Source: Thiomicrospira pelophila DSM 1534
GTDB lineage: Bacteria > Pseudomonadota > Gammaproteobacteria > Thiomicrospirales > Thiomicrospiraceae
Assembly (NCBI RefSeq): GCF_000711195.1
Contig: NZ_JOMR01000001.1
Span: forward strand, 1,860,001 to 1,924,000
DNA length: 64,000 bases
Direction of reading: 5' to 3'
This document shows positions 1 through 64,000 of the stretch, piece after piece (the first letter of the stretch is position 1; the number at the start of each line of letters is the position of its first letter). A model generated the notes under the pieces. That model did no database searches and had not been told where the DNA came from. It was given only the letters and a program-made list of their open reading frames with translations. The translations under genes and the position numbers were made by a program.

Positions 1-156
1 ATTGCAGGCCAACATGCCGCTTACTTAGAGAAAGCTCTTAAAGACTACCGTGAAGGTTATCGTCGCGATTCAACTATGGCGGCTTTTGCTCGTGACCTAA
101 CAGATGAAGAAATCAAAGCCTTAGCTGAATACTATTCAAAGCAAACGCCTAGATAA
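1..156 (+). CDS. C-terminal end of a small class I cytochrome c (partial)
   Basis: Frame 1 is open from the window edge to TAA at 154-156, giving 51 residues. The residues include a tyrosine/arginine-rich stretch (YLEKALKDYREGYRRD), then STMAAFARDLTDEEIKALAEYYS. This matches the C-terminal half of c553/c4-like soluble cytochromes c, where the Met of the TMAAF segment is the distal haem ligand and the last helix carries DEEIKALAEYY. The CXXCH haem motif would lie upstream of the window. A periplasmic electron-carrier role fits the sox genes in this window. The family call rests only on the C-terminus. Confidence 0.7.
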   Translation: MAGQHAAYLEKALKDYREGYRRDSTMAAFARDLTDEEIKALAEYYSKQTPR

Positions 157-180
157 ACTGTTGCTTAATCCCGCACAAAA

Positions 181-218
181 AAAACCGCCCATCTAAATTA
201 TTAGACGGGCGGTTTTTT
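181..218. terminator. Bidirectional rho-independent terminator
   Basis: The arms AACCGCCC..CTAA and TTAG..GGGCGGTT form a stem with one internal mismatch pair. It has an A-run on the left and a T-run on the right, so it can stop transcription in both directions. It sits between the convergent cytochrome c gene and the large oxidoreductase gene. Confidence 0.85.
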
Positions 219-245
219 AATATCTTAAATCATTCCTAAAGTCTT

Positions 246-3200
246 TTATAACAACACACGTTCAATTCCATCATCTTCTAACTTGGCAATAAAGTCTTTT
301 TTCCAGCTCTTACCCAATAAATTATTCGCCATCTCTACCACGATATAATCGGTTTTTAGGCCAGTTTCATCCTGATAGCGGTTTAATCCTTGTTGGCAAG
401 CTGGGCAAGAAGTTAATAGCTTCACATTTCCATTAACCGCTTTATCCGAGCCTGTTAAGTCTTTAATACCTTGCTTCAACTCCTCTTCCTTACGGAAACG
501 TAATTGGTTAGCAATGTCAGGGCGAGAGGTTGCCAAAGTTCCCGCTTCACTGCAGCAGCGATCATTTAATGGTACGTCAATACCAGTCAAAGTGCTTGCT
601 ACTTTAGCCGAGTCATATTTTTTCATTGGATCATGACATGGCTCGTGATACATATATTGCACCCCTTCTACACCTTGCATTTTCACACCTTTTTCCATCA
701 GGAACTCATGAATATCTAGTAAACGACAACCTGGGAAAATCTGTTCAAATTCATATTTCAACAACTGATCCATACATGTCCCGCATGACACCAACACGGT
801 TTTAATATCTAGATAATTTAAGGTGTTAGCTACGCGATGGAACAGGGCTCGATTTTCAGTCGTAATTTGCGCACCTTTAGCCGCTTGACCCGCCGCCGTT
901 TGTGGATAACCGCAACACAAGTAACCTGGAGGCAAAATCGTTTGCACACCAGTTTCATACAGCATCGTTAAGGTCGCCATACTGATGTCACTGAATAAAC
1001 GCTCAGAGCCACAGCCCGGGAAATAAAACACGGCTTCGGTTTCCTCAGAGGTTTTAACCGGATCACGTAAAATCGGCACAATCGTTCGATCCTCAAGTGA
1101 AAGCAACGCGCGCATAGTCGGCTGATTTGGCCCTATATCTAAGGGTTTACGCACAAAGTGAATAACTTGCTGTGTCACCGGTGTTTGCCCGGTAGAACTC
1201 GCTGGCAATTGATCCTTGCGGCCAAGCAACCCTGTCCATTTAGCCAAACGATGACCAAGTCGTTGACCGACTGCCCCCCAGCCCAATAAAGTGGTGCGTA
1301 AAAACTTCACCAGGCCTGGCTGTCCAGTATTTAAGTAGAACAAGGCAGCCTTTGTGCCTATGCTCGATTGTTTTTGCCCCATATCAGTCAAGATCTTGCG
1401 CATACGTATGGATACATCACCAAAGTCAATATCAACTGGGCAAGGTGCTTCACATTTATGACAAGTGGTGCAATGGTCTGCGACATCGTTCATCGCATCA
1501 AAATGATGCAATGAAATGCCACGTCGCGTTTGTTCTTCGTATAAGAAGGCTTCAATAACTTGACCGGTTGCCAAAATTTTATTACGCGGTGAATAGAGTA
1601 GATTCGCACGCGGAATATGGGTTTGGCATACAGGCTTACATTTTCCGCAACGCAAACAATCTTTAATATCATTGTTAAGCTGATCGAGTTCACTGGCTTC
1701 TAAAATCAGCGCTTCTTGCTTAACTAGAGATAAAGAAGGCGTATAAGCATTGTGCAAACCAGAACCCGGCATCAGTTTGCCTTTGTTAAAGTGACCGTTC
1801 GGGTCAACTTTATTTTTATAGTCCACAAACGCCTGAATTTTTTCCGATGACAAAAACTCGATTTTTGTTAAACCGATCCCATGCTCACCTGAAATAACGC
1901 CACCTAAATCAGTGGCTAGTTTCATCACGCGCTCTACTACACGATCGGCCAACTGAATCATCTGATAATTGTTTGAGTGCACAGGGATATTGGTGTGGAT
2001 ATTGCCATCCCCTGCGTGCATGTGTAATGCCACAAACAAACGTGCGTTACGTAATTCAAAATGCAGTTCTTTCAAACGACCCATGACCGCTTCAAAGTCA
2101 TGACCCATAAAGGTTTGCTGTAAAAACTCAAGTACTTCTTGACGGTAAGAGATTACTAAGTCACGACGTAAAATCAAGTTAACTAAAGTATCGTTATCAC
2201 GCATTTGAGTGCGTGCACTTTCATCCAAAAAGTCGACTAAGTTGGCAGCCGGCTCATCTAGTGAGTTCAACAACATCGTCCAACGGTGTTTGACCTTTTC
2301 AAGATGTTGAAGTGTCGCCTGTACTTTTGAATTAAAGTAGTCAGCTGGTCCACCTTGACTGTCTTCAAAATCATCTTCCAAGGTATACTCAGGAATATCG
2401 CCTTCAAAGTACGCGCTTAAACTGTCGATAATATCAATTTTATTTTGAATCGACATTTCGATGTTTATACGTTCGATACCTTCGTTGTAGTCATTCAAGC
2501 GTGGCAATGGAATAACCACGTCTTCATTTACCTTAAAGGCATTCGTATGCGCTGAAATGGCAGCGGTACGTGAACGATCCGCCCAGAAACGTTTGCGTGC
2601 TTCAGCACTGACGGCGACAAAACCTTCTGCATTACGTTTGTTTGCCAATTCAACAATCTCTTGGCAAGTTTTCGCTACCTCAAAGCCATTTTCACCAGCA
2701 ATATCGCCGATTAGAATCATTTTTGGTAACTCACGACGTTTAGCTTTCGTGTTGTATTTAACGGCCCTAACATATCGCTCATCTAAGTGCTCTAAACCGG
2801 CCAGCAGAATACCTTGTGCTTTTTTACTTTCAATAAAGTCCGTAATTTCGACAATCGCTGGTACCGCCAAACTCAAATCAGTGCCAAAAAACTCTAAGCA
2901 AACCGTTCGTATATGTTCTGGCATGCGATGCAAGATAAAGCGCGCAGAGGTAATTAAGCCATCACAGCCTTCTTTTTGCACACCTGGCAAACCGCTCAAG
3001 AACTTATCGGTAACGTCTTTTCCTAAACCAGCTTGGCGGAAAGCCGTACCGGGTATATTTAGAGTTTCGACCTCAGCCATTGGGGTTGTGCCATCACGTT
3101 CGTAACGATGAATTTCAAATGTAACCATCGCCTGATCTTGGAGCTTTCCAAGATTATGATTAACGCGCACTACTTCCAACCAGCTCGCATCTGGCATCAC

Positions 3201-4106
3201 CATTTTCCATGATGCCAAGTTGTCTAAAGTTGTTCCCCACAAGACGGCTTTTTTGCCGCCCGCATTCATCGAAATGTTTCCGCCAATCGTTGAGGCGTCA
3301 TGAGATGTTGGGTCCACTGCAAACACTAGGTCATTGCGCTCTGCTAATTCTGTCACACGTTTAGTTACCACCCCAGCACCGGTCCGAACAGTAGGGACTT
3401 TAACCCCCACACCCGGCAACTCAATTGGTTCAACCATACCAAGGAACTCAAGTTTCTCGGTATTAATAACTGCGGTATTAGCATGCAATGGAATTGCGCC
3501 GCCGGTATAACCTGTGCCACCCCCACGTGGAATGATGACCAATCCAAGTTCAATGCAAGCGGCGACGATATCGGCCACCTCTTGCTCTGTGTCTGGACTA
3601 ATCACCACCAATGGAAGCTCCACACGCCAGTCAGTCGCATCCGTGGCATGAGATACCCTTGCTAAACCACCAAAGTCCGTATTGTCAGCACGTGTGATTT
3701 TTTTTAAGCGTTTACTTACTTTTTGACGCAAAGTAACTTGCTGAGGGAACCAAGCTTCAAAATCTGTTACCGCTTTTTTTACTGAGTTCAGTAATGATTC
3801 AGCCAGTTGATTATCATTTAAGCGAGCCTCGACCTGGGCTAATCGATGATGCAAAGCATCAATCAAACCAGCGCGACGCTTGGCATTTTCTAATAGATCA
3901 TCCTGAATATATGGATTACGCGATACAACCCACATATCCCCCAGAACTTCAAACAACATTTGTGCAGAACGCCCTGTATTACGAGTTTCACGCAATTGTT
4001 CGATCGACTGCCAACCCGCTTCGCCTAAAAAACGTAAGACGATTTCTCGATCTGAAAAAGAGGTGTAATTGTATGGAATCTCGCGAATGCGTTTTGTCGC
4101 TGTCAT
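246..4106 (-). CDS. DUF3683-type FAD-linked oxidase fused to Fe-S/CCG oxidoreductase (D-lactate or 2-hydroxyacid dehydrogenase family)
   Basis: A 1286-residue protein. The N-terminus ([16 protein letters not shown]) matches the DUF3683 extension. A PCMH-type FAD-binding domain follows, with [12 protein letters not shown] near residue 193. The C-terminal FAD oxidase part has [14 protein letters not shown] and [13 protein letters not shown]. Two ferredoxin motifs follow, [11 protein letters not shown] and [11 protein letters not shown]. The CCG-type cysteine-rich domain has [25 protein letters not shown] and CCSEAGT. The family oxidises D-lactate or related 2-hydroxyacids and passes electrons to the quinone pool or a cytochrome; the substrate cannot be read from sequence. 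It is longer than E. coli YdiJ (about 1018 residues) because of the DUF3683 part. It carries one palindrome copy at 1310-1319 (PGLV frame). Confidence 0.85.
1310..1319. repeat. CCAGGCCTGG palindrome, copy 1
   Basis: Perfect 10-bp core inside the FAD/Fe-S oxidoreductase gene, read as Q-P-G-L-V-K on the minus strand (PGLV frame). Context is CACCAGGCCTGGCTG. Confidence 0.95.
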
Positions 4107-4156
4107 TTTGCGCTGCCACCTTGGGATTGAAAGTTGATAACAAGAACTTAACTAAT

Positions 4157-4177
4157 GGCCTGTTTAATTACCAGGCC
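4157..4177. other. Short hairpin between der and the oxidoreductase gene
   Basis: GGCCTG and CAGGCC form a 6-bp stem around a 9-nt loop, downstream of der. There is no clear U-run, so termination is uncertain. The right arm resembles half of the dispersed CCAGGCCTGG palindrome. Confidence 0.35.
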
Positions 4178-4201
4178 GGCTAATCAAATGAGGTTAAATT
4201 A

Positions 4202-5635
4202 TTAGTTAGAACGCTGTCTTGGTTTATTTCGAGTTTTTTTCGATTCGGCGAATGTTTTAATCCGACGTTTACGATCTTTTTGTTTTGCGGTTAATTGATC
4301 TTTGTTCTCATCAAATGGATTTTCGCCCACTCTAAACTCAACGATAACCGGCGTACCCTCCCATTTAAACGCTTTCCGAAACACATTTTCTAAATAACGC
4401 TTATAAGGGTTAGGCACTTTATCGAGTTTGTTACCGTGAATGATTACACGAGGAGGATTCAGACCACCCAAGTGAGCATAACGCATTTTTAGACGACGTC
4501 CACCCACTAAGGGGGGCTGGTGATCCAACACCGCCTGCTCAAGAACTCGATTTAAGTCAGACGTTGGTACTTTATGTGTGGCCGCACGATAAACCTGCTT
4601 AATCGTTTTAAATAAATCGCCCACACCCGTACCATGCAAAGCCGATATTAAATGCGTTTTAGCGTACTCGACAAACTGTAAACGGTAATCCAACTCGTGC
4701 CGGATTTTTTTGCGTTGATCTTGATCTAAATTGTCCCATTTATTGACCGCTAAAACTAAACCACGGCCCGACTCTATGGCTAAACCTAGCAAGGTTAAAT
4801 CTTGATCGGTAATTCCTTCGGAACCGTCCATCAACATCACCACCACGTGCGCATCCTGCATAGCCTCAATCGCTTTTAGAATGCTAAATTTTTCGATTTT
4901 TTCAGAGACATTTTTTCGACGTCGCACCCCCGCCGTATCAATCAAAGTATAAGCTTGTCCGTCGCGTTCAAAGGGCACATAAATACTATCACGCGTCGTG
5001 CCAGGCATATCAAATGCCACCACACGGTCTTCACCCAGCATACGGTTTATAAGCGTTGATTTCCCTACATTGGGTCGACCGATTACCGCGACCCGAATGC
5101 CCGGATGCTCGTCTAAACCTACATCATCTGTTTTAACTTCGATCGGTAAACGTTCAATTAAATCATCTACCGCTTCGGCAACATTATCACCATGTGCCGA
5201 TGATATACCAATTGGCTCACCCAGTCCCATGCCATAAAATTCGGCGGTTAAAACATCTAAGTTGCAACCCTCCGTTTTATTCACCAATAACTGTACCGGC
5301 TTACCAAAACCACGAATAAAGTTCGCAATTGACTCATCAGCCGGAGTTAATCCGGCGCGCCCATCGGTAATAAAGAAGATAGCATGCGCCTCTTCTAGCG
5401 CTTGCTGGACTTGCGACGCCATTAAAGGATCAATCCCAAGGCCTTCACCACTCAAACCGCCAGTATCTACTACAATATAATCGTACTCACCCACTCGTCC
5501 TGTGCCATATTGGCGGTCACGCGTTAACCCAGGGTAATCCGCCACAATGGCATCACGGGTTTTGGTTAAACGGTTAAATAGGGTGGATTTACCTACATTA
5601 GGACGGCCCACTAGAGCCACAATCGGTTTACTCAT
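4202..5635 (-). CDS. der: GTPase Der (EngA), ribosome assembly
   Basis: A 477-residue GTPase with two tandem G domains, acting in maturation of the 50S ribosomal subunit. The first G domain has GRPNVGKSTLFNRL (residue ~10), DTGG and NKTEG. The second has GRPNVGKSTLINRML (~186), DTAGVRRRKN and NKWD. A KH-like domain and a basic tail (KKTRNKPRQRSN) follow. The length is close to E. coli Der (490). The start overlaps the end of bamB by 8 nt, so the genes are probably co-transcribed, as in most gammaproteobacteria. Confidence 0.97.
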   Translation of the reverse strand: MSKPIVALVGRPNVGKSTLFNRLTKTRDAIVADYPGLTRDRQYGTGRVGEYDYIVVDTGGLSGEGLGIDPLMASQVQQALEEAHAIFFITDGRAGLTPADESIANFIRGFGKPVQLLVNKTEGCNLDVLTAEFYGMGLGEPIGISSAHGDNVAEAVDDLIERLPIEVKTDDVGLDEHPGIRVAVIGRPNVGKSTLINRMLGEDRVVAFDMPGTTRDSIYVPFERDGQAYTLIDTAGVRRRKNVSEKIEKFSILKAIEAMQDAHVVVMLMDGSEGITDQDLTLLGLAIESGRGLVLAVNKWDNLDQDQRKKIRHELDYRLQFVEYAKTHLISALHGTGVGDLFKTIKQVYRAATHKVPTSDLNRVLEQAVLDHQPPLVGGRRLKMRYAHLGGLNPPRVIIHGNKLDKVPNPYKRYLENVFRKAFKWEGTPVIVEFRVGENPFDENKDQLTAKQKDRKRRIKTFAESKKTRNKPRQRSN

Positions 5636-6869
5636 GGTTTACACTCGATTTAACACCACCAGGCCTGGTGGTCGGTGCGTTTTGATCTTGATAAGCCGTT
5701 ACGCCCCCATCACTATCTAACACATAATAATGTTTTTTATCTTGATGAATCCGGAGGATTTTTTCACCGTCCTTCAAATGATTGGCGTGTTTGAAACGCA
5801 CCGTAATATGACCATCTTTTGGGTCTATCCAATGCAGATAACCCAAGCCATCGCTAAGTAATATTGATGGGCGCGAAACAGAAAAATTCGAATCAATTAA
5901 TACGTCACCTAATAAGCGATATTGCAATGCCGCTTGATTCCAAAACTCAGTACCAGTAGCAGGGTCTAATGCACGCAACACATCGGTTTCATCTACTAAA
6001 TAAATCACATTATCCAACACCACAAAATCACGGTAACCGGAGATATCTTTCGCCCAAGAAATATTGCCATTTTTTGGATTTACAGCCGCCATGCGACCGT
6101 TGTAACTTAAGACAAACAAACGGTCATTGTGTAAAACCAAACCGGACTGAATATCAACCATTCTTTCCAAGTCAGTACGACCAGACGGGGTCACAATACG
6201 GGCATCCCAAATGGCTTCACCAGTGGTGACCGATAAGGCTTCAACAAAGCCTGACTCGCGTCCGACATAAACTTTATCATCGTTTACCAATACCGGTGCC
6301 GCACCGCGAATAAACAGATTGGGCATTTGATGATCGGCTACCCAAACAACTTCTCCTGATTGAAGATTAAGCGCAATTACTCGACCATCATTCGTGCGAA
6401 CAAATACACGACCAGTCGCCACAACCGGTGTGCTAACGACCTCGCTATTTAACTGAGTTTGCCAAACCACTTGTCCCGTTTCAGGAGACAGCGCAAGTAA
6501 GTCTCCTTTTGCCGAACCGATCAATAGTTTTCCGTCCGCTAACACTGGACCGGCTAATATCGCCGCTTCATATTTTGTCTGCCAAATAACTTGATCGGTA
6601 TAGCGCGATTTATTTTGTTTCCAAAGAGCGGTTACCAAGCCTGAGCTCGACGCGACAAATAAGTGTTGAGCATCGTCAGCAATCGTCAAACTGCGCCCAT
6701 CGGCTTCAGACAATTTATTCACCGATACTTGCCATTCTAAAGTTAAATCACGGCCATCAACGCCTTGCGCTAAAGGCGTTGGCGTACGTACTGTATTTGA
6801 AGTGGAACTACAAGCCTGAAGTAATACCGCGCTTAAACATAAGCCGACAACTAAAAAAGGTGTTTTCAT
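5628..6869 (-). CDS. bamB: Outer membrane assembly lipoprotein BamB
   Basis: A 413-residue predicted lipoprotein. A signal peptide ends in a lipobox (LLQAC, Cys at residue 20), followed by PQQ-like beta-propeller repeats such as GQVVWQTQL, GEVVWVADH and GEAIWDARI. BamB is an accessory part of the BAM complex, which inserts beta-barrel proteins into the outer membrane. It sits between yfgM and der, as expected, overlapping yfgM by 1 nt and der by 8 nt. The C-terminal tail carries a dispersed palindrome (5659-5668) read as T-T-R-P-G-G-V, in a stretch beyond the propeller that probably tolerates change. Confidence 0.95.
   Translation of the reverse strand: MKTPFLVVGLCLSAVLLQACSSTSNTVRTPTPLAQGVDGRDLTLEWQVSVNKLSEADGRSLTIADDAQHLFVASSSGLVTALWKQNKSRYTDQVIWQTKYEAAILAGPVLADGKLLIGSAKGDLLALSPETGQVVWQTQLNSEVVSTPVVATGRVFVRTNDGRVIALNLQSGEVVWVADHQMPNLFIRGAAPVLVNDDKVYVGRESGFVEALSVTTGEAIWDARIVTPSGRTDLERMVDIQSGLVLHNDRLFVLSYNGRMAAVNPKNGNISWAKDISGYRDFVVLDNVIYLVDETDVLRALDPATGTEFWNQAALQYRLLGDVLIDSNFSVSRPSILLSDGLGYLHWIDPKDGHITVRFKHANHLKDGEKILRIHQDKKHYYVLDSDGGVTAYQDQNAPTTRPGGVKSSVNHE
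5659..5668. repeat. CCAGGCCTGG palindrome, copy 2
   Basis: Perfect core inside an 18-bp palindrome, ACCACCAGGCCTGGTGGT (5655-5672), in the 3' end of bamB. It is the only copy read in the third frame (T-R-P-G-G). Confidence 0.97.
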
Positions 6870-7510
6870 TATTGCGCCAAATCATCCATTTGTAAGCGTG
6901 CAATATTTCGCAAATCAGTTTGAGCTTGCTGATTGTCAACTACACGTTTGAAAGCTGCCTGAGCCTGTGAAAAATTTTGCTGAGATTGAGCTAACAATGC
7001 CATTACATAATCCACATTGGCTTGTTGAGCACCACCCAATTTTTGGGTCGCCAAGGTATCCAATAGCTTCTGGGCCTCGTCTAGTTGCGATAACTCAATT
7101 TGGATCCGCGCCATTCTCAACTGTGCCGTCACTTGCATATCGGCTGGCTGTTTCGCATTAACCACCCACTGCAAAGCGTCTAATGCCTCTTCTGACTCTG
7201 CTTTTTCCCAATGGAACTGAGCCAACATCATTGCCGCAGCCCCTGCATATGGGCTACTAGGCTGTTCTTGCATCAAACGACGAGCTTCACGCGACACCTC
7301 ACCAAATGCGCCATTTTGGTGACTCAGTTCTAGCACCTCAAATGTGGCAGAAGCATTTGCCGATTGCGCGTAGGTATAAGACTGCCAATAACGCCAACCT
7401 GCAAAAGCGATCGCTACCACTAGCACACCACTTAAAATCAAAGTCCCATATTTAGCCCACCAAGCTTTAATAGCTTCGATTTGTTCCTGCTCGGTATCAT
7501 AACGACTCAT
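6869..7510 (-). CDS. yfgM: YfgM family protein (ancillary SecYEG/periplasmic chaperone network subunit)
   Basis: A 213-residue protein with a short cytoplasmic N-terminus (SRYDTEQEQIEAIKAWWAKYG), one transmembrane helix at about residues 22-42 (LILSGVLVVAIAFAGWRYW) and a periplasmic TPR-like helical domain. This is the standard YfgM/TPR_21 layout. In E. coli YfgM associates with the Sec translocon and periplasmic chaperones. It lies 10 nt downstream of hisS and abuts bamB, in the usual order. Confidence 0.9.
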   Translation of the reverse strand: MSRYDTEQEQIEAIKAWWAKYGTLILSGVLVVAIAFAGWRYWQSYTYAQSANASATFEVLELSHQNGAFGEVSREARRLMQEQPSSPYAGAAAMMLAQFHWEKAESEEALDALQWVVNAKQPADMQVTAQLRMARIQIELSQLDEAQKLLDTLATQKLGGAQQANVDYVMALLAQSQQNFSQAQAAFKRVVDNQQAQTDLRNIARLQMDDLAQ

Positions 7511-7520
7511 AACTTACCTT

Positions 7521-8789
7521 TTACATACGTTGTGAAAAAAAGGCCACCAGCTCATCCCAAGCTAGTGACTGTTGTTCGGATTGTTCTCTTAATGGTTTGA
7601 TCATAGCCACTTGCTGGCTGACTTCATTGTCACCCAAAATAACGGCGTAGGTTGCACCCGATTTATCTGCCTTCTTAAGTTGGCTTTTGAAGCTCCCTCC
7701 GCCACAATTCATTTGAACACTTAAGCTTGGCAAGGCATCGCGTAACATTTCAGCTAGTACCAGGCCTGGTCTTGCGGCCTGATCCCCCGCCAGTACGACA
7801 TAAATATCAGCTGGAATACTGTCTTCTGGGCTTTGTTGATCAATAATCAATGCCATCAAACGCTCAATCCCTAAAGCAAAGCCGACTGCCGGGGTTGGCT
7901 TACCACCAATTTGTTCAACCAAACCATCATAACGCCCACCGGCGCAAACTGTACCCTGCGCACCTAAATCCTTTGTCACCCACTCAAATACGCTGCGGTT
8001 ATAATAGTCTAGCCCTCGAACCAGGTTTGGGTTAATCACATAATCCAATCCCAAATCATCAAGTTGGGCGCAGAGTTGTTCAAAGTGCTGCTTTGACTCA
8101 ACATCCAAAGCATCCATAAGCTTAGGGGCGTTGGCAACAACGTCCTGCATGGCAGGATTCTTAGTGTCTAACACACGTAAAGGATTGGTATTTAAACGAC
8201 GCAAACTATCTTCATCTAATTCGTCAATACGACTTTGTAAATATGCGACTAAATCTTCTCGGTAAGCGGTGCGAGCTTGCTGGCTTCCGAGCGAATTAAT
8301 TTGTAACTCTAAACCGTTCAAACCAAGCTGCTCCCACAGACGAGCGCTGAGTGCGATTAGCTCAACATCAATATCTGGTCCGTTTAAACCAAACACTTCC
8401 ACGCCAAGCTGATGAAACTGACGATATCGACCTTTTTGCGGACGCTCGTGACGAAACATCGGGCCAGAATAATACAGTTTTTGTATTTGATTGTGGGTTA
8501 ACCCATTTTCAATCATGGCGCGCACGCATCCCGCCGTGCCCTCTGGACGTAATGACAAACTATCGCCATTACGGTCCGCAAAGGTATACATTTCTTTTTC
8601 GACAATGTCGGTTACTTCACCAATTGAACGCGCAAACAATTCGGTTTTTTCAACCAAAGGCAAACGAATAGGTTGATAACCATATTGATGTAATGTCTGC
8701 TCTGCGGCCTGCAAAACTTTTTGAAATGCCATCGCTTGCTGGCCATAAATATCATTCATGCCGCGAATGGCCGCAATTTGTTTTGTCAT
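7521..8789 (-). CDS. hisS: Histidyl-tRNA synthetase
   Basis: A 422-residue class II aminoacyl-tRNA synthetase. Visible motifs are motif 2 ([21 protein letters not shown]), the histidine-binding segments [12 protein letters not shown] and [15 protein letters not shown], and motif 3 ([12 protein letters not shown]). A C-terminal anticodon-binding domain follows. Length matches E. coli HisS (424). A palindrome copy (7760-7769) lies at the start of the anticodon-binding domain, read as R-P-G-L-V. In most relatives ispG lies between rodZ and hisS; here only 33 nt separate them. Confidence 0.97.
7760..7769. repeat. CCAGGCCTGG palindrome, copy 3
   Basis: Perfect ACCAGGCCTGGT (7759-7770) inside hisS, read as R-P-G-L-V on the minus strand. 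Confidence 0.95.
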
Positions 8790-8822
8790 AAAGTTTTTAT
8801 TCCTAAGGCTTGGTTTGAACTC

Positions 8823-9329
8823 TTACTCCGAAGGCACAAACCGATCTGTTTCAATATTCTGTTTTTCTATTTGAGTCGATTCAAGCATTAAGGGTTCCGT
8901 ACTCACACTTGGAATACCAACGGTTTCCGCCATATCCGATTCCAACAGATTGGTCACGGCAAAATAACTTACTACCAACACAATTACCCAAACCACGGTC
9001 CAATAAACTCGACGGCTATTTTCTGGGGCTTGAACATTTAAGCCTTTTTGTTCAACAGGCTTAAGCTTCGAGCTGAGGTTTTGTGCATCATCCTGACTCA
9101 GCATAAATGGCGACAAATCCACATCCAATAAGGCTGCATAATTTCTTAGGTGGCCTCGTTCAAAAGAGTCTAAATCTTCTATCGAGGTCTTTTTTTCGAG
9201 TTCTTCTAACCGGTCGACCGGCAACTTTAAACTCTCGGAGACTTGTTTGAGGCTGAGTTTTTTTTCCAAACGCGTATTACGCAACAGTTGCGCAAAAGAT
9301 GATCCCGCTGATATTTCTTGATTCTGCAT
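8823..9329 (-). CDS. rodZ: Short RodZ-like protein (HTH plus transmembrane helix)
   Basis: I place the start at ATG 9327-9329 (MQNQEIS), because AGAGGG lies 7 nt upstream; a GTG at 9362 would add 11 residues and overlap rlmN. This gives 168 residues. An N-terminal HTH_25 domain (FAQLLRNTRLEKKLSLKQVSESL) ends near residue 75. A single transmembrane helix spans about 108-129, and only some 40 residues follow. Normal RodZ (337 in E. coli) has a larger periplasmic DUF4115 domain, which is absent. RodZ links MreB to the cell-wall elongation machinery. Position between rlmN and hisS supports the call. Confidence 0.75.
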   Translation of the reverse strand: MQNQEISAGSSFAQLLRNTRLEKKLSLKQVSESLKLPVDRLEELEKKTSIEDLDSFERGHLRNYAALLDVDLSPFMLSQDDAQNLSSKLKPVEQKGLNVQAPENSRRVYWTVVWVIVLVVSYFAVTNLLESDMAETVGIPSVSTEPLMLESTQIEKQNIETDRFVPSE

Positions 9330-9358
9330 GGACTTACCCTCTTTAAAACAAACTATCC

Positions 9359-10489
9359 TCACACTTGATTTAACTGAGGACTCATCGTCAAATCCGTTAA
9401 CTCTACACGATGAAGCGTGCGTTTAGTGCGATCCTTAACCTTACCAGCCAACTGGCCACAAGCGGCATCAATATCATCGCCACGTGTCTTTCTAACCGTA
9501 CAGTTTAACCCAGCTTGCTTTAATCGATCCTGAAAACGGTGAACCGCATTATTGGAAGAGCGCTTATAGTCCGTATTTGGAAACGGATTAAATGGAATCA
9601 GATTAATCTTAGAAGGCAAATTCCCCAGTAGATCAATCAACTCGTCTGCGTGCTCAACTCGATCGTTCACGCCATCCAACATCACATATTCAATCGTAAT
9701 GTGTTTTTTAGAGTTGCCACCTTCCACATAACGAAACAAGGCGGGCATCAAAACTTCAAGCGGATATTTTTTATTAACCGGCACCAACTCATCACGCAAA
9801 GCATTATTAGGCGCATGCAATGAAATCGCCAAGCTAGCATCGACTTCTTCTCGCAATTTGTCTATAGCGGGTACAACCCCGGCTGTACTTATCGTGACAC
9901 GACGCTTTGATAAGCCATAAGCATTATCATCCATTAAAATACGCGCCACCGGGAAAACATGTGTGACGTTTAATAGCGGCTCACCCATTCCCATAAAGAC
10001 AACATTGCTCACCACTCTTTCCTCGCGCGGTGTAGTGCCCAACGCTTTATTCGCCACCCACATTTGAGCAACAATTTCCCAATTCTCTAAATTACGATTA
10101 AAACCCTGTTGAGCGGTAGAGCAGAAAGAACACTCCAATGCACAACCGACTTGCGAAGAAATACAGAGTGTGCCTCGGTCGGCTTCTGGTATAAATACGG
10201 TTTCGATGCAGTTATGGTTATCCATTTCTAGCACCCATTTAATCGTGCCATCACTTGAGCGCTGCTCAGCCACAATTTTTGGGGTGCGGATCTGTGCGAC
10301 TTGCTTTAATTTTTCACGTAAGGCCTTGCTGACATTGGTCATGTCATCAAAGTCACTCACTCCCATTTGATGAATCCATTTCATGACCTGAACGGCGCGA
10401 AAAGGTTTTTCACCCATCTGAGCAAAAAAGGCTTCTAGTGCCGCTCTATCCATGCCCAGCAAATCGGTTTTTTCTGTCGCCTGTGTCAT
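9359..10489 (-). CDS. rlmN: Dual-specificity RNA methyltransferase RlmN
   Basis: A radical SAM enzyme that methylates C2 of A2503 in 23S rRNA and of A37 in some tRNAs. The radical SAM cysteines appear in [29 protein letters not shown] is also diagnostic, and the C-terminal catalytic Cys lies in [10 protein letters not shown] chose ATG 10487-10489 ([11 protein letters not shown]), with AGGA 9 nt upstream; ATG 10495 is an alternative, and a more distant TTG at 10525 is unlikely. Length is about 376 residues. Ndk lies upstream, as in many gammaproteobacteria. Confidence 0.95.
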
Positions 10490-10528
10490 GCTCATGTTTC
10501 CTAAACTTAACTCAAATGAGTGCAAATA

Positions 10529-10954
10529 TTACTGACGAGAAAACACTTCGTCTGCACTAAAAAAATACGCGATCTCACGTTCTGCACTTTCTAACGAGTC
10601 TGAACCATGAGCACAGTTTACACGGGTAGACTCGGCATGGTCGGCACGAATAGTGCCGGCCTCAGCTTTAGCTGGGTCGGTCGCCCCCATAATCTTTCGA
10701 TTTAAAGTAATCGCATTTTCACCTTCCAGCACTTGAACAACACAAGGCCCCGATGTCATAAAATCGACCAGTGGCTCATAAAATTCGCGGCCTTTATGCT
10801 CAATATAAAAGCCCGCCGCCTGCTCCTGCGTCATTTGGATCATTTTGGCCGCCACCACACGCAAGCCTTGAGATTCAAATCGGTGAATAATGTCACCAAT
10901 CACATTCTTTTGAACCGCATCCGGCTTAATAATCGACAGGGTTTGTTCAAGCAT
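10529..10954 (-). CDS. ndk: Nucleoside diphosphate kinase
   Basis: A 141-residue enzyme that transfers the gamma phosphate between nucleoside triphosphates and diphosphates. It starts [17 protein letters not shown]. The active-site histidine is in [16 protein letters not shown], and the nucleotide-binding segment is RGIM-like ([20 protein letters not shown]). Length matches E. coli Ndk (143). It heads the ndk-rlmN-rodZ-hisS-yfgM-bamB-der block. Confidence 0.97.
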
Positions 10955-11044
10955 TTGTATTCCTTAGGCTTTCATAAAGGGAGGTTATTTTATCAAGTCT
11001 ACCTAAGGTTTGCACAATTGATCGCCTATTGTGTGACCAATAGC

Positions 11045-11070
11045 AAGAAACCCCATCAAAGGGGTTTCTT
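11045..11070 (-). terminator. Rho-independent terminator after iscA
   Basis: AAGAAACCCC and GGGGTTTCTT form a perfect 10-bp stem around a 6-nt loop, 30 nt beyond the iscA stop on the minus strand. The T-rich 3' arm serves as the U-tract. Confidence 0.8.
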
Positions 11071-11100
11071 AAACAAGCTTATCAACCCAAATTAGCTCTT

Positions 11101-11427
11101 TTAAACAGTAAAGGATTCCCCACAACCGCATTCATCTTTTATATTCGGGTTTCTAAACTCAAAGCCTTCGTTTAATAAACTCTCTTTTACATAATCAATT
11201 TCAAGGCCGTCAATATTCTGTAAACTTTTTGGATCAACATAGACATTGACACCGAAACTTTCAAAAACCAGATCACTTTCAGCCGCTTCATCGACATAGT
11301 CCACGACATAAGCAAAGCCTGCACATCCACTTACTTTCGTTCCCACACGCAGACCAATCCCTTCGCCACGCTTTTCAATCATAGTTTTGACTCGTTGAGC
11401 TGCGGCTTGTGTAAGACTAACGCCCAT
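11101..11427 (-). CDS. iscA: A-type iron-sulfur carrier IscA
   Basis: A 108-residue A-type carrier with the three conserved cysteines, in [17 protein letters not shown] and [11 protein letters not shown]. The C-terminal [14 protein letters not shown] is almost the same as E. coli IscA, which favours IscA over ErpA or SufA. A-type carriers take Fe-S clusters from IscU or SufBCD and pass them to target proteins. It is 31 nt downstream of iscR. No iscS, iscU, hscB, hscA or fdx follows, so this carrier probably works with the suf system at 48-53 kb. Confidence 0.9.
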
Positions 11428-11458
11428 ATTTTCTCCTAACGATCATCTGATTCTCTAA

Positions 11459-11890
11459 CTACAAAGACAATTCAATTTTATGAGTTGACGATGTTTTATT
11501 TAACAAAGTTTGCAACGTAACATTACTTAGAAAGTCGTCAATCATAGAACTCAAGTCATCCCATAACTCATGAGACAAACACTTACTACCATTTTGACAA
11601 TTAGCGCGCCCTTCACACTTACGTGCATCCAACTTTTCATCAACCGCATGAATAATATCACTAATACTAATCGCGCGCGCCTCGCGGCTTAATCGGTAAC
11701 CGCCTCCCGGTCCACGTGCACTCTTAACCAATCCGGATTTTTTTAACTTTGCAAACAACTGCTCAAGGTAAGAAAGCGAAATCTCCTGACGCTGTGAAAT
11801 TAAGGCCAGTGTAATTGGTCCAGAATCTTGATTCAGGGCAATATCAATCATGGCCGTTACCGCATAGCGACCTTTTGAAGTAAGTTTCAT
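11459..11890 (-). CDS. iscR: Rrf2-family Fe-S cluster regulator IscR
   Basis: A 143-residue Rrf2 winged-helix regulator ([19 protein letters not shown]). The cluster-binding cysteines are C-x5-C-x5-C in [20 protein letters not shown], as in E. coli IscR. IscR senses Fe-S cluster status and represses its own operon or controls suf. Here it leads a short iscR-iscA unit and lies downstream of cysE. The only isc partner present is iscA, so IscR may act on the distant suf operon; that is inference. Confidence 0.92.
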
Positions 11891-11960
11891 CTATACAAAT
11901 CCGAGTTTTAAAATAAATGTAAACACAATTGTATAATAACCGACCGGAACACTCAACTAT

Positions 11961-12764
11961 TTAGCCCTCCGCATCGCTTTTAACTCCCCGATGTAAATGT
12001 GCCGCTTGCTCTGGATCATCTGGATCCAGCACCGCATCATCCAAGTTGGGTAACTCCATATCAACGCGCGCACCACCTAGGCGTTCTATTTCACAACTCA
12101 GCTGAGACAACCGCTCATCCTGTGCTTGCACATGATCAAGTAAACTATAGATCGCCTTTTCGACGGGATCATCTGCATCCTGCGTAATGCCATAGGCATC
12201 AAAACCAATTTTCTGAGCCATTTTTTCACGTTTCTTGCGCTGCTGATCATCGGTCTTATGCACAATACGGCCAGGAATCCCAACTACGGTCTTATCTTCT
12301 GGCACATCTTTAATCACCACAGCATTCGAGCCTATACGAGCATCATCGCCAACATAGATGGGCCCTAATATTTTCGCGCCCGCCCCGACGACGACACGTT
12401 CACCCAGAGTTGGATGGCGTTTACCCTCTTTCCAGCTGGTTCCACCCAATGTCACGCCATGATACAGCGTACAATCATTGCCAATTTCAGCCGTTTCACC
12501 AATAACAACCCCCATACCATGGTCAATAAATACACGCTCACCAATTTTGGCCGCGGGGTGAATTTCGATGCCAGTAAACCAGCGTGCCACGGTCGCGATA
12601 AAACGTGCCAACCACTTTAAACCTTTTCCCCATAAAAAATGCGCCAAGCGATACCAAATAATCGCATGCACACCAGGGTAAGTTGTCAGTACATCCCATA
12701 GATTTCGCGCCGCTGGATCGCGTTCAAATACACACTTAATATCTTGCTTCACACGATCAAACAT
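11961..12764 (-). CDS. cysE: Serine O-acetyltransferase
   Basis: Makes O-acetylserine from serine and acetyl-CoA, the first committed step of cysteine synthesis. The left-handed beta-helix domain shows the hexapeptide repeats ([41 protein letters not shown]) and the active-site HG of [13 protein letters not shown] chose ATG 12762-12764 (MFDRVKQDI), with AGGAGG 9 nt upstream, over GTG 12782. The start overlaps the trmJ stop by 8 nt. The C-terminal tail of about 90 residues after the helix is charged and rather long for the short SAT type. Confidence 0.95.
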
Positions 12765-13515
12765 GTTTTTTTGCCTCCTCACGTAACTGCGCTTGACGCT
12801 GCGCGGCGGTTAAGATCCCACGCAAAATATCGACTTCTTTTACATCCAAATGTGAACGATTAAATAACCGTCGCATGCGGCGCATAAAACGTGCGTTTTT
12901 ATTCGGATCTAAAAACTCAATATCTTGCAACGCTTGGTACAAGTGTCCGTAAAACCCTTCCATTTGTTCGCTTGAGGCGACGTCGTGGCGATAGCCTTGC
13001 GATTGTTCCACAATTGGCTGGCACGCCATGCGGCATTCATAAGCAAACACCTGAACAGCGGCGGCCAAATTTAACGATGTGTAATCTGGATTTGATGGGA
13101 TATGAGCCAAATAATGACACCGATCCATTTCCGCATTCGACAAACCCGAGTCTTCACGCCCAAACACTAAAGCTACCTGGTTTGCCGCTTTTTCCAAAGC
13201 TAGTGCAGCCGTTTCACGGACATCCAACTGAGGCCATGCGACTTTTCGCAACCGTGCGCTGGCACCAATGACTAAAGCACAGTCCGCAACGGCCGCTTCC
13301 AAACTATCAAACACTTGAGCCTTCGCCAAGATATCACCCGCGCCCGATGCCCTTGACGATGCTGTATGACTCGGAAAATCGTTTGGGTTTACCAAAGCTA
13401 GCTGTGATAACCCCATATTTTTCATCGCACGCGCCACTCCGCCAATATTGCCAGGGTGAGAGGTTTCAACCAGAACTATCTTAACACTAGCTAATGGCGC
13501 ATATTGATCAGGCAT
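12757..13515 (-). CDS. trmJ: tRNA (cytidine/uridine-32-2'-O)-methyltransferase TrmJ
   Basis: A 252-residue SPOUT methyltransferase. Motifs are [22 protein letters not shown] at the N-terminus, [12 protein letters not shown] and [21 protein letters not shown], which form the trefoil-knot SAM site. The C-terminal extension is typical of TrmJ rather than TrmL. It methylates the ribose of position 32 in tRNA anticodon loops. It shares the trmJ-cysE-iscR order with many gammaproteobacteria and is divergent from suhB. Confidence 0.95.
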
Positions 13516-13634
13516 GTCGATTCCATCGTTTTAGTTTATAATAGCGAGCTAGTTTACACTAGGCCTGTTGCATTTTCATATCCGGGTCTTGTAAACGACC
13601 TGTTTGCTCACTCTTTTACAATCTGGAACTCAAC

Positions 13635-14435
13635 ATGCACCCAATTTTGAACGTGGCCATGATCGCGGCACGCGAAGCTGGCGAAATCATTCTTCGCAAT
13701 CTCGACAATATTGACCGTCTGAATATCGAAGAAAAAACCAAAAATAACTTCGTCAGCGAAGTGGATAAACTAGCCGAACAAGCTATTATCAAAACCATAC
13801 ATAAATATTACCCTGACCACGGCATCTTAGCTGAAGAAAGTGGGCGCCAAAACCCGAAGGCTGAAATGCAGTGGATTATTGATCCACTTGATGGCACCAC
13901 CAACTTTTTACACCAATTTCCACAGTTTTCCGTGTCGATCGCTGTAATGGAAAAAGGCAAACTTACTCACGGTGTGGTGTTTGACCCTGTGAGAGATGAA
14001 ATGTTTCATGCCACCCGTGGTAGTGGTGCACGTTTAAACAACCGTCGCCTTCGAGTTACCGAGCAAAAAAACTTGAAACACGCTTTATTGGCAACCGGTT
14101 TCCCCTATTATGAATTTGATTATGTAGACAGCTATTTAGCCAGCTTTAAATCTTTCATGCTTAATACGGCTGGCATTCGTCGCGCAGGCTCAGCCGCGTT
14201 AGATTTAGCTTATGTAGCCGCGGGCCGCGTAGATGGGTACTGGGAATTTAACCTCAAACCGTGGGATATTGCCGCTGGGGTTTTGCTTGTTAAAGAAGCC
14301 GGTGGCATGTGTACCGATTTTGCAGGCAACGATAACATGTTGGAATCTGGGAATATTTTGGCTTGTACGCCAAAACTAATGAAGGACATGGCAAAAACCT
14401 TAACCGAAACCATTCCAGCTGAACTTCGTAAATAA
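13635..14435 (+). CDS. suhB: Inositol-1-monophosphatase family protein SuhB
   Basis: A 266-residue Mg-dependent phosphatase. Metal ligands are in LAEESG, WIIDPLDGTTNFLHQFP and WDIAAGVLLVKEAGG. In enterobacteria SuhB also joins ribosomal-RNA antitermination complexes. Length matches E. coli SuhB (267). It is divergent from trmJ, the usual arrangement. The intergenic region downstream holds two palindrome copies. Confidence 0.95.
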   Translation: MHPILNVAMIAAREAGEIILRNLDNIDRLNIEEKTKNNFVSEVDKLAEQAIIKTIHKYYPDHGILAEESGRQNPKAEMQWIIDPLDGTTNFLHQFPQFSVSIAVMEKGKLTHGVVFDPVRDEMFHATRGSGARLNNRRLRVTEQKNLKHALLATGFPYYEFDYVDSYLASFKSFMLNTAGIRRAGSAALDLAYVAAGRVDGYWEFNLKPWDIAAGVLLVKEAGGMCTDFAGNDNMLESGNILACTPKLMKDMAKTLTETIPAELRK

Positions 14436-14442
14436 CACAATA

Positions 14443-14452
14443 CCAGGCCTGG
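14443..14452. repeat. CCAGGCCTGG palindrome, copy 4
   Basis: Intergenic copy, 7 nt after the suhB stop. It is followed by TGCTTTACC and forms the left unit of a 19-nt tandem direct repeat with copy 5. Confidence 0.97.
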
Positions 14453-14468
14453 TGCTTTACCATACCGG

Positions 14469-14478
14469 CCAGGCCTGG
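14469..14478. repeat. CCAGGCCTGG palindrome, copy 5
   Basis: Intergenic copy, 26 bp after copy 4 and followed by CGCTTTACC. Here the core extends to GCCAGGCCTGGC. Because each copy is self-complementary, the two copies can also pair with each other and form a hairpin between the convergent suhB and rimI genes. Confidence 0.97.
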
Positions 14479-14489
14479 CGCTTTACCTT

Positions 14490-14942
14490 CTAGCCATCCA
14501 AACGCTTTGACATTAGAATCGCGTCCTCCCGTCCATCCGGACTACACTGATAATAATTTTTTCGCACACCATCTTGGGCAAAACCCATTGCCCTGTACAA
14601 ATTACGCGCCAACTTATTTGAACGTCGCACCTCAAGTAAAATAACCGAATATTCGGTGTTCTCAAACCGATTAAAAATTGCTTGCAGTGCGTGCTTAGCC
14701 ACCCCTTTATTTTGACTATCGGGGGCGACACTTAAATTTAATAAATGCAGCTCATCCAACACTGGCAGCATGCAACAATAACCCAACGCCGAATCTGCTA
14801 CATCCATCAACAAATAATTTAATCCCTCATGCAAAGCACGCTCAAACCCGTTCCTTGTCCAAGGATGAGTGTAGTTTTGACGCTCAATTTGCATCACCCA
14901 ATCTAAGTCAGATTCATCCAAAGGTTTTAAGTGGCTAAACAT
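14490..14942 (-). CDS. rimI: Ribosomal protein S18-alanine N-acetyltransferase RimI
   Basis: A 150-residue GNAT acetyltransferase. The acetyl-CoA loop is VAPDSQNKGVAKHAL, and the C-terminal segment is LEVRRSNKLARNLYRAMGFAQDGVRKNYY, diagnostic of RimI. It acetylates the N-terminus of ribosomal protein S18. It follows a HolD-like gene by 18 nt, the same pairing (holD-rimI) seen in E. coli. Confidence 0.93.
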   Translation of the reverse strand: MFSHLKPLDESDLDWVMQIERQNYTHPWTRNGFERALHEGLNYLLMDVADSALGYCCMLPVLDELHLLNLSVAPDSQNKGVAKHALQAIFNRFENTEYSVILLEVRRSNKLARNLYRAMGFAQDGVRKNYYQCSPDGREDAILMSKRLDG

Positions 14943-14960
14943 AGACAGGTCAAACAGGGG

Positions 14961-15482
14961 TTATGGCGCAGAAAACTGAATTAAGCGCTCATAAAACACG
15001 CGCTTTAAATTGGGCTGTTCAAGCATAGCTTCAAAACTCGGCAATGGTGTAACCTGCAGGCCTTCAGCTAACATTTCATTCAACTCATGATCCGGGTTCA
15101 TACTAAACACTTGCTCACATCCAAGTTCAATCAAATGCTCAACTACATCAAACATCGCTTGTTCAGTCTGTAAGCTATCTGTGTCGTAAAACAATACAGC
15201 GTCTTCCGAGCCAAAATGAAACTTCAGTATAGATTGCCACAACCACCAGGCCTGGTGGTCGGGTTGCTGCCAAATACTCGACACGCCTGAACCAATCAAT
15301 ACCCACTTAGGTTGAACTAACGGACTAGAATATTGAGTCGTTTGAGCTTGCTGTTCCACTTCACCCTGCTCAATTGTAGAAGCTACCAGGTTAGATTGTG
15401 AAGCCTTAAGGTTTGGACGAGCTTGCCAATCGGTCACGCCCAACCCCGTCCAAACATCTGCATGTATTTTGCTTTCAGACAC
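14961..15482 (-). CDS. holD: Probable DNA polymerase III psi subunit (HolD-like)
   Basis: 173 residues from a GTG start, 3 nt after leuA. Psi is part of the clamp-loader complex and links it, through chi, to SSB. Evidence is weak sequence similarity plus position. WTGLGVTDWQARPN resembles the E. coli HolD start (LGITQWSLRRPG). The C-terminus (PSFEAMLEQPNLKRVFYERLIQF) resembles the last helix of HolD. The gene sits just upstream of rimI, as in E. coli. The palindrome at 15246-15255 encodes P-D-H-Q-A-W-W-L in the middle of the protein. HolD diverges fast, so this needs a profile search. Confidence 0.6.
   Translation of the reverse strand: MSESKIHADVWTGLGVTDWQARPNLKASQSNLVASTIEQGEVEQQAQTTQYSSPLVQPKWVLIGSGVSSIWQQPDHQAWWLWQSILKFHFGSEDAVLFYDTDSLQTEQAMFDVVEHLIELGCEQVFSMNPDHELNEMLAEGLQVTPLPSFEAMLEQPNLKRVFYERLIQFSAP
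15246..15255. repeat. CCAGGCCTGG palindrome, copy 6
   Basis: Core of the 18-bp palindrome ACCACCAGGCCTGGTGGT (15242-15259) in the holD-like gene, read as D-H-Q-A-W-W on the minus strand. Confidence 0.97.
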
Positions 15483-15485
15483 AAC

Positions 15486-17036
15486 TTAAATCGTTTCTTC
15501 ACGCTGTGGATGCGCTTTGTTGTCATCCATCGAAAACTTGTTCAATGCGTTAATGTAAGCTTTTGCTGACGCAGTCACAATATCCGTATCCGAACCTTGA
15601 CCATTTAGAATCCGCCCACCTTTCTCCAAACGCACGGTGGTTTCGCCTAAAGAGTCGGTACCATTGGTCACGTTACTCACCGAGTAAAGCTCCAGAGTGG
15701 TGCCAGAGTGAATAATTTGCTCAATCGCTTTAAAAGTCGCGTCGACTACCCCGCCACCTTTAGCATTTGCAGTATGCTCAACACCATTTACCCACAAAGT
15801 CAAAGTCGCATGAGGCGCTTCCCCCATTTCAGTTGATACTCTTAGAGCCATCAACCGAATGGATTCGTTTTCTAAGCGTTCATTGTTGGCATCGGTGACT
15901 AAGGCTTGTAAATCTTCATCGTAAATTTCATGCTTACGATCTGCTAGTTCTTTAAAACGTAAAAACGCATCATTTAATTGTTCTTCCGTTTCAAACTCAA
16001 TCCCTAACTCTAATAAGCGTGTACGGAAAGCATTACGGCCCGAATGTTTACCCAATACCATTTTATTGGTTACCCAGCCCACGTCTTCGGCGCGCATGAT
16101 TTCATAAGTTTCACGATGCTTTAATACGCCATCTTGGTGAATACCCGATTCGTGAGCAAAGGCATTCGCCCCCACAATCGCTTTATTAGGCTGCACATTA
16201 AACCCGGTGATATTGGACACCAAACGAGAGGCATTCAAAATTTCAGGTGTATGAATACGAGTATCCACCGAAAAATGATCTTGGCGAGTTCGTACCGCCA
16301 TGACCACTTCTTCAAGAGCAGTATTACCAGCACGCTCACCCAAACCATTAATTGTACATTCGACTTGGCGCGCGCCGTTTGATACCGCCGCCAAGGAGTT
16401 GGCAACTGCCAAGCCTAAGTCGTTATGACAATGCGCCGAGAAAACCGCTTTATCCGAGTTAGGCACACGTTCCATTACATTTTTAAACAAGGCACCAAAT
16501 TGTTCCGGCACGTTATAACCGACGGTATCTGGCATGTTAATCGTCGTCGCGCCGGCTTTAATAACCGCTTCAACCACCCGGCACAAAAAGTCTAAATCAG
16601 AACGCCCAGCATCCTCCGGGGAAAATTCAACATCGTCAGTATAGCGGCGTGCTTGTTTAACCGCCCAAACCGCACGTTCCACTACTTCATCAGGACTCAT
16701 GCGGAGTTTCATTTGCATATGAATAGGAGAGGTTGCAATAAATGTATGGATTCGACCTGAATTGGCGGGTTTAATCGCTTCACCTGCACGCGCAATATCA
16801 TTTTCCACGGCACGTGCTAAACCACAGATAGTGCTGTCTTTAATCGCACTGGCGACCGCTTTAACCGAGTCAAAATCACCTTGACTGGCGGCTGGGAAAC
16901 CGGCCTCAATCACATCCACACGCAACTTTTCAAGTTGCTTTGCGATGCGGACCTTTTCTTCTTTGGTCATCGAAGCGCCCGGGCTTTGCTCACCGTCGCG
17001 CAAGGTAGTATCAAAAATTATCAAATGATCTTTCAT
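15486..17036 (-). CDS. leuA: 2-isopropylmalate synthase
   Basis: A 516-residue enzyme condensing acetyl-CoA with 2-oxoisovalerate, the first step of leucine synthesis. The N-terminal TIM barrel has [15 protein letters not shown] and the metal-binding [15 protein letters not shown]. The C-terminal LeuA dimer/regulatory domain contains the leucine-binding region ([14 protein letters not shown]). Length is close to E. coli LeuA (523). It lies between pssA and holD; I see no leucine-rich leader peptide in the 39 nt upstream. Confidence 0.97.
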
Positions 17037-17075
17037 TACAATTAAGTCTCAATCTAAATTCATTAATAAAACGGA

Positions 17076-17816
17076 TTATTCACTTTTAGCGCGATGGCGC
17101 TGAGCACGTGTTTTTTTCAGTCGAACCAAGGTCATCACCAGGCCTGACAAGGCATAGAGAAAAGCAAGGCCAAATAAGATAACCGAGGGTTTTAAGGTAA
17201 TGACAACAAACACCAAAACAATCAACAGTAAGGTGACAAACGGTACTTTATCTTTTAAATTAAATTCTTTAAAACTACTAAAACGGACATTGCTTACCAT
17301 GAGTAATCCACCCACCAAGGTCAGGCCAAGCGCAACCCAAGACTCTAAACCCGTATCAATCTGGTTACTTTCAACCATCCAAACAAACCCGGCCAATAAG
17401 GCCGCCGCCGCTGGGCTGGGCAAGCCTTGAAAGTAACGGCGATCGGCCACGCCTACTTGAGTGTTAAATCGCGCTAATCTTAACGCGGCTCCGGCTGTAA
17501 AAATAAACGCAACCAACCAGCCGAGCTTACCAAATTCACTCAACCCCCACACATACATTAACAAAGCCGGCGCTAAACCAAATGACACCATATCCGCTAA
17601 ACTATCGTACTCCGCACCAAATGCACTGCTTGAGTTTGTCATGCGGGCAATACGTCCATCCAACCCGTCAAACACCATCGCAATAAATACCGCAATCGCG
17701 CCGGCCATAAAATCGCCATTCATGCCTGCAATGACGGCATAAAATCCCGCAAACAAGGCCAGGGTGGTCATTAAATTTGGTAGCAAATAGATGCCGCGTT
17801 CAAATGGGGGTTTCAT
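17076..17816 (-). CDS. pssA: CDP-diacylglycerol-serine O-phosphatidyltransferase
   Basis: A 246-residue polytopic membrane enzyme that makes phosphatidylserine, the precursor of phosphatidylethanolamine. The CDP-alcohol phosphotransferase motif D-G-x2-A-R-x8-G-x3-D-x3-D is present (DGLDGRIARMTNSSSAFGAEYDSLAD in outline). It is the subclass II type with many transmembrane segments, not the peripheral E. coli type. A one-mismatch palindrome copy (17138-17147) encodes L-S-G-L-V-M near the C-terminus. Confidence 0.93.
   Translation of the reverse strand: MKPPFERGIYLLPNLMTTLALFAGFYAVIAGMNGDFMAGAIAVFIAMVFDGLDGRIARMTNSSSAFGAEYDSLADMVSFGLAPALLMYVWGLSEFGKLGWLVAFIFTAGAALRLARFNTQVGVADRRYFQGLPSPAAAALLAGFVWMVESNQIDTGLESWVALGLTLVGGLLMVSNVRFSSFKEFNLKDKVPFVTLLLIVLVFVVITLKPSVILFGLAFLYALSGLVMTLVRLKKTRAQRHRAKSE
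17138..17147. repeat. Degenerate palindrome CCAGGCCTGA
   Basis: One mismatch to the core (last G to A), in pssA, still in the GLV frame. Confidence 0.7.
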
Positions 17817-17886
17817 TTATATCCTTATAACTCAATTAATTTATTTAATTCTACATGGGTTTAAAGCAACTGAAAATGACTTTGGG

Positions 17887-19197
17887 TTAAATCTCTTCAC
17901 CTCGACCTACACCGAAATAACGAAAACCTTGTTGCTTCATAATATCTGGATCAAAAATGTTACGACCATCAAAAATAATAGGCTGACGCATTTTTTGTTT
18001 CATCACGACATAATCTGGGTTCCAGAAAAGCTTCCATTCCGTCAAGATAATCAAAGCATCCACGCCTTCAATCGCTTGGTACATGCTATCGACCATTTCA
18101 ATCGTCTGAACGCCCTGCCAACTGTTAGAAAAGTCCTGCATCGCCTTTGGATCATAGGCTTTAATCTGCGCACCCTGGGCCGCAAACGCCTCTAACGCCT
18201 TAAGGCTAGGGGCATTTTCAACCGTGGAGGTGTTGGGTTTAAATGACAAGCCCCAAACGCCAATTTTAAGACCACGTAAATCCGTATCAAAAAAACGCCA
18301 CGCCTTGCGAAATAACACTTCTTTTTGAATTTCGTTGTTGGATAAAACGGTACGAAGCAAATCGGCATCATAGCCTTTAGCTTGCAAGTCCCCAACCAAG
18401 GCGCGCACATCCGCCGCAAAGCTCGGCCCGCCAAAACCACAGCCCGGATATAAATAACTGAAGCCAATTCGGCTATCTGAGCCCAAGCCTTGGCGCACTT
18501 CTTCAAAATCGATATCAAAATGTTCGGCATTGTTCGCTAATTCATTGACTAAACTAATGCGAGTGGCTAGCAAGGCATTCACCGCATATTTCGTATATTC
18601 GGCCGCACGAGTCGACATCACTTTTATCTGGTCGGTCATACGATTAAACGGGCGCAATAAATCCCGCATTACTTTAATACTATCTGCTTGCCGACAACCT
18701 AATACAATTCGATCTGGTCGCATAAAGTTATCCAATGCGGAACCTTCACTAATAAAGTCAGGCATCGCCACCACGGCTACGTTTATATCTAAGTTACGCC
18801 TAGCAAAAGCGCCTAGTAACGATTGCTCAAACCTGTCCGCCGTACCCACTGGAAAGGTACTTTGGTTAACCACCAGTAAATCTCGCTTAATGGTTTCGCC
18901 CATTAATTCAATTAAAGCTTCGGCTCGATCCAAACGCCACGAAGGCGTTGATAAAATAAGAACATCGGCGTGCGCGAGCCCAACCTGCCAGTCAGCTTCA
19001 AACTGCAAACGGCCTTCTTTATACTGCTGAGCCAGCAATGCATCCAGGCCAGGTTCTTCGCGAGGCAACCGCCCGGCCACCAAATCCTCAACTTTAACCT
19101 GCCCAACCGGTAACGCCATCACGTCATTTCCTGCATGGGCCAATGCGCCTGCTGTTACTAAACCGGTAAGTTCACATCCGAATACTGAAATTTTCAT
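17887..19197 (-). CDS. UDP-glucose/GDP-mannose dehydrogenase family protein lacking the catalytic Cys
   Basis: A 436-residue homologue of UDP-glucose 6-dehydrogenase. The N-terminal Rossmann domain reads FGCELTGLVTAGALAHAGNDV, so the second Gly of GxGxxG is Glu. The central domain has KYAVNALLATRISLVNELAN with the conserved Lys. The C-terminal UDP-binding domain is complete (GVWGLSFKPNTSTVENAPSL). The usual active-site GG-x-C-F/L-P-K-D reads GGPSFAAD: Ser replaces Cys, and Ala replaces the catalytic Lys. The normal two-step oxidation to UDP-glucuronate needs that Cys. The protein is therefore a divergent or inactive member, perhaps with another role. It overlaps pgi by 4 nt in a sugar-nucleotide cluster with galU. 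Confidence 0.8.
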   Translation of the reverse strand: MKISVFGCELTGLVTAGALAHAGNDVMALPVGQVKVEDLVAGRLPREEPGLDALLAQQYKEGRLQFEADWQVGLAHADVLILSTPSWRLDRAEALIELMGETIKRDLLVVNQSTFPVGTADRFEQSLLGAFARRNLDINVAVVAMPDFISEGSALDNFMRPDRIVLGCRQADSIKVMRDLLRPFNRMTDQIKVMSTRAAEYTKYAVNALLATRISLVNELANNAEHFDIDFEEVRQGLGSDSRIGFSYLYPGCGFGGPSFAADVRALVGDLQAKGYDADLLRTVLSNNEIQKEVLFRKAWRFFDTDLRGLKIGVWGLSFKPNTSTVENAPSLKALEAFAAQGAQIKAYDPKAMQDFSNSWQGVQTIEMVDSMYQAIEGVDALIILTEWKLFWNPDYVVMKQKMRQPIIFDGRNIFDPDIMKQQGFRYFGVGRGEEI

Positions 19198-20834
19198 GAT
19201 AACTTCACTCTGTTTAATAGCTGCACGGTTGACCCATCAAATCGTCCGGCTTGCCCCGAATCAAGCATGGCTTGGTAGGTATCCTTGGCAATTAACTTGC
19301 CTAACTCAACGCCCCACTGGTCAAAAGGATTAATCTCCCAGATGACCGACTCGACAAAGGTTTTATGCTCATAAAGTGCCACCAACATTCCCAAGGTTTT
19401 GGCTGAAATAGATTTCAGTAATAAAGTATTGGATGGTTGATTGCCAGCATAGTGCTTAAATGGAGAATCAAAACTGGATTTTAAATTTTCTGGTATCGCG
19501 GCATCACCCAACATTAATACACGTGATTGCGCAAAGCAATTCGCCAAAGCCAAGCGATGTTGATATCGTAATGATTCACTTCTATGCGTATCTGAGTAAC
19601 GATCAAAGTCATCGCGTTCAACAGGGGCAATAAAATCCGACATAACCGCTTGCGTTCCCTGATGTAATAACTGATAAAATGCATGCTGCGCGTTAGGGCC
19701 AACCTCCCCCCATAATATCGGACAAGTTTTATAACTCACTGGTTCGCCTTGTCGATTTACCGACTTACCATTACTTTCCATTACCAACTGTTCTAAATAC
19801 GATGGCAGATATCTAAGCCGAGCATCATAGGGCAAAACCGCCTTGGCTTGAATCCCTAAAAAATTGATATGCCAGACATCAATCAATCCCATCACCACTG
19901 GAATATTCTGCTCCATCGGTGCTTGAGCAAAATGCTGATCCATCAAGCTCGCGCCTTCCAACATCTCATAAAAGCCTTCCATGCCGACTTTTAACGCGAT
20001 AGGAAACCCAATGCTTGACCAAAGCGAATAACGCCCTCCCACCCAATCCCAAAACAACAATTGGTTTTCCGGCGGTATGCCCCACGTCGTCATCATATAT
20101 GGCTTGGTTGACACGCCAATAAAGTGCTGAGCCATAATGGTCTTAATACTTGGGACACGCTCTTCAAGCCAGTCTTTCGCGGTTTCAGCATTTGATAGAG
20201 TATCGATTGTAGTAAAAGATTTTGAAGCCAAAACAAACAGAGTTGTTTCCTGATTCAAGCTCTTCAGCAGGTTTGAAGTTTGGGTACCATCAATGGATGA
20301 GATAAAGTGCAAGTTAATCGGCGAGGTCTGGGTTTGTAAAGCCTGCGTGACCATTAATGGCCCTAGATCTGAACCGCCGACACCAATATTAACCACATCC
20401 GTAATAGGTTTACCGCTGTAACCGCGCCAATGACCTGAGCGAACCTTGTTGACGATTGCCGCCATCTTCGAAAACTGGCTTTTCACATCCGACTGTACAC
20501 TAGCCGCAAACCCTTTTATCGGCGAATCAGAACCAGCCCTAAGCGCGCTGTGAAGGGCTGGTCGATCTTCAGTATCATTTACCTTCTCGCCACTTAACAA
20601 CCGATCAATCCAATCCGGCAGCGCTTGCTCTGTAGCTAACTCGAATAAGGCGCTAAGAATTTCATCATCGACACGATTTTTTGAATAGTCTAAAAACAAT
20701 TCATCCAGCTCAATAGCATAACGCTGCGCTCGGTTCGGGTCTTGTTCAAACCAGGTTTTCAAGTGCTTATCAGCCGCACCGTTTTTTGCTAATTTATCTA
20801 GCTTTTGCCATGCCTTAGACTGATCCACCGCCAT
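19194..20834 (-). CDS. pgi: Glucose-6-phosphate isomerase
   Basis: A 546-residue enzyme that interconverts glucose-6-phosphate and fructose-6-phosphate. Signatures are NIGVGGSDLGPLMV, ASKSFTTIDTLSNA, GGRYSLWSSIGFPIAL and PFDQWGVELGKLIA. Length matches E. coli Pgi (549). In this cluster it links gluconeogenic sugar phosphates to UDP-glucose made by GalU 24 nt upstream. Confidence 0.97.
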   Translation of the reverse strand: MAVDQSKAWQKLDKLAKNGAADKHLKTWFEQDPNRAQRYAIELDELFLDYSKNRVDDEILSALFELATEQALPDWIDRLLSGEKVNDTEDRPALHSALRAGSDSPIKGFAASVQSDVKSQFSKMAAIVNKVRSGHWRGYSGKPITDVVNIGVGGSDLGPLMVTQALQTQTSPINLHFISSIDGTQTSNLLKSLNQETTLFVLASKSFTTIDTLSNAETAKDWLEERVPSIKTIMAQHFIGVSTKPYMMTTWGIPPENQLLFWDWVGGRYSLWSSIGFPIALKVGMEGFYEMLEGASLMDQHFAQAPMEQNIPVVMGLIDVWHINFLGIQAKAVLPYDARLRYLPSYLEQLVMESNGKSVNRQGEPVSYKTCPILWGEVGPNAQHAFYQLLHQGTQAVMSDFIAPVERDDFDRYSDTHRSESLRYQHRLALANCFAQSRVLMLGDAAIPENLKSSFDSPFKHYAGNQPSNTLLLKSISAKTLGMLVALYEHKTFVESVIWEINPFDQWGVELGKLIAKDTYQAMLDSGQAGRFDGSTVQLLNRVKLS

Positions 20835-20858
20835 AATTCGATTCCTTTAGTTAGCACT

Positions 20859-21758
20859 CTATTTCGATTTTTTCGGCTTTAACTCAGTTAAATCTAATGA
20901 CGACAAGTAAGTATGAAACGATGATCCTAACTGCGGATCACGCAACGCATATTCAACATTAGCCTCTAGAAAGCCTTGCTTATCACCACAATCGTAACTT
21001 TTGCCACCTTTAAACTCGAAGCCGAACATCACCTGTTCATTCAACAAATCAGCCATTGCATCAGTCAACTGAATTTCACCACCCTTACCAGGTTTAGTGC
21101 TTTTAAGTAACTGCATCAAGCGAGGTGTGAAAATATAGCGCCCAACTACCGACAAGTTCGATGGTGCTTCTTCCGGTGTAGGCTTTTCCACTAAATCAAC
21201 AATACGCAAATCGGCATCTTTTACAGCCGCGATACCATATTTATCCACCTGATCACTGGGCACTTGCTCCAATGCCACTACACTGGTGTGGACCTGCTTA
21301 TAATATTCAGCCATTTGCGCCAAGCAACCTTGCTGCGGGTGATACATCAGTACGTCCGGCAGTAAAACCGCAAAGGGCTCATCTGGTGCCACAACATGCG
21401 ATGCGCACAGAATAGCGTGCCCTAACCCCAAAGCTTCTGGCTGGCGAATACTAATTAAATTAACTCCAGGAGGCGTAATGTCAGCGATCGCATCCAACCG
21501 ATCATGCTTAGCCGACTCCAAAAGCTTACTTTCGAGCTCATAGTGAGTATCAAAGTGGTTCTCAATCGCATTTTTACTTGAATGAGTAATCAAAATAATG
21601 TCGGTTATTCCGGCTTGCGCAGCTTCATGCACAATATACTGAATCAAAGGCTTATCCACGACCGTTAACATTTCCTTTGGAATCGCCTTGGTGGCCGGTA
21701 AAAAACGCGTACCCAATCCGGCCACAGGAATAATAGCCTTTGTTAATTTTCTATACAT
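20859..21758 (-). CDS. galU: UTP-glucose-1-phosphate uridylyltransferase
   Basis: About 299 residues from ATG 21756-21758 (MYRKLTKAIIP); a GTG one codon upstream is also possible. The nucleotidyltransferase signature is VAGLGTRFLPATKAIPKEML, and the middle has KGGEIQLTDAMADLL and the active-site Lys region EFKGGKSYDCGDKQGF. It makes UDP-glucose for polysaccharide, LPS core and glycogen-like pathways. It lies upstream of pgi and the dehydrogenase homologue. Confidence 0.96.
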   Translation of the reverse strand: MYRKLTKAIIPVAGLGTRFLPATKAIPKEMLTVVDKPLIQYIVHEAAQAGITDIILITHSSKNAIENHFDTHYELESKLLESAKHDRLDAIADITPPGVNLISIRQPEALGLGHAILCASHVVAPDEPFAVLLPDVLMYHPQQGCLAQMAEYYKQVHTSVVALEQVPSDQVDKYGIAAVKDADLRIVDLVEKPTPEEAPSNLSVVGRYIFTPRLMQLLKSTKPGKGGEIQLTDAMADLLNEQVMFGFEFKGGKSYDCGDKQGFLEANVEYALRDPQLGSSFHTYLSSLDLTELKPKKSK

Positions 21759-21783
21759 CACTTAATTTTTATCCTATTCAATA

Positions 21784-22005
21784 CTATTTTTGATGTCTTT
21801 TGACCCATATTACCAAAGTTTCTTCATCCTTGCCGACCTCCGCATCTAGGCCCGCTTGCTTGCAAAAGGCGGGGACATCTTTTATAGAGCCTCGATCAGT
21901 CAACAGCAGCTTAAACAGAGAAACATCAGCGCGTTCGGCCAACACTTTTTTAAACCGAATCAGCGGCATTGGGCAAGCCAATCCACGTAAATCCACCTCA
22001 AACAT
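21784..22005 (-). CDS. TusA/SirA-like sulfurtransferase
   Basis: 73 residues from ATG 22003-22005 (MFEVDLRGLACPMPLIRFK). GGGGGT lies about 5 nt upstream, so I prefer this start to the upstream ATGs. The CPxP motif (CPMP) with the active Cys is present. The family carries sulfane sulfur from cysteine desulfurases or rhodaneses to tRNA thiolation, molybdenum cofactor or, in sulfur oxidisers, the Dsr/Hdr-like pathways. It is divergent from the bepA-like protease, an arrangement also seen in other gammaproteobacteria. The exact partner is unknown. Confidence 0.8.
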   Translation of the reverse strand: MFEVDLRGLACPMPLIRFKKVLAERADVSLFKLLLTDRGSIKDVPAFCKQAGLDAEVGKDEETLVIWVKRHQK

Positions 22006-22065
22006 TTTTACCCCCTTCATTTTTATGTTCTTATAATAACTCAAAATGCAAAAGACAGGATCGGC

Positions 22066-23466
22066 TTGAGGATGTCAAAGCTTTATTTATACAGCGTTAT
22101 CAGCTTGATTGGTTTCGTGCTTACGCCCATTTCAATTCAAGCACAAAACTTACCTGATTTGGGATCACCAGGCCTGGTGATCTACGACCGTCAGACTGAG
22201 GTATCGCTAGGTCGTGCCTTTACCAAAGCGCTGCATACCCAATTCAACCTAGTCAGCGACCCTGAAACACTAAGCTATGTAAGGCGTATCGGTCACCGCA
22301 TCGCGAGTCATACACACGATGGCAGAAACTATCGTTTTTATGTCATTAATGACCCGGCCATTAACGCTTTTGCCGGACCGGATGGCATTATCGGCATCCA
22401 CAGTGGCCTAATTTTAGCCGCAGAATCAGAAGATGAACTGGCTTCGGTAATCGCACATGAAATTGCTCACGTTACCCAAGAACACCTTTCTCGTCGTTTT
22501 GAACAACAAAACAGCCTCAACATCACCAGTTTTGCCTCCTTGTTGGCGGCCATTCTTATCGGCAGTCAAAACCCATCCGCCGGTATTGCCACCATCATGG
22601 GCAGCACTGGTTTAAGCTTACAAGAGCAACTTAGACATTCTCGTATACACGAACATGAAGCCGACCATCAGGGCATTAGTCTATTGCACCGAAGTGGCTA
22701 CAATCCAAATGCTATGGGCGATTTTTTTGGCAAGCTCGCCAAACAATATCAACTCAGTGAATTTCGACCTCCTGAGATTCTGATGACACACCCGGTAACC
22801 GAAACCCGCTTAGCCCAAGCGAACAATCGCGCTCACCAACTCGGCGCACCTAAGGATCAGCATGACAGAATTAACCTATTCCTCATTCAGCAACGTCTAA
22901 AAATACTCGCACAATCTTCAACAAATTATTTAACCCCCGACACCCCCTATCAAAAAGAAACGGCTTGCTATAGGCAAGTCATCCAAAAAAAATCAGCTTC
23001 AACCAACTGCATAACCGATGCTCTTAGCAATCACCCCAATAATCGATTATTAAAAACAGCTCAGATCCTCTATACCGAGCAAAGTACCAAAAAACGGTTT
23101 CAACAACTTGAAGCCCTCTATGCTATCTACCCTCAGGATGCAGCCTTACTTCTTATCCTATCTCGCGCCTATCAAAATGCCGAACAACCTGATCAAGCAA
23201 TTAAACTTTTAGAAAAAAATAGCGAAAACCTGCTTTATCAATTTGAAATAAACCAAGAGTTGAGCCAACTTTACGCTCAAGCAAACAGGCTTGCTGAAGC
23301 CTACTTTTATGAAGCCAGCGCATTTTTGACGATTGGTGATATAGAACGAGCTCGATACCTAGCGCGACTCAGCACTGAGCAAAACCCACCCATAGCAAAC
23401 CGCTTAAAAAAAGCGTCAAGCCTGCTAATAAAAGCCCTGGGAATGGATGAAAAAGAGCTCGATTAA
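22066..23466 (+). CDS. bepA: M48 family metalloprotease with TPR repeats, BepA-like
   Basis: About 464-466 residues. The start is TTG 22066 (AGGA 5 nt upstream) or ATG 22072. A signal peptide (SVISLIGFVLTPISIQAQ) leads to the periplasm. The zinc protease motif is IAHEIAHVTQEH, with the third ligand in HEADHQGISLLHRSGY. C-terminal helices are TPR-like. BepA supports outer membrane protein and LptD assembly. The mature N-terminus LPDLGSPGLVIYD contains a 20-bp palindrome (22163-22182) in the PGLV frame. Confidence 0.88.
   Translation: MRMSKLYLYSVISLIGFVLTPISIQAQNLPDLGSPGLVIYDRQTEVSLGRAFTKALHTQFNLVSDPETLSYVRRIGHRIASHTHDGRNYRFYVINDPAINAFAGPDGIIGIHSGLILAAESEDELASVIAHEIAHVTQEHLSRRFEQQNSLNITSFASLLAAILIGSQNPSAGIATIMGSTGLSLQEQLRHSRIHEHEADHQGISLLHRSGYNPNAMGDFFGKLAKQYQLSEFRPPEILMTHPVTETRLAQANNRAHQLGAPKDQHDRINLFLIQQRLKILAQSSTNYLTPDTPYQKETACYRQVIQKKSASTNCITDALSNHPNNRLLKTAQILYTEQSTKKRFQQLEALYAIYPQDAALLLILSRAYQNAEQPDQAIKLLEKNSENLLYQFEINQELSQLYAQANRLAEAYFYEASAFLTIGDIERARYLARLSTEQNPPIANRLKKASSLLIKALGMDEKELD
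22163..22182. repeat. CCAGGCCTGG palindrome, copy 7, within a 20-bp perfect palindrome
   Basis: GATCACCAGGCCTGGTGATC is fully self-complementary and is the longest perfect palindrome of the family in the window. The core is at 22168-22177 in bepA, read S-P-G-L-V-I on the plus strand. The two flanking GATC sites are also Dam sites. Confidence 0.98.
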
Positions 23467-23653
23467 CACTGAGTCATAGAAAATACTTTATCGGGTGATT
23501 AAATAAAACTATAGCGATTCACCCTAAAAAAACTTGCTTTTAAAAGCGAACTCCGTAAGCTTACACCTCAAGAGCCAAATTCGATAAAAGCTCAGTATTA
23601 GAATCCCAAACGTAAAAAAATGGGAACGACAAGAGACTCTTTAGGAGGAGATA
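23467..23653 (+). promoter_or_regulatory. Upstream region of the sox operon
   Basis: 187 nt without a gene. It contains a 12-bp palindrome, GCTTTTAAAAGC (23536-23547), a possible regulator site, and a strong ribosome binding site AGGAGG (23643-23648) 5 nt before soxX. I see no convincing sigma-70 promoter; TTTATC..17 nt..TATAGC near 23489 is only a weak candidate. Confidence 0.45.
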
Positions 23654-24040
23654 ATGGTAAATTTTAAAGTAAAGCAAGCTTTAGCTGCGTTAACTGTTAC
23701 TGCTGCATTATTTGCGGCACCTGTTCACGCTTCTGACGATGCAGCAAAGGCTGCGGCCCTTGCAAAAAACATTGAAGAAGGCAAAAAACTTGCATTTTCA
23801 CGCAGTGAAGGTAATTGTTTAGCTTGTCATATGATCCAAGGCGGAACCTCTCCTGGGAACATCGGGCCAGCTTTAGTTGCGATGAAATTACGTTACCCTG
23901 ACAGACAGAAGTTGTTTAACAAAATCTGGGGCGTAAAAGAAACGCAAGTACCTTACAGCATGATGCCATTATTCGGACGTAATGCTATTCTTTCAGATGA
24001 TGAAATCAACAAAATCGTTGATTTCATGTACACTCTGTAA
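23654..24040 (+). CDS. soxX: Sulfur-oxidising cytochrome SoxX
   Basis: A 128-residue monohaem cytochrome c. A Sec signal peptide ends at PVHA-S (residues 1-26). The haem motif is CLACH. The distal Met ligand is likely in PYSMMPLFGRNAILSDDEI. SoxX pairs with SoxA to link thiosulfate to the carrier SoxY in the periplasm. It is the first gene of soxXYZA and is preceded by a strong AGGAGG. Confidence 0.95.
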   Translation: MVNFKVKQALAALTVTAALFAAPVHASDDAAKAAALAKNIEEGKKLAFSRSEGNCLACHMIQGGTSPGNIGPALVAMKLRYPDRQKLFNKIWGVKETQVPYSMMPLFGRNAILSDDEINKIVDFMYTL

Positions 24041-24077
24041 ATTTTATTCCAAAACTTAACTGGGAGTTTTAAATCTT

Positions 24078-24545
24078 ATGAAACGTAGATCATTCCTAAA
24101 AGCTACATTAGCAACTGGTGCAGCGTCTGTTGCAGTAAGCGCTGGCTTATTAACACCTTCAACTGTTCTAGCTAGCTGGAACAAAGAAGCTTTTGAAGCT
24201 AAAAAAGTGGACGCTGGTTTAAAAGCTTTGTTGGGTTCAGCGGATGCAGCTGATTCTGCTGATGTTAAATTAACTGCTCCAGCTATCGCTGAAAATGGTG
24301 CGGTAACGCCTGTTACTGTTGACGCATCTGGCATGAAAGGTGTTGAATCAATCGTAATCGTAGCTTCTGACAACCCAACTCCATTGGTTTGTGAGTACAA
24401 GTTCTCTGGTGCCGCTCAAGGTTTCGTTTCAACACGTATCCGTCTAGGTAGCACGCAGCAAGTTGTTGGTATCGTTAAAGCTGGTGGCAAACTATACAAA
24501 GCACAACAAGAAGTTCGTGTAACCATCGGTGGTTGTGGCGGTTAA
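24078..24545 (+). CDS. soxY: Thiosulfate oxidation carrier protein SoxY
   Basis: A 155-residue protein with a Tat-type signal peptide (MKRRSFLKATLATGAA). The C-terminal carrier motif VTIGGCGG has the swinging-arm cysteine that holds the sulfur substrate. The Ig-like SoxY domain lies between. With SoxZ it presents thiosulfate sulfur to SoxAX, SoxB and, where present, SoxCD. It is 37 nt after soxX. Confidence 0.97.
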   Translation: MKRRSFLKATLATGAASVAVSAGLLTPSTVLASWNKEAFEAKKVDAGLKALLGSADAADSADVKLTAPAIAENGAVTPVTVDASGMKGVESIVIVASDNPTPLVCEYKFSGAAQGFVSTRIRLGSTQQVVGIVKAGGKLYKAQQEVRVTIGGCGG

Positions 24546-24606
24546 TTAACCCCCTTTCAACTAAAAAAACCTATTAACTAGATAAAATTTGAGAAGGAAA
24601 TCACAA

Positions 24607-24918
24607 ATGGCTATCAATTTAAGAACACGTGGATCAGTTAAAGGCGGCGTCGCTGAAATTAAATCTCTAATCAGACACCCAATGGAGTCTGGTGCGCGCA
24701 TGGACCAGTCTACTGGTAAGCCTTTCCCAATGAAGCTAATCACTAACGTTGAAGTAGTTGTTGCTGGTAAAAAAGTTGTAGATGCTCAGTGGTCTGCAAA
24801 CGTTTCAGCCAACCCTTACATGCACGTTAACGTTGCTGCAAACTCTGGCGACGAAGTAACAATCAGTGTTGTAGACAATACTGGTGAGAAAGGTTCAGAT
24901 ACTTTCAACCTAAGATAA
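24607..24918 (+). CDS. soxZ: Thiosulfate oxidation carrier complex protein SoxZ
   Basis: 103 residues from ATG 24607 (MAINLRTRGSVKGG). AAGGA lies about 9 nt upstream, so the TTG at 24589 is not needed. It has the SoxZ Ig-like fold signature (EIKSLIRHPMESGARMDQSTG, NPYMHVNVAANSGDEV). It lacks a signal peptide and is exported with SoxY by the Tat system. It forms the SoxYZ heterodimer. Confidence 0.96.
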   Translation: MAINLRTRGSVKGGVAEIKSLIRHPMESGARMDQSTGKPFPMKLITNVEVVVAGKKVVDAQWSANVSANPYMHVNVAANSGDEVTISVVDNTGEKGSDTFNLR

Positions 24919-24928
24919 GTCTTAGAAA

Positions 24929-24950
24929 GAGTGTGTCTTCGGACACACTC
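24929..24950 (+). other. UUCG-capped hairpin between soxZ and soxA
   Basis: GAGTGTGTC and GACACACTC form a perfect 9-bp stem closed by the very stable C(UUCG)G tetraloop. There is no U-run after it, so it is more likely an mRNA processing or stability element, or a weak attenuator, than a full terminator. Confidence 0.85.
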
Positions 24951-25010
24951 GACCTATAATAAAAAAATCATAAGATTTACACAAAAAAGCTCTCCTACGG
25001 AGGATTGGAA

Positions 25011-25847
25011 ATGAAGAAGACATTGTTATCAGCCCTAGCATTAGGGATCGCGGTAGGTTTCAGCAGCCAAGTTGTGGCTGTCGACCCAGAACAAAGCCGT
25101 TTGGATTTAATCGAGTACTTCAAAGCGAAAACACCTGATCGCCCATTTGAAGACTATAAGAATGGCATTTACGGTTATGATGAAGACCGTAGATCACAAT
25201 GGGAAATGCAAGAAGAATTCCCTCCCTATTCAGACTTTTTAGATAAAGGCGCGGCCCTTTTTGAAAAAGACAAATCAGCCTATATTGGTTGTTTGGTTAA
25301 CTCAAAAGATGGCGTCGACAAAATTCGTAGCAGCTATCCTTATTTCAATGAAAAGCTTCAACAAGTCGTTACTTTAGAAGGTGACATAAATCGTTGCCGT
25401 ACAGAAGCGGGCTTAAAAGCATTCGGTTGGAAAAAAGGCGATATTGCTGCAGTAAGTAGTTATTTAGCTAATGAAGCACGTGGTCAAAAGATTAATGTTG
25501 TTATCGAATCTGAAGGGGCTAAAAAAGCGTTTGCGGATGGCGAACGTTTATTTGTCGAACCTTCTGGTCAACTAGGATTAGCTTGTGCAAGCTGCCATGT
25601 ATACAACGCATCGCGTAAAGCGCGTTCTGACATCCTTTCACCTCTTTTAGGTCATACTACTCACTTCCCTGTATGGCGTTTGAAGTGGGCTGGTGCAGGT
25701 ACATTGCACCGTCGCTATGAAGGTTGTCATAAAAACATGCGTAGCGCTCCTAGAAAAGTGCAAGGTGAAGAATATCGTAACCTAGAGTTTTTCTCAGCTT
25801 ACATGAGCAATGGTTTAGAAATTAACGGGCCAAGCGTTCGTCAGTAA
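25011..25847 (+). CDS. soxA: Sulfur-oxidising cytochrome SoxA (monohaem type)
   Basis: 278 residues from ATG 25011, with GGAGG 7 nt upstream. A Sec signal peptide (LLSALALGIAVGFSSQVVA) is followed by the cytochrome domains. Only one CXXCH is present (CASCH, about residue 195). The N-terminal domain keeps single cysteines (YIGCLVN, INRCRTEAG), not a haem motif. The active-site cysteine, a persulfide in studied enzymes, is in RRYEGCHKNMR. SoxAX forms the S-S bond between thiosulfate and SoxY. It closes the operon; soxB and soxCD are not in the window. Confidence 0.95.
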   Translation: MKKTLLSALALGIAVGFSSQVVAVDPEQSRLDLIEYFKAKTPDRPFEDYKNGIYGYDEDRRSQWEMQEEFPPYSDFLDKGAALFEKDKSAYIGCLVNSKDGVDKIRSSYPYFNEKLQQVVTLEGDINRCRTEAGLKAFGWKKGDIAAVSSYLANEARGQKINVVIESEGAKKAFADGERLFVEPSGQLGLACASCHVYNASRKARSDILSPLLGHTTHFPVWRLKWAGAGTLHRRYEGCHKNMRSAPRKVQGEEYRNLEFFSAYMSNGLEINGPSVRQ

Positions 25848-25860
25848 CATCTAAGCTAGT

Positions 25861-25898
25861 GACATAAAAAAACCCGGTTTTCCGGGTTTTTTTATGTC
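25861..25898. terminator. Strong bidirectional terminator after soxA
   Basis: A perfect 17-bp inverted repeat with a TTTT loop. The arm GACATAAAAAAACCCGG pairs with CCGGGTTTTTTTATGTC, giving A/T tracts on both sides. It ends soxXYZA and the convergent terB-like gene. Confidence 0.95.
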
Positions 25899-25923
25899 TA
25901 ATTAAAGCTAAATTGCTTACTCA

Positions 25924-26319
25924 CTAATGTAACAGTTGCTCACCCTCATGCATCCAGTCAAAGCCCTGTCTTACCCAACGCTCAATACTTAGAATCAATT
26001 CGGGATCATTTAAACCCATTTTCTGAGCAATCGAGAATACCTTATCTTGCTCTTCAGGGCCAAAATGTCCATCTTTGTACGAAATCTTGATTAGCTCTTG
26101 CAAAGTGACCACTTTGGCAAGCTTAGAATCCATTGTACTTAACAAGTCAACCACAGCTAAGCCTGACTTATCCAGTTCAAATGGGATGGAATATGCCTCG
26201 CTATAATCTTTAAGATATTGCAGTTCTTCTTCTGAAATATCATTATCTATCGCCGCCGTCATGACAGCTAAATCGAACAATGCTTGACGCTGTTCATGAG
26301 TCAATCGATCAACAAACAT
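25924..26319 (-). CDS. TerB-like/DUF533-type small acidic protein
   Basis: A 131-residue helical acidic protein. Two repeated segments have the TerB-like pattern: LAVMTAAIDNDISEEELQYL and ISYKDGHFGPEEQDKVFSIA, each with an acidic loop that could bind a metal. The family's role is not settled (tellurite resistance or stress). It lies 12 nt downstream of ilvD and may share its transcript. Confidence 0.6.
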   Translation of the reverse strand: MFVDRLTHEQRQALFDLAVMTAAIDNDISEEELQYLKDYSEAYSIPFELDKSGLAVVDLLSTMDSKLAKVVTLQELIKISYKDGHFGPEEQDKVFSIAQKMGLNDPELILSIERWVRQGFDWMHEGEQLLH

Positions 26320-26331
26320 TTAAAACCTCAC

Positions 26332-28194
26332 TTAATTATTACGCTTTTCTATCTGTTCAACATCGCGCACAGCACCAAATGCGGCGCTGGTTGTCATAGC
26401 CGCATAAGCTCTAAGTGCGGGACTCACATGGCGAGGACGAGTTTCTTGCGGTTTCCAGGCCTGGTCACCCTTAGACTCCATTGCTTGACGCCTTTGGGAT
26501 AACTCATAGTCGCTTAACTTGACATTGATTGAACGATTTGGAATATCAATTTCAATAATATCACCTGATTCTACTAGACCAATATTTCCACCCTCTGCAG
26601 CCTCTGGTGATGCGTGACCAATTGATAGGCCAGATGTTCCACCTGAGAATCGACCGTCAGTTAATAAGGCACACTGCTTACCCAAACCTTTTGATTTCAA
26701 ATAACTAGTTGGATAAAGCATCTCTTGCATGCCAGGTCCGCCTTTAGGGCCTTCATAACGAATAATAACTACTTCGCCAGCCTGAACTTCGTTACCCAAA
26801 ATACCAGCGACGGCGGTATCTTGGCTTTCAAAAATACGAGCTGGACCACTAAATTTAAAGATTTCTTCGTCAACACCAGCGGTTTTCACAACACAGCCAT
26901 GCTGTGCAATATTGCCGAATAACACTGCTAGGCCACCATCCTTTGTATAGGCATGCTCAACCGAACGAATGCAACCATTTTCATCATCTGTATCAAGTGT
27001 TTTCCAACGCTTAGATTGACTGAATGCTTGAGTAGTACGAACATTCCCGGGTGCCGCCTTATAGAAAGTTTGAACCGATTCTGAAGGATTACGACTAATA
27101 TCCCATAACTCAATGGCGGCACCCAAGGTAGAAGCATGTACAGTATAAGTTGAAGTATCAATCAAGCCGCCACGATCTAATTCACCTAATAATCGCATAA
27201 TGCCACCGGCTCGATGTACATCCTCCATATGGTAGTTTTTAGAGTTTGGCGCTACTTTCGCTAAACAAGGTACTTTTCGTGATACTTCATCCATGTCTGA
27301 CATAGTAAACTTTACATCAGCCTCGTGCGCTATAGCTAAAAGATGCAATACGGTATTGGTTGAGCCACCCATAGCGACATCTAACGCCATAACATTCTGG
27401 AATGCTGAGAAAGTCGCAATAGATCTAGGCAAGACACGATCATTATCCTGTTCATAATATTCCTTGGCGATTTCAACGATACGACGCCCCGCTTCTTCAA
27501 ACAGGTGTTTACGATCCGCATGTGTCGCGAGCATTGAACCATTACCTGGTAAAGCCACCCCTAAAGCTTCGGCTAAACAATTCATCGAATTTGCTGTAAA
27601 CATACCAGAGCAAGAACCACAAGTAGGACAAGCTGAAATTTCTACATCATGAATATCTTGATCTGAACAAGAGTCATCAGCGGCCATTACCATTGCATCG
27701 ACCAAATCTAATTTGATTTCTTGACCACCCAATACGGTTTTACCAGATTCCATTGGGCCGCCAGAAACAAAAATGGTAGGAATATTTAACCGCATGGCCG
27801 CCATTAACATTCCAGGAGTAATTTTGTCACAGTTAGAAATGCATACTAATGCGTCAGCACAATGTGCATTCACCATATACTCAACAGAGTCCGCAATCAA
27901 ATCACGCGAAGGCAAAGAATAAAGCATGCCATCATGTCCCATTGCGATGCCATCATCAACCGCTATAGTGTTGAACTCTTTCGCCACACCACCTGATTTC
28001 TCAATCACGCCAGCAACTAATTGACCCATATCTTTTAAATGCACATGACCTGGGACAAATTGAGTAAACGAATTAGCGATCGCGATAATGGGCTTGCCAA
28101 AATCCTCCGTTTTCATACCGGTTGCACGCCACAAAGCTCGTGCACCGGCCATATTCCGGCCATGAGTACTGGTTTTTGAACGATAAGCGGGCAT
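26332..28194 (-). CDS. ilvD: Dihydroxy-acid dehydratase
   Basis: 620 residues from ATG 28192-28194 ([21 protein letters not shown]). AAGGAG lies 5 nt upstream, and this matches the E. coli start; the longer upstream frame is not needed. Fe-S ligands lie in [12 protein letters not shown] and [19 protein letters not shown]. It dehydrates dihydroxy acids in isoleucine and valine synthesis. The palindrome copy at 26455-26464 near the C-terminus is read as G-D-Q-A-W-K. Confidence 0.97.
26455..26464. repeat. CCAGGCCTGG palindrome, copy 8
   Basis: Perfect core in ilvD, in the QAW frame on the minus strand (G-D-Q-A-W-K). Confidence 0.95.
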
Positions 28195-28323
28195 AGTAAC
28201 TCCTTTAAAACTCGTTTTAGAATGCAAAGTAGTGTGAAACATAAGTTTTCCCACCAGCTTTAGCCTGTTTGCTATACTTCTTTCAATTAATTAATAATAT
28301 TTTCTCATAACTGCCAAACCACG

Positions 28324-29613
28324 ATGAAACAATCTGAATCCGATTTTTTAAACTGTCTGCGCCAATCTTCGGGCTATATACAACTGCATCGCGGTAAGAC
28401 TTGCGTTATTTATCTGCCAGGTGAGTTAATTGTCCAATCCACTAACCTACAGCAATTTGCGGAAGATATTGGCCACCTGCATGCGCTTGGTTTAAAGATT
28501 GTGCTAGTAATGGGAGCCTCCCCACAAATTAACCAGGCCTTGGGTTTGGCAAAAATCAACTGGCAAAATCATCAACAATTCCGCATTACATCCGTTGACA
28601 TGTTGCTCACATTACAACAAACGATCGGTCAAGTGCGAAGCCAACTCGAGGCGGCTTTTAGTCGTCAACAAACCGTCGCTAATCAGCCTTTGAGCTTATG
28701 CTCTGGCAACTGGGTTATTGCCCAGCCCAAAGGCGTAATCAACGGCGTAGATTTTCAACACACTGGCCAAACTCGCAAAATCAATAAGCAAGCAATTCGT
28801 GCCATCTTAGATTCAGAACAAATTGCACTGCTAACGCCATTGGCTTATTCACTTACCGGCGAGGTATTTAACTTAAATACCCTAGAACAAGCCTGCAGTG
28901 TTGCCAATAAGTTAGAAGCCGATAAGCTACTCATCTATACCAACCCTCAACAAATGGAATCACTACCTCGCCAGCTTAGCTTAACGGAACTCAAAAACTG
29001 GTCGACTAACAATGATGAACAATACCAATTAATTGACCAGCTCATTAACCACGCTACCAAAGTGAAACGTATTCACCTAATGAACGAGTCCGACCCTGGC
29101 AGCTTATTGATCGAACTATTTAGCCGGGATGGCATTGGTACCCTAGTTTTTACCGATCGCTATCACCAAATAAGACCCGCCAGCATCGAAGATGTAAGTG
29201 GCATTATTGACCTAATTAGCCCTTTAGAATCTCAAGGTAAACTAGTTAAACGATCACGAGAGTTACTTGAACTCGAAATTCAAAACTTTAGCGTCATTGA
29301 GCGCGACGGTTTAGTTATTGGCTGTGGTGCACTTTATCCGTTCGAAGACCAATCTGCTGAGCTAGCTTGTTTAGCAATTGATCCTAGCTATCAAGGACAA
29401 GAGCTTGGTGAGGAGTTGCTTAAATATCTAGAAAAAAGTGCACAAAAAGCTGATATCACCCAACTTTTTTTATTAACTACTCACACACAACATTGGTTTA
29501 TTGAACACGGTTTTAAACCCGGTTCACTCGAAAACCTTCCTCAAAGTCGTCAATCGCTTTATAACTATCAAAGGCAGTCAAAAGTGCTGATTAAAGAACT
29601 CAAACATGCTTGA
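28324..29613 (+). CDS. argA: N-acetylglutamate synthase (ArgA type)
   Basis: A 429-residue fusion of an amino-acid kinase-like domain (LVMGASPQINQALGL, residues ~60-75) and a C-terminal GNAT domain (CLAIDPSYQGQELGEELLKYLE). The overall length and domain order match E. coli ArgA (443). It makes N-acetylglutamate, the first step of arginine synthesis. argJ, present at 37.5 kb, can also make it, so ArgA may mainly prime the cycle. It is divergent from ilvD and overlaps rnt by 8 nt. A CCAGGCCTTG near-match lies at 28533. Confidence 0.93.
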   Translation: MKQSESDFLNCLRQSSGYIQLHRGKTCVIYLPGELIVQSTNLQQFAEDIGHLHALGLKIVLVMGASPQINQALGLAKINWQNHQQFRITSVDMLLTLQQTIGQVRSQLEAAFSRQQTVANQPLSLCSGNWVIAQPKGVINGVDFQHTGQTRKINKQAIRAILDSEQIALLTPLAYSLTGEVFNLNTLEQACSVANKLEADKLLIYTNPQQMESLPRQLSLTELKNWSTNNDEQYQLIDQLINHATKVKRIHLMNESDPGSLLIELFSRDGIGTLVFTDRYHQIRPASIEDVSGIIDLISPLESQGKLVKRSRELLELEIQNFSVIERDGLVIGCGALYPFEDQSAELACLAIDPSYQGQELGEELLKYLEKSAQKADITQLFLLTTHTQHWFIEHGFKPGSLENLPQSRQSLYNYQRQSKVLIKELKHA

Positions 29614-30259
29614 AAATCAATCCGAACAACCCGTTACACACATAAAAGATCGTTTTCGTGGTTTTTTACCCATCGTAGTAGATGTTGAAACAGCCGGCTT
29701 TGAAGCCGATCAACATGCCCTATTAGAAGTCGCCATTATGACCCTCAAAATGGATGAAGAAGGTCAACTTGTTCCAGATGAGTTGCATCAACAAAACATC
29801 CTACCTTTTGAAGGCTCAAAACTGGATCAAAGCGCACTAAAGTTTATTGGCATTGATGACCCTTATCACCCCTTTAGACAAGCCAAATCTGAGCGCGTGG
29901 CATTGGAGCAGTTGTTCGCGCCAATTCGTACCAAAATCAAACAGACTGGATGCACTCGAGCCATTTTAGTTGGCCATAATGCGATGTTCGATTTAAATTT
30001 CATTAAACATGCGTCTGATCGGGCAAAAGTTAAATCCCCTTTTCACCAATTTAGCACCTTCGATACCGTCTCTTTATCAGGTCTAGTCTATGGCGAAACT
30101 GTACTAAGCAAGGCCGTGCAAGCGGCCGGTTTTGACTGGGATAATAAGCTTGCTCATAGCGCCGCGTACGACACTGAAAAAACAGCTCAACTATTTTGCA
30201 AAATAGTGAATCAATGGCCTCTTATTAAACCCCAAATCAATGAGACTGAAGGGCGATAA
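29606..30259 (+). CDS. rnt: Ribonuclease T
   Basis: A 217-residue DEDDh exonuclease that trims the 3' ends of tRNA and other stable RNAs. The motifs are VVDVETAGF (Asp, Glu), GHNAMFDLNFI (Asp) and HSAAYDTEKTA (His, Asp). The DRFRGFLPIVVDVETAGF start is characteristic of RNase T. Its start overlaps argA by 8 nt. In other gammaproteobacteria it also often lies next to grxD, as here, but convergent. Confidence 0.95.
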   Translation: MLENQSEQPVTHIKDRFRGFLPIVVDVETAGFEADQHALLEVAIMTLKMDEEGQLVPDELHQQNILPFEGSKLDQSALKFIGIDDPYHPFRQAKSERVALEQLFAPIRTKIKQTGCTRAILVGHNAMFDLNFIKHASDRAKVKSPFHQFSTFDTVSLSGLVYGETVLSKAVQAAGFDWDNKLAHSAAYDTEKTAQLFCKIVNQWPLIKPQINETEGR

Positions 30260-30260
30260 T

Positions 30261-30296
30261 TTTTTACCGAGCATTAACTACAATGCTTGGTAAAAA
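30261..30296. terminator. Bidirectional terminator between rnt and grxD
   Basis: A 15-bp stem (TTTTTACCGAGCATT with AATGCTTGGTAAAAA, one G-T pair) around a 6-nt loop, between convergent genes, with T/A runs at the base. Confidence 0.85.
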
Positions 30297-30302
30297 CACC
30301 AT

Positions 30303-30650
30303 TTAAGCTTGAACTTTAGCGTTCGCCTCAGCCATCATCTTTTTAAGCTCACCTGACCCGGCCAACTCAAGTGTAATATCACACCCCCCCTGCAATTCAC
30401 CATCAATATACAATTGTGGGAAAGTTGGCCAGTCTTGATATTTTGGTAAAAATTCATAAATAGCTTGATCGGCTAATACGTTTACAAATGCAAATTTCTC
30501 ACCCGTTTCGACTAAAGCCGCAGCGGTGCGGCTAGAAAAACCACATGAAGGCATTTGTGGTGTGCCTTTCATATACAAAACAACTGGATTATTTTTAACT
30601 TGCTCATCAATTTTGGCTAAAACTTCTTGTTCGATTGCTTGTGTATCCAT
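30303..30650 (-). CDS. grxD: Monothiol glutaredoxin Grx4
   Basis: A 115-residue monothiol glutaredoxin. The active site is CGFS within KGTPQMPSCGFSSRTAAAL. The glutathione-binding region is WPTFPQLYIDGELQGGCDI. The family binds a shared [2Fe-2S] cluster and helps Fe-S trafficking. This fits a genome that relies on suf plus IscA. Length matches E. coli GrxD (115). Confidence 0.96.
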   Translation of the reverse strand: MDTQAIEQEVLAKIDEQVKNNPVVLYMKGTPQMPSCGFSSRTAAALVETGEKFAFVNVLADQAIYEFLPKYQDWPTFPQLYIDGELQGGCDITLELAGSGELKKMMAEANAKVQA

Positions 30651-30713
30651 TAAAAACTCCTAATTCCTAGTAAATTGGTTGGTTATTATAACCTGTTTTA
30701 AACTGTTTTGGGG

Positions 30714-32504
30714 CTAGTTATAAGGATCAACATTACGTTGTAACCAAAGTTCCAGCAATGCACAGTGCCATAACTTGCTCCCTTTAATCGCCGTAAAGCT
30801 CTCTGGCGCCTCTGGGTTATCCAGTAGGTTTTGTACATATTCAGGATTAAATAGTCGACGTTCTTGAGCGCGTGGGCTGGTTAAAATGCCCTTCATAAAC
30901 TCATAAAATTCGCCTCGTACATATTTAAGAGCGGGCATAGGAAAGTAACCTTTTGGTCGATCAATGACTTCATCGGGAACCAGTCCTCTTGAAATACGTT
31001 TCAGTAAGGTTTTGCCACCATCCTCTAACTTTAATTCCGGTGGGGCACTCATCACGGCTTCAACCAGTTGATGATCTAAAAACGGTACGCGCGCTTCTAA
31101 CCCCCAAGCCATCGTCATATTATCGACGCGTTTTACAGGATCATCAACAATTAAGGTGGTCGAATCTAGGCGTAATACCTGATCTAAAAACGTATCGGCA
31201 CCCGGTTCAGTTAAACGATCTTCAATATAGTGCGATGTGACATCCTGTATATGAAAACGCGCGTCCACCGCTTCAAGCCATTCCGCATGTGAACGGTCAA
31301 AATAAAGCGGGGCGAAACGTTCTAATTCACTTCCTTCAGCTTGAACCATTTGTGGATACCAAAAATAACCACCAAACACTTCATCCGCTCCCTGGCCTGA
31401 CATAACGACTTTAACGTCTTTTGAAACCTGCTCGGATAACAAATAAAATGCCACTGCATCTTGCCCTACCATCGGCTCTGACATGGCATCAATCGCTTCC
31501 GGCAAGCGCGGTAAGACCTCCGCATTCGGCACCACATATTTATGATGTTTGGTTTGATAGCGCTTAACCACCAGGTCTGAATATTCAAATTCTGAACCTT
31601 TCTCTTCTGGCGCATCTTCAAACCCAATCGAAAAGGTATGCAAATCTTGTGTGCCCGCTTCGGCCAGTAAAGCAACAATTAAGCTTGAATCCAAACCGCC
31701 CGACAATAACACGCCGACCGGCACATCCGCCGCATCCAAACGTTTCATTACCGCTTGCTGTAATAAATCATGCGTTTGCGATAACCAGGCCTGGTGGTCT
31801 TTCTGCTGGGCTGCATCTACAGGGCGCTGAGCGTTTAATGACCAATAACGTTTTTTAAACATTTGGCCGTCTGGGTTCACCACCAACCAATAACCCGGTT
31901 CGAGTTTTTTAATGCCTTTGAGAATGGTGTGAGGCGCAGGAATAACTGCATGCAAGGTGAGCTGAAAATGCAACCCAATAGGATCTATATCAGTATCGAC
32001 GCCACCTGCCGCTAATAAAGCCTGTGTGTTGGAGGCAAAACGCACACCGCCATCCATGACTGAGTAGTACAAGGGTTTAATTCCAAATCGATCACGAGCG
32101 ATCAACAACTGTTCATGATGTTCATCCCAAATCGCAAATGCAAACATTCCCTCAAACCGGCTTGTGCATTCCATACCCCATTGACGGTAGGCTTTTAAAA
32201 TAACTTCGGTATCCGAATGGGTTTGAAACTCCTGACCCAGCGAGATCAATTCGTCCCTCAGCGCTTTATAGTTATAAATACAACCATTAAAAACCAAACT
32301 CAACTCATGGTCACGCATCGGTTGATGCCCACCTGAGCTCAAATCAATAATGGATAAGCGCCTATGACCAAAACCCACTTGGTTTTGAGTCCAAAGCCCA
32401 CCACTATCAGGGCCGCGTTTTTCCAGTTTAGACATCATTGTCTTCAGGGTTTGCTCTTTAGCTGGCCCACCCTGCCATAAAAACTCTCCACATATTCCGC
32501 ACAT
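30714..32504 (-). CDS. Asparagine synthase-type amidotransferase, probably N-acetylglutaminylglutamine amidotransferase
   Basis: 596 residues. The class II glutaminase domain starts at Cys2 (MCGICGEF). The synthetase domain has the ATP loop VLLSGGLDSSLIVALL and GQGADEVFGGY. The C-terminal signatures KGYFPMPALKYVRG and IKGSKLWHCALLELWLQ resemble enzymes that make the osmolyte N-acetylglutaminylglutamine amide rather than ordinary AsnB. The partner ATP-grasp synthetase is often adjacent but is not here. Palindrome copy 9 gives K-D-H-Q-A-W-L-S, at a loop before the ATP domain. An asparagine synthetase role cannot be excluded. Confidence 0.7.
   Translation of the reverse strand: MCGICGEFLWQGGPAKEQTLKTMMSKLEKRGPDSGGLWTQNQVGFGHRRLSIIDLSSGGHQPMRDHELSLVFNGCIYNYKALRDELISLGQEFQTHSDTEVILKAYRQWGMECTSRFEGMFAFAIWDEHHEQLLIARDRFGIKPLYYSVMDGGVRFASNTQALLAAGGVDTDIDPIGLHFQLTLHAVIPAPHTILKGIKKLEPGYWLVVNPDGQMFKKRYWSLNAQRPVDAAQQKDHQAWLSQTHDLLQQAVMKRLDAADVPVGVLLSGGLDSSLIVALLAEAGTQDLHTFSIGFEDAPEEKGSEFEYSDLVVKRYQTKHHKYVVPNAEVLPRLPEAIDAMSEPMVGQDAVAFYLLSEQVSKDVKVVMSGQGADEVFGGYFWYPQMVQAEGSELERFAPLYFDRSHAEWLEAVDARFHIQDVTSHYIEDRLTEPGADTFLDQVLRLDSTTLIVDDPVKRVDNMTMAWGLEARVPFLDHQLVEAVMSAPPELKLEDGGKTLLKRISRGLVPDEVIDRPKGYFPMPALKYVRGEFYEFMKGILTSPRAQERRLFNPEYVQNLLDNPEAPESFTAIKGSKLWHCALLELWLQRNVDPYN
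31785..31794. repeat. CCAGGCCTGG palindrome, copy 9
   Basis: Perfect ACCAGGCCTGGT in the amidotransferase gene, read D-H-Q-A-W-L on the minus strand. Confidence 0.95.
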
Positions 32505-32559
32505 GAACTTCTCTTAAAGATTTAAAATAGGGTTTTAATTGTACCGATTCGTGAAAATA

Positions 32560-32847
32560 ATGCCATTAATCCATGCTTCGCACATTCTGGTTTCAAGCTT
32601 AAAAAAAGCCAAACGTTTAAAAGCTCGACTTGATGAGCAGGACTTAAGTTTTGAACAAGCAGTTGAGCGCTATTCAGACTGTCCATCCAAATCTCACATG
32701 GGAGATCTTGGTTGGTTTGCCTCTGGGACCTTGCCTGTAAAGTTTGAGCAAGCCGTATGGAAAGCCCCCATACAAAAGTTAAGCCACCCCTGCGAAACCG
32801 AATTCGGCTGGCACTTGTTTTGGGTTCATGAAAAAAACCAACCCTGA
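32560..32847 (+). CDS. Parvulin-type peptidyl-prolyl isomerase (PpiC-like)
   Basis: 95 residues from ATG 32560 (MPLIHASHILVSS); a TTG upstream would add seven. This is a single rotamase domain with no signal peptide: HASHILV, YSDCPSKSHMGDLGWFASGTLPVKFEQAVW and TEFGWHLFWV. Length matches E. coli PpiC (93). It would catalyse cis-trans proline isomerisation in the cytoplasm. It is divergent from the amidotransferase gene. The start lacks a clear Shine-Dalgarno. Confidence 0.88.
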   Translation: MPLIHASHILVSSLKKAKRLKARLDEQDLSFEQAVERYSDCPSKSHMGDLGWFASGTLPVKFEQAVWKAPIQKLSHPCETEFGWHLFWVHEKNQP

Positions 32848-32902
32848 GTTTAACCCGTCATTTCGTATTTATGCTAACATCACTTAACCTATTAAAAAGT
32901 TA

Positions 32903-33778
32903 ATGACTATGCATAAATATCTCGTGTTCACGTTAAGTATCCTGTTACTTTTCGCTCTCCCGCTAAAAGCCGAACAGGTTACGTTGCAAGCATCTGAATC
33001 TCATGTACAAGGACAAGCTCGCTATCTGGATAACGGTCGAGAGCAACCCGCTATTTTAATCCTGCATGGTTTCTCTGCCACCCATAACTACCCAACGGTG
33101 CAAGCATTACAAGACTATTTTACTCTCAGTGGTTTCACCACACTTGCACCAACCTTATCTCTGCAGATTCCACTTCGAAGCCAGCCAGTTCAATGCAACA
33201 GTTTGCATACACATACTCTGCAGCAGGACATCATTGAAGTGAAAGCTTGGATTAATTGGCTAGAGCAGCAAGGCCACAATCAAATTATCTTAATCGGTCA
33301 CTCCAGCGGTAGCCAAACTTTATTGGAAGCGATGATTCCGCAAACACCTGAATCAATCAAAGCGTTGATATTAACCAGCTTGTTTTATTTAAATGGTGAA
33401 GAGCTTGGCAATCTCGAATCTGAAATCCAAATCGCTCAGAACTTATTAGCTCAAGGCAACAATGCACCCCGTAAATTCAATTTTTTATTCTGTCAAAATG
33501 ACTATTTTGCTACACCAGAAAGCTACTTATCCTACTTAACCATTACCCGAGCCCGCGTGCTCGAAACCATCAATCTGTTAAGCGTTCCAAGTTACAGCTT
33601 AATGGGATCCGCTGACTCTCGTTATAGTCAAGTTGGCGAGAAGTGGTTAAGCGAACTTGATGCTAGTCAGACCGAATTGAGCATCATAGAAGGAGCCAAT
33701 CACTTTTTTACTGGCGAACATGAAGGCCTGCTTCATGATCAAGTTGAATCGATCATTAATAAGTTAATTAACAAATGA
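32903..33778 (+). CDS. Exported alpha/beta hydrolase
   Basis: A 291-residue protein with a Sec signal peptide (YLVFTLSILLLFALPLKA). The hydrolase fold shows LILHGFSATHNYPTV (oxyanion region), the nucleophile elbow GHSSGS and a late His in EGANHFF. The substrate is unknown; the fold covers esterases, lipases and peptidases. The stop overlaps the start of the GGDEF/EAL gene (ATGA), suggesting an operon with a c-di-GMP enzyme. ATG 32909 is an alternative start. Confidence 0.75.
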   Translation: MTMHKYLVFTLSILLLFALPLKAEQVTLQASESHVQGQARYLDNGREQPAILILHGFSATHNYPTVQALQDYFTLSGFTTLAPTLSLQIPLRSQPVQCNSLHTHTLQQDIIEVKAWINWLEQQGHNQIILIGHSSGSQTLLEAMIPQTPESIKALILTSLFYLNGEELGNLESEIQIAQNLLAQGNNAPRKFNFLFCQNDYFATPESYLSYLTITRARVLETINLLSVPSYSLMGSADSRYSQVGEKWLSELDASQTELSIIEGANHFFTGEHEGLLHDQVESIINKLINK

Positions 33779-36006
33779 AACAAACGCTTTCTGCTAAACA
33801 TGTCTTAATCGGCTTTATGACTATCGCCTTAAGCTTGCTACTTACCGCCAACTTTGGGCTGTATTTTCAGGGAAAAAACATCCAAAACAGCGTGCATGAA
33901 TCGGCACAAGTTGAAGCCCAAAAAGAGCTTTTTTCAGCGATTGATCATAATTTTCAATCAATTGATCAGCAACTAAAAAAACTAGCCGAATGGGATGAGA
34001 TACATCAACAACTCAATCAACCTAGTTACTATTATTATTGGCGCGATCAACGCCTTAAAGAAAGTGAGTATTTCCAACCCTATTATATTGAGCTCGATCT
34101 TTATCAAGCAGATAAGGTCAAACTATCTCACCTAGTCAAAGATCATGCGCAATCGACCGAAGTGCTTCCCAAACAACTAAACAGTCAAGCACGCTATTTT
34201 CTGATCCAGCCGCCTAATCAAGATTATTTAATTGTCTCGCGCGCAGTACACTCAAGGCAAGATCCAAGTCAAGTGATTGGTTACGTCGCTATCGCCATCG
34301 ATTTTTTTAAGCTACTTCAACAAGATAATCAGTTTTATTATCTCGACTTTCCCTATCTGCACTTTAATCGCAGCGGTTTTATTGGCATGCACCAACTTAA
34401 AGATGCACTTGAATATCGAGCCATCTCAAACCCGGTCAGTGATAATCTTTGGGGCTTAATTGAAGAATTTGTTATTAAATTTGCTTTAATCATCTTTCTA
34501 ACTACACTCTTAGTATTCGGCTTTATCAAACTGATATTTTTAGGCCCATTACAAAAGCTCAGTCGGTTTGTACAAAATCTGCGCCACTATACACAAACCA
34601 ACTCGTCACAAGAAAAGCCAGAGTTTGTGTTAGCAGAATATCAAAACCTACAAAACCAATTAAGTGATTATCACCATGCACTCTTGAAAGCTCAAGCTCA
34701 ACTTAGCCACCAGAATCAACAACTATGGCAAATTTCACGCACGGATCCATTAACTGAAGTATTCAATCGACGTGCATTTGATGATGCCTGGCAAGCTTTA
34801 TTAAAACAATACACTTCACAGCCTATCCCTATTGCCTATTTATTATTTGATTGCGATCATTTTAAAGCGCTTAATGACACCTATGGCCATCAAGTGGGCG
34901 ATGAACTTATTAAAATTTCAGCCCAAACTTTGCAACGCAGCTTTCCAGCCGGTCAACACATTTATCGCATTGGTGGCGATGAATTTGCTTCGATTGTAGT
35001 TGATAAAAACATCGAAGAAGTCGAGCAAATTGCGCAAAAGGCCTTGTCAGACTTGATCTCGTATCCATTTATACAGCTCGACATTAAAGAGAAAGTTAGT
35101 TTTAGTGTTGGAGTGGGTTATGCAAATGCTAAACAAGCCATTGAAAATATAGAAGTTTTGCCTAGACAGGCCGACATAGCCATGTATAAAGCGAAACACT
35201 CACCGCATAATAAAGTTCACTTTTACCAACATGAGCATGACACAATCAACCAGTCTCTAGTGTCGAACAAGCGACTCAACCAAGTCCTTAATGCCGCCTA
35301 TTCTGGACAAAATATCTGTCTACACTATCAGCCTATATTAAACATTGAAACTCATGCCATATACTATGAAGCCTTGGTTCGTCTCGAATTTGATGACGAA
35401 ACGGTTTTTCCTTCCGATATTTTTACCATCATTGCTCACCATCGCTTAGAAGTAGAACTTGATCAAAAAATATTGAATCACCTATTATCCCAACTCCAAA
35501 ACAAAAGTCTGCCGGCTAATATTGGTTTATCTGTAAATATCTCTGCAAAAACTTTGCTACAACCTTTTGTTATCGACCTATTTGAACCCTTTTTACCTTA
35601 TTTAAAACTGCATAAAATTGTGATTGAAGTCACCGAGAGTGTTTTGATTGAACATATACAAGATGTCAGTTTTGTATTAAACAAACTTCGCCGCCAAGGC
35701 TTTTTAATCGCGTTAGACGACTTTGGCAGCGGCTACTCGTCCATTCGTTATCTTGCGAATATGCCGGTTGATATCGTTAAGTTTGACATGACACTCACAC
35801 ACGCTTTAAGTGCTGATTTGAAAACTCAACGACTGATTCAAGCTACTGCTCACATGATACGAGAAGCCGGTTACGAACTGGTCATGGAAGGGGTCGAAAC
35901 ACAGCAACAACTAGAACAAGCGACGCTAGCAGGGGCGACTAATATTCAAGGTTACTTTATCGGACGCCCCCACTATAAACCAATTGCACCAGGTCAGGTG
36001 GCATGA
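33775..36006 (+). CDS. Membrane-bound GGDEF/EAL c-di-GMP enzyme
   Basis: 743 residues. A transmembrane helix lies near residues 10-31, then a periplasmic sensor region of about 200 residues, a second helix near 233-258, a coiled linker, a GGDEF domain and an EAL domain. GGDEF is intact (IYRIGGDEFAS, near residue 400), but no RxxD inhibitory site is seen just before it. The EAL domain has YEALVRLE (~530), NISAKTL, EVTES, DDFGSGYSS, VKFDM and EGVET, so phosphodiesterase activity is likely. Both activities may be present. It overlaps the hydrolase and coaE genes by 4 nt each. Confidence 0.9.
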   Translation: MKQTLSAKHVLIGFMTIALSLLLTANFGLYFQGKNIQNSVHESAQVEAQKELFSAIDHNFQSIDQQLKKLAEWDEIHQQLNQPSYYYYWRDQRLKESEYFQPYYIELDLYQADKVKLSHLVKDHAQSTEVLPKQLNSQARYFLIQPPNQDYLIVSRAVHSRQDPSQVIGYVAIAIDFFKLLQQDNQFYYLDFPYLHFNRSGFIGMHQLKDALEYRAISNPVSDNLWGLIEEFVIKFALIIFLTTLLVFGFIKLIFLGPLQKLSRFVQNLRHYTQTNSSQEKPEFVLAEYQNLQNQLSDYHHALLKAQAQLSHQNQQLWQISRTDPLTEVFNRRAFDDAWQALLKQYTSQPIPIAYLLFDCDHFKALNDTYGHQVGDELIKISAQTLQRSFPAGQHIYRIGGDEFASIVVDKNIEEVEQIAQKALSDLISYPFIQLDIKEKVSFSVGVGYANAKQAIENIEVLPRQADIAMYKAKHSPHNKVHFYQHEHDTINQSLVSNKRLNQVLNAAYSGQNICLHYQPILNIETHAIYYEALVRLEFDDETVFPSDIFTIIAHHRLEVELDQKILNHLLSQLQNKSLPANIGLSVNISAKTLLQPFVIDLFEPFLPYLKLHKIVIEVTESVLIEHIQDVSFVLNKLRRQGFLIALDDFGSGYSSIRYLANMPVDIVKFDMTLTHALSADLKTQRLIQATAHMIREAGYELVMEGVETQQQLEQATLAGATNIQGYFIGRPHYKPIAPGQVA

Positions 36007-36602
36007 AGACACAAGTGATTGGTGTGACAGGCGGAATTGGTTCGGGCAAAAGCGTGCTATGTGATTATTTTGCGCAGCTTGGTTATCCAGTGATTGATAC
36101 CGATCATGTCGCTAAAGTTCTCGTACAACCTAAACAACCAGGCCTGGTGGCTTTAATCAAGCAACTGGGCTCAGATTATTTGCAAACCAATGGCGAACTT
36201 AATCGTACTAAATTGCGAGACACTTTTTTTCGTGATCCAGAGGTAAAGCATCAAGTAGAGGCCATTCTGCACCCGTTAGTTCGCAAAACTGTACGAGATC
36301 AAATTAATCAGCTACGTGGCCAGCATACCTTTATTTTTGTAGCGATTCCGGTCATTCATCAACTCAATCAACCTGAATATCAATTGGACCGCGTGTTATT
36401 AGTAGAGGCAGAAGAAGATCAGCAATTAGAACGTGTCCAGCATCGAGATCAACGCAGTCCACAACAAATTAAAGCCATTATGCAACAGCAAGCCTCGCCA
36501 CAAGAACGGCGAGCTCTGGCAGATGATGTGATAGAAAATAATGCAGACCTAGTGGATTTACATAAACAGGCAGACGCTTGGCTCAAAGCCAACCTTAAAT
36601 AG
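36003..36602 (+). CDS. coaE: Dephospho-CoA kinase
   Basis: A 199-residue P-loop kinase for the last step of coenzyme A synthesis. The Walker A is GVTGGIGSGKS, followed by DTDHVAKVLV and LRDTFFRDPEVKHQVEAILHP. It often follows pilD in gammaproteobacteria; here it follows a c-di-GMP enzyme by a 4-nt overlap. Palindrome copy 10 encodes Q-P-G-L-V-A, at a site where relatives also have P-G-x, so the motif sits on natural sequence. The stop overlaps the convergent nudix gene by 8 nt. Confidence 0.95.
   Translation: MKTQVIGVTGGIGSGKSVLCDYFAQLGYPVIDTDHVAKVLVQPKQPGLVALIKQLGSDYLQTNGELNRTKLRDTFFRDPEVKHQVEAILHPLVRKTVRDQINQLRGQHTFIFVAIPVIHQLNQPEYQLDRVLLVEAEEDQQLERVQHRDQRSPQQIKAIMQQQASPQERRALADDVIENNADLVDLHKQADAWLKANLK
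36138..36147. repeat. CCAGGCCTGG palindrome, copy 10
   Basis: Perfect ACCAGGCCTGGT in coaE, read Q-P-G-L-V-A on the plus strand. Confidence 0.95.
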
Positions 36603-37545
36603 GCTGAGGCCAATAACCTGAAATAGCAGCAATACCTTGAGCACCATGGTTTTTAGATATTACACGGTCACGATCATTCAAACCACCCAATGCAAACACC
36701 GGTACCGGAATCGACTCGGCCAACAATGAAAATTTTTCCCAACCTAATCCAGGTTCTCCTGGGTGGGATGTAGTTTCCTTAACAGGCGATATCAAAATAA
36801 AATCTGCATCGAGCTCTAACGCTTTGGCGATTTCAGCAGGATTGTGGGTTGAAACGCCGAGCCACTTATGTGCGGGAACCGGGCGTTCAGTTAACGACAT
36901 AATCGCTGTTGAAGCTAACTGCAATCCATCCGCTTCAGGCAAAGCATCCAACCAATCCGGCTTTGCATTCAATATTAACTTAGCACCGTGACCATGACAC
37001 AAAGGCAAGGCTAATTTTGCCAACTTAATAAACTCATCTTTTTCGAGTGTTTTAGCTCGCAGTTGCACCAGTTTAATCCCATCAGCCAAAGCTGATTTTA
37101 AACGGTTTAAAGCATCATCCATATCATGAAAATTGCCAGATATCATATAACGATCGGGCAATTGAAGTGCGTTTACAATGCCTTTATTCGCAACCAACAT
37201 CGCACGGGTTTGAAGTTCATTAATAGGACACCATTCAAATTGATGACCTTCATGTGCATGTAGCTCACCTGCAAAGTCCTGCGTGATAAATACATGCAAT
37301 TGCACCTGTAGATTGCCATGATCCCAAGGGTACGAAATCAATGGCTTCCAGCCCTGGGTCGTTAAGCCAGTTTCTTCAACAAACTCACGTTTTAAGGCTT
37401 CAATCGACGTTTCTCCAGCTTCAATTTTACCACCTGGAAACTCCCACTCACCCGCATGAGATTGACGAGCTAAACGCTGCCCAATCAAAACCTGATGGTC
37501 TTTAATTAAACAGCCAACCGATACCTGTATAATCTTAGCTTTCAT
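36595..37545 (-). CDS. Nudix hydrolase fused to a thiamine-phosphate-synthase-like domain
   Basis: 316 residues. The N-terminal Nudix domain has a full Nudix box (GGKIEAGETSIEALKREFVEETGL in outline), MutT-like, which removes oxidised nucleotides such as 8-oxo-dGTP. The C-terminal half (from about residue 130) is a TIM-barrel ThiE/TenI-like domain (LVQLRAKTLEKDEF, FILISPVKETTSHPGEPGLGW, FALGGLNDRDR). This fusion is a known gammaproteobacterial architecture. Whether the ThiE part is active is unknown. The argJ stop overlaps its start by 1 nt. Confidence 0.9.
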   Translation of the reverse strand: MKAKIIQVSVGCLIKDHQVLIGQRLARQSHAGEWEFPGGKIEAGETSIEALKREFVEETGLTTQGWKPLISYPWDHGNLQVQLHVFITQDFAGELHAHEGHQFEWCPINELQTRAMLVANKGIVNALQLPDRYMISGNFHDMDDALNRLKSALADGIKLVQLRAKTLEKDEFIKLAKLALPLCHGHGAKLILNAKPDWLDALPEADGLQLASTAIMSLTERPVPAHKWLGVSTHNPAEIAKALELDADFILISPVKETTSHPGEPGLGWEKFSLLAESIPVPVFALGGLNDRDRVISKNHGAQGIAAISGYWPQPI

Positions 37546-38768
37546 TAAGAACGATACTCGGCATTAATTTTCACATAGTCGTACGAAAAGTCACAGGTCC
37601 AAACTGTTTCTGACGCAACGCCACGATTCAGCTCAATACGTACCAAAATATCTTCTTGCTTCATCACAGTCTGGCCTTGTTCTTCGGTATATTCAGATGC
37701 CCTGCCACCGTTATTCACAATGCACACATCCCCTAAATAGATTTGTAGTTGATTGATATCTAAATCCACCAGGCCTGCTCGGCCAACTGCAGCGAGTATA
37801 CGTCCCCAGTTCGGGTCAGATGCAAACATCGCTGTTTTGACCAATGGCGATAAAGCTACGGCATGCGCGACTTTTAGGCACTCTTCTTCAGATTGACCGC
37901 CGTTCACTTCCACTGCAATAAACTTAGTAGCACCTTCACCATCTCTCACAATCATATGAGCTAATTCGGTCATAACATGATTAATAGCTTCAGCAAACTG
38001 TTGATAAGCAGTAGAATTCACATCGGTAATCGTCGGCATATCGACTTGTTGGGTTGCACTCAAGGTGCAAGCATCATTGGTCGAGGTATCGCCATCCACC
38101 GTAATGCGATTAAATGATTTTTTAACCGCTTGCTGCAAACACTGCTCTAACAAGTTTTGACTGACTTTGGCATCCGTCACGACAAAACCAAGCATAGTCG
38201 CCATGTTAGGATGAATCATGCCTGAGCCTTTTGCCATGCCGGTAATTGTAATATCATGACCGTCAATCTTCACCACACGACTCACCATTTTCGGCACAAT
38301 ATCCGTAGTCATAATGCCTGCCATAGCTTGCGGCCACGCATTAATACTGCGATTAGCTAAAGCATCTGGTAAACCTTGTTGAATTTTTTGAATCGGCAGT
38401 GGCTCACCAATCACACCAGTCGAGAAAGGCAATACTTCTTCAACTGAACAACCAAGTTCATCTGCCAACCATTGGCATGTTTGGCGTGCATTCACCAGGC
38501 CTGGCTCGCCTGTTGCCGCATTAGCATTACCACTATTAATTAAAAATGCGTGTGGTTGTTTCGAATTTAAATGTGCTTTCGCCAAGGTAACGGGGGCCGC
38601 GCAGGCGGCATTAGTAGTAAAAGTCGCGGCGGTTTTGGTGCCCCCCACCAACTCTATGATGACTAAATCAGTTTTGCCATTTTTTTTGATTTTAGCCGCC
38701 GTTGCGCCTAAATAAACTCCGGCAACCGGATGAATTGGGGGTAACTCATTTGATAAACCAACTGGCAT
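37545..38768 (-). CDS. argJ: Bifunctional ornithine acetyltransferase / N-acetylglutamate synthase
   Basis: 407 residues from ATG 38766-38768 (MPVGLSNELPPI), with GAGG 5 nt upstream. The autocleavage site is in KGSGMIHPNMATMLGF (cleavage before Thr). It recycles the acetyl group in arginine synthesis. It contains palindrome copy 11 (E-P-G-L-V-N, where relatives also have GEPGL) and a one-mismatch copy at 37769-37778 (R-A-G-L-V-D). argA at 28 kb is the second acetylglutamate source. Confidence 0.96.
   Translation of the reverse strand: MPVGLSNELPPIHPVAGVYLGATAAKIKKNGKTDLVIIELVGGTKTAATFTTNAACAAPVTLAKAHLNSKQPHAFLINSGNANAATGEPGLVNARQTCQWLADELGCSVEEVLPFSTGVIGEPLPIQKIQQGLPDALANRSINAWPQAMAGIMTTDIVPKMVSRVVKIDGHDITITGMAKGSGMIHPNMATMLGFVVTDAKVSQNLLEQCLQQAVKKSFNRITVDGDTSTNDACTLSATQQVDMPTITDVNSTAYQQFAEAINHVMTELAHMIVRDGEGATKFIAVEVNGGQSEEECLKVAHAVALSPLVKTAMFASDPNWGRILAAVGRAGLVDLDINQLQIYLGDVCIVNNGGRASEYTEEQGQTVMKQEDILVRIELNRGVASETVWTCDFSYDYVKINAEYRS
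37769..37778. repeat. Degenerate palindrome CCAGGCCTGC
   Basis: One mismatch to the core, in argJ, read A-G-L-V-D on the minus strand. Confidence 0.7.
38495..38504. repeat. CCAGGCCTGG palindrome, copy 11
   Basis: Perfect core in argJ, read E-P-G-L-V-N on the minus strand. Confidence 0.95.
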
Positions 38769-38804
38769 AAACACCTCGAGCTTAAATAAACGTAATTATA
38801 AAAC

Positions 38805-38830
38805 CAAAAAAGCCAGCAAAATAAGCTGGC
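38805..38830 (-). terminator. Rho-independent terminator after secA
   Basis: On the minus strand GCCAGC and GCTGGC form a stem around a 7-nt A/T loop, followed by TTTTTTGG. It lies 39 nt past the secA stop and separates secA from argJ. Confidence 0.85.
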
Positions 38831-38868
38831 CAGAATTTAAAGTCTAAGCATTGCGCGTCTGACCGACG

Positions 38869-41592
38869 TTAATCCAACTTGCCGCAACACTGTTTATATT
38901 TCTTGCCCGAACCACAAGGACATGGATCATTACGTCCCACTTTTGGTACATCTCTGCGGAAGGTGTTCGGATCTTTCACTTCCCCTTCTGCGGATGTGTT
39001 CGAAGATTTACGGTCCGCATCTGGATGGGTGGCTTGTAGCTTTTGTTGTGCTTCTTCTTTTTGCTGAGATTCAAACTTCGCCACATCTTCCTGACTTTGT
39101 AACTGAACCCAAGACAACATCTTAACCGTTTCACGCTTAACTTCACTTAAGAAAATCTGGAACAATAAGGCCGATTCGCGGCGATATTCTTGAAACGGGT
39201 CCTTTTGGGCGAAGCCACGTAAATGTATACCTCGACGCAAATAGTCCATCTCGGCTAAATGCTCACGCCAGAGCTTATCAATGTTGCGTAGTAATACTTC
39301 TTTTTCGAAATGCCCTAGTGTTTTTTCATCCACTACTGCCATTTTTTGATTATAAGCGTCTACAACTGCCGCGACAATTTTGTCGCGTAACGGCTCTTCA
39401 TACAAAGACTTATCTTCATCGAGCCAAGCCTGGACTGGCACCGTTACACCAAACTCTTCGTGCAATGCCGTTTCTAACTCTGGAACCCGCCATTGCTCAT
39501 CTAAACTGCCCGGCATGATATATTGGTCAATCACATCATTTACTACATCATTTCGCATTAACTCAATCGTTTCACGAACTTCTTCGCTTTCCATCAGTTC
39601 ATTACGTTGCTGATAAACTACCTTACGTTGTTCATTGGCAATATCGTCAAATTTCAATAAGTTCGCTCGTTCATCCTGATGCAAACGTTCGACCTGCTTC
39701 TGAGCGCGTTCAATCGACTTACTCACCATTGGATGCTCAATCGCTTCGCCTTCCTGCATGCCTAAACGGCGCATCATGTTTTTAACACGCTCCGATGCAA
39801 AACGACGCATCAAATCATCATCTAATGATAAATAAAAACGTGTCGCGCCTGGGTCACCCTGACGACCTGAACGACCACGCAACTGATTATCTATTCGACG
39901 CGATTCATGACGCTCAGAACCGATAACCTTTAAGCCACCTAAGTCTAGCACCTGCTGATGGCGTGCTTGCCAATCCGCTTTAACCTTGGTTATCTGATCG
40001 GCTGTCGCTTGCTCACCTAGCTCTTCAATCTGTGCATCAAGATTACCACCCAACACAATATCGGTACCACGACCAGCCATATTGGTGGCGATTGTTACGG
40101 CGTTTGGCATCCCGGCATTAGCAATAATATGTGCTTCTCGCTCATGTTGTTTCGCATTCAAAACTTCATGCTTAATTCCAGCACGCGTGAATAAAGACGA
40201 TAACATTTCAGACGATTCAATCGAAGCTGTCCCTACTAAAATTGGCTGACCCGTTGTATGAGTTTGTTTGACATCTTCAACTAATGCGTTAAATTTGCTT
40301 TGCATGTCGAGAAACACTAAGTCCGTCAAATCTTGACGCGCGGGTACCTTATTTGGGGGAATAACCACCACTTCCAACTTATAAGTTGATAAAAACTCAC
40401 CAGCTTCAGTATCAGCTGTCCCAGTCATACCGGATAACTTGGTATATTGACGGAAATAATTTTGGAAGGTAATAGAAGCAAATGTCTGACTTTCATGCTG
40501 AATGTCTACCTTTTCTTTGGCTTCTACGGCCTGATGCAAACCCTCACCCCAACGTCGACCAATCATTTTACGGCCCGTGTGCTCATCAATGATGACCACT
40601 TCACCATTTTCTACAATATAGTCGCGGTTGCGTTCAAATAACACATTCGCCCTTAAGGCCGCATTAACATGGATCATCAAGCCAATATTGGTGGAATCGT
40701 ATAGGCTATCGTCCTCCTGTAGCAGACCAGTTTCCATCAACATATCTTCAATTTTTTCATGACCTTCTTCGGTCAAAAATACCTGACGTGCTTTTTCATC
40801 AATCGTATAGTCGCCGGTAGTGGTTTTTTCCACTGGGTCTTCTTCACCCTGTTCTAAATGCGCAATTAAAGGATTAATTTTGTGATAAATCTCCGCTTTA
40901 TTATCAGTCGGCCCTGAAATAATCAGCGGCGTACGCGCTTCATCAATTAAGATCGAATCGACCTCATCTATAATCGCAAATGATTGACCACGCATGACTT
41001 TTTCTTCTTTATAGATCGCCATGTTGTCGCGCAAATAATCAAACCCAAATTCGTTGTTCGTACCATAGGTAATATCCATCGAATAAGCTAACTGCTTCTC
41101 TTGGTGACTTTGACCACTAACGATCACACCGGTACTCAAACCCAAAAATTCAAAAAGCTGCCCCATCCATTCCGCATCACGCTTTGCTAGGTAATCGTTA
41201 ACCGTAATAACATGGACACCTGAACCGTTTAAGCCATTGAGGTAGGCCGCCAAAGTGGCCACTAACGTCTTACCTTCACCAGTACGCATTTCAGATATAC
41301 GACCGTCATGTAATGCCATACCACCAATCATCTGTACATCATAATGACGCATACCAAAAACACGCTTACCTGCTTCTCTCACCACAGCAAAGGCTTCGGG
41401 TAAAATATCATCAAGTGTTTTTCCGTCTGTCAAAGCCTGTTTAAAAGCCGCTGTTTTAGCTTGCAATGCTTCATCTGAGAGTGCCTCTAACTCTGGTTCA
41501 TAAGCATTAATCTGAGCGATGCGCTTCTGATATTGCTTTAACAACCGCTCATTGCGGCTACCGAAAATCTTTTTGAAAATATTTACGAACAT
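38869..41592 (-). CDS. secA: Preprotein translocase ATPase SecA
   Basis: A 907-residue motor of the Sec export pathway. Walker A is [13 protein letters not shown], the DEAD-like motif is [16 protein letters not shown], and [19 protein letters not shown] is diagnostic. The C-terminal zinc motif is [13 protein letters not shown]. Length matches E. coli SecA (901). No secM-like gene is upstream; instead dciA is divergent, as in Pseudomonas. It contains no palindrome copy. Confidence 0.98.
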
Positions 41593-41754
41593 AATGGTTA
41601 ATTACCTGAACTTTATTACCAGAGCCATACTTAGCGCCAAACCAGCCACAAATCTAAAAATTTGTTAGCTGAGATTCGCCGTTAAGCACCGCGATCATTT
41701 AAAATGGGATTTATTCTACCATAGCTCAAAACCATCACAGGCTTATTACACAGC

Positions 41755-42177
41755 ATGAAACACCTACTAAAAGAACCCAGTTTAACCAAGCTTTTTCAAC
41801 AGGCCGAACTTTATCAAGCATTACTTGAACTGGGCCAATCGGCTTTACCTGATAACCTAGCAGCGCATTTGGTAGGCGTGTCTATTGAACAGCAAACATT
41901 AATTTGTTTAGTAGATGGCGCAAACTGGGCGAGTAAATTGCGTTTTTTTGAGCAGTCATTATTACATCATTACGACCAGAACCTACCTCACCTGAAACTT
42001 AATCAAATTCATTTTAAGATCATGGTTGATTCCAACGAGCAGGTGCGGATTAAAAGATCCGCGAATCGACCCGATGCCGAGGCGGCTGAACAAATGAAAA
42101 AGCTCAGTAAAAATCTTTCTCCTAATCTGGCGGAAGCGTTAACCAAACTGAGTCAACGCGCCGAACCTCATGAATGA
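41755..42177 (+). CDS. dciA: DciA-family helicase loader (DUF721)
   Basis: A 140-residue protein between secA and lpxC, the position of dciA in gammaproteobacteria. The DUF721 domain covers about residues 10-110 (LLELGQSALPDNLAAHLVGVSIEQQTLICLVDGANWASKLRFFEQSLL in outline), followed by a charged tail. DciA recruits or loads the replicative helicase DnaB in bacteria that lack DnaC. It is divergent from secA by 162 nt and convergent with lpxC. Confidence 0.85.
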   Translation: MKHLLKEPSLTKLFQQAELYQALLELGQSALPDNLAAHLVGVSIEQQTLICLVDGANWASKLRFFEQSLLHHYDQNLPHLKLNQIHFKIMVDSNEQVRIKRSANRPDAEAAEQMKKLSKNLSPNLAEALTKLSQRAEPHE

Positions 42178-42192
42178 GGTAGATAAATAAGC

Positions 42193-43104
42193 TTAAAGCA
42201 AGACTTTGCTGCTGCTAAAATCGATTGGCAATGGGTCGGAATCGCCCAAAGATACTAATTCAAACGCATCTGGCTGACTAAATAATTCGCGTAACAATTG
42301 ATTATTTAGAGCATGACCTGACTTGTGTGCTGTAAATTCGCCAATTATGGCATGCCCAGCCATAAACAAATCTCCAACCGCATCCAAGATTTTATGGCGT
42401 ACAAACTCATCTTTATTGCGCAGACCTTCTTTATTCATAACACCGGTATCATCTAAACCGATCGCGTTCTCTAAGCTAGCACCTAACGCCAACTGACGTG
42501 AGCGTAACATTTCCATATCACTCATAAAACCAAAAGTGCGCGCACGACTAACTTCTTTAAAGTAAGAAGTGGATGAGAAGTCCAAGCTCATGTTTTCAGC
42601 CGTTTGTTTAAACGCAGGATGGTCAAATCGAATTGAAAAATTCAACCGGTAACCTTCGTAAGGCTTAAACTCTGCCCATCCGCCGAGTTCATTTTCAACT
42701 CGTACTGGCTTTTTGATACGAACATAACATTTATCGACATCTTGAAATTCAATGCCAGCGGACTGCAATAAGAAAATAAAATGTGAAGCACTACCATCCA
42801 TAATCGGCACTTCATCAGCATTTAAATCAATGTATAGATTATCCATACCAACCCCCGCCAAAGCGGACATTAAATGTTCAATCGTCGCAATTTTCGCACC
42901 CTGGCTTAGAATGGTCGTGCATAGCATGGTTTCACCCACAATATCTGGTGAAACTTTAAACTCCACAACCGGGTCTAAATCAATACGGCGAAATACAATA
43001 CCTGTATCAACAGGAGCTGGTCTTAGGGTCATGATGGCTTCATGCCCGGTATGTAATCCAACGCCTTTGGCCTTAATTGGATTAGCAATCGTTCTTTGCT
43101 TCAC
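42193..43104 (-). CDS. lpxC: UDP-3-O-acyl-N-acetylglucosamine deacetylase LpxC
   Basis: A 303-residue zinc deacetylase, the committed step of lipid A synthesis. The GTG start (MKQRTIANPIKAKGVGLHTG) matches the family N-terminus. Zinc ligands lie in TIEHLMSAL and FVRHKILDAVGDL, and the active-site His is in AHKSGHALNN. It normally follows ftsZ; here it follows ftsA by only 46 nt. Confidence 0.97.
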   Translation of the reverse strand: MKQRTIANPIKAKGVGLHTGHEAIMTLRPAPVDTGIVFRRIDLDPVVEFKVSPDIVGETMLCTTILSQGAKIATIEHLMSALAGVGMDNLYIDLNADEVPIMDGSASHFIFLLQSAGIEFQDVDKCYVRIKKPVRVENELGGWAEFKPYEGYRLNFSIRFDHPAFKQTAENMSLDFSSTSYFKEVSRARTFGFMSDMEMLRSRQLALGASLENAIGLDDTGVMNKEGLRNKDEFVRHKILDAVGDLFMAGHAIIGEFTAHKSGHALNNQLLRELFSQPDAFELVSLGDSDPLPIDFSSSKVLL

Positions 43105-43150
43105 GCTCTTTCTCTATCTTATTAAATTCTATTTATCCACAACGGACACA

Positions 43151-44398
43151 TTAAAAACTATTCGAAAACCAATTTTTCATGCGTGTTAATAACGCTTTTT
43201 CATCGTTAAAGTTGTAACTGCTACCACTTACTTCCGAACTAACGGGCAAATGATCACGAGCATACATTAATAAACCTACTGTGGTCGCATAACTAGGACT
43301 ATTGACTTCCTCTGTTAAACCCGTGATGCCATGCGGCAAACCTAAACGCACAGGCATATTAAACACTTCTTCGGCTAATTCAACCGCGCCTTCGACCATC
43401 GAGCTGCCACCAGTTAACACCACGCCCGCTGCAATCATTTCTTCAAACCCAGATCGACGTAATTCAGCTTGAACTAACTGAAATAATTCTTCATAACGGG
43501 GTTCTACCACTTCCACTAGGGTGCGGCGAGATAAACAACGAGCTGGTCGATCACCGACACTAGGCACTTCGATCTCCTCATCCTTAGCAATCAACTGAGG
43601 TAAAGCACAGGCATACTTGCGTTTAATTTCTTCTGCCGCAGGTGTGGGCGTGCGTAATGCTACCGCAATATCGTTAGTAACCTGGTCACCTGCCACGGCA
43701 ATCACAGACGAATGTCGAATCGCACCTTGATAGAACACGGCAATATCGGTTGTGCCACCACCGATGTCGACTAAACATACACCTAGTTCTTTTTCATCTT
43801 CAGACAAAACGGCTTCGCTGGATGCCAACTGTTCTAAAATAATGTCTTCAACTTTCAAGCCACAACGCTGTACGCATTTCGTAATATTTTGTGCCGAACT
43901 GACTGATCCGGTAACCATGTGAACTTTGGCCTCCAAACGTACGCCAGACATGCCTATCGGTTCACGAATACCATCCTGATTATCAATAATGTACTCTTGT
44001 GGCAGAATATGTAGCACTTTCTGATCACCTGGGATCGCTTGGGTACGGGCGGCATCAATAACGCGTTGAATGTCTTCCTCGGTAACTTCTTGATTACGGA
44101 TTGCGACCATGCCATTGGAGTTAAAGCTTTTAATATGGCTACCCGCAATACCGACATACACGCTTTGAGCCTGGTAACCGGACATACGCTCAGCTTCATC
44201 AATCGCACGTTGAATAGATTCAACGGTCGAGTCAATATTGACGACCACCCCTTTTTTAAGGCCTTTAGAAGGATGGGTTCCCATCCCCAGAATCTCAATA
44301 CCGCCATCGGCTTTTACTTTGCCGACAATGGCCGCAATTTTCGAAGTACCAATATCCAACCCAACAATAATATTTGAAGCCAGTTTTTTACGCGCCAT
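43151..44398 (-). CDS. ftsA: Cell division protein FtsA
   Basis: A 415-residue actin-like protein that tethers FtsZ to the membrane. It shows VGLDIGTSKIAAIVGK (phosphate 1), LVDIGGGTTDIAVF (phosphate 2) and VLTGGSSMVEG (adenosine). The C-terminal amphipathic helix, LTRMKNWFSNSF, is intact. It follows ftsQ by 21 nt. The next gene downstream is lpxC; ftsZ is absent here. Confidence 0.97.
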   Translation of the reverse strand: MARKKLASNIIVGLDIGTSKIAAIVGKVKADGGIEILGMGTHPSKGLKKGVVVNIDSTVESIQRAIDEAERMSGYQAQSVYVGIAGSHIKSFNSNGMVAIRNQEVTEEDIQRVIDAARTQAIPGDQKVLHILPQEYIIDNQDGIREPIGMSGVRLEAKVHMVTGSVSSAQNITKCVQRCGLKVEDIILEQLASSEAVLSEDEKELGVCLVDIGGGTTDIAVFYQGAIRHSSVIAVAGDQVTNDIAVALRTPTPAAEEIKRKYACALPQLIAKDEEIEVPSVGDRPARCLSRRTLVEVVEPRYEELFQLVQAELRRSGFEEMIAAGVVLTGGSSMVEGAVELAEEVFNMPVRLGLPHGITGLTEEVNSPSYATTVGLLMYARDHLPVSSEVSGSSYNFNDEKALLTRMKNWFSNSF

Positions 44399-44419
44399 AG
44401 TCTTCCAGTCTTCTCTACT

Positions 44420-45124
44420 TTAAAGCATTTGTGACGAAGGTGAGGACACCTTTACCGCCACGCCGTTGCTGTATCTCAAATCAAAGCTTTGTGCAGATTC
44501 TACCAGTTTTTTTGAAAGCATAGGATAAGCCTTTACAAAACGTGGCAACTTGGTGGCCCAATTAGCAGAATCCACAATTAATTCTTGACCAGAGTCAAAC
44601 TTTAGTCGGAATACACCATCCACCTGTTGGGACAAACTCACTACCTGCCAATTGAGGGCCGCTAATTTTTCTTCAAAAGTCTCTAAAACAGCTAATAAGG
44701 CGGGCGCTTGTAGCCGATCACCTTGCAAATGAATGAGGTGTTCAAAACCCTGCTGTGAAACCGGACGGAAAATCTCACCATCCTGACTAATCAAATCTTT
44801 ATCACCCCAGCGAGCAATCGGATTATGTTCGTCAATGCTGATTTCCAAATAACCCGGCCAGCTGCGTTTGATAGTGGCATTTTCAATCCAATTAACCTGC
44901 TCCAACGAATGTTTAAGTTCAGTTAAATCGACCTCCCAAAAAGACTGGGACAAATAAGGAACCAAGGCTTCATCCACATCATCAAAACGGACATGTTGTA
45001 AGGAATCGACAATGCTATAAGAAAGATAATCTACTCCGCGAGACTGAGAAAGCAACGAAAAAGCCAGCGCACTTAACGCGAGCATAATGGCTGCAATACT
45101 TACGCCCCACTTGAGTTTTCGCAA
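44420..45124 (-). CDS. ftsQ: Cell division protein FtsQ
   Basis: A 234-residue bitopic protein from a TTG start, with AGAGGG about 9 nt upstream. It has one transmembrane helix (VSIAAIMLALSALAFSLLS, residues ~8-27). The POTRA domain begins near VRFDDVDEALVPYLSQSFWEVDL, and the FtsQ/DivIB domain has NWIENATIKRSWPGYLEISIDEHNPIARWG. FtsQ with FtsB and FtsL is a central divisome complex. It lies between ddl (11 nt) and ftsA, the normal order. Confidence 0.93.
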   Translation of the reverse strand: MRKLKWGVSIAAIMLALSALAFSLLSQSRGVDYLSYSIVDSLQHVRFDDVDEALVPYLSQSFWEVDLTELKHSLEQVNWIENATIKRSWPGYLEISIDEHNPIARWGDKDLISQDGEIFRPVSQQGFEHLIHLQGDRLQAPALLAVLETFEEKLAALNWQVVSLSQQVDGVFRLKFDSGQELIVDSANWATKLPRFVKAYPMLSKKLVESAQSFDLRYSNGVAVKVSSPSSQML

Positions 45125-45135
45125 AGTCCATCCCT

Positions 45136-46044
45136 CTAGTTTAATGAAGTTTTCAAAATCTCAACGACCAGCTCTTCAAAGCTTAAGCCCATCACTTTGG
45201 CGGCTTTTGGCACTAGACTGTGATCGGTCATGCCCGGTGCCGTGTTTAACTCAATCAACCAGGCCTGGTGGTTATCATCCACCAGTAAATCCATGCGCCC
45301 CCAGCCTTTCGCGCCGATAACATCAAAACCTCGAAGTACGAGCTGATCGATTTGAGCCTGAAGATCTTGGCTAAGCTCACAAGGACAAATATATTGAGTG
45401 TCGTTAGACTGATACTTGGCCGAATAATCATAAAAATCATGAGTTGTTTTTAACTCAATAGTCGGCAGAACACGCCCATTCAAAACCCCGACGGTAAATT
45501 CCCGACCAGTCACCCATTGTTCGATTAATACTTCGCTATCATATTCTTGCGCAAACTCTACCGCTTGCTGCAATTCCTCTAAGCTGTATACCTTGCGCAT
45601 ACCAATACTGGAACCTTCATGACAAGGCTTCACAATTAATGGAAAGGTTAAGCTAAAGTTTTCCAAGTCCAATGGCTGAAATTGGCTAACCTGAACAAAA
45701 TCAGGAGTCGACAGGCCCGCACCACGCCACAACCACTTTGTTCGCAACTTATCCATTGCCAAAGCCGACGCCGCCATTTGACTACCGGTAAACGGCATAC
45801 CCAATGACTGCAAAATTGCTTGAACCTGGCCATCCTCACCCCAGCGACCATGTAAAGCAATAAAAGCGCGATCATAAGTTTGACTGATTTCAACTAATTG
45901 TTCGAGTCGAGTCACATCTAAACCATACGCATCTATTCCAGCACTCTTTAGTGCTTGGGTTATGGCTTGACCGCTACGCAAAGAAACGTCTCGTTCAGCC
46001 GCTATGCCGCCCATTAAAACAGCTACTCGACCAAACGAACTCAT
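45136..46044 (-). CDS. ddl: D-alanine-D-alanine ligase
   Basis: 302 residues from ATG 46042-46044 (MSSFGRVAVLMGG). The start overlaps the murC stop (ATGA), with GGAAGG 6 nt upstream, which decides this start. ATP-grasp motifs include PLIVKPCHEGSSIGM, EFTVGVLNG and LIELNTAPGMTDHSLVPKAA. It makes D-Ala-D-Ala for peptidoglycan. Palindrome copy 12 encodes D-N-H-Q-A-W-L-I-E-L, directly before the conserved E-L-N-T-A-P-G metal site. Confidence 0.96.
   Translation of the reverse strand: MSSFGRVAVLMGGIAAERDVSLRSGQAITQALKSAGIDAYGLDVTRLEQLVEISQTYDRAFIALHGRWGEDGQVQAILQSLGMPFTGSQMAASALAMDKLRTKWLWRGAGLSTPDFVQVSQFQPLDLENFSLTFPLIVKPCHEGSSIGMRKVYSLEELQQAVEFAQEYDSEVLIEQWVTGREFTVGVLNGRVLPTIELKTTHDFYDYSAKYQSNDTQYICPCELSQDLQAQIDQLVLRGFDVIGAKGWGRMDLLVDDNHQAWLIELNTAPGMTDHSLVPKAAKVMGLSFEELVVEILKTSLN
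45259..45268. repeat. CCAGGCCTGG palindrome, copy 12
   Basis: Perfect ACCAGGCCTGGT in ddl, read N-H-Q-A-W-L on the minus strand. Confidence 0.96.
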
Positions 46045-47432
46045 AACACACCTTCCTGTTCTTGCCATTGTTTCGCCCAGGCACCAATATCGCCTGCACC
46101 CATCATTAACACCACATCATTCGGTTGTAATAATTCGGACGCGAGGCTTTGTAATTCATCAAATCCATCCACCAACACCAAGTTTTGAGCACCGCGCAAA
46201 CGCATAGCTTGGATCAAGGCTTTAGAATCAAACGCGGTTAAAGGCGTTTCGCCAGCCGCATACACCTGAGTTAGAATCACTAAATCAGCGTGCATTAAAG
46301 CGTGTACAAATTCTTCAAATAAATCACGAGTTCGACTGTATCTATGCGGCTGAAACACCAACACTAAACGCTGATCAGGAAAGGCCGCTCTCGCGGTAGA
46401 TAAAGTGGCATTTAGTTCGGTTGGGTGATGGCCATAGTCATCCACTAGGGTTACATCATGATCACCAATTAGCCGATTCGGATAAACCTCGAATCGACGA
46501 CCAACTCCAGCAAATGCCATCAAAGCTTCGTTGATGGCGCAAGGTTTGACCCCCAACTCCAACGCAACTGTAATGGCGGCCAGAGCATTTTGAACATTAT
46601 GTCGACCCGGGATATTTAAAGTAACACTGAACTCTGATCCATCTTTTAAACGCACACCAAACTGGCTTTGTAGACCGTGTGTTTGTACATTTACTGCGCG
46701 AACATCGGCCTGTTCATCAAATCCATAGGTACGAGTTTTACGCAGGACATCTGGAAGCAACTTTTTAATATTCTCATCATCCAGACACAACACGGCCAAA
46801 CCATAAAACGGCAAACGGTTTATAAATTCATTATAAGTACTAACTAGACGTGAAAAATCACCTTGGTAGGTTTCCATGTGATCCATGTCGATATTGGTTA
46901 TCACGGACATCATTGGGGTCAAATGTAGAAAAGAAGCATCCGACTCGTCCGCTTCGGCTACTAAATAACGCCCAGAGCCCAAACGCGCATTGGTGCCCAC
47001 TTGGTTCAGTTTACCGCCAATAACAAAAGTGGGATCCAAACCGCCATGGGTTAAAATCGCGGCGGTTAAGCTAGTAGTCGTTGTTTTACCATGAGTACCC
47101 GCAATCGCAATGCCAAATCGCATACGCATCAATTCAGCCAGCATTTCAGCACGAGGAATCACCGGAATACGTTCTGCCTTAGCCCAAACAACCTCCGGAT
47201 TATCCGCACGAATCGCACTCGACACCACCAGCACATCGGCCGTCTTCATTAATTCAGGATCGTGCCCAACTTGAACTCGGGCACCTAGACTTTCTAAACG
47301 GGTTACAGTCTGATTACGTTTGACGTCAGACCCTGATACTTGGAAGTCGAGATTTAGACAAACTTCGGCAATCCCGGCCATGCCGACACCACCGATGCCA
47401 ACAAAGTGGATTTGTTTTACTTGTTCTTTCAT
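46041..47432 (-). CDS. murC: UDP-N-acetylmuramate-L-alanine ligase
   Basis: A 463-residue Mur ligase adding L-Ala to UDP-MurNAc. The N-terminal Rossmann part is HFVGIGGVGMAGIAEV, ATP binding is IAGTHGKTTTTSLTA, and the substrate segment is EADESDASFLHL. Length is close to E. coli MurC (491). It starts the dcw part of the window; murG and murB are not here. ddl follows with an ATGA overlap. Confidence 0.97.
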   Translation of the reverse strand: MKEQVKQIHFVGIGGVGMAGIAEVCLNLDFQVSGSDVKRNQTVTRLESLGARVQVGHDPELMKTADVLVVSSAIRADNPEVVWAKAERIPVIPRAEMLAELMRMRFGIAIAGTHGKTTTTSLTAAILTHGGLDPTFVIGGKLNQVGTNARLGSGRYLVAEADESDASFLHLTPMMSVITNIDMDHMETYQGDFSRLVSTYNEFINRLPFYGLAVLCLDDENIKKLLPDVLRKTRTYGFDEQADVRAVNVQTHGLQSQFGVRLKDGSEFSVTLNIPGRHNVQNALAAITVALELGVKPCAINEALMAFAGVGRRFEVYPNRLIGDHDVTLVDDYGHHPTELNATLSTARAAFPDQRLVLVFQPHRYSRTRDLFEEFVHALMHADLVILTQVYAAGETPLTAFDSKALIQAMRLRGAQNLVLVDGFDELQSLASELLQPNDVVLMMGAGDIGAWAKQWQEQEGVL

Positions 47433-47635
47433 TAAAGCCCTACAAATTCAAAGAGTTCCAATCTAATTTGTGCCGAGTCATTACCCAATAAACACCCAAT
47501 TCTGGAACACAAAAACTTTGCTTATGATAGCAAAAATGGCTTCAACTAATCGAATAATTCTTTTTGAGAATGCGTTTTTTTAAGTTTTTTGGCTCTAGGT
47601 GTCATTTTTTATAACGCTAATACACTAGTTAGGCT
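47433..47635. other. 203-nt intergenic region between murC and the suf operon
   Basis: AT-rich and without an ORF that I can support. Presumably it holds the murC promoter and the end of the suf transcript. I see no strong terminator hairpin; CTAA..TTAG near 47617-47633 is weak. Confidence 0.4.
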
Positions 47636-47971
47636 TCAATTTAATAAAACCGGGGTGGTTTCTGATTCCAATTCAACTTCCTCTCCAGGCGCGGCCACAG
47701 GTTGTGGAATCACCCAATAATACTGAGCTAAAACTGCGGCTAATTCCGAAGGCTGATGCAAAGGATCGGTAATTTCAACGGAACCGCCCGAACCAGTTTG
47801 CAAGCTGCCCGCTTGGGTTGCCGCTTCGGCCAAAGCTAAAACTTCCTCACGCCCTTCCCCCTCAATAATCCGAGCCTCCGGATTCCACCAAAGTACTTTA
47901 GCTTCTCGACCCGTTGCACCTGGTAGAGGCATGAGTTCTAATTTAATCCAATCTAACGGTGCTTTTGACAT
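47636..47971 (-). CDS. Uncharacterised 111-residue protein at the end of the suf operon
   Basis: No family recognised. It starts MSKAPLDWIKLELMPLPGATGREAKVLWW. It is acidic, has a GSGGSVEIT loop and ends in a Pro/Glu-rich tail (PGEEVELESETTPVLLN). It has no signal peptide, membrane helix or cysteine. It is 26 nt downstream of sufS on the same strand, so it is probably co-transcribed, and could have a role in Fe-S assembly or its protection. Codon use looks like that of its neighbours. Confidence 0.65.
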   Translation of the reverse strand: MSKAPLDWIKLELMPLPGATGREAKVLWWNPEARIIEGEGREEVLALAEAATQAGSLQTGSGGSVEITDPLHQPSELAAVLAQYYWVIPQPVAAPGEEVELESETTPVLLN

Positions 47972-47997
47972 GTATCAAACCCTTTTATTAAGTGGGC

Positions 47998-49215
47998 TTA
48001 GCGTAACATATCCAACGCTTCATGCACAGAATCGACCAGACGATCAATATCTTCGTGTGTGTTATAAACACCGAATGAAGCTCTCACCGTAGCCGGTACA
48101 TTAAATTTTTGCATCACAGGCATTGCACAATGATGACTAGCACGAACTGCAACACCATCTTGATCCAACAAAGTGGCCAAATCATGCGGATGCGCGCCAT
48201 CAATCACAAACGACACCACCGCGCCTTTGTTTTTAGCCGTACCAATAATGCGTAAGCCTTCAATTTCAGTTAAACGCTTAGTAGCATAATGCAGCAAATC
48301 ATCTTCAATTTTCGCAATTTGTTCAAACCCTAACGCCTGAATAAACTTAATTGCCGCACCCAAACCTATCACACCCGCGATATTAGGCGTACCGGCTTCA
48401 AATTTATATGGCAGTTCGTTGTATTCAGTTTTATCAAAAGTGACCGAATAAATCATGTCACCACCACCTTGATAAGGCGGCATAGCTTCCAGCAAATCTT
48501 GCTTAGCAACTAAACCGCCAATGCCAGTTGGCGCGTACATTTTATGACCTGAAAAGACAAAGAAGTCACAATCCAAAGCTTGGACATCCACTGCCATATG
48601 CGAAATAGACTGTGCCCCATCCACCAGAACCTTGATATCAGATTGGTGTGCCAATTTAACAATCTCAGCAATCGGGTTAATACTGCCGAGCGCATTCGAC
48701 ATGTGCGTAACAGCAATCAATTTTGTACGCGAGGTTATCAAGCCAGTTAAGTCATCTAACGATAATTCGCCCTGGTCATTAATCGGCCATTTAATGATCT
48801 TAATATTCAACTGATCACGCAACATTTGCCAAGGTACCAGATTAGAATGATGTTCCATTTCAGACACAATCACTTCGTCGCCCGCACATAGATTCGTGCG
48901 CCCCCAACTTTGCGCAACTAAATTGATCGCTTCGGTCGCGCCCCTAACAAAGATAACCTCTTTATAAGAACGCGCATTAAGCAAATGCCTAACTTGCTCT
49001 CTCACCCCTTCAAAGGCTTCCGTTCCGCGTTCACTTAACCCGTAAACGCCACGATGCACATTGGCGTTTTGCTCACGATAATAACGATTAATAGCGTCAA
49101 TCACGCTTACCGGTTTTTGGCTGGTTGATGCGTTGTCCAAGTAGACCAAAGGATGGCCTTTTTCAGATAAAGACAAGATTGGAAATTGCGCTTTAAGCGC
49201 GGCCTGATCAAACAT
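47998..49215 (-). CDS. sufS: Cysteine desulfurase SufS
   Basis: 405 residues from ATG 49213-49215 (MFDQAALKAQFP), with AAAGG 6 nt upstream. It is a PLP enzyme releasing sulfur from cysteine. The PLP Lys is in FVFSGHKMYAPTGIGG, and the catalytic Cys in RASHHCAMPVMQKF. It is a group II desulfurase, which usually needs SufE or SufU; neither is in the operon. It follows sufD by 87 nt. Confidence 0.95.
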   Translation of the reverse strand: MFDQAALKAQFPILSLSEKGHPLVYLDNASTSQKPVSVIDAINRYYREQNANVHRGVYGLSERGTEAFEGVREQVRHLLNARSYKEVIFVRGATEAINLVAQSWGRTNLCAGDEVIVSEMEHHSNLVPWQMLRDQLNIKIIKWPINDQGELSLDDLTGLITSRTKLIAVTHMSNALGSINPIAEIVKLAHQSDIKVLVDGAQSISHMAVDVQALDCDFFVFSGHKMYAPTGIGGLVAKQDLLEAMPPYQGGGDMIYSVTFDKTEYNELPYKFEAGTPNIAGVIGLGAAIKFIQALGFEQIAKIEDDLLHYATKRLTEIEGLRIIGTAKNKGAVVSFVIDGAHPHDLATLLDQDGVAVRASHHCAMPVMQKFNVPATVRASFGVYNTHEDIDRLVDSVHEALDMLR

Positions 49216-49302
49216 ACTCACCTTTTGAAAGTTGTTAAATCATCACCCATGCAAAAATTCCACAGCAGGAACTTAGGGTGATGAAGACGGATCGATAGGA
49301 AC

Positions 49303-50634
49303 TTAAGCGTTTAGCTTATGCATCAACTTATCAGCTAACCAATGACGGACTGGCGTTGAAGTAATTGATTCAAGCGGCTCAAGTAAAAAGGCTTGCGTGA
49401 CTAAGCGGCGCGCATCCTCTGCATTAATACCGCGAGCGCGCAGATAAAAAATCTGCTCTTCACTGATTTGACCTGAAGCCGAACCATGCGAACATTTAAC
49501 ATCGTCGGCATAAATCTCCAGCTGTGGCTTGCTATCAACCTTGGCTTTATCAGACAATAACAAGTTCTTGTTATCCATCTGTCCATCGGTTTTTTGAGCC
49601 GCGCGTGCGACCTTAATCATGCCGTTAAACACCCCAACCGCCTCATCGTCTAATACGAGCTTATGCAATTGACGGCTTGTACCCCACCAGGCCTGGTGCT
49701 CGGTATGGGTTCGGGTATCCATAATTTGCTGACCGCTTGCAAAACATGCACTGCTCTGCTCTGATTCAATATGCTCTTCTGCCATACGCAATACATTTTG
49801 ATGACGAGAAATGCTCGACCCCAAGCTAATATAATGCGTACGAAATACCGAGTTTTTAGCTTGGTCTACAAACTGTAAACCAAAATACATTGCCGACGGA
49901 TTAAGCGACTGCAATACGACTTGGTTTAACTGCGCTTTTTCAGCAACATTGATTTCCGTAACAACATTATCGAACGCATTCAATTTATTATTTAAACTGA
50001 CATGTTGCTGAAGCAAGCTCAATTGCGCGCCATGCGCAAGCGTGACACGGTTACGCACGGTATTAGCATGTTCATTCTGCGTTTGCACATAGGTACATAA
50101 AATTGGGCGTTCAACCAAACAATGTGGTTCGAGTTGAATCACCACACCGTCATCAAACAACATTGAATTTAAGGTGCCAAACGCTTCCTTTTCAATCCCC
50201 ATTTCATGTGATAAAAACGCGGTATAACCCTGCTTGAAATCCAATGCATCTTTGACCGATTCAATACTCAAGCCGGCTGGCAATTCACTTAAATCATCTG
50301 AAAAGCGTTCACTAAAGTAACCGTCCACAAACACCAAATGCATGACATCAAACGGCGGTAAAAAGGCCTTAATGTCGGCTTCAGAAATCTGCGCAACACC
50401 ACTACGCTGATAATGCGTCTGTAAAAATCCATTCAGCGGCGTGTACTTCCAGTCTTCATCCCGACGGGTTGGAAAGCCTTGTTCAGCAAAGTGTTCACTA
50501 GCTTGTTGACGAAACGCCACCAAAGCCGCATCCGACTCAGACGCCATTAACGTCTCAGCCTGCTGCTGATAAAAACTCATAGCGCTTTGCGCGACAGGAC
50601 TATGCTTCTTGATAGGCTTGGATAAGGTGGTCAT
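49303..50634 (-). CDS. sufD: Fe-S cluster assembly protein SufD
   Basis: 443 residues. The start ATG 50632-50634 overlaps the sufC end by 35 nt and is supported by AGGAG 7 nt upstream. The SufBD core beta-helix is present, with KVDSKPQLEIYADDVKCSHGSASGQISEEQIFYLRARGI, in outline the shared SufB/SufD signature. SufBC2D is the scaffold that builds the cluster. Palindrome copy 13 encodes T-E-H-Q-A-W-W-G in the core region. Confidence 0.95.
   Translation of the reverse strand: MTTLSKPIKKHSPVAQSAMSFYQQQAETLMASESDAALVAFRQQASEHFAEQGFPTRRDEDWKYTPLNGFLQTHYQRSGVAQISEADIKAFLPPFDVMHLVFVDGYFSERFSDDLSELPAGLSIESVKDALDFKQGYTAFLSHEMGIEKEAFGTLNSMLFDDGVVIQLEPHCLVERPILCTYVQTQNEHANTVRNRVTLAHGAQLSLLQQHVSLNNKLNAFDNVVTEINVAEKAQLNQVVLQSLNPSAMYFGLQFVDQAKNSVFRTHYISLGSSISRHQNVLRMAEEHIESEQSSACFASGQQIMDTRTHTEHQAWWGTSRQLHKLVLDDEAVGVFNGMIKVARAAQKTDGQMDNKNLLLSDKAKVDSKPQLEIYADDVKCSHGSASGQISEEQIFYLRARGINAEDARRLVTQAFLLEPLESITSTPVRHWLADKLMHKLNA
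49687..49696. repeat. CCAGGCCTGG palindrome, copy 13
   Basis: Perfect ACCAGGCCTGGT in sufD, read E-H-Q-A-W-W on the minus strand. Confidence 0.96.
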
Positions 50635-51358
50635 ACCCCTTCTCCTCTAATTCTTGTGCTAACTCAAAACCGCCCGACTTAATAATTTGGCCGTTATACA
50701 ATACGTGCACATGGTCGGGTTTAATATAATCCAACAACCGTTGGTAATGGGTAACGATTAAAAAACTACGATCCGGCGAACGCAAGTTATTCACGCCTTC
50801 TGCCACAATCCGCAAAGCATCGATGTCCAAACCGGAGTCGGTTTCATCCATAATACAAAGCTTCGGCTCCAACATCGCCATTTGAAAAATATCGTTGCGT
50901 TTCTTTTCGCCACCCGAAAAGCCCACATTCACTGAACGTTCTAGCATTACCGGCGACATTTCCAATTTTTTCATTTTTTCAGCGGCCAACTGTTCAAAGT
51001 CAAACATGTCTAATGCTGGTTGACCTTTGGCTTCACGCACCGCATTAACCGCGGTTTGCATAAACAGTTTATTAGATACCCCCGGAATTTCGACCGGATA
51101 CTGAAACGCCAAAAACACACCTTTACGAGCACGTTCTTCCGCGTCCATTTCAAGCAAATCTTCGCCGTCGTATTCGACGTTACCGTCGGTCACTTCGTAT
51201 TCTTCGCGACCAGCCAAAACGCTCGACAAAGTACTTTTGCCTGAGCCATTTGGCCCCATAATGGCATGGACTTCGCCTGGATTCAGTTGCAAATTAATGC
51301 CCTTCAAAATCGATTTTTCTTCGACCTGGGCGTGTAGATTATTAATGTTTAATAACAT
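50600..51358 (-). CDS. sufC: Fe-S cluster assembly ATPase SufC
   Basis: A 252-residue ABC ATPase. Walker A is GPNGSGKSTLSSVLAG, the signature is NVGFSGGEKKRNDIFQMA, and Walker B is LCIMDETDSGLDIDAL. It powers SufBC2D. Length matches E. coli SufC (248). It lies 96 nt after sufB. Confidence 0.97.
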   Translation of the reverse strand: MLLNINNLHAQVEEKSILKGINLQLNPGEVHAIMGPNGSGKSTLSSVLAGREEYEVTDGNVEYDGEDLLEMDAEERARKGVFLAFQYPVEIPGVSNKLFMQTAVNAVREAKGQPALDMFDFEQLAAEKMKKLEMSPVMLERSVNVGFSGGEKKRNDIFQMAMLEPKLCIMDETDSGLDIDALRIVAEGVNNLRSPDRSFLIVTHYQRLLDYIKPDHVHVLYNGQIIKSGGFELAQELEEKGYDHLIQAYQEA

Positions 51359-51454
51359 AGTCTTCGTCTTTGCTTTTGCGTTAAAAATTGGATTGTATTT
51401 GTTCAGCGGGCTGGTTTAAATCTCGACAAAACAACCGACTGAACTGAATTAAAC

Positions 51455-52945
51455 TTAACCGACCGAGCCTTCCAAGCTAATGGCCAACAGCTCTTCCGCT
51501 TCTTGCGCGAACTCGAGAGGCAGCTCTTTAAACACCTCTTTACAGAAGCCGTTTACGATCATGGAAATCGCATCTTGCTCACTAATCCCGCGCTGCTGAC
51601 AGTAAAACAACTGATCTTCACCAATACGTGATGTGGTCGCTTCATGCTCTACTTGGGCAGTTGGGTTTTCCACCTCAATATAAGGGAAAGTATGCGCGCC
51701 ACATTGATCGCCAATTAGCATCGAGTCACACTGGGTAAAGTTTCGCGCGCCCTCGGCAGACGGTAGAATCTTAACCAAACCACGATAGGTGTTATCACTG
51801 CGCCCAGCCGACAGGCCTTTTGAAATAATGGTACTGCTGGTGTTTTTACCGATATGAATCATCTTGGTGCCAGTATCGGCCTGTTGGCGGCGGTTGGTTA
51901 AAGCCACCGAATAAAACTCACCAATCGAGTTGTCGCCTTTCAAGATGCAACTTGGGTACTTCCAAGTAATCGCCGAACCGGTTTCAGCCTGTGTCCAAGA
52001 CAACTTAGCATTGCGACCTTCGCAAATTCCACGCTTGGTCACAAAGTTCAGAATCCCGCCTTGACAGTCATCATCACCTGGGTACCAGTTTTGCACGGTG
52101 GAATATTTCACTTCGGCATCCTCATGCACAATCACTTCGACCACGGCCGCATGCAACTGATAGGTATCACGTACTGGTGCAGAACAACCTTCCAGGTAAC
52201 TTACATAACTGCCTTTATCGGCAATTAAAATCGTACGCTCAAACTGACCGGTTTTGGCTTCGTTAATGCGGAAATAGGTCGATAAATCAATTGGACAACG
52301 CACCCCCGGCGGCACATATACAAACGTACCATCCGAGGCAACCGCTGAGTTTAAAGCGGCGAAAAAGTTATCGTGATGCGGCACCACCGTGCCAATATAT
52401 TGCTGAACCAACTCCGGATAGTCATGCACCGCTTCCGAGAAGGAGCAAAAGATAATGCCAAGTTTGGCCAAATCATCACGTTTGGTGGTCGAAATGGAAA
52501 CTGAATCAAAAATCGCATCAACTGCAATATTGGCTTCACCATCATCATTAATCGGTACACCGAGCGAAGCAAAGGCTTTTGCTACTTCGGGATCAATCTG
52601 ATTCGCTTGCGTATGATCTTTACCATCGAGCGATTTATCGCAGGATTCCGAACAGCTGCCGCATTCAGGCGCTGAGTAATAACTATAGTCTTGATAATCA
52701 ATCGGCTCGTACTCAGCTTTCGCCCAATGCGGTTCTACCATCGTCTGCCAATGCTTAAAGGCTTTAAGACGGAAATCCAACATCCATTGCGGTTCATTCT
52801 TTTTTGCTGAAATCGCACGCACGACGGATTCGTTTAAACCTTTTGCAAAGGTTTCTACGGCCGTTGCTGTAAAAAAACCTTCTTTATAGTGTTGGTTTTT
52901 TTGCAAAATATCATTGATTTCTTGGTATTGAGTGGTCTGCGTCAT
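51455..52945 (-). CDS. sufB: Fe-S cluster assembly scaffold SufB
   Basis: A 496-residue core scaffold. The family segments [37 protein letters not shown] and [36 protein letters not shown] are present. Length matches E. coli SufB (495). The N-terminal region has CGSCSESC at residues 95-102, a CxxCxxxC cluster that could bind metal or a cluster. It is the first gene of sufBCDS; no sufR/iscR-type regulator or sufE is upstream. Confidence 0.96.
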
Positions 52946-53002
52946 CGAAAATTCACTTGTTAAAACAATTCTTACTATTTTAGTTGGTTATTCATTAAAA
53001 GT

Positions 53003-53692
53003 CTAGCCTACAGGCGCATGACAAGCTTGCAACCAAGTGTTTAAATCATCCTGACTTACACCTCGGCCCAGAATACGAATATGCCCTATCTGATTTACAT
53101 CCTTGTCGGCGGCAAACGTATCCCAGCGCACAAACGTGCCTTCGAGTGCAACCGGGTTCACATATTCTTGCGTATCCAACACCGCTTGCACCCGCCAAAA
53201 CTCAACCCCTAGATTTTGTTTCGCCGTGTCCAACACAAACATTAAATGCTCCAACACGACTTTAGGCAGTACAAACTCAAAGCTTTGCAACTCAGGCCAA
53301 TCGGGGCGAACCGCCGTCCTTGGTGCGGATAACAAACTGTTAACTCGCGACTCAGCCAGGTTTTCATAAAGACAAGTAGCAAAGGGTTTACTCGGTGCAA
53401 TCTGCTTCAGCTGAGCTAACCACCAGGCCTGGTGGTCGAGCGAGACCTCTTGCCAAAACATGAATACAATCGCATCCCCTGCATTAATAAGCTGACCAAG
53501 TGCCGCGTCATCTTCAACCGGACTGCGTGCATCAATCACCACCCAGGCCCGCTCAGAATCAGATACATCAAACACCAGGCCTGGCGCTTCTCTTAAACTT
53601 AATGTCTTATTGGACTGTAAAGCCTTTAACAGGCGAGTTTTCCCCGCGCCCGGCCAACCCAGCAAACAAACAGGAGATTTCACTGAAAGCAT
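53003..53692 (-). CDS. Short CobW-like P-loop protein next to znuA
   Basis: 229 residues. The N-terminal Walker A is LLGWPGAGKTRLLKAL, and the C-terminus resembles CobW_C (FWRVQAVLDTQEYVNPVALEGTFVRWDTF). The normal CxCC metal motif and NKxD are not visible, and the protein is shorter than G3E GTPases (300-400). G3E members supply metal cofactors, zinc included. It overlaps znuA by 13 nt, so a zinc link is likely. Two palindrome copies lie inside, one in the DHQAWW frame (53423) and one in the PGLV frame (53575). Confidence 0.65.
   Translation of the reverse strand: MLSVKSPVCLLGWPGAGKTRLLKALQSNKTLSLREAPGLVFDVSDSERAWVVIDARSPVEDDAALGQLINAGDAIVFMFWQEVSLDHQAWWLAQLKQIAPSKPFATCLYENLAESRVNSLLSAPRTAVRPDWPELQSFEFVLPKVVLEHLMFVLDTAKQNLGVEFWRVQAVLDTQEYVNPVALEGTFVRWDTFAADKDVNQIGHIRILGRGVSQDDLNTWLQACHAPVG
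53423..53432. repeat. CCAGGCCTGG palindrome, copy 14
   Basis: Perfect core in the CobW-like gene, within CCACCAGGCCTGGTGG; read L-D-H-Q-A-W-W-L on the minus strand. Confidence 0.97.
53575..53584. repeat. CCAGGCCTGG palindrome, copy 15
   Basis: Perfect core in the CobW-like gene, 152 bp from copy 14, read E-A-P-G-L-V-F on the minus strand. Confidence 0.95.
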
Positions 53693-54621
53693 GCGCTAAA
53701 GTCGCTCACTAACTGATCATAAAAAGCTTCATAAGGCTCAAGCTTCGCTTCAAATCCAAGCGGATCAAGCGTGCCGATCGACACATCTAAGCCTTGCACC
53801 ACTGGCGTTAAACGTGAATCTGGAAACTGCGGCTCCTTAAAAATACACTTCACCTGTCGATGACGAATCAACTCACGCAAGTCTTGCACCGCGCGCATAC
53901 TGGGCGGCACTTCCGGATTGACATGAATCGACCCTAAAGCCTGCAAACCAAAACTTTGCTCAAAATATTGATAGGCATCATGCATCACCACAAAACCTTG
54001 GTCTTGATAAGGCTCAAGCTTTAACAACCAGACCTGGTGGGCTTCACTTAAACTGGCCAAGGTTGCTTTTTCACGCGCCACAATCGCCCCCAACTGCATA
54101 GGTTGCAAGGCCTGAAACTGCTGACTAAATTCTTTAATTAATAAGCGGGCATTTTGATAACTTAACCAAATATGGCCATCGGTACGCGCCGCTTGCATTG
54201 GCTTGTCGGCAACTTCATGCGTGGCATGATTATGATCGTGCTCATGTGCGTGATCGTCATCTAACTCTTGCCAAAGCCCACCATCACGCTTAGGCAGCAC
54301 TAGCAAATCGGGCAGCTGACGCATCACCACTTGGGTGCCATCATAATGACGCAACGCGCGCTCTAACCAAGCATCAATTCCAGTACCGACCGACACCACA
54401 ATATCCGCTTTTTGGATTTGACGCATATGACTGGGTTTGAGCTGAAAGCCATGCGGAGATGCCCCCGGACTTAACAATACATGCAATTTATCGTCTTCAT
54501 CCAGCAAAGGCATGACCATCCCGGCTAAAGGCGGAATCGACACCACCACATTCAAAGCCTGTACTTGGCTGGTTGCCAACAAAGTCAGACTCAATATAAA
54601 AATCCGTATCGCGCTTCGCAT
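53680..54621 (-). CDS. znuA: Zinc ABC transporter substrate-binding protein ZnuA
   Basis: A 313-residue periplasmic cluster A-I binding protein. A signal peptide ends at TSQVQA (residue ~22). Zinc ligands are in SPGASPHGFQLKP, in GHIWLSYQN and in VMHDAYQYF. The His-rich loop is DDDHAHEHDHNHATH, typical of ZnuA. It is divergent from znuC. A degenerate palindrome (54029-54038) gives A-H-Q-V-W-L. Confidence 0.93.
   Translation of the reverse strand: MRSAIRIFILSLTLLATSQVQALNVVVSIPPLAGMVMPLLDEDDKLHVLLSPGASPHGFQLKPSHMRQIQKADIVVSVGTGIDAWLERALRHYDGTQVVMRQLPDLLVLPKRDGGLWQELDDDHAHEHDHNHATHEVADKPMQAARTDGHIWLSYQNARLLIKEFSQQFQALQPMQLGAIVAREKATLASLSEAHQVWLLKLEPYQDQGFVVMHDAYQYFEQSFGLQALGSIHVNPEVPPSMRAVQDLRELIRHRQVKCIFKEPQFPDSRLTPVVQGLDVSIGTLDPLGFEAKLEPYEAFYDQLVSDFSACFQ
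54029..54038. repeat. Degenerate palindrome CCAGACCTGG
   Basis: One mismatch to the core, in znuA, read A-H-Q-V-W-L in the QAW frame on the minus strand. Confidence 0.8.
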
Positions 54622-54651
54622 TTGCTTGCGTCTCCCTGTAAAATAGCCACT

Positions 54652-55413
54652 ATGAACTCAACTCAACCTAGCGCCACGGCCAACCCACAATCTGATTTAT
54701 TAATTAGCGCACACCAAATTCGACACCGCTTTGGTGAGAATCCTGTGTTGCAAGATATCGACTTTCAAATTTACCGAAACCAAATCATTACCTTAATTGG
54801 CCCCAATGGCGCGGGAAAGTCTACTTTAGTTAAAATCCTGCTCAAGATTTTGCAACCCACCCAAGGCCAAGTTACTCATCACCAAGATTTGGTGATTGGC
54901 TTTATGCCGCAAAAAATTCAAATTGACCCGACCCTGCCCTTAACCGTTAAACGCTTTTTACAACTGGGCTTAAAAAAGGCAGAACATAATACCACACAGA
55001 TCGAAATCATCGCACAAGAACTCCAGATAGCCAGCCACCTAAACCAAGCCGTGCAATCCTTATCGGGCGGCGAAATGCAACGCGTTTTATTAGCACGAGC
55101 GCTGATTCGCAACCCCGATTTATTAGTGCTAGACGAGCCGGTTCAGGGCATAGATTTACAAAGCCAAAGTCAGATATATCAACTCATTCATGAGCAACAA
55201 CAAAAACGCCAATGCGGCGTATTAATGATCAGCCACGACCTGCACTTGGTGATGAAACACACCGATGAAGTGATTTGCCTAAACCAACACGTATGCTGTT
55301 CAGGTACCGTACAAAGTCTGCGCGACCACCCAAGTTTTATTGCTCAGTTTGGAACGGATTTGCCCGAGCACGCACTTTATCAACATCACCACGACCACTG
55401 CAAACACGGATAA
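54652..55413 (+). CDS. znuC: Zinc ABC transporter ATP-binding protein ZnuC
   Basis: 253 residues from ATG 54652 (MNSTQPSATANPQ); the longer frame upstream would run into znuA. Walker A is GPNGAGKSTLVKIL, the signature is LSGGEMQRVLLARAL, and Walker B is LLVLDEPVQGI. The C-terminus has a His-rich tail (YQHHHDHCKH). Only 30 nt separate it from the start of znuA, so promoters or any Zur site must overlap coding sequence. I see no canonical Zur box. Confidence 0.92.
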   Translation: MNSTQPSATANPQSDLLISAHQIRHRFGENPVLQDIDFQIYRNQIITLIGPNGAGKSTLVKILLKILQPTQGQVTHHQDLVIGFMPQKIQIDPTLPLTVKRFLQLGLKKAEHNTTQIEIIAQELQIASHLNQAVQSLSGGEMQRVLLARALIRNPDLLVLDEPVQGIDLQSQSQIYQLIHEQQQKRQCGVLMISHDLHLVMKHTDEVICLNQHVCCSGTVQSLRDHPSFIAQFGTDLPEHALYQHHHDHCKHG

Positions 55414-55419
55414 CACGCT

Positions 55420-56211
55420 ATGACACTTGACCCATTTATGCTTTATGCGCTTAGCGCCGGTTTGCTAGCGGCTTGGCTGGCTGCCCCCTTGGGTGTGTTT
55501 GTGGTCTGGCAGCGTCAAGCCTATTTTGGTGAAACCTTAGCGCATTCGGCTTTATTAGGCATTGGCCTTGGGTTGATTCTACAAATCCATTTAACCCTCG
55601 CGATCCTCATCACCTCGTTTATTATTGTGATTAGCTTGCACCAACTGCGTCAAAGCGCCTTGTTAGCCACCGACACCTTATTAGGCATACTTGCACACGG
55701 CAGTTTAGCGCTCGGCTTGGTGGTGATTAGCCTACAAGGCAATATCCAGCTCGACATTATGGGCTATTTATTCGGTGACATTCTAAGTGTGCACCATGAA
55801 GACTTATACTGGATGCTCGGACTGGGGATGTTGCTGTTGGTGTTTTTTTACCGCAACTGGCACGACTTGCTCAACCTCACCCTCAACACCGAACTGGCAC
55901 AAGTCGAAGGCGTAAAAGTCAAAGCCCTGCAATTGCAAATGACCTTATTGCTCGCCTTGGTGATTGCCGTCGCGATGAAAATTGTTGGCATTCTACTCAT
56001 CACCTCGTTACTCATTCTCCCGGCCGCCACCGCGCGTCGTTTAGCCAAAACACCTGAACAAATGCTGGGGTACACCTTTTTAACCGCCAGCTTCAGTGTC
56101 GTCACCGGTTTAATCCTATCCTACTACCTAGACCTACCATCCGGCCCAGCCATTGTGGTCAGTGCGACGGGATTATTCCTGTTGCTACTACTTAAACCCA
56201 AAAAAACCTAA
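55420..56211 (+). CDS. znuB: Zinc ABC transporter membrane protein ZnuB
   Basis: A 263-residue polytopic membrane protein of the ABC-3 family, with about eight helices. Examples are GLLAAWLAAPLGVFVVWQRQAYFGETLAHSALLG (the cytoplasmic EAA-like loop region) and ILLITSLLILPAATARRLA. It is the zinc permease, 6 nt after znuC. Length matches E. coli ZnuB (261). Confidence 0.95.
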   Translation: MTLDPFMLYALSAGLLAAWLAAPLGVFVVWQRQAYFGETLAHSALLGIGLGLILQIHLTLAILITSFIIVISLHQLRQSALLATDTLLGILAHGSLALGLVVISLQGNIQLDIMGYLFGDILSVHHEDLYWMLGLGMLLLVFFYRNWHDLLNLTLNTELAQVEGVKVKALQLQMTLLLALVIAVAMKIVGILLITSLLILPAATARRLAKTPEQMLGYTFLTASFSVVTGLILSYYLDLPSGPAIVVSATGLFLLLLLKPKKT

Positions 56212-56333
56212 GCAAACTTTAAGTAAGCGACACTTACACTTAATACACCTATACCGGCTTATTGAAAACAAATAACCTCAACAAACTAATGAACAGCATT
56301 ATGAGTTTTATCCGGCTCAGCGCTCTATATTAA

Positions 56334-56362
56334 TTGGATTTTGCACCTCTATTTGATACAAT
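56334..56362 (+). promoter_or_regulatory. Candidate sigma-70 promoter for the 56397 gene
   Basis: TTGGAT, a 17-nt spacer and TACAAT (56357-56362). The predicted start of transcription is near 56369, about 28 nt before the TTG start codon. A minimal ORF ATG AAG ATC TAG (56381-56392) lies in this leader. Confidence 0.55.
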
Positions 56363-56396
56363 CCAAGGTATTTTTAACCCATGAAGATCTAGTAGC

Positions 56397-57305
56397 TTGT
56401 CCAATCTTATTAAACTCGTCATTTCGGTTCTGATAGTCAGCTTTATTATTTACAAAGTGGACTTCAGCTCTGTATGGTCATCCATGCTCAACGCCAAGCT
56501 CGACTATCTAGTCATCGCCTTATTACTGCTCATCCTAAGTCAAGTTGTCGCCGCCTATAGGTGGAGCTTAATTATGGGGCTTTTGGATTACACTCACCCA
56601 CTAAGCTTTTATTTAAAATCTTATTTTAAAGGCGCCCTATTTAATCAGTTGTTGCCAACTAGCATCGGTGGCGATGCCTATCGTGTTGCCGAAGTTAAAG
56701 CACACGGAGGGCGCACGCGAGAAGCCTTTTATGGTGTGTTTATCGACCGAATAGTGGGCTTGATCGGGCTCTTAGTTATCACCCTAGCCGCCAGTTTATT
56801 GGCGAACGATTTGCTTCCTAGCCATGTTTTTTATTTGATTAACAGCTTAATCTTGGCGGCTTTCTTTGGTTTTTTTGTTTTGCTTGCATTACATAAAATA
56901 CATTGGTTTGATCGGTTTTCGATCACGCGCCTTTTTTACGACCTGTCCCACCGTTTTCGTAGTGTATATAAAACCCCGAAACGCATCGCACAACAACTTG
57001 CTCTTTCGATACTTATTCATCTTCTAGCGATGATTGCGATTTTTGGCATCGGGCATAGTGTTGGAATTAACGAGCCCATCGCCACTTACTTGGTGATTAT
57101 CCCACCCGCTATTCTTTTAACGGTCTTACCTATTTCTTTTGCAGGCTGGGGCGTACGCGAAGGGGCTTTAATTGTTTTATTCATGATGATTGGCGTTGAA
57201 CAAGCCCAAGTTTTAGCGATGTCCTTACTCTTTGGGATTCTACTAATCCTAGCCGCCCTACCAGGCCTGGTATTTTACCTGCGAAGCCAACATAAATATT
57301 TTTAA
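56397..57305 (+). CDS. Lysylphosphatidylglycerol-synthase-type membrane protein (UPF0104)
   Basis: A 302-residue polytopic protein from a TTG start with no clear Shine-Dalgarno. The family signature LLPTSIGGDAYRVAEVKAHGG (outline) and FIDRIVGLIGLL are present, with about eight membrane helices. Members flip or modify lipid-linked glycans, or act in phospholipid aminoacylation; this single-domain form has no C-terminal synthetase domain. The GT9 enzyme 11 nt downstream suggests a glycan or lipid role. Palindrome copy 16 encodes L-P-G-L-V-F in the last helix. Confidence 0.8.
   Translation: MSNLIKLVISVLIVSFIIYKVDFSSVWSSMLNAKLDYLVIALLLLILSQVVAAYRWSLIMGLLDYTHPLSFYLKSYFKGALFNQLLPTSIGGDAYRVAEVKAHGGRTREAFYGVFIDRIVGLIGLLVITLAASLLANDLLPSHVFYLINSLILAAFFGFFVLLALHKIHWFDRFSITRLFYDLSHRFRSVYKTPKRIAQQLALSILIHLLAMIAIFGIGHSVGINEPIATYLVIIPPAILLTVLPISFAGWGVREGALIVLFMMIGVEQAQVLAMSLLFGILLILAALPGLVFYLRSQHKYF
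57262..57271. repeat. CCAGGCCTGG palindrome, copy 16
   Basis: Perfect 14-bp palindrome TACCAGGCCTGGTA at the 3' end of the UPF0104 gene, read L-P-G-L-V-F. Confidence 0.97.
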
Positions 57306-57316
57306 AGGACGCAAAC

Positions 57317-58531
57317 ATGAACGTCGACTTAATGCGAAAAATTGACTACTACCTTGGAATCCCCCTAACAATCCTGGGAAGCGGCGTCGTAAAAACCATT
57401 GATTTATTTCGAAGTAAAGACATGAGTCCGCCAAAACGAATTTTGTTCGTCGAACTTTCAGAGATGGGAAGCACTATTATTGCTGATCCAGCGATGAAAC
57501 GAGCGAAAGCTCGCTTTGATGCGGAACTTTTTTTTGTGATTTTCAGTAAAAACAAGCCAAGCTTAGATTTACTGGGCACCATTCCAGAGGATAATATTTT
57601 CAAACTCCGTGAAGACAGCTTATTCACACTGATTTTAGATGCGGTTAAATTTATTTTTTGGTGCCGTAAACACAAAATTGATACCGCCATAGACTTGGAG
57701 CTTTTCTCACGGGTATCAGCCTTGCTTACGGGCTTTAGTTTTACCCGCAACCGAGTCGGGTATCATAATTTTCATGGTGAAGGTCTATACCGTGGCCATA
57801 TGCTTACTCATAAAGTCAGCTACAACCCTCATATACACATCGCCAAAAACTTCATTGCACTGATTCATGCACTCGAAGTCGATCACGATGAAAAGCCCTA
57901 TGCAAAGGTTAAGATTACCGACGAAGATATCAAGTTAGATCAAGTTGAGTTCGATCAGGATCAAAAACAAAGCATTCGCGAAAAGGTGCAGGCGCTTTAT
58001 CCTGAGTATCAAGCCGAACAACATAGGTTGGTTTTAATCAATCCAAATGCCAGTGAGCTCTTACCGCAACGCCGGTGGCCAAAAGAGCGTTTTCAGCAGC
58101 TCATGCAAAATCTGCTCGCACAATACGAAGACATTTTAATTCTCATTACTGGCGCGCCCGCAGAAAAGGAAGAAGCTCAAGAGTTTAAATCTAAGGTTGA
58201 TCATCCACGCTGTATTAATTTTGCAGGCCAGTTAAAACTTCAACAGATGCCGATTTTATATTGCATCAGTGAATTAATGGTCACCAATGACTCTGGGCCT
58301 GGCCATTTTTCATCCATTACACCGCTTAAAACCTTTGTCCTTTTCGGGCCTGAAACGCCAAAACTTTATGGCTCACTAGGCAACAGTACGCCAATATTTG
58401 CGGGCTTAGCTTGCTCGCCTTGTGTCAGCGCGGCTAACCACCGAAAAACACCCTGTACTGACCCTGTGTGCATGAAAGCCATTGAAGTGCAGGAAGTAGA
58501 AGACGCGGTTAAAACCTACTTAAACCGTTAA
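57317..58531 (+). CDS. Glycosyltransferase family 9 (heptosyltransferase-like)
   Basis: A 404-residue GT9 protein. The N-terminal part has RILFVELSEMGSTIIADPAMKRA. The C-terminal nucleotide-sugar part has LVTNDSGPGHFSSITPLKTFVLFGPETPKLYG. The C-terminus has several cysteines (ACSPCVSAANHRKTPCTDPVCM), common in this GT9 subgroup. Members add heptose or other sugars to LPS-type glycans. AAAGGA lies 6-7 nt upstream. It is likely co-transcribed with the UPF0104 gene. Confidence 0.85.
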   Translation: MNVDLMRKIDYYLGIPLTILGSGVVKTIDLFRSKDMSPPKRILFVELSEMGSTIIADPAMKRAKARFDAELFFVIFSKNKPSLDLLGTIPEDNIFKLREDSLFTLILDAVKFIFWCRKHKIDTAIDLELFSRVSALLTGFSFTRNRVGYHNFHGEGLYRGHMLTHKVSYNPHIHIAKNFIALIHALEVDHDEKPYAKVKITDEDIKLDQVEFDQDQKQSIREKVQALYPEYQAEQHRLVLINPNASELLPQRRWPKERFQQLMQNLLAQYEDILILITGAPAEKEEAQEFKSKVDHPRCINFAGQLKLQQMPILYCISELMVTNDSGPGHFSSITPLKTFVLFGPETPKLYGSLGNSTPIFAGLACSPCVSAANHRKTPCTDPVCMKAIEVQEVEDAVKTYLNR

Positions 58532-58539
58532 ATTAAGTA

Positions 58540-58549
58540 CCAGGCCTGC
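58540..58549. repeat. Degenerate palindrome CCAGGCCTGC
   Basis: One mismatch, in the 39-nt intergenic region between the convergent GT9 gene and the transporter gene. Confidence 0.7.
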
Positions 58550-58570
58550 TAGTGTTTGCACTCTACTGGC

Positions 58571-59830
58571 CTAACGCGCTTTTCTTAACCAAACAAGCAC
58601 CAACAGCTTTAAAGCGATCGGTACCCCAGCATACAACCAAACCAAGGTCGTGAAGCTGGCGCTGGTTTTTTGATCCCACCCCATCCAATCAAGTAGCGGA
58701 AACGCGAGACCGACGGCCAACGCAAGCGCGAGCTTGGTTAACATACCCCAAACACCAAACAAGAGTCCGCTAATCGAGCCATTGGTTTGACTCAGGTCTT
58801 GCGCGATGTCGGCTTGAATAGAGGATGGCAAGGCCACATCGGCCCCTAGACTTAAGCCGGATAAAAAGCTAATTATTAAAAACGCATTAAAGTCGCCAGA
58901 TTCGAGCGTAAACACCCAGGCAAAACTCAGACAAGCTAAGATAATCGAGCCGCGCCAAGCGGTGTATTTGCCCAAGCGTTTCGACAACACCACCCAAAAT
59001 GGCAACGCCAACACTCCGGCTAAAAAGAAGCTCATTAATAAGATACCGGTCTGCGGCGTTAGGTCGAGATAATATTGTACAAAGAGTAAAAACAAGGTAG
59101 CTGGAAACGCATTCGCGAGACTATTAATAAAGTAGGCTGGAAGCAGTTGTCGGCTCTGTGGGTCGCGCCAAATCAACCACCAGGCCTGGTGATCTTGTTT
59201 AGTGGTGTTCTTTGAATAGCTAGGGACTTGAACGGCCAATTTTAATCGCCAAATCATCAAACCTAACCCGAATGTAAGACTGAGTGCCACCAGCGGATAG
59301 AGGATTTCAAATAGCCGCTGGGTGTCTTGCGCATCACTCAGAAAAAACGGTAATAACAACACCGTCACCACCCCCAAAATCGCAAAGGCTTCACGGCTGG
59401 CGGTAAACTGAGTTTTATGGTGATGATGGGTTGTGACTTCGGCGCTCAAGGCTTGATAAGGAATCATAATTAAAGTCCAGGCGAAATAAACCAGCAACGC
59501 CCAAATCAACAAGTGCAGCGCATCGGGTTCAGTGGGCAAGAGCAATTGCCACAAACTCAACAATAATAGCGCCCAACCCAAGCCAATCAAACTATAACGC
59601 CCAGCGTGACTGAGCTGATCACGCCACCAGCCAATAAGCGGATCGGTAAACACATCCGTCACCCGCGCGAGCAACAACATCAATCCGACCAGCGCCATTT
59701 CAACGCCTAACTCGTAATAATAGGTTGGCAGATAGATATAAAGCGGAATGCCCAGCATCGCCAACGGCCAAGCGGGCAAACCATAAAGCAAAGACTGCCA
59801 CCAGGATGGCGCTGACTGGGTGTTTTTCAT
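58571..59830 (-). CDS. GPH/MFS-type sugar-cation symporter-like transporter
   Basis: A 419-residue polytopic protein with about 12 helices. GVEMALVGLMLLLARVTDVFTDPLIGWWRD carries the MFS loop with the GPH-like RxxDxxTDPxxG pattern. The substrate is unknown. Palindrome copy 17 encodes Q-D-H-Q-A-W-W-L-I-W in the central cytoplasmic loop. It is convergent with GT9 and upstream of the NTF2-like gene by 5 nt. Confidence 0.85.
   Translation of the reverse strand: MKNTQSAPSWWQSLLYGLPAWPLAMLGIPLYIYLPTYYYELGVEMALVGLMLLLARVTDVFTDPLIGWWRDQLSHAGRYSLIGLGWALLLLSLWQLLLPTEPDALHLLIWALLVYFAWTLIMIPYQALSAEVTTHHHHKTQFTASREAFAILGVVTVLLLPFFLSDAQDTQRLFEILYPLVALSLTFGLGLMIWRLKLAVQVPSYSKNTTKQDHQAWWLIWRDPQSRQLLPAYFINSLANAFPATLFLLFVQYYLDLTPQTGILLMSFFLAGVLALPFWVVLSKRLGKYTAWRGSIILACLSFAWVFTLESGDFNAFLIISFLSGLSLGADVALPSSIQADIAQDLSQTNGSISGLLFGVWGMLTKLALALAVGLAFPLLDWMGWDQKTSASFTTLVWLYAGVPIALKLLVLVWLRKAR
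59180..59189. repeat. CCAGGCCTGG palindrome, copy 17
   Basis: Perfect ACCAGGCCTGGT in the transporter gene, read D-H-Q-A-W-W-L on the minus strand. Confidence 0.97.
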
Positions 59831-59835
59831 CTGGA

Positions 59836-60270
59836 TTATTTGGCCTTTAGTCGTTTAGCAACAAGTTTTATTAACGCACCCAAAATCGGTACTTTTTGGT
59901 AAACGTATTCGCCCGAATCCCAATAGTCCATGTGCACAATCACTTTATCCTGATCGTTAATTAAGATTTTGCTCATGCCATTGATTTGATGTGTTTCACC
60001 TTTGGGTTTGAGTTTGAAATAAAACCGCCATTCTAAATAGCCGGTTTTATCCGCACCCGCCATATGATGAATGCGAAATTCGGGTTCATGCAAACTGCTG
60101 AACATGTGACTGAAAACCTGTTGTAAATTATCCAAACCCCGCACTTCGTTGAACGGATCTTTAAAATAAACTTTTGGGTCAAATACCTTAGCAAACTCTT
60201 GCTTCAAGCTATCTGGTGTGAGATTTTCGAATAAAGCCTGGTAACGTTCCAATACGGTTTGAATCGACAT
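59836..60270 (-). CDS. NTF2/SnoaL-like protein
   Basis: A 144-residue single-domain protein of the NTF2 fold (LERYQALFENLTPDSLKQEFAKVFDPKVYFKDPFNEVRG). Such proteins accompany short-chain dehydrogenase, flavoprotein, DUF1365 and Cfa genes in light- or oxidant-induced clusters of proteobacteria. The role is not known; a small hydrophobic ligand or enzyme is inferred. It ends with the basic tail KLVAKRLKAK. It is 5 nt upstream of the transporter gene and 11 nt after the SDR gene. Confidence 0.75.
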   Translation of the reverse strand: MSIQTVLERYQALFENLTPDSLKQEFAKVFDPKVYFKDPFNEVRGLDNLQQVFSHMFSSLHEPEFRIHHMAGADKTGYLEWRFYFKLKPKGETHQINGMSKILINDQDKVIVHMDYWDSGEYVYQKVPILGALIKLVAKRLKAK

Positions 60271-60281
60271 AATTAGATTTC

Positions 60282-61049
60282 CTATCTGAGCATTTTTTTG
60301 GTCAAAGCTAAAGACAAGCGATAAGGCAAGACCTTAAGCAAACTGAGCATAACACGCAAGCCAAATGGAAAGCGTATTTCAAACCGACTTGATTTCTGTA
60401 ACCCTTTGTTAATCAAGTAAGCAGCTTGTTTTGGCTCCACCAGGCCTGGCATCTCAAAGGTATTTTTTTCGGTTAAACGAGTTTTAACAAAGCCGTGATT
60501 AATAATTTGCAGCTGAATCTCGCTTTGCGCCAACTCTGGTTGTAACGACTCAGCCAAATTCACCAGGGCAGCCTTGGGCGCAGAATAACCGCCACCATAA
60601 GGTAAGCCAAAATAAGACGCCAAGCTGGCATTCCAAACCCAGCGCCCTGCACCCTGTTTGGCAAACAATGGTTGCAACGCCAGCATCAACGAAACCGCGC
60701 CTAAATAATTCGCCTGATTCATAAATTTGAAACTGTCCCAATCCCACTCGCCAATTCTCATGGGTTGGTAAGCGCCTACGTTATAAAACCACAAATCCAG
60801 ACCATCGTGTAACGACCAGGCCTGGTGGCTTTTAGCCTCACAATCCGCCGCATCGGTCACATCCACATTTAAACAACTGAGTTTTGTATAACGCTGCTTC
60901 AGATCATTTAAATCGGCCGAATTTTCTGCGCTGCGCGCGGATGCAATCACGGTATGACCCTGCTCAAGCCAAACTTTAACCAGTTCTAAGCCGATGCCTT
61001 GTGATCCACCGACAATCCAAATTCTATGACTTTGTGTGGTTTTTTTCAT
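60282..61049 (-). CDS. Short-chain dehydrogenase/reductase
   Basis: A 255-residue SDR. The N-terminal cofactor motif is VGGSQGIGLELV, and the catalytic Tyr-x3-Lys is in YSAPKAAL (the Y is also in the GGGYSA context). Substrate unknown. It carries two palindrome copies: 60440-60449 (M-P-G-L-V-E) and 60816-60825 (S-H-Q-A-W-S). It is divergent from the flavoprotein gene, sharing the 70-nt promoter region. Confidence 0.88.
   Translation of the reverse strand: MKKTTQSHRIWIVGGSQGIGLELVKVWLEQGHTVIASARSAENSADLNDLKQRYTKLSCLNVDVTDAADCEAKSHQAWSLHDGLDLWFYNVGAYQPMRIGEWDWDSFKFMNQANYLGAVSLMLALQPLFAKQGAGRWVWNASLASYFGLPYGGGYSAPKAALVNLAESLQPELAQSEIQLQIINHGFVKTRLTEKNTFEMPGLVEPKQAAYLINKGLQKSSRFEIRFPFGLRVMLSLLKVLPYRLSLALTKKMLR
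60440..60449. repeat. CCAGGCCTGG palindrome, copy 18
   Basis: Perfect core in the SDR gene, read M-P-G-L-V-E on the minus strand. Confidence 0.95.
60816..60825. repeat. CCAGGCCTGG palindrome, copy 19
   Basis: Perfect ACCAGGCCTGGT in the SDR gene, read S-H-Q-A-W-S-L on the minus strand. Confidence 0.96.
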
Positions 61050-61059
61050 CTTACCCCCT

Positions 61060-61085
61060 TGTACTGATGTATAATTTATGTATAA
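61060..61085. promoter_or_regulatory. Repeated TGTAT/TGTAC motifs in the divergent promoter region
   Basis: TGTACT (61060), TGTATAA (61068) and TGTATAA (61079) lie in the 70-nt region between the divergent SDR and flavoprotein genes. The last two are 11 bp apart, one helical turn. Such TGTA-type repeats resemble operators of MerR-type LitR/CarH light regulators, which control similar clusters elsewhere; that link is inference. The same AT-rich stretch may contain -10 elements. Confidence 0.45.
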
Positions 61086-61119
61086 ATATAATATAACAAA
61101 CTAACCACGGATAAAGCAA

Positions 61120-62400
61120 ATGTTTGAGCAGGATAAAAAATACAAAGTGGCCGTGATTGGCAGCGGCATCAGCGGCATGAGTGCGGCTTGGTTTTTAAGC
61201 CAACGCCACCAGGTAACTTTGTTTGAAAAAAATACCAAGCTCGGCGGCCACACAAATTCAATCGAAACTGAAGTTAACGGCGAGGCGACCACCGTCGATA
61301 CAGGGTTTATTGTCTACAATGAACCTAATTACCCACTACTTAAGGCGATGTTTAAACATTTAGATGTCGATACACACCCAACCGACATGAGTTTTGCCGT
61401 ATCAATTGATCAAGGTCGTTTGGAATATGCCGGTAACAATTTAAACACCTTATTTGCCCAACGTAAAAACCTGCTTTCTCTTCGCCATTGGCGCATGATT
61501 AAAGATATTCTGCGTTTTAATAAGTTAGCGAAAATCGATTTAACCCGCGGCCTCAACCCGCAGTTAAGTTTAGGAGAATATTTAACCAACAACCATTTTA
61601 ATGAAACCATGCAGCGCGATTACTTGCTGCCCATGGCGGCGGCCATTTGGTCTTGCCCGACGGACACTATGTTGCAATTTCCGGCGCAAAGCTTTTTACA
61701 GTTTTTCGCCAATCACGGTTTGTTAAACGTAAATGATCGCCCGCAGTGGCGTACTGTAAAAAATGGGGCTCATCAATATTTAAATAAAATCTTGGCGCTC
61801 AAGCAATTTGAGGTGTATCACCACGGCATCACCAACGTGTTTACCTCATCCAGCAAACAAGGCGTCCGGATTGTGAGTGCTGATGGCGAATCTCACCAAT
61901 TTGATCAAGTTGTATTTGCTTGTCATGCCGATCAGTCTTACGCCTTATTAAAAGACCAGGGTTTTGATCTGTTAAAAAATTTTCAATACCAGCCTAACCA
62001 GGCCTGGTTGCATACCGATGTTGAGCAAATGCCACATACTCGTTCGGCCTGGGCCTCGTGGAACTATTTAAGTGGCCAAGACCGCCAAGCTAAACAAGCG
62101 GTCGCGGTGAGCTATTGGATGAACAAATTGCAACCGCTGGGCATTCAAACCGATGTATTTGTCACACTCAACCCGATTGTTGAGCCGAAAGCCGAATGTG
62201 TGATTCAAAAAATTGAATACGAACATCCAGTATTTGACCGAGCGGCCATGCAAGCCCAAACCGAACTCGGGAATTTACAAGGCTACAAAAACTGTTGGTT
62301 TGTGGGCGCTTATTGCGGTTACGGTTTTCATGAAGACGGCCTAGCCAGCTCGGCCGAACTCGCACAACGCTGGCAGATTAATTTGCCTTGGGAGTCTTAA
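61120..62400 (+). CDS. FAD-dependent amine-oxidase-like flavoprotein
   Basis: 426 residues. The dinucleotide-binding motif is VAVIGSGISGMSAAWFL, followed by KLGGHTNSIETEVNG and DTGFIVYNEPNYPLL. It ends GCYCGYGFHEDGL-like (AYCGYGFHEDGLASS). It resembles the flavoproteins that sit next to DUF1365 and Cfa genes and are linked to photo-oxidative stress and unusual fatty acids. Palindrome copy 20 encodes P-N-Q-A-W-L-H. It is 1 nt from the DUF1365 gene, so the two form one operon. Confidence 0.85.
   Translation: MFEQDKKYKVAVIGSGISGMSAAWFLSQRHQVTLFEKNTKLGGHTNSIETEVNGEATTVDTGFIVYNEPNYPLLKAMFKHLDVDTHPTDMSFAVSIDQGRLEYAGNNLNTLFAQRKNLLSLRHWRMIKDILRFNKLAKIDLTRGLNPQLSLGEYLTNNHFNETMQRDYLLPMAAAIWSCPTDTMLQFPAQSFLQFFANHGLLNVNDRPQWRTVKNGAHQYLNKILALKQFEVYHHGITNVFTSSSKQGVRIVSADGESHQFDQVVFACHADQSYALLKDQGFDLLKNFQYQPNQAWLHTDVEQMPHTRSAWASWNYLSGQDRQAKQAVAVSYWMNKLQPLGIQTDVFVTLNPIVEPKAECVIQKIEYEHPVFDRAAMQAQTELGNLQGYKNCWFVGAYCGYGFHEDGLASSAELAQRWQINLPWES
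61998..62007. repeat. CCAGGCCTGG palindrome, copy 20
   Basis: Perfect 14-bp palindrome AACCAGGCCTGGTT in the flavoprotein gene, read P-N-Q-A-W-L on the plus strand. Confidence 0.97.
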
Positions 62401-62401
62401 G

Positions 62402-63193
62402 ATGGCCTCGAACCTGTATGTTGGCCAAGTGATGCACAAACGCATGCAACCAGTGGGGTATGATTTTCAATATGCCACCACCAGCATCAAAGTCGACGTA
62501 GATCAAATTCAACAAGAATCAGCCAAATTACGTTGGTTGAGCTTTAACCGCTTCAACCTAGTAAGTTTAAATGAGCGTGACCACGGTGCGCGTGACGGAA
62601 CCTCTTGGCGTGAGTGGATTGACGGTTTTTTTGCTGAATACAATCTACCCCGCCCAGCTCGTGTCGAACTACTTTGTTACCCGCGTATTCTAGGTTATGC
62701 CTTTAACCCTTTGGCAATGTGGTATGCCTACAATAAGCAAGAGCAACTCATCGCCGTGATTGCCGAAGTCAGCAATACGTTTGGCCAATGGCATCATTAC
62801 TTACTTAAACTCAATCCACAAAGCTCTAACAATTCTGCGCCTAGCCATATCAAATCCCAAGCCGATAAGGTATTTCATGTTTCACCCTTTATCGACATGC
62901 AAGCACGCTATCACTTTCGTTTACGTCCGCCGACCGAGCAGGTTTATACCTATATTCGTGAAACTCGCGATGGCGAGGCCTTTTTCTTTGCGAGCCAAAC
63001 CGGAACCTATCGTGCCCTAAACGATACTAATCTGCTCAAGTTAGCTGGCTTGGCTCCGCTTCGTATGCTCAAGGTCATCGGTTTAATTCACTGGTGGGCG
63101 CTTAAAATTTGGTTAAAAGGCGGAAAATTTCACCGCACACCCAAACACTTACAGTCCGTTCAATACAGTCATTCGGAGATGTTCTTATGTTAA
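62402..63193 (+). CDS. DUF1365 family protein
   Basis: A 263-residue DUF1365 protein with the conserved stretches DHGARDGTSWREWI, ARVELLCYPRILGYAFNPLAMWYAY and FHVSPFIDMQARYHFRLRPP. The function is not established. It always appears beside flavoprotein and Cfa genes, so it likely acts on a fatty acid or lipid. It starts 1 nt after the flavoprotein stop and overlaps the methyltransferase gene by 7 nt. Confidence 0.9.
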   Translation: MASNLYVGQVMHKRMQPVGYDFQYATTSIKVDVDQIQQESAKLRWLSFNRFNLVSLNERDHGARDGTSWREWIDGFFAEYNLPRPARVELLCYPRILGYAFNPLAMWYAYNKQEQLIAVIAEVSNTFGQWHHYLLKLNPQSSNNSAPSHIKSQADKVFHVSPFIDMQARYHFRLRPPTEQVYTYIRETRDGEAFFFASQTGTYRALNDTNLLKLAGLAPLRMLKVIGLIHWWALKIWLKGGKFHRTPKHLQSVQYSHSEMFLC

Positions 63194-64000
63194 GCAAAAC
63201 TCAATCTAACCCGATGCCGGCTAAACGCGCTCCTTTCTACGGTGCGTTTTTATTAAAAAAACTGCCTTTTGATCAACTGGATGTAGGCTCACTAACCGTC
63301 AAAATTGGTGAACACCAACACCGTTTTAATGGCGAACACTCCGGTGTGCATGCTGACCTCGTTTTATTTAAACCTTTAAAGTTTATTTGGCTGTTACTCA
63401 CCCAAGGCGAACTCGGTTTTGCCAAAGCTTATGCTGAGGGTTTGATTGAAACCTCAAATTTACATGCTTTACTGCAACTGGGTGTGGATAACGAAGTCGC
63501 GCTATCACGTGCTTTAAAAGGCCACAGTTGGTTTTATAAACGCATGTTAAAACGCCACCAAGCCAATCATAATTCGATTGAAAACAGTCGCGAAAATATT
63601 TCCGCTCATTACGATCTTGGCAACGATTTTTACCAACTCTGGCTGGACCCCACGATGAGTTATTCGAGTGCCTTATTTATGTCACCAGATCAAGACTTGG
63701 CGGAAGCGCAAGTGGGCAAATATCAGCGCATTTTGCACGAGCTAGGTTTTGAAGAAGGAGAGCATATTTTAGAAATTGGCTGTGGCTGGGGCGGTTTTGC
63801 CGAACAAGCGGCTCGCCAAGGTGCAAAATTATCAGGCATTACCTTGTCACGCGAGCAGCTTGAATTTGCCAAACGTCGCCTACGTGAAGCAGGGCTTGAC
63901 CACCAAGCCTGCTTAAGCCTGACGGACTACCGGCATCAAGACGGCCAGTTCGATCATATCGTCAGTATCGAAATGTTTGAAGCGGTCGGCAAAGAATATT
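63187..64000 (+). CDS. Cyclopropane-fatty-acid synthase-like methyltransferase (N-terminal part, truncated by window)
   Basis: Open from ATG 63187 (MLSKTQSNPMPAK) to the window end, with 271 residues visible. The SAM site is EIGCGWGGFAEQAARQG. Family motifs are AHYDLGNDFYQLWLDPTMSYSSALF and VSIEMFEAVGKEY. It acts on phospholipid acyl double bonds, either making cyclopropane fatty acids or methylating them as in furan fatty acid formation. A degenerate palindrome at 63903-63912 encodes D-H-Q-A-C-L. Confidence 0.92.
   Translation, partial: MLSKTQSNPMPAKRAPFYGAFLLKKLPFDQLDVGSLTVKIGEHQHRFNGEHSGVHADLVLFKPLKFIWLLLTQGELGFAKAYAEGLIETSNLHALLQLGVDNEVALSRALKGHSWFYKRMLKRHQANHNSIENSRENISAHYDLGNDFYQLWLDPTMSYSSALFMSPDQDLAEAQVGKYQRILHELGFEEGEHILEIGCGWGGFAEQAARQGAKLSGITLSREQLEFAKRRLREAGLDHQACLSLTDYRHQDGQFDHIVSIEMFEAVGKEY
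63903..63912. repeat. Degenerate palindrome CCAAGCCTGC
   Basis: Two mismatches to the core; codons read D-H-Q-A-C-L, so the peptide pattern DHQAW is still recognisable. Confidence 0.65.

Follow-up and report, generated by a model that had tools for sequence, protein, structure and literature searches.

The gene analyzed here raises the question of what remains of a UDP-sugar dehydrogenase when its catalytic Cys and the residues that hold its cofactor are missing. It lies in a stretch of 64,000 nucleotides of the Thiomicrospira pelophila DSM 1534 genome (hereafter the window), and its product is called psUGD. The open reading frame reads GCGFGGPSFAAD and MKISVFGCELTGL, and the protein carries the N-terminal, central and C-terminal domains PF03721, PF00984 and PF03720 in this order, each above its gathering score, and reaches 307 bits against TIGR03026 (cut-off 189.8), so that by descent it belongs to the NDP-sugar dehydrogenase superfamily. 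The best matches in the PDB were 2y0e, 2y0d and 2y0c, with E values of 6e-103 (2y0e) to 8e-103 over residues 1-432; we take these chains to be BceC, which fits the title of a paper on BceC. To judge from these alignments, psUGD is a homologue of the BceC-type UDP-glucose 6-dehydrogenases (UGDH, EC 1.1.1.22), with which it has in common the three-domain architecture and the residues of the UDP-sugar site. It differs from them in that the catalytic Cys, an intact GxGxxG, the Asp of the NAD ribose and the Arg of the NAD pyrophosphate are absent, and in that the TPPxEDGSAD loop is shorter. An AlphaFold2 model built from five rows was of poor quality, with a mean pLDDT of 60 and residues 186-306 below 50. 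The features of the locus are collected in Table 1.

Table 1. Features of the psUGD locus, in coordinates of the window.
Feature	Position	Strand	Remark
psUGD, UDP-glucose dehydrogenase homologue, Cys-less and predicted to be NAD-less	17887..19197	-	436 aa, ATG start
pgi, glucose-6-phosphate isomerase	19194..20834	-	TGA overlaps the psUGD ATG (ATGA, 19194-19197)
galU, presumed UTP-glucose-1-phosphate uridylyltransferase	20859..21761	-	nucleotidyl transferase domain
Residue 9, Glu replacing the second Gly of GxGxxG (GCELTG)	19171..19173	-	alignment
Residue 30, Pro replacing the NAD adenosine-ribose Asp (Asp29 of S. pyogenes UGDH)	19108..19110	-	alignment; role from excerpts of PMC4794789
Residues 83-88 (STPSWR), shortened loop replacing TPPxEDGSAD (NAD side)	18934..18951	-	alignment
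Stretch from K203 to N207, whose Lys and Asn of the substrate site are conserved (in S. pyogenes UGDH, Lys204 and Asn208)	18577..18591	-	
R243, conserved Arg (Arg244 in UGDH)	18469..18471	-	role from excerpts of PMC4794789
GGPSFAAD, residues 256-263	18409..18432	-	catalytic motif
Ser259, replacing the catalytic Cys	18421-18423	-	
K320, conserved	18238..18240	-	the same Lys holds the diphosphate of UDP-glucose in UGDH
Residue 327, Glu replacing the NAD-pyrophosphate Arg (Arg327 of S. pyogenes UGDH)	18217..18219	-	
R412 of DGRN, conserved	17962..17964	-	

The roles of the residues concerned can be read from excerpts of a study of S. pyogenes UGDH (PMC4794789). On the cofactor side, Asp29 holds the adenosine ribose of NAD, Arg327 pairs with its pyrophosphate and Lys263 lies 2.9 Å from its nicotinamide ribose. 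On the sugar side, Arg244 reaches the 2-hydroxyl of the glucose bound in the other subunit, Gly257 contacts the UMP ribose and Lys320 the diphosphate, Lys204, Asn208 and Asp264 serve the chemistry at C6, and Asn219 and Asn287 hold the neighbouring loop. The same excerpts give Gly9 of GxGxxG and Cys260 as invariant across 229 sequences and Asp29 and Arg327 as 99% conserved, and mention single uncharacterised sequences without Tyr10, Asp29 or Arg327 (PMC4794789). In the window protein, GxGxxG, the catalytic Cys, Asp29 and Arg327, which mark an active enzyme, are all missing, and Lys204, Asn208, Arg244, Gly257, Lys320 and the general base Asp264 are all present. The loop that replaces TPPxEDGSAD is seven columns shorter; its Thr was not scored as lost because this depends on the placement of the gap, and members of the window's genus retain T-P. 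The initial annotation had described a motif without Cys and a Glu at the second Gly of GxGxxG, and both readings were confirmed. It had also described the catalytic Lys as missing, which proved to be a misassignment: the lost Lys of GGxCFPKD is the NAD contact (Lys263), and the catalytic Lys204 is kept as K203 within EYTKYAVN. Its statement that the domain structure is otherwise intact applies to the Pfam domains but not to the NAD site, in which Asp29 has become Pro30, the loop is short and Arg327 has become Glu.

These sites were read in 90 psUGD members, 58 from the window's order and 32 from other families, and compared with 42 canonical rows, which keep every listed site. Cys260 was found in none of the 90 members and in 42/42 canonical rows. 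Its position is occupied in the order by Ser (23), Asn (17), His (10), Tyr (5), Asp (2) or Gly (1), and over the whole clade by S, N, H, Y, D, G or T, by which Ser as an alternative nucleophile was ruled out. The clade of active enzymes with Ser in place of Cys envisaged by the initial annotation exists in part: there is a clade, but the position is variable, the cofactor site is lost as well and no sign of activity was found. A sequence error at the motif was also ruled out, since all 58 homologues, from the 57 genomes of the order that carry the gene, have a residue other than Cys there. The second Gly of GxGxxG was kept by a single member (G980 of family f277, GQGLGA) and by 42/42 canonical rows, and the replacements (E, T, N, D or S) form no new common motif. 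Asp29 was found in 0/88 members with a letter at this position, and Arg327 in 4/90 (three from f102, one from f197). On the other hand, Lys204, Asn219, Arg244, Gly257, Gly258, Asn287 and Lys320, all at or beside the UDP-sugar site, were present in 90/90. Arg401, counted here among the site residues, was present in 89/89, the frame of genome G423 stopping short of it. The pocket is not wholly fixed, since Glu145 was kept in 75 of the 90 members and Glu141 in 26, being mostly replaced by Asp. One batch of rows had been selected by the presence of GRN, KP and G[FY]GG, a choice that biases the counts towards some of these sites; G980 and G423, which this filter dropped, were read without it and are included in the 90. 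In G1025 and G1044 the N-termini were cut by the start rule, and visual inspection of the full frames gave Thr as the ninth residue. Columns with an invariance of 95% or more over 40 canonical rows were also compared by domain: 9/59 of them in the NAD domain, 25/54 in the central domain and 16/31 in the UDP domain remained conserved in 90% or more of 35 pseudo rows. Ten residues were conserved in the pseudo rows and not in the canonical ones, with W300 and Q341 in all 35, and could delimit a new site or surface.

In a search of 57 relatives, orthologues were found in 22 further genomes of the family with 61-94% identity, and diverged ones with 41-45%. A profile search detected psUGD in 57/62 genomes of the order, in 58 copies, all of which were read. 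Samples of 369 genomes of the class and 398 of the phylum, plus the orders and families around new carriers, gave members, among the matches listed, in at least six other families (f102, f154, f171, f192, f197 and f277). The gene was present in 3/6 genomes of f102 and in 8/41 of f154 (two partial), and in at least 113 of the 121 sampled genomes of f171 the best match had E <= 1e-88, the motif having been read in 15 of them and the remainder assigned by score alone. No psUGD relative was confirmed in viral contigs. Several copies are peculiar. Genome G022 has two (L049 and L050), each accompanied in its stretch by a separate pgi and galU, which reflects two strains or a duplication. The copy of G058 (L142) is unusually diverged: it has Gly where the Cys would be, lacks Asp264 and Glu145 and sits on a long branch. 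In G423 (f171; L246:1498-2616(+)) the frame stops after 373 codons, before DGRN, owing to a broken gene or an assembly error. A UGDH homologue of a Jorgensenbacteria metagenome-assembled genome (L037:5001-6245(+)), 28% identical to psUGD and with a galU-like open reading frame in the same stretch, is also without Cys (GFSGTVKRD) and without GxGxxG (GSWHLAE); it is possibly an independent loss, because Arg327 is kept.

In a tree computed without the diagnostic columns, 35 pseudo and 41 canonical rows parted at one branch with 100/100 support (this 76-row tree took 29 of the 58 rows of the order). A wider tree, also without these columns, separated 48 pseudo from 39 canonical rows at one branch, again with 100/100; near-copies, duplicates, two long-branch rows (G058 and G070x) and one short canonical row had been left out of these 87 rows. 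When six outgroup rows were added, 19 pseudo rows formed one clade (100/100) beside 15 canonical rows, the exact root being unsure as the outgroup did not fall on one side of a branch. A single origin of the clade is the simplest reading of these trees, with the reservations that branches are long and that G980 stands outside the trees. The clade is under purifying selection. In the closest pair of the order (G000 and G002), with a dS of 1.0-1.6, near saturation, and most other pairs of that comparison giving no dS estimate, psUGD and pgi both had a dN/dS of 0.030, compared with 0.020 in galU and 0.021 in leuA, and ten pairs within f154 and f171 gave 0.018-0.127 (partly with NG86 in place of YN00).

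A second, normal ugd, whose possible presence the initial annotation had raised, was found elsewhere in the window's genome (GGYCLPKD), in a surface-polysaccharide-like cluster, and a third match to PF03721, below the cut-off, at C1:2092792. A canonical BceC-type copy besides psUGD was also found in three further genomes of the order (G014, G018 and G024), so that these four genomes can produce UDP-glucuronate independently of psUGD.

In the window, galU, pgi and psUGD follow one another on the minus strand, which bears out the neighbours named by the initial annotation; the name galU follows that annotation and what is generally known of the family. The arrangement is widely kept, as psUGD adjoins pgi or galU in 88/89 loci (57/58 in the order, window included, and 31/31 elsewhere). 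Of the 57 further loci of the order, 56 have pgi as the immediate neighbour in the same orientation and 52 have galU within 2.6 kb upstream. Among the five that do not, the contig ended in three cases (G012, G018 and G058), locus G022b had galU 3.3 kb off and an open reading frame separating psUGD and pgi, and in G060 no galU frame was found in the stretch taken. Among the 31 loci of other families galU was seen in 27, and the remaining four stretches end inside pgi; the order is galU-psUGD-pgi in f192, and in f171 galU is directly upstream and pgi is absent. At canonical UGDH loci pgi was adjacent in 1/17 and galU in 0/17, two of these loci having less than 2.1 kb upstream and one a GalU-like match of 59 bits, below threshold. 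A PGM/PMM gene was found on the same strand in 21/57 loci of the order, so that the genes around psUGD cover the steps by which fructose 6-phosphate is converted to UDP-glucose. Of the five order genomes that have no psUGD, four likewise gave no match to pgi (completeness 79-94%, gaps being possible); in the fifth, G009, a contig end truncates pgi. In three f102 genomes with pgi, neither psUGD nor galU was found within about 4 kb. In G069, pgi and psUGD form one open frame of 932 aa (L136:1447-4245(+)), with one base fewer than in the relative G061; this is either a real fusion or an artefact of assembly, and as it concerns one fragmented genome, it counts as weak evidence.

We lean towards the reading that psUGD is a pseudoenzyme that binds UDP-glucose without oxidizing it, senses its level and regulates its synthesis, because the pocket is frozen, the NAD residues have been erased without a common replacement, the C6 residues are drifting in other families, and galU and pgi are adjacent. 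A BceC-type dehydrogenase would have become psUGD by loss of its cofactor half, so that NAD is probably no longer held and the thioester would not be formed, and the UDP-glucose pocket would have been retained, together with the Arg which, in the UGDH dimer, is contributed by the opposite subunit. From the conservation of the sites and the order of the genes we infer that psUGD is a dimer that binds UDP-glucose and does not bind NAD, and that it would respond to the product of GalU by acting back on the enzymes of the pathway, with GalU as the first candidate partner and Pgi as the second. Several observations count against this reading. G980 keeps the second Gly, four members keep Arg327, and Glu141 and Glu145 are not fixed; pgi occurs without psUGD in f102, and 33/41 genomes of the f154 order are without a close member. 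The proximity of galU and pgi might stem from nothing more than shared regulation, and with Lys204, Asn208 and Asp264 all present in the window's protein, a non-redox chemistry on a UDP-sugar is possible.

The main rivals of the sensor reading are a scaffold and a non-redox enzyme. If psUGD were purely structural, for instance the scaffold of a complex of GalU, Pgi and phosphoglucomutase in which the pocket is kept for folding only, then the gene order with pgi and galU, the PGM/PMM gene at part of the loci and the single frame in G069 would be accounted for. We regard this as rather unlikely, for folding does not obviously call for the ligand contacts that are kept, among them the inter-subunit Arg and the Lys at the diphosphate, and the single frame amounts to one base in one fragmented genome. 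An enzyme that uses the kept Lys, Asn and Asp for hydrolysis, transfer or isomerisation, for example, of UDP-glucose or a related UDP-sugar would explain why Lys204 is invariant and why, within the order, Asn208 is kept in 58/58 members and Asp264 in 57/58 (the exception is G058). Outside the order, however, where every loss of Asn208 occurs, Asn208 is kept in 20/32 and Asp264 in 21/32 (78/90 overall for each), and the losses (12/32 and 11/32) extend to f154, whose pairs have dN/dS values of 0.055-0.079; moreover, the variable Cys position offers no new conserved nucleophile. Such an activity thus appears unlikely. It is very improbable that psUGD is still an oxidoreductase, which performs the first oxidation only or acts with another sugar or cofactor. 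Pfam still recognizes its N-terminal domain, the TIGR03026 score is well above the cut-off and one member keeps GxG, but the second Gly, the ribose Asp and mostly the pyrophosphate Arg are gone with no common replacement at these positions. Of the options in the initial annotation, inactivity as a dehydrogenase is therefore well supported by the alignments, and a first oxidation only or dehydrogenation of another sugar is disfavoured, as features of the NAD site are lost besides the Cys. Finally, a decaying gene or a sequence error is hardly credible in spite of the several catalytic residues lost and the interrupted frame of G423, and for the family as a whole it is ruled out by the 57/62 carriers, the 61-94% identity in 22 further genomes and the dN/dS of 0.03.

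The nearest functional analogy to psUGD would be GalF of Escherichia coli. Excerpts of PMC4643126 describe it as a near-inactive paralogue of GalU, with a Vmax four orders of magnitude below that of GalU, and relate that others have proposed it as a regulatory subunit of GalU. Both would be degenerate enzymes of UDP-glucose metabolism with a proposed influence on the level of UDP-glucose, but GalF descends from the pyrophosphorylase itself, whereas psUGD descends from a dehydrogenase that uses the product of the pyrophosphorylase. UgtP and OpgH are also sensors that read UDP-glucose, being glucosyltransferases that act on cell division; the mode proposed for psUGD, in which bound UDP-glucose alters how the sensor interacts with its partner, would be alike, and the folds are unrelated. 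In searches of the open-access literature we came across no account of a UGDH clade that is Cys-less or NAD-less; a passage of PMC13296553 on hyaluronate in Halomonas has no bearing on psUGD. The UGDH fold is well known; a fixed and widely kept loss of its cofactor half is, as far as we have seen, apparently undescribed.

Tentatively, and with less assurance than for the sensor reading itself, psUGD may represent a new family in which dedicated UDP-glucose sensors, dehydrogenases stripped of their cofactor half, control the synthesis of UDP-glucose in several lineages of Gammaproteobacteria, and which an automatic rule yet names nucleotide sugar dehydrogenases. If this is true, a clade whose member in the window passes TIGR03026 makes no UDP-glucuronate, and pathway reconstruction would be misled. 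The clade would also provide a clean natural case of an enzyme that has shed its cofactor half, kept its substrate half and become a sensor, with testable partners, GalU and Pgi, encoded alongside it.

Follow-up and report, generated by a model that had tools for sequence, protein, structure and literature searches.

In Escherichia coli, the canonical order of the dcw cluster is mraZ-rsmH-ftsL-ftsI-murE-murF-mraY-murD-ftsW-murG-murC-ddlB-ftsQ-ftsA-ftsZ-lpxC. Textbooks present the ftsA-ftsZ pair at the cluster tail as constant among gammaproteobacteria, and a fixed FtsZ:FtsA ratio is often said to depend on the two genes being close together. E. coli MraZ represses the genes from mraZ to murC, and ftsZ lies outside this unit (PMC7761207). 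In the four-gene cluster mraZ-mraW-MG_223-ftsZ of Mycoplasma genitalium, which has no wall genes, ftsZ stands close behind mraZ and rsmH (mraW); repression by MraZ has been demonstrated there, and the loss of MraZ raises FtsZ 25-fold (PMC8475190). The dcw cluster of the Neisseriaceae is split without obvious effect on cell shape, and a murC-ddl-ftsQ-ftsA-ftsZ sub-cluster has been retained (PMC9395523).

The cluster of Thiomicrospira pelophila DSM 1534 resembles that of E. coli in its genes, their strand, their relative order except for ftsZ, and the kind of promoter and MraZ boxes that precede mraZ. It differs in two respects: ftsZ is the third gene, not the one after ftsA, throughout the order that comprises Thiomicrospira, Hydrogenovibrio, Thiomicrorhabdus and Sulfurivirga (hereafter the order), and a break between murG and murC divides the cluster in Thiomicrospira and the genera closest to it. 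The place of ftsZ close behind mraZ and rsmH recalls M. genitalium, but here the closeness results from a move of ftsZ, with the remaining genes all retained. The fragmentation recalls the Neisseriaceae; ftsZ, however, is gone from the sub-cluster that they retain. In the open-access literature we have found no earlier report of an rsmH-ftsZ-ftsL order for Thiomicrospira or its relatives.

Position of ftsZ in Thiomicrospira pelophila

The window, i.e., the whole stretch of 64,000 nt analysed here, holds the rear half of the dcw cluster (Table 1). A preliminary description of this stretch had stated that ftsZ is absent from a 46-nt gap between ftsA and lpxC, that the rest of the cluster (murC-ddl-ftsQ-ftsA, lpxC-secA) is intact, and that the cluster is cut off upstream of murC. 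The gap is exact, and it contains no remnant of ftsZ. The genes murC, ddl, ftsQ and secA are intact and keep their usual order, and the upstream side of murC is occupied by a small ORF and sufS, not by murG. Between lpxC and secA lies dciA, in convergent orientation; the corresponding site in E. coli holds secM, and several relatives have dciA in this placement too.

Table 1 Features of the two halves of the dcw cluster in Thiomicrospira pelophila. Plain positions are those of the window; C1 and L002 positions are marked.
Feature	Position	Strand	Evidence or remark
secA	38869..41592	-	NF009538, 1226 bits
dciA (DUF721)	41755..42177	+	Pfam DciA, E 3.9e-8
lpxC, 303 aa	42193..43104	-	GTG start; TIGR00325, 357.1 bits (cut-off 187.25)
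ftsA-lpxC junction	43105..43150	-	46 nt; vacated ancestral ftsZ site
ftsA, 415 aa	43151..44398	-	TIGR01174, 514.5 bits (cut-off 175.85)
ftsQ	44420..45124	-	NF008043 (FtsQ), E 1.2e-20, under the model's strict cut-off; adjoins ftsA
ddl	45136..46068	-	NF002378, 390 bits
murC	46041..47432	-	TIGR01082, 549.5 bits; first gene of the rear half
ORF, 111 aa	47636..47971		between murC and sufS; no Pfam/NCBIfam match
Promoter-like TTGACA-17-TATAGT	L002:6921-6949		upstream of mraZ; 11/12 matches, near-consensus
Four GTGG, 10-bp period (GTGG-N6)	L002:6948-6981		overlap and follow the promoter-like sequence
rsmH	L002:7446-8384
ftsZ, 401 aa	C1:536444-537649 (L002:8445-9650)		full-length; FtsZ domain match at C1:536507-536971
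ftsL	L002:9667-9999		Pfam FtsL

The genome consists of one contig of 2,108,215 bp and is 100% complete. The search of the genome for ftsZ and for duplicates that had been suggested gives one full-length ftsZ, whose domain match is the sole one in the genome, ~1.37 Mb from the window locus; there is no second copy. It lies between rsmH, from which it is separated by 60 nt, and ftsL, within the order mraZ-rsmH-ftsZ-ftsL-ftsI-murE-murF-mraY-murD-ftsW-murG (C1:535-547 kb). That is, the dcw cluster exists as two halves, one from mraZ to murG and the other, in the window, from murC to secA. Duplicates of ftsA are absent as well, the second match (C1:1625368) being weak, at only 26 bits. For annotators, this means that an ftsZ missing between ftsA and lpxC is not an ftsZ that has been lost.

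Distribution of the arrangement in the order

In 60 of the 63 sampled genomes of the order, rsmH and ftsZ could be located on a single contig; every one of these has ftsZ directly downstream of rsmH. The other three, which have no ftsZ match, are incomplete or contaminated drafts. Wherever ftsA and lpxC are both found on one contig, lpxC directly follows ftsA, and in no relative within the order is an ftsZ match seen in the usual place between them. A protein search gave the same picture (L004-L018): Thiomicrospira, a Hydrogenovibrio MAG, Thiomicrorhabdus, Sulfurivirga and Thiotrichales MAGs all show rsmH-ftsZ, and on every contig that extends far enough ftsL comes next; the betaproteobacteria in the same search show ftsA-ftsZ. 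The nearest lineage outside the order (G157) has the canonical arrangement, namely ftsA-ftsZ-lpxC (L162) and mraZ-rsmH-(gap)-ftsI (L216). Overall, ftsZ is relocated, not missing, and the arrangement is an order-wide conserved variant of the dcw cluster.

The first branches of the order (G002, G004 and G018; loci L093, L095 and L094) have a single uninterrupted cluster with ftsZ at its head and all other genes in standard order, mraZ-rsmH-ftsZ-ftsL-ftsI-murE-murF-mraY-murD-ftsW-murG-murC-ddl-ftsQ-ftsA-lpxC, then secA. The genera g1, g3, g6 and g7 share the break between murG and murC and have sufS upstream of murC. Since the early branches keep the cluster intact with ftsZ already at the head, the move of ftsZ preceded the split.

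These observations make it very probable that ftsZ changed place a single time, in the ancestor shared by the whole order; the gene now stands behind the mraZ promoter, and the division proteins are conventional. The gene would have moved from the tail (ftsA-ftsZ-lpxC) to the head (rsmH-ftsZ-ftsL) inside one intact cluster, and its departure would have left ftsA adjoining lpxC. For example, the cluster may first have been duplicated, after which the superfluous copies were lost. A later break between murG and murC, in the branch holding Thiomicrospira pelophila, would then have produced the ftsZ-less rear half seen in the window. FtsZ should still be able to use FtsA as its membrane tether. 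The change to be expected is one of expression, with ftsZ in third position downstream of the mraZ promoter and MraZ operator, and ftsA in a separate unit together with ftsQ and lpxC. As the whole order has ftsZ at the head, and ftsA is more than 1 Mb away here, adjacency of the two genes is not required.

Other gammaproteobacterial families with ftsZ at the head

A class-wide sample contributed 153 genomes from outside the order in which rsmH and ftsZ share both contig and strand. The distance between the two genes is the canonical 12–22 kb in 139 of them, less than 3 kb in nine, and split or far in five, and none falls at 3.5–12 kb. The nine short-distance genomes (L084-L092) belong to six families, which share with the order the placement of ftsZ at the cluster head, while their insertion slots differ from rsmH-ftsZ-ftsL. 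In f87 (L089, L090) the order is ftsZ-mraZ-rsmH with MraZ boxes upstream of ftsZ, in f156 and f30 it is ftsZ-rsmH, in f125 rsmH-ftsL-ftsZ-ftsI, and in f36 ftsL-ftsI-ftsZ-murE; f146 has ftsA-ftsZ before ftsI and is the exception among these families, the others keeping ftsA at the tail. Taken across lineages, the head slots are operator/mraZ, mraZ/rsmH, rsmH/ftsL, after ftsL and after ftsI. The genomes of these families are mostly small (0.9–1.9 Mb).

In the neighbour-gene tree, f87 is placed apart from the order. A 36-taxon tree rejects the two placements tried of f87 as sister to the order (p-AU 0.005 and 0.027); here a full search was followed by regrafting, and the regrafted trees were taken without a new search. 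This test replaces an earlier one on 69 rows, which was uninformative because its free quick search was suboptimal. On the other side, a single origin is possible for f125, f146, f156 and f30, all families with small genomes, as their deep branching lacks resolution. The data therefore support at least two independent moves of ftsZ to the head, and there were probably more. This recurrent placement of ftsZ at the mraZ-proximal end is the part that merits specialist attention.

Several further observations were made in the class sample. In G096, an open frame of 24,386 aa holding ftsZ turned out to be a run of N. No FtsZ match was obtained for G111 and G321 (f50), G154 and G260 (f93), G083 and G105, whose genomes are 1.4–2.1 Mb and 99–100% complete; most of them have rsmH, and they are possibly FtsZ-less lineages.

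Probable regulation of the relocated gene

Upstream of mraZ in Thiomicrospira pelophila, a promoter-like sequence is overlapped and followed by a series of GTGG boxes (Table 1). The three-box GTGG pattern occurs at this site only in the whole genome (two overlapping matches). The same type of promoter and boxes is found upstream of mraZ throughout the order, and E. coli mraZ has a box of like kind (L224:792). A simple scan of rsmH and the 60-nt gap gave no separate ftsZ promoter on that strand. Since a near-consensus promoter and MraZ-type boxes stand at the head of the cluster, ftsZ probably belongs to the MraZ unit, where it would be transcribed from the mraZ promoter and repressed by MraZ. 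Judging from this sequence arrangement, MraZ should control FtsZ directly in the order, unlike in E. coli, which makes the order a natural material for studying the role of MraZ.

More generally, we suggest, though only tentatively, that in gammaproteobacteria ftsZ has parted from ftsA on repeated, independent occasions, each time ending up at the dcw head behind an MraZ-controlled promoter, a convergent rewiring that would put the dosage of FtsZ under MraZ and uncouple it from FtsA. It can instead be argued that the relocation is irrelevant to regulation, with ftsZ having a promoter of its own, as it does elsewhere, and its shift reflecting neutral drift of gene order; the Neisseriaceae, with dcw gene order fragmenting without effect on shape (PMC9395523), are a precedent. 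We consider such drift rather unlikely. The position has been kept in 60 of 60 genomes despite the later break-up of the remaining cluster; the ftsZ genes moved in other lineages are found at the cluster head, never mid-cluster; and in f87 the gene lies just between the MraZ boxes and mraZ.

Origin of the relocated ftsZ

A native gene may have been moved, or the old ftsZ may have been deleted and a horizontally acquired one inserted behind rsmH. The second possibility draws on three points. The tubulin-domain scores of FtsZ in the order lie below those of most of the class (~150 vs 155–185 bits). In addition, a comparison of the FtsZ of Thiomicrospira pelophila with other sequences (L004-L018, L019-L083) shows that the order's protein is 3 residues shorter just before the T3 loop, with IQIGRNGLGAG in place of the IQLG..ITKGLGAG of most gammaproteobacteria, and this shortening is also present in betaproteobacteria. 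Finally, a joint clade of Thiomicrospira and betaproteobacterial FtsZ is not rejected (p-AU 0.42).

In the FtsZ tree, nevertheless, the order forms one clade whose sister is G157 (support 92/81), and the betaproteobacteria form a monophyletic group (100/100) with the order outside it. The concatenated RsmH, FtsI, MurE, MurF, MraY and FtsA likewise place G157 as sister, and no mobile-element gene is found beside ftsZ in the cluster. Because FtsZ and its neighbour genes share their sister lineage, relocation of the native gene is favoured as the most likely origin. As the order's FtsZ does not fall within the betaproteobacteria in the tree, a replacement from that source was not adopted, and we regard foreign replacement as improbable.

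Division proteins and further features of the window

The preliminary description had reasoned that FtsZ must be encoded elsewhere or that the division system is unusual. The former is borne out by the distant single copy. The latter, a system in which FtsZ is dispensable or divergent, has the decoupling of ftsZ from ftsA as its sole support and appears highly improbable. FtsZ scores 404.7 bits over the whole protein on TIGR00065 (cut-off 295.2), and in translation it keeps both the GTP-binding loop GGGTGTG (in MGGGTGTGAAP) and the conserved C-terminal peptide YLDIPAFLRRQAD; this peptide is the one that binds FtsA and ZipA. FtsA, FtsQ, FtsL and FtsI are all present. The C-terminal membrane helix that had been ascribed to FtsA is indeed kept, and is read in translation as a basic amphipathic tail, LLTRMKNWFSNSF. 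Judged by these signatures, the division proteins look ordinary and FtsZ conventional, and a loss of FtsZ is ruled out by the single intact copy.

That ftsZ was dropped or misplaced during assembly, for which the absence of so highly conserved a neighbour is the sole support, is ruled out for all practical purposes, since the ftsA-lpxC junction, like rsmH-ftsZ-ftsL, recurs in independently assembled genomes of the order, and the gap in the window is thus due neither to misassembly nor to chance.

Elsewhere in the window, positions 246–4106 encode a 1286-aa fusion of an FAD-linked oxidase with 4Fe-4S and cysteine-rich (CCG) domains, whose ends are DUF3683 and DUF3400.
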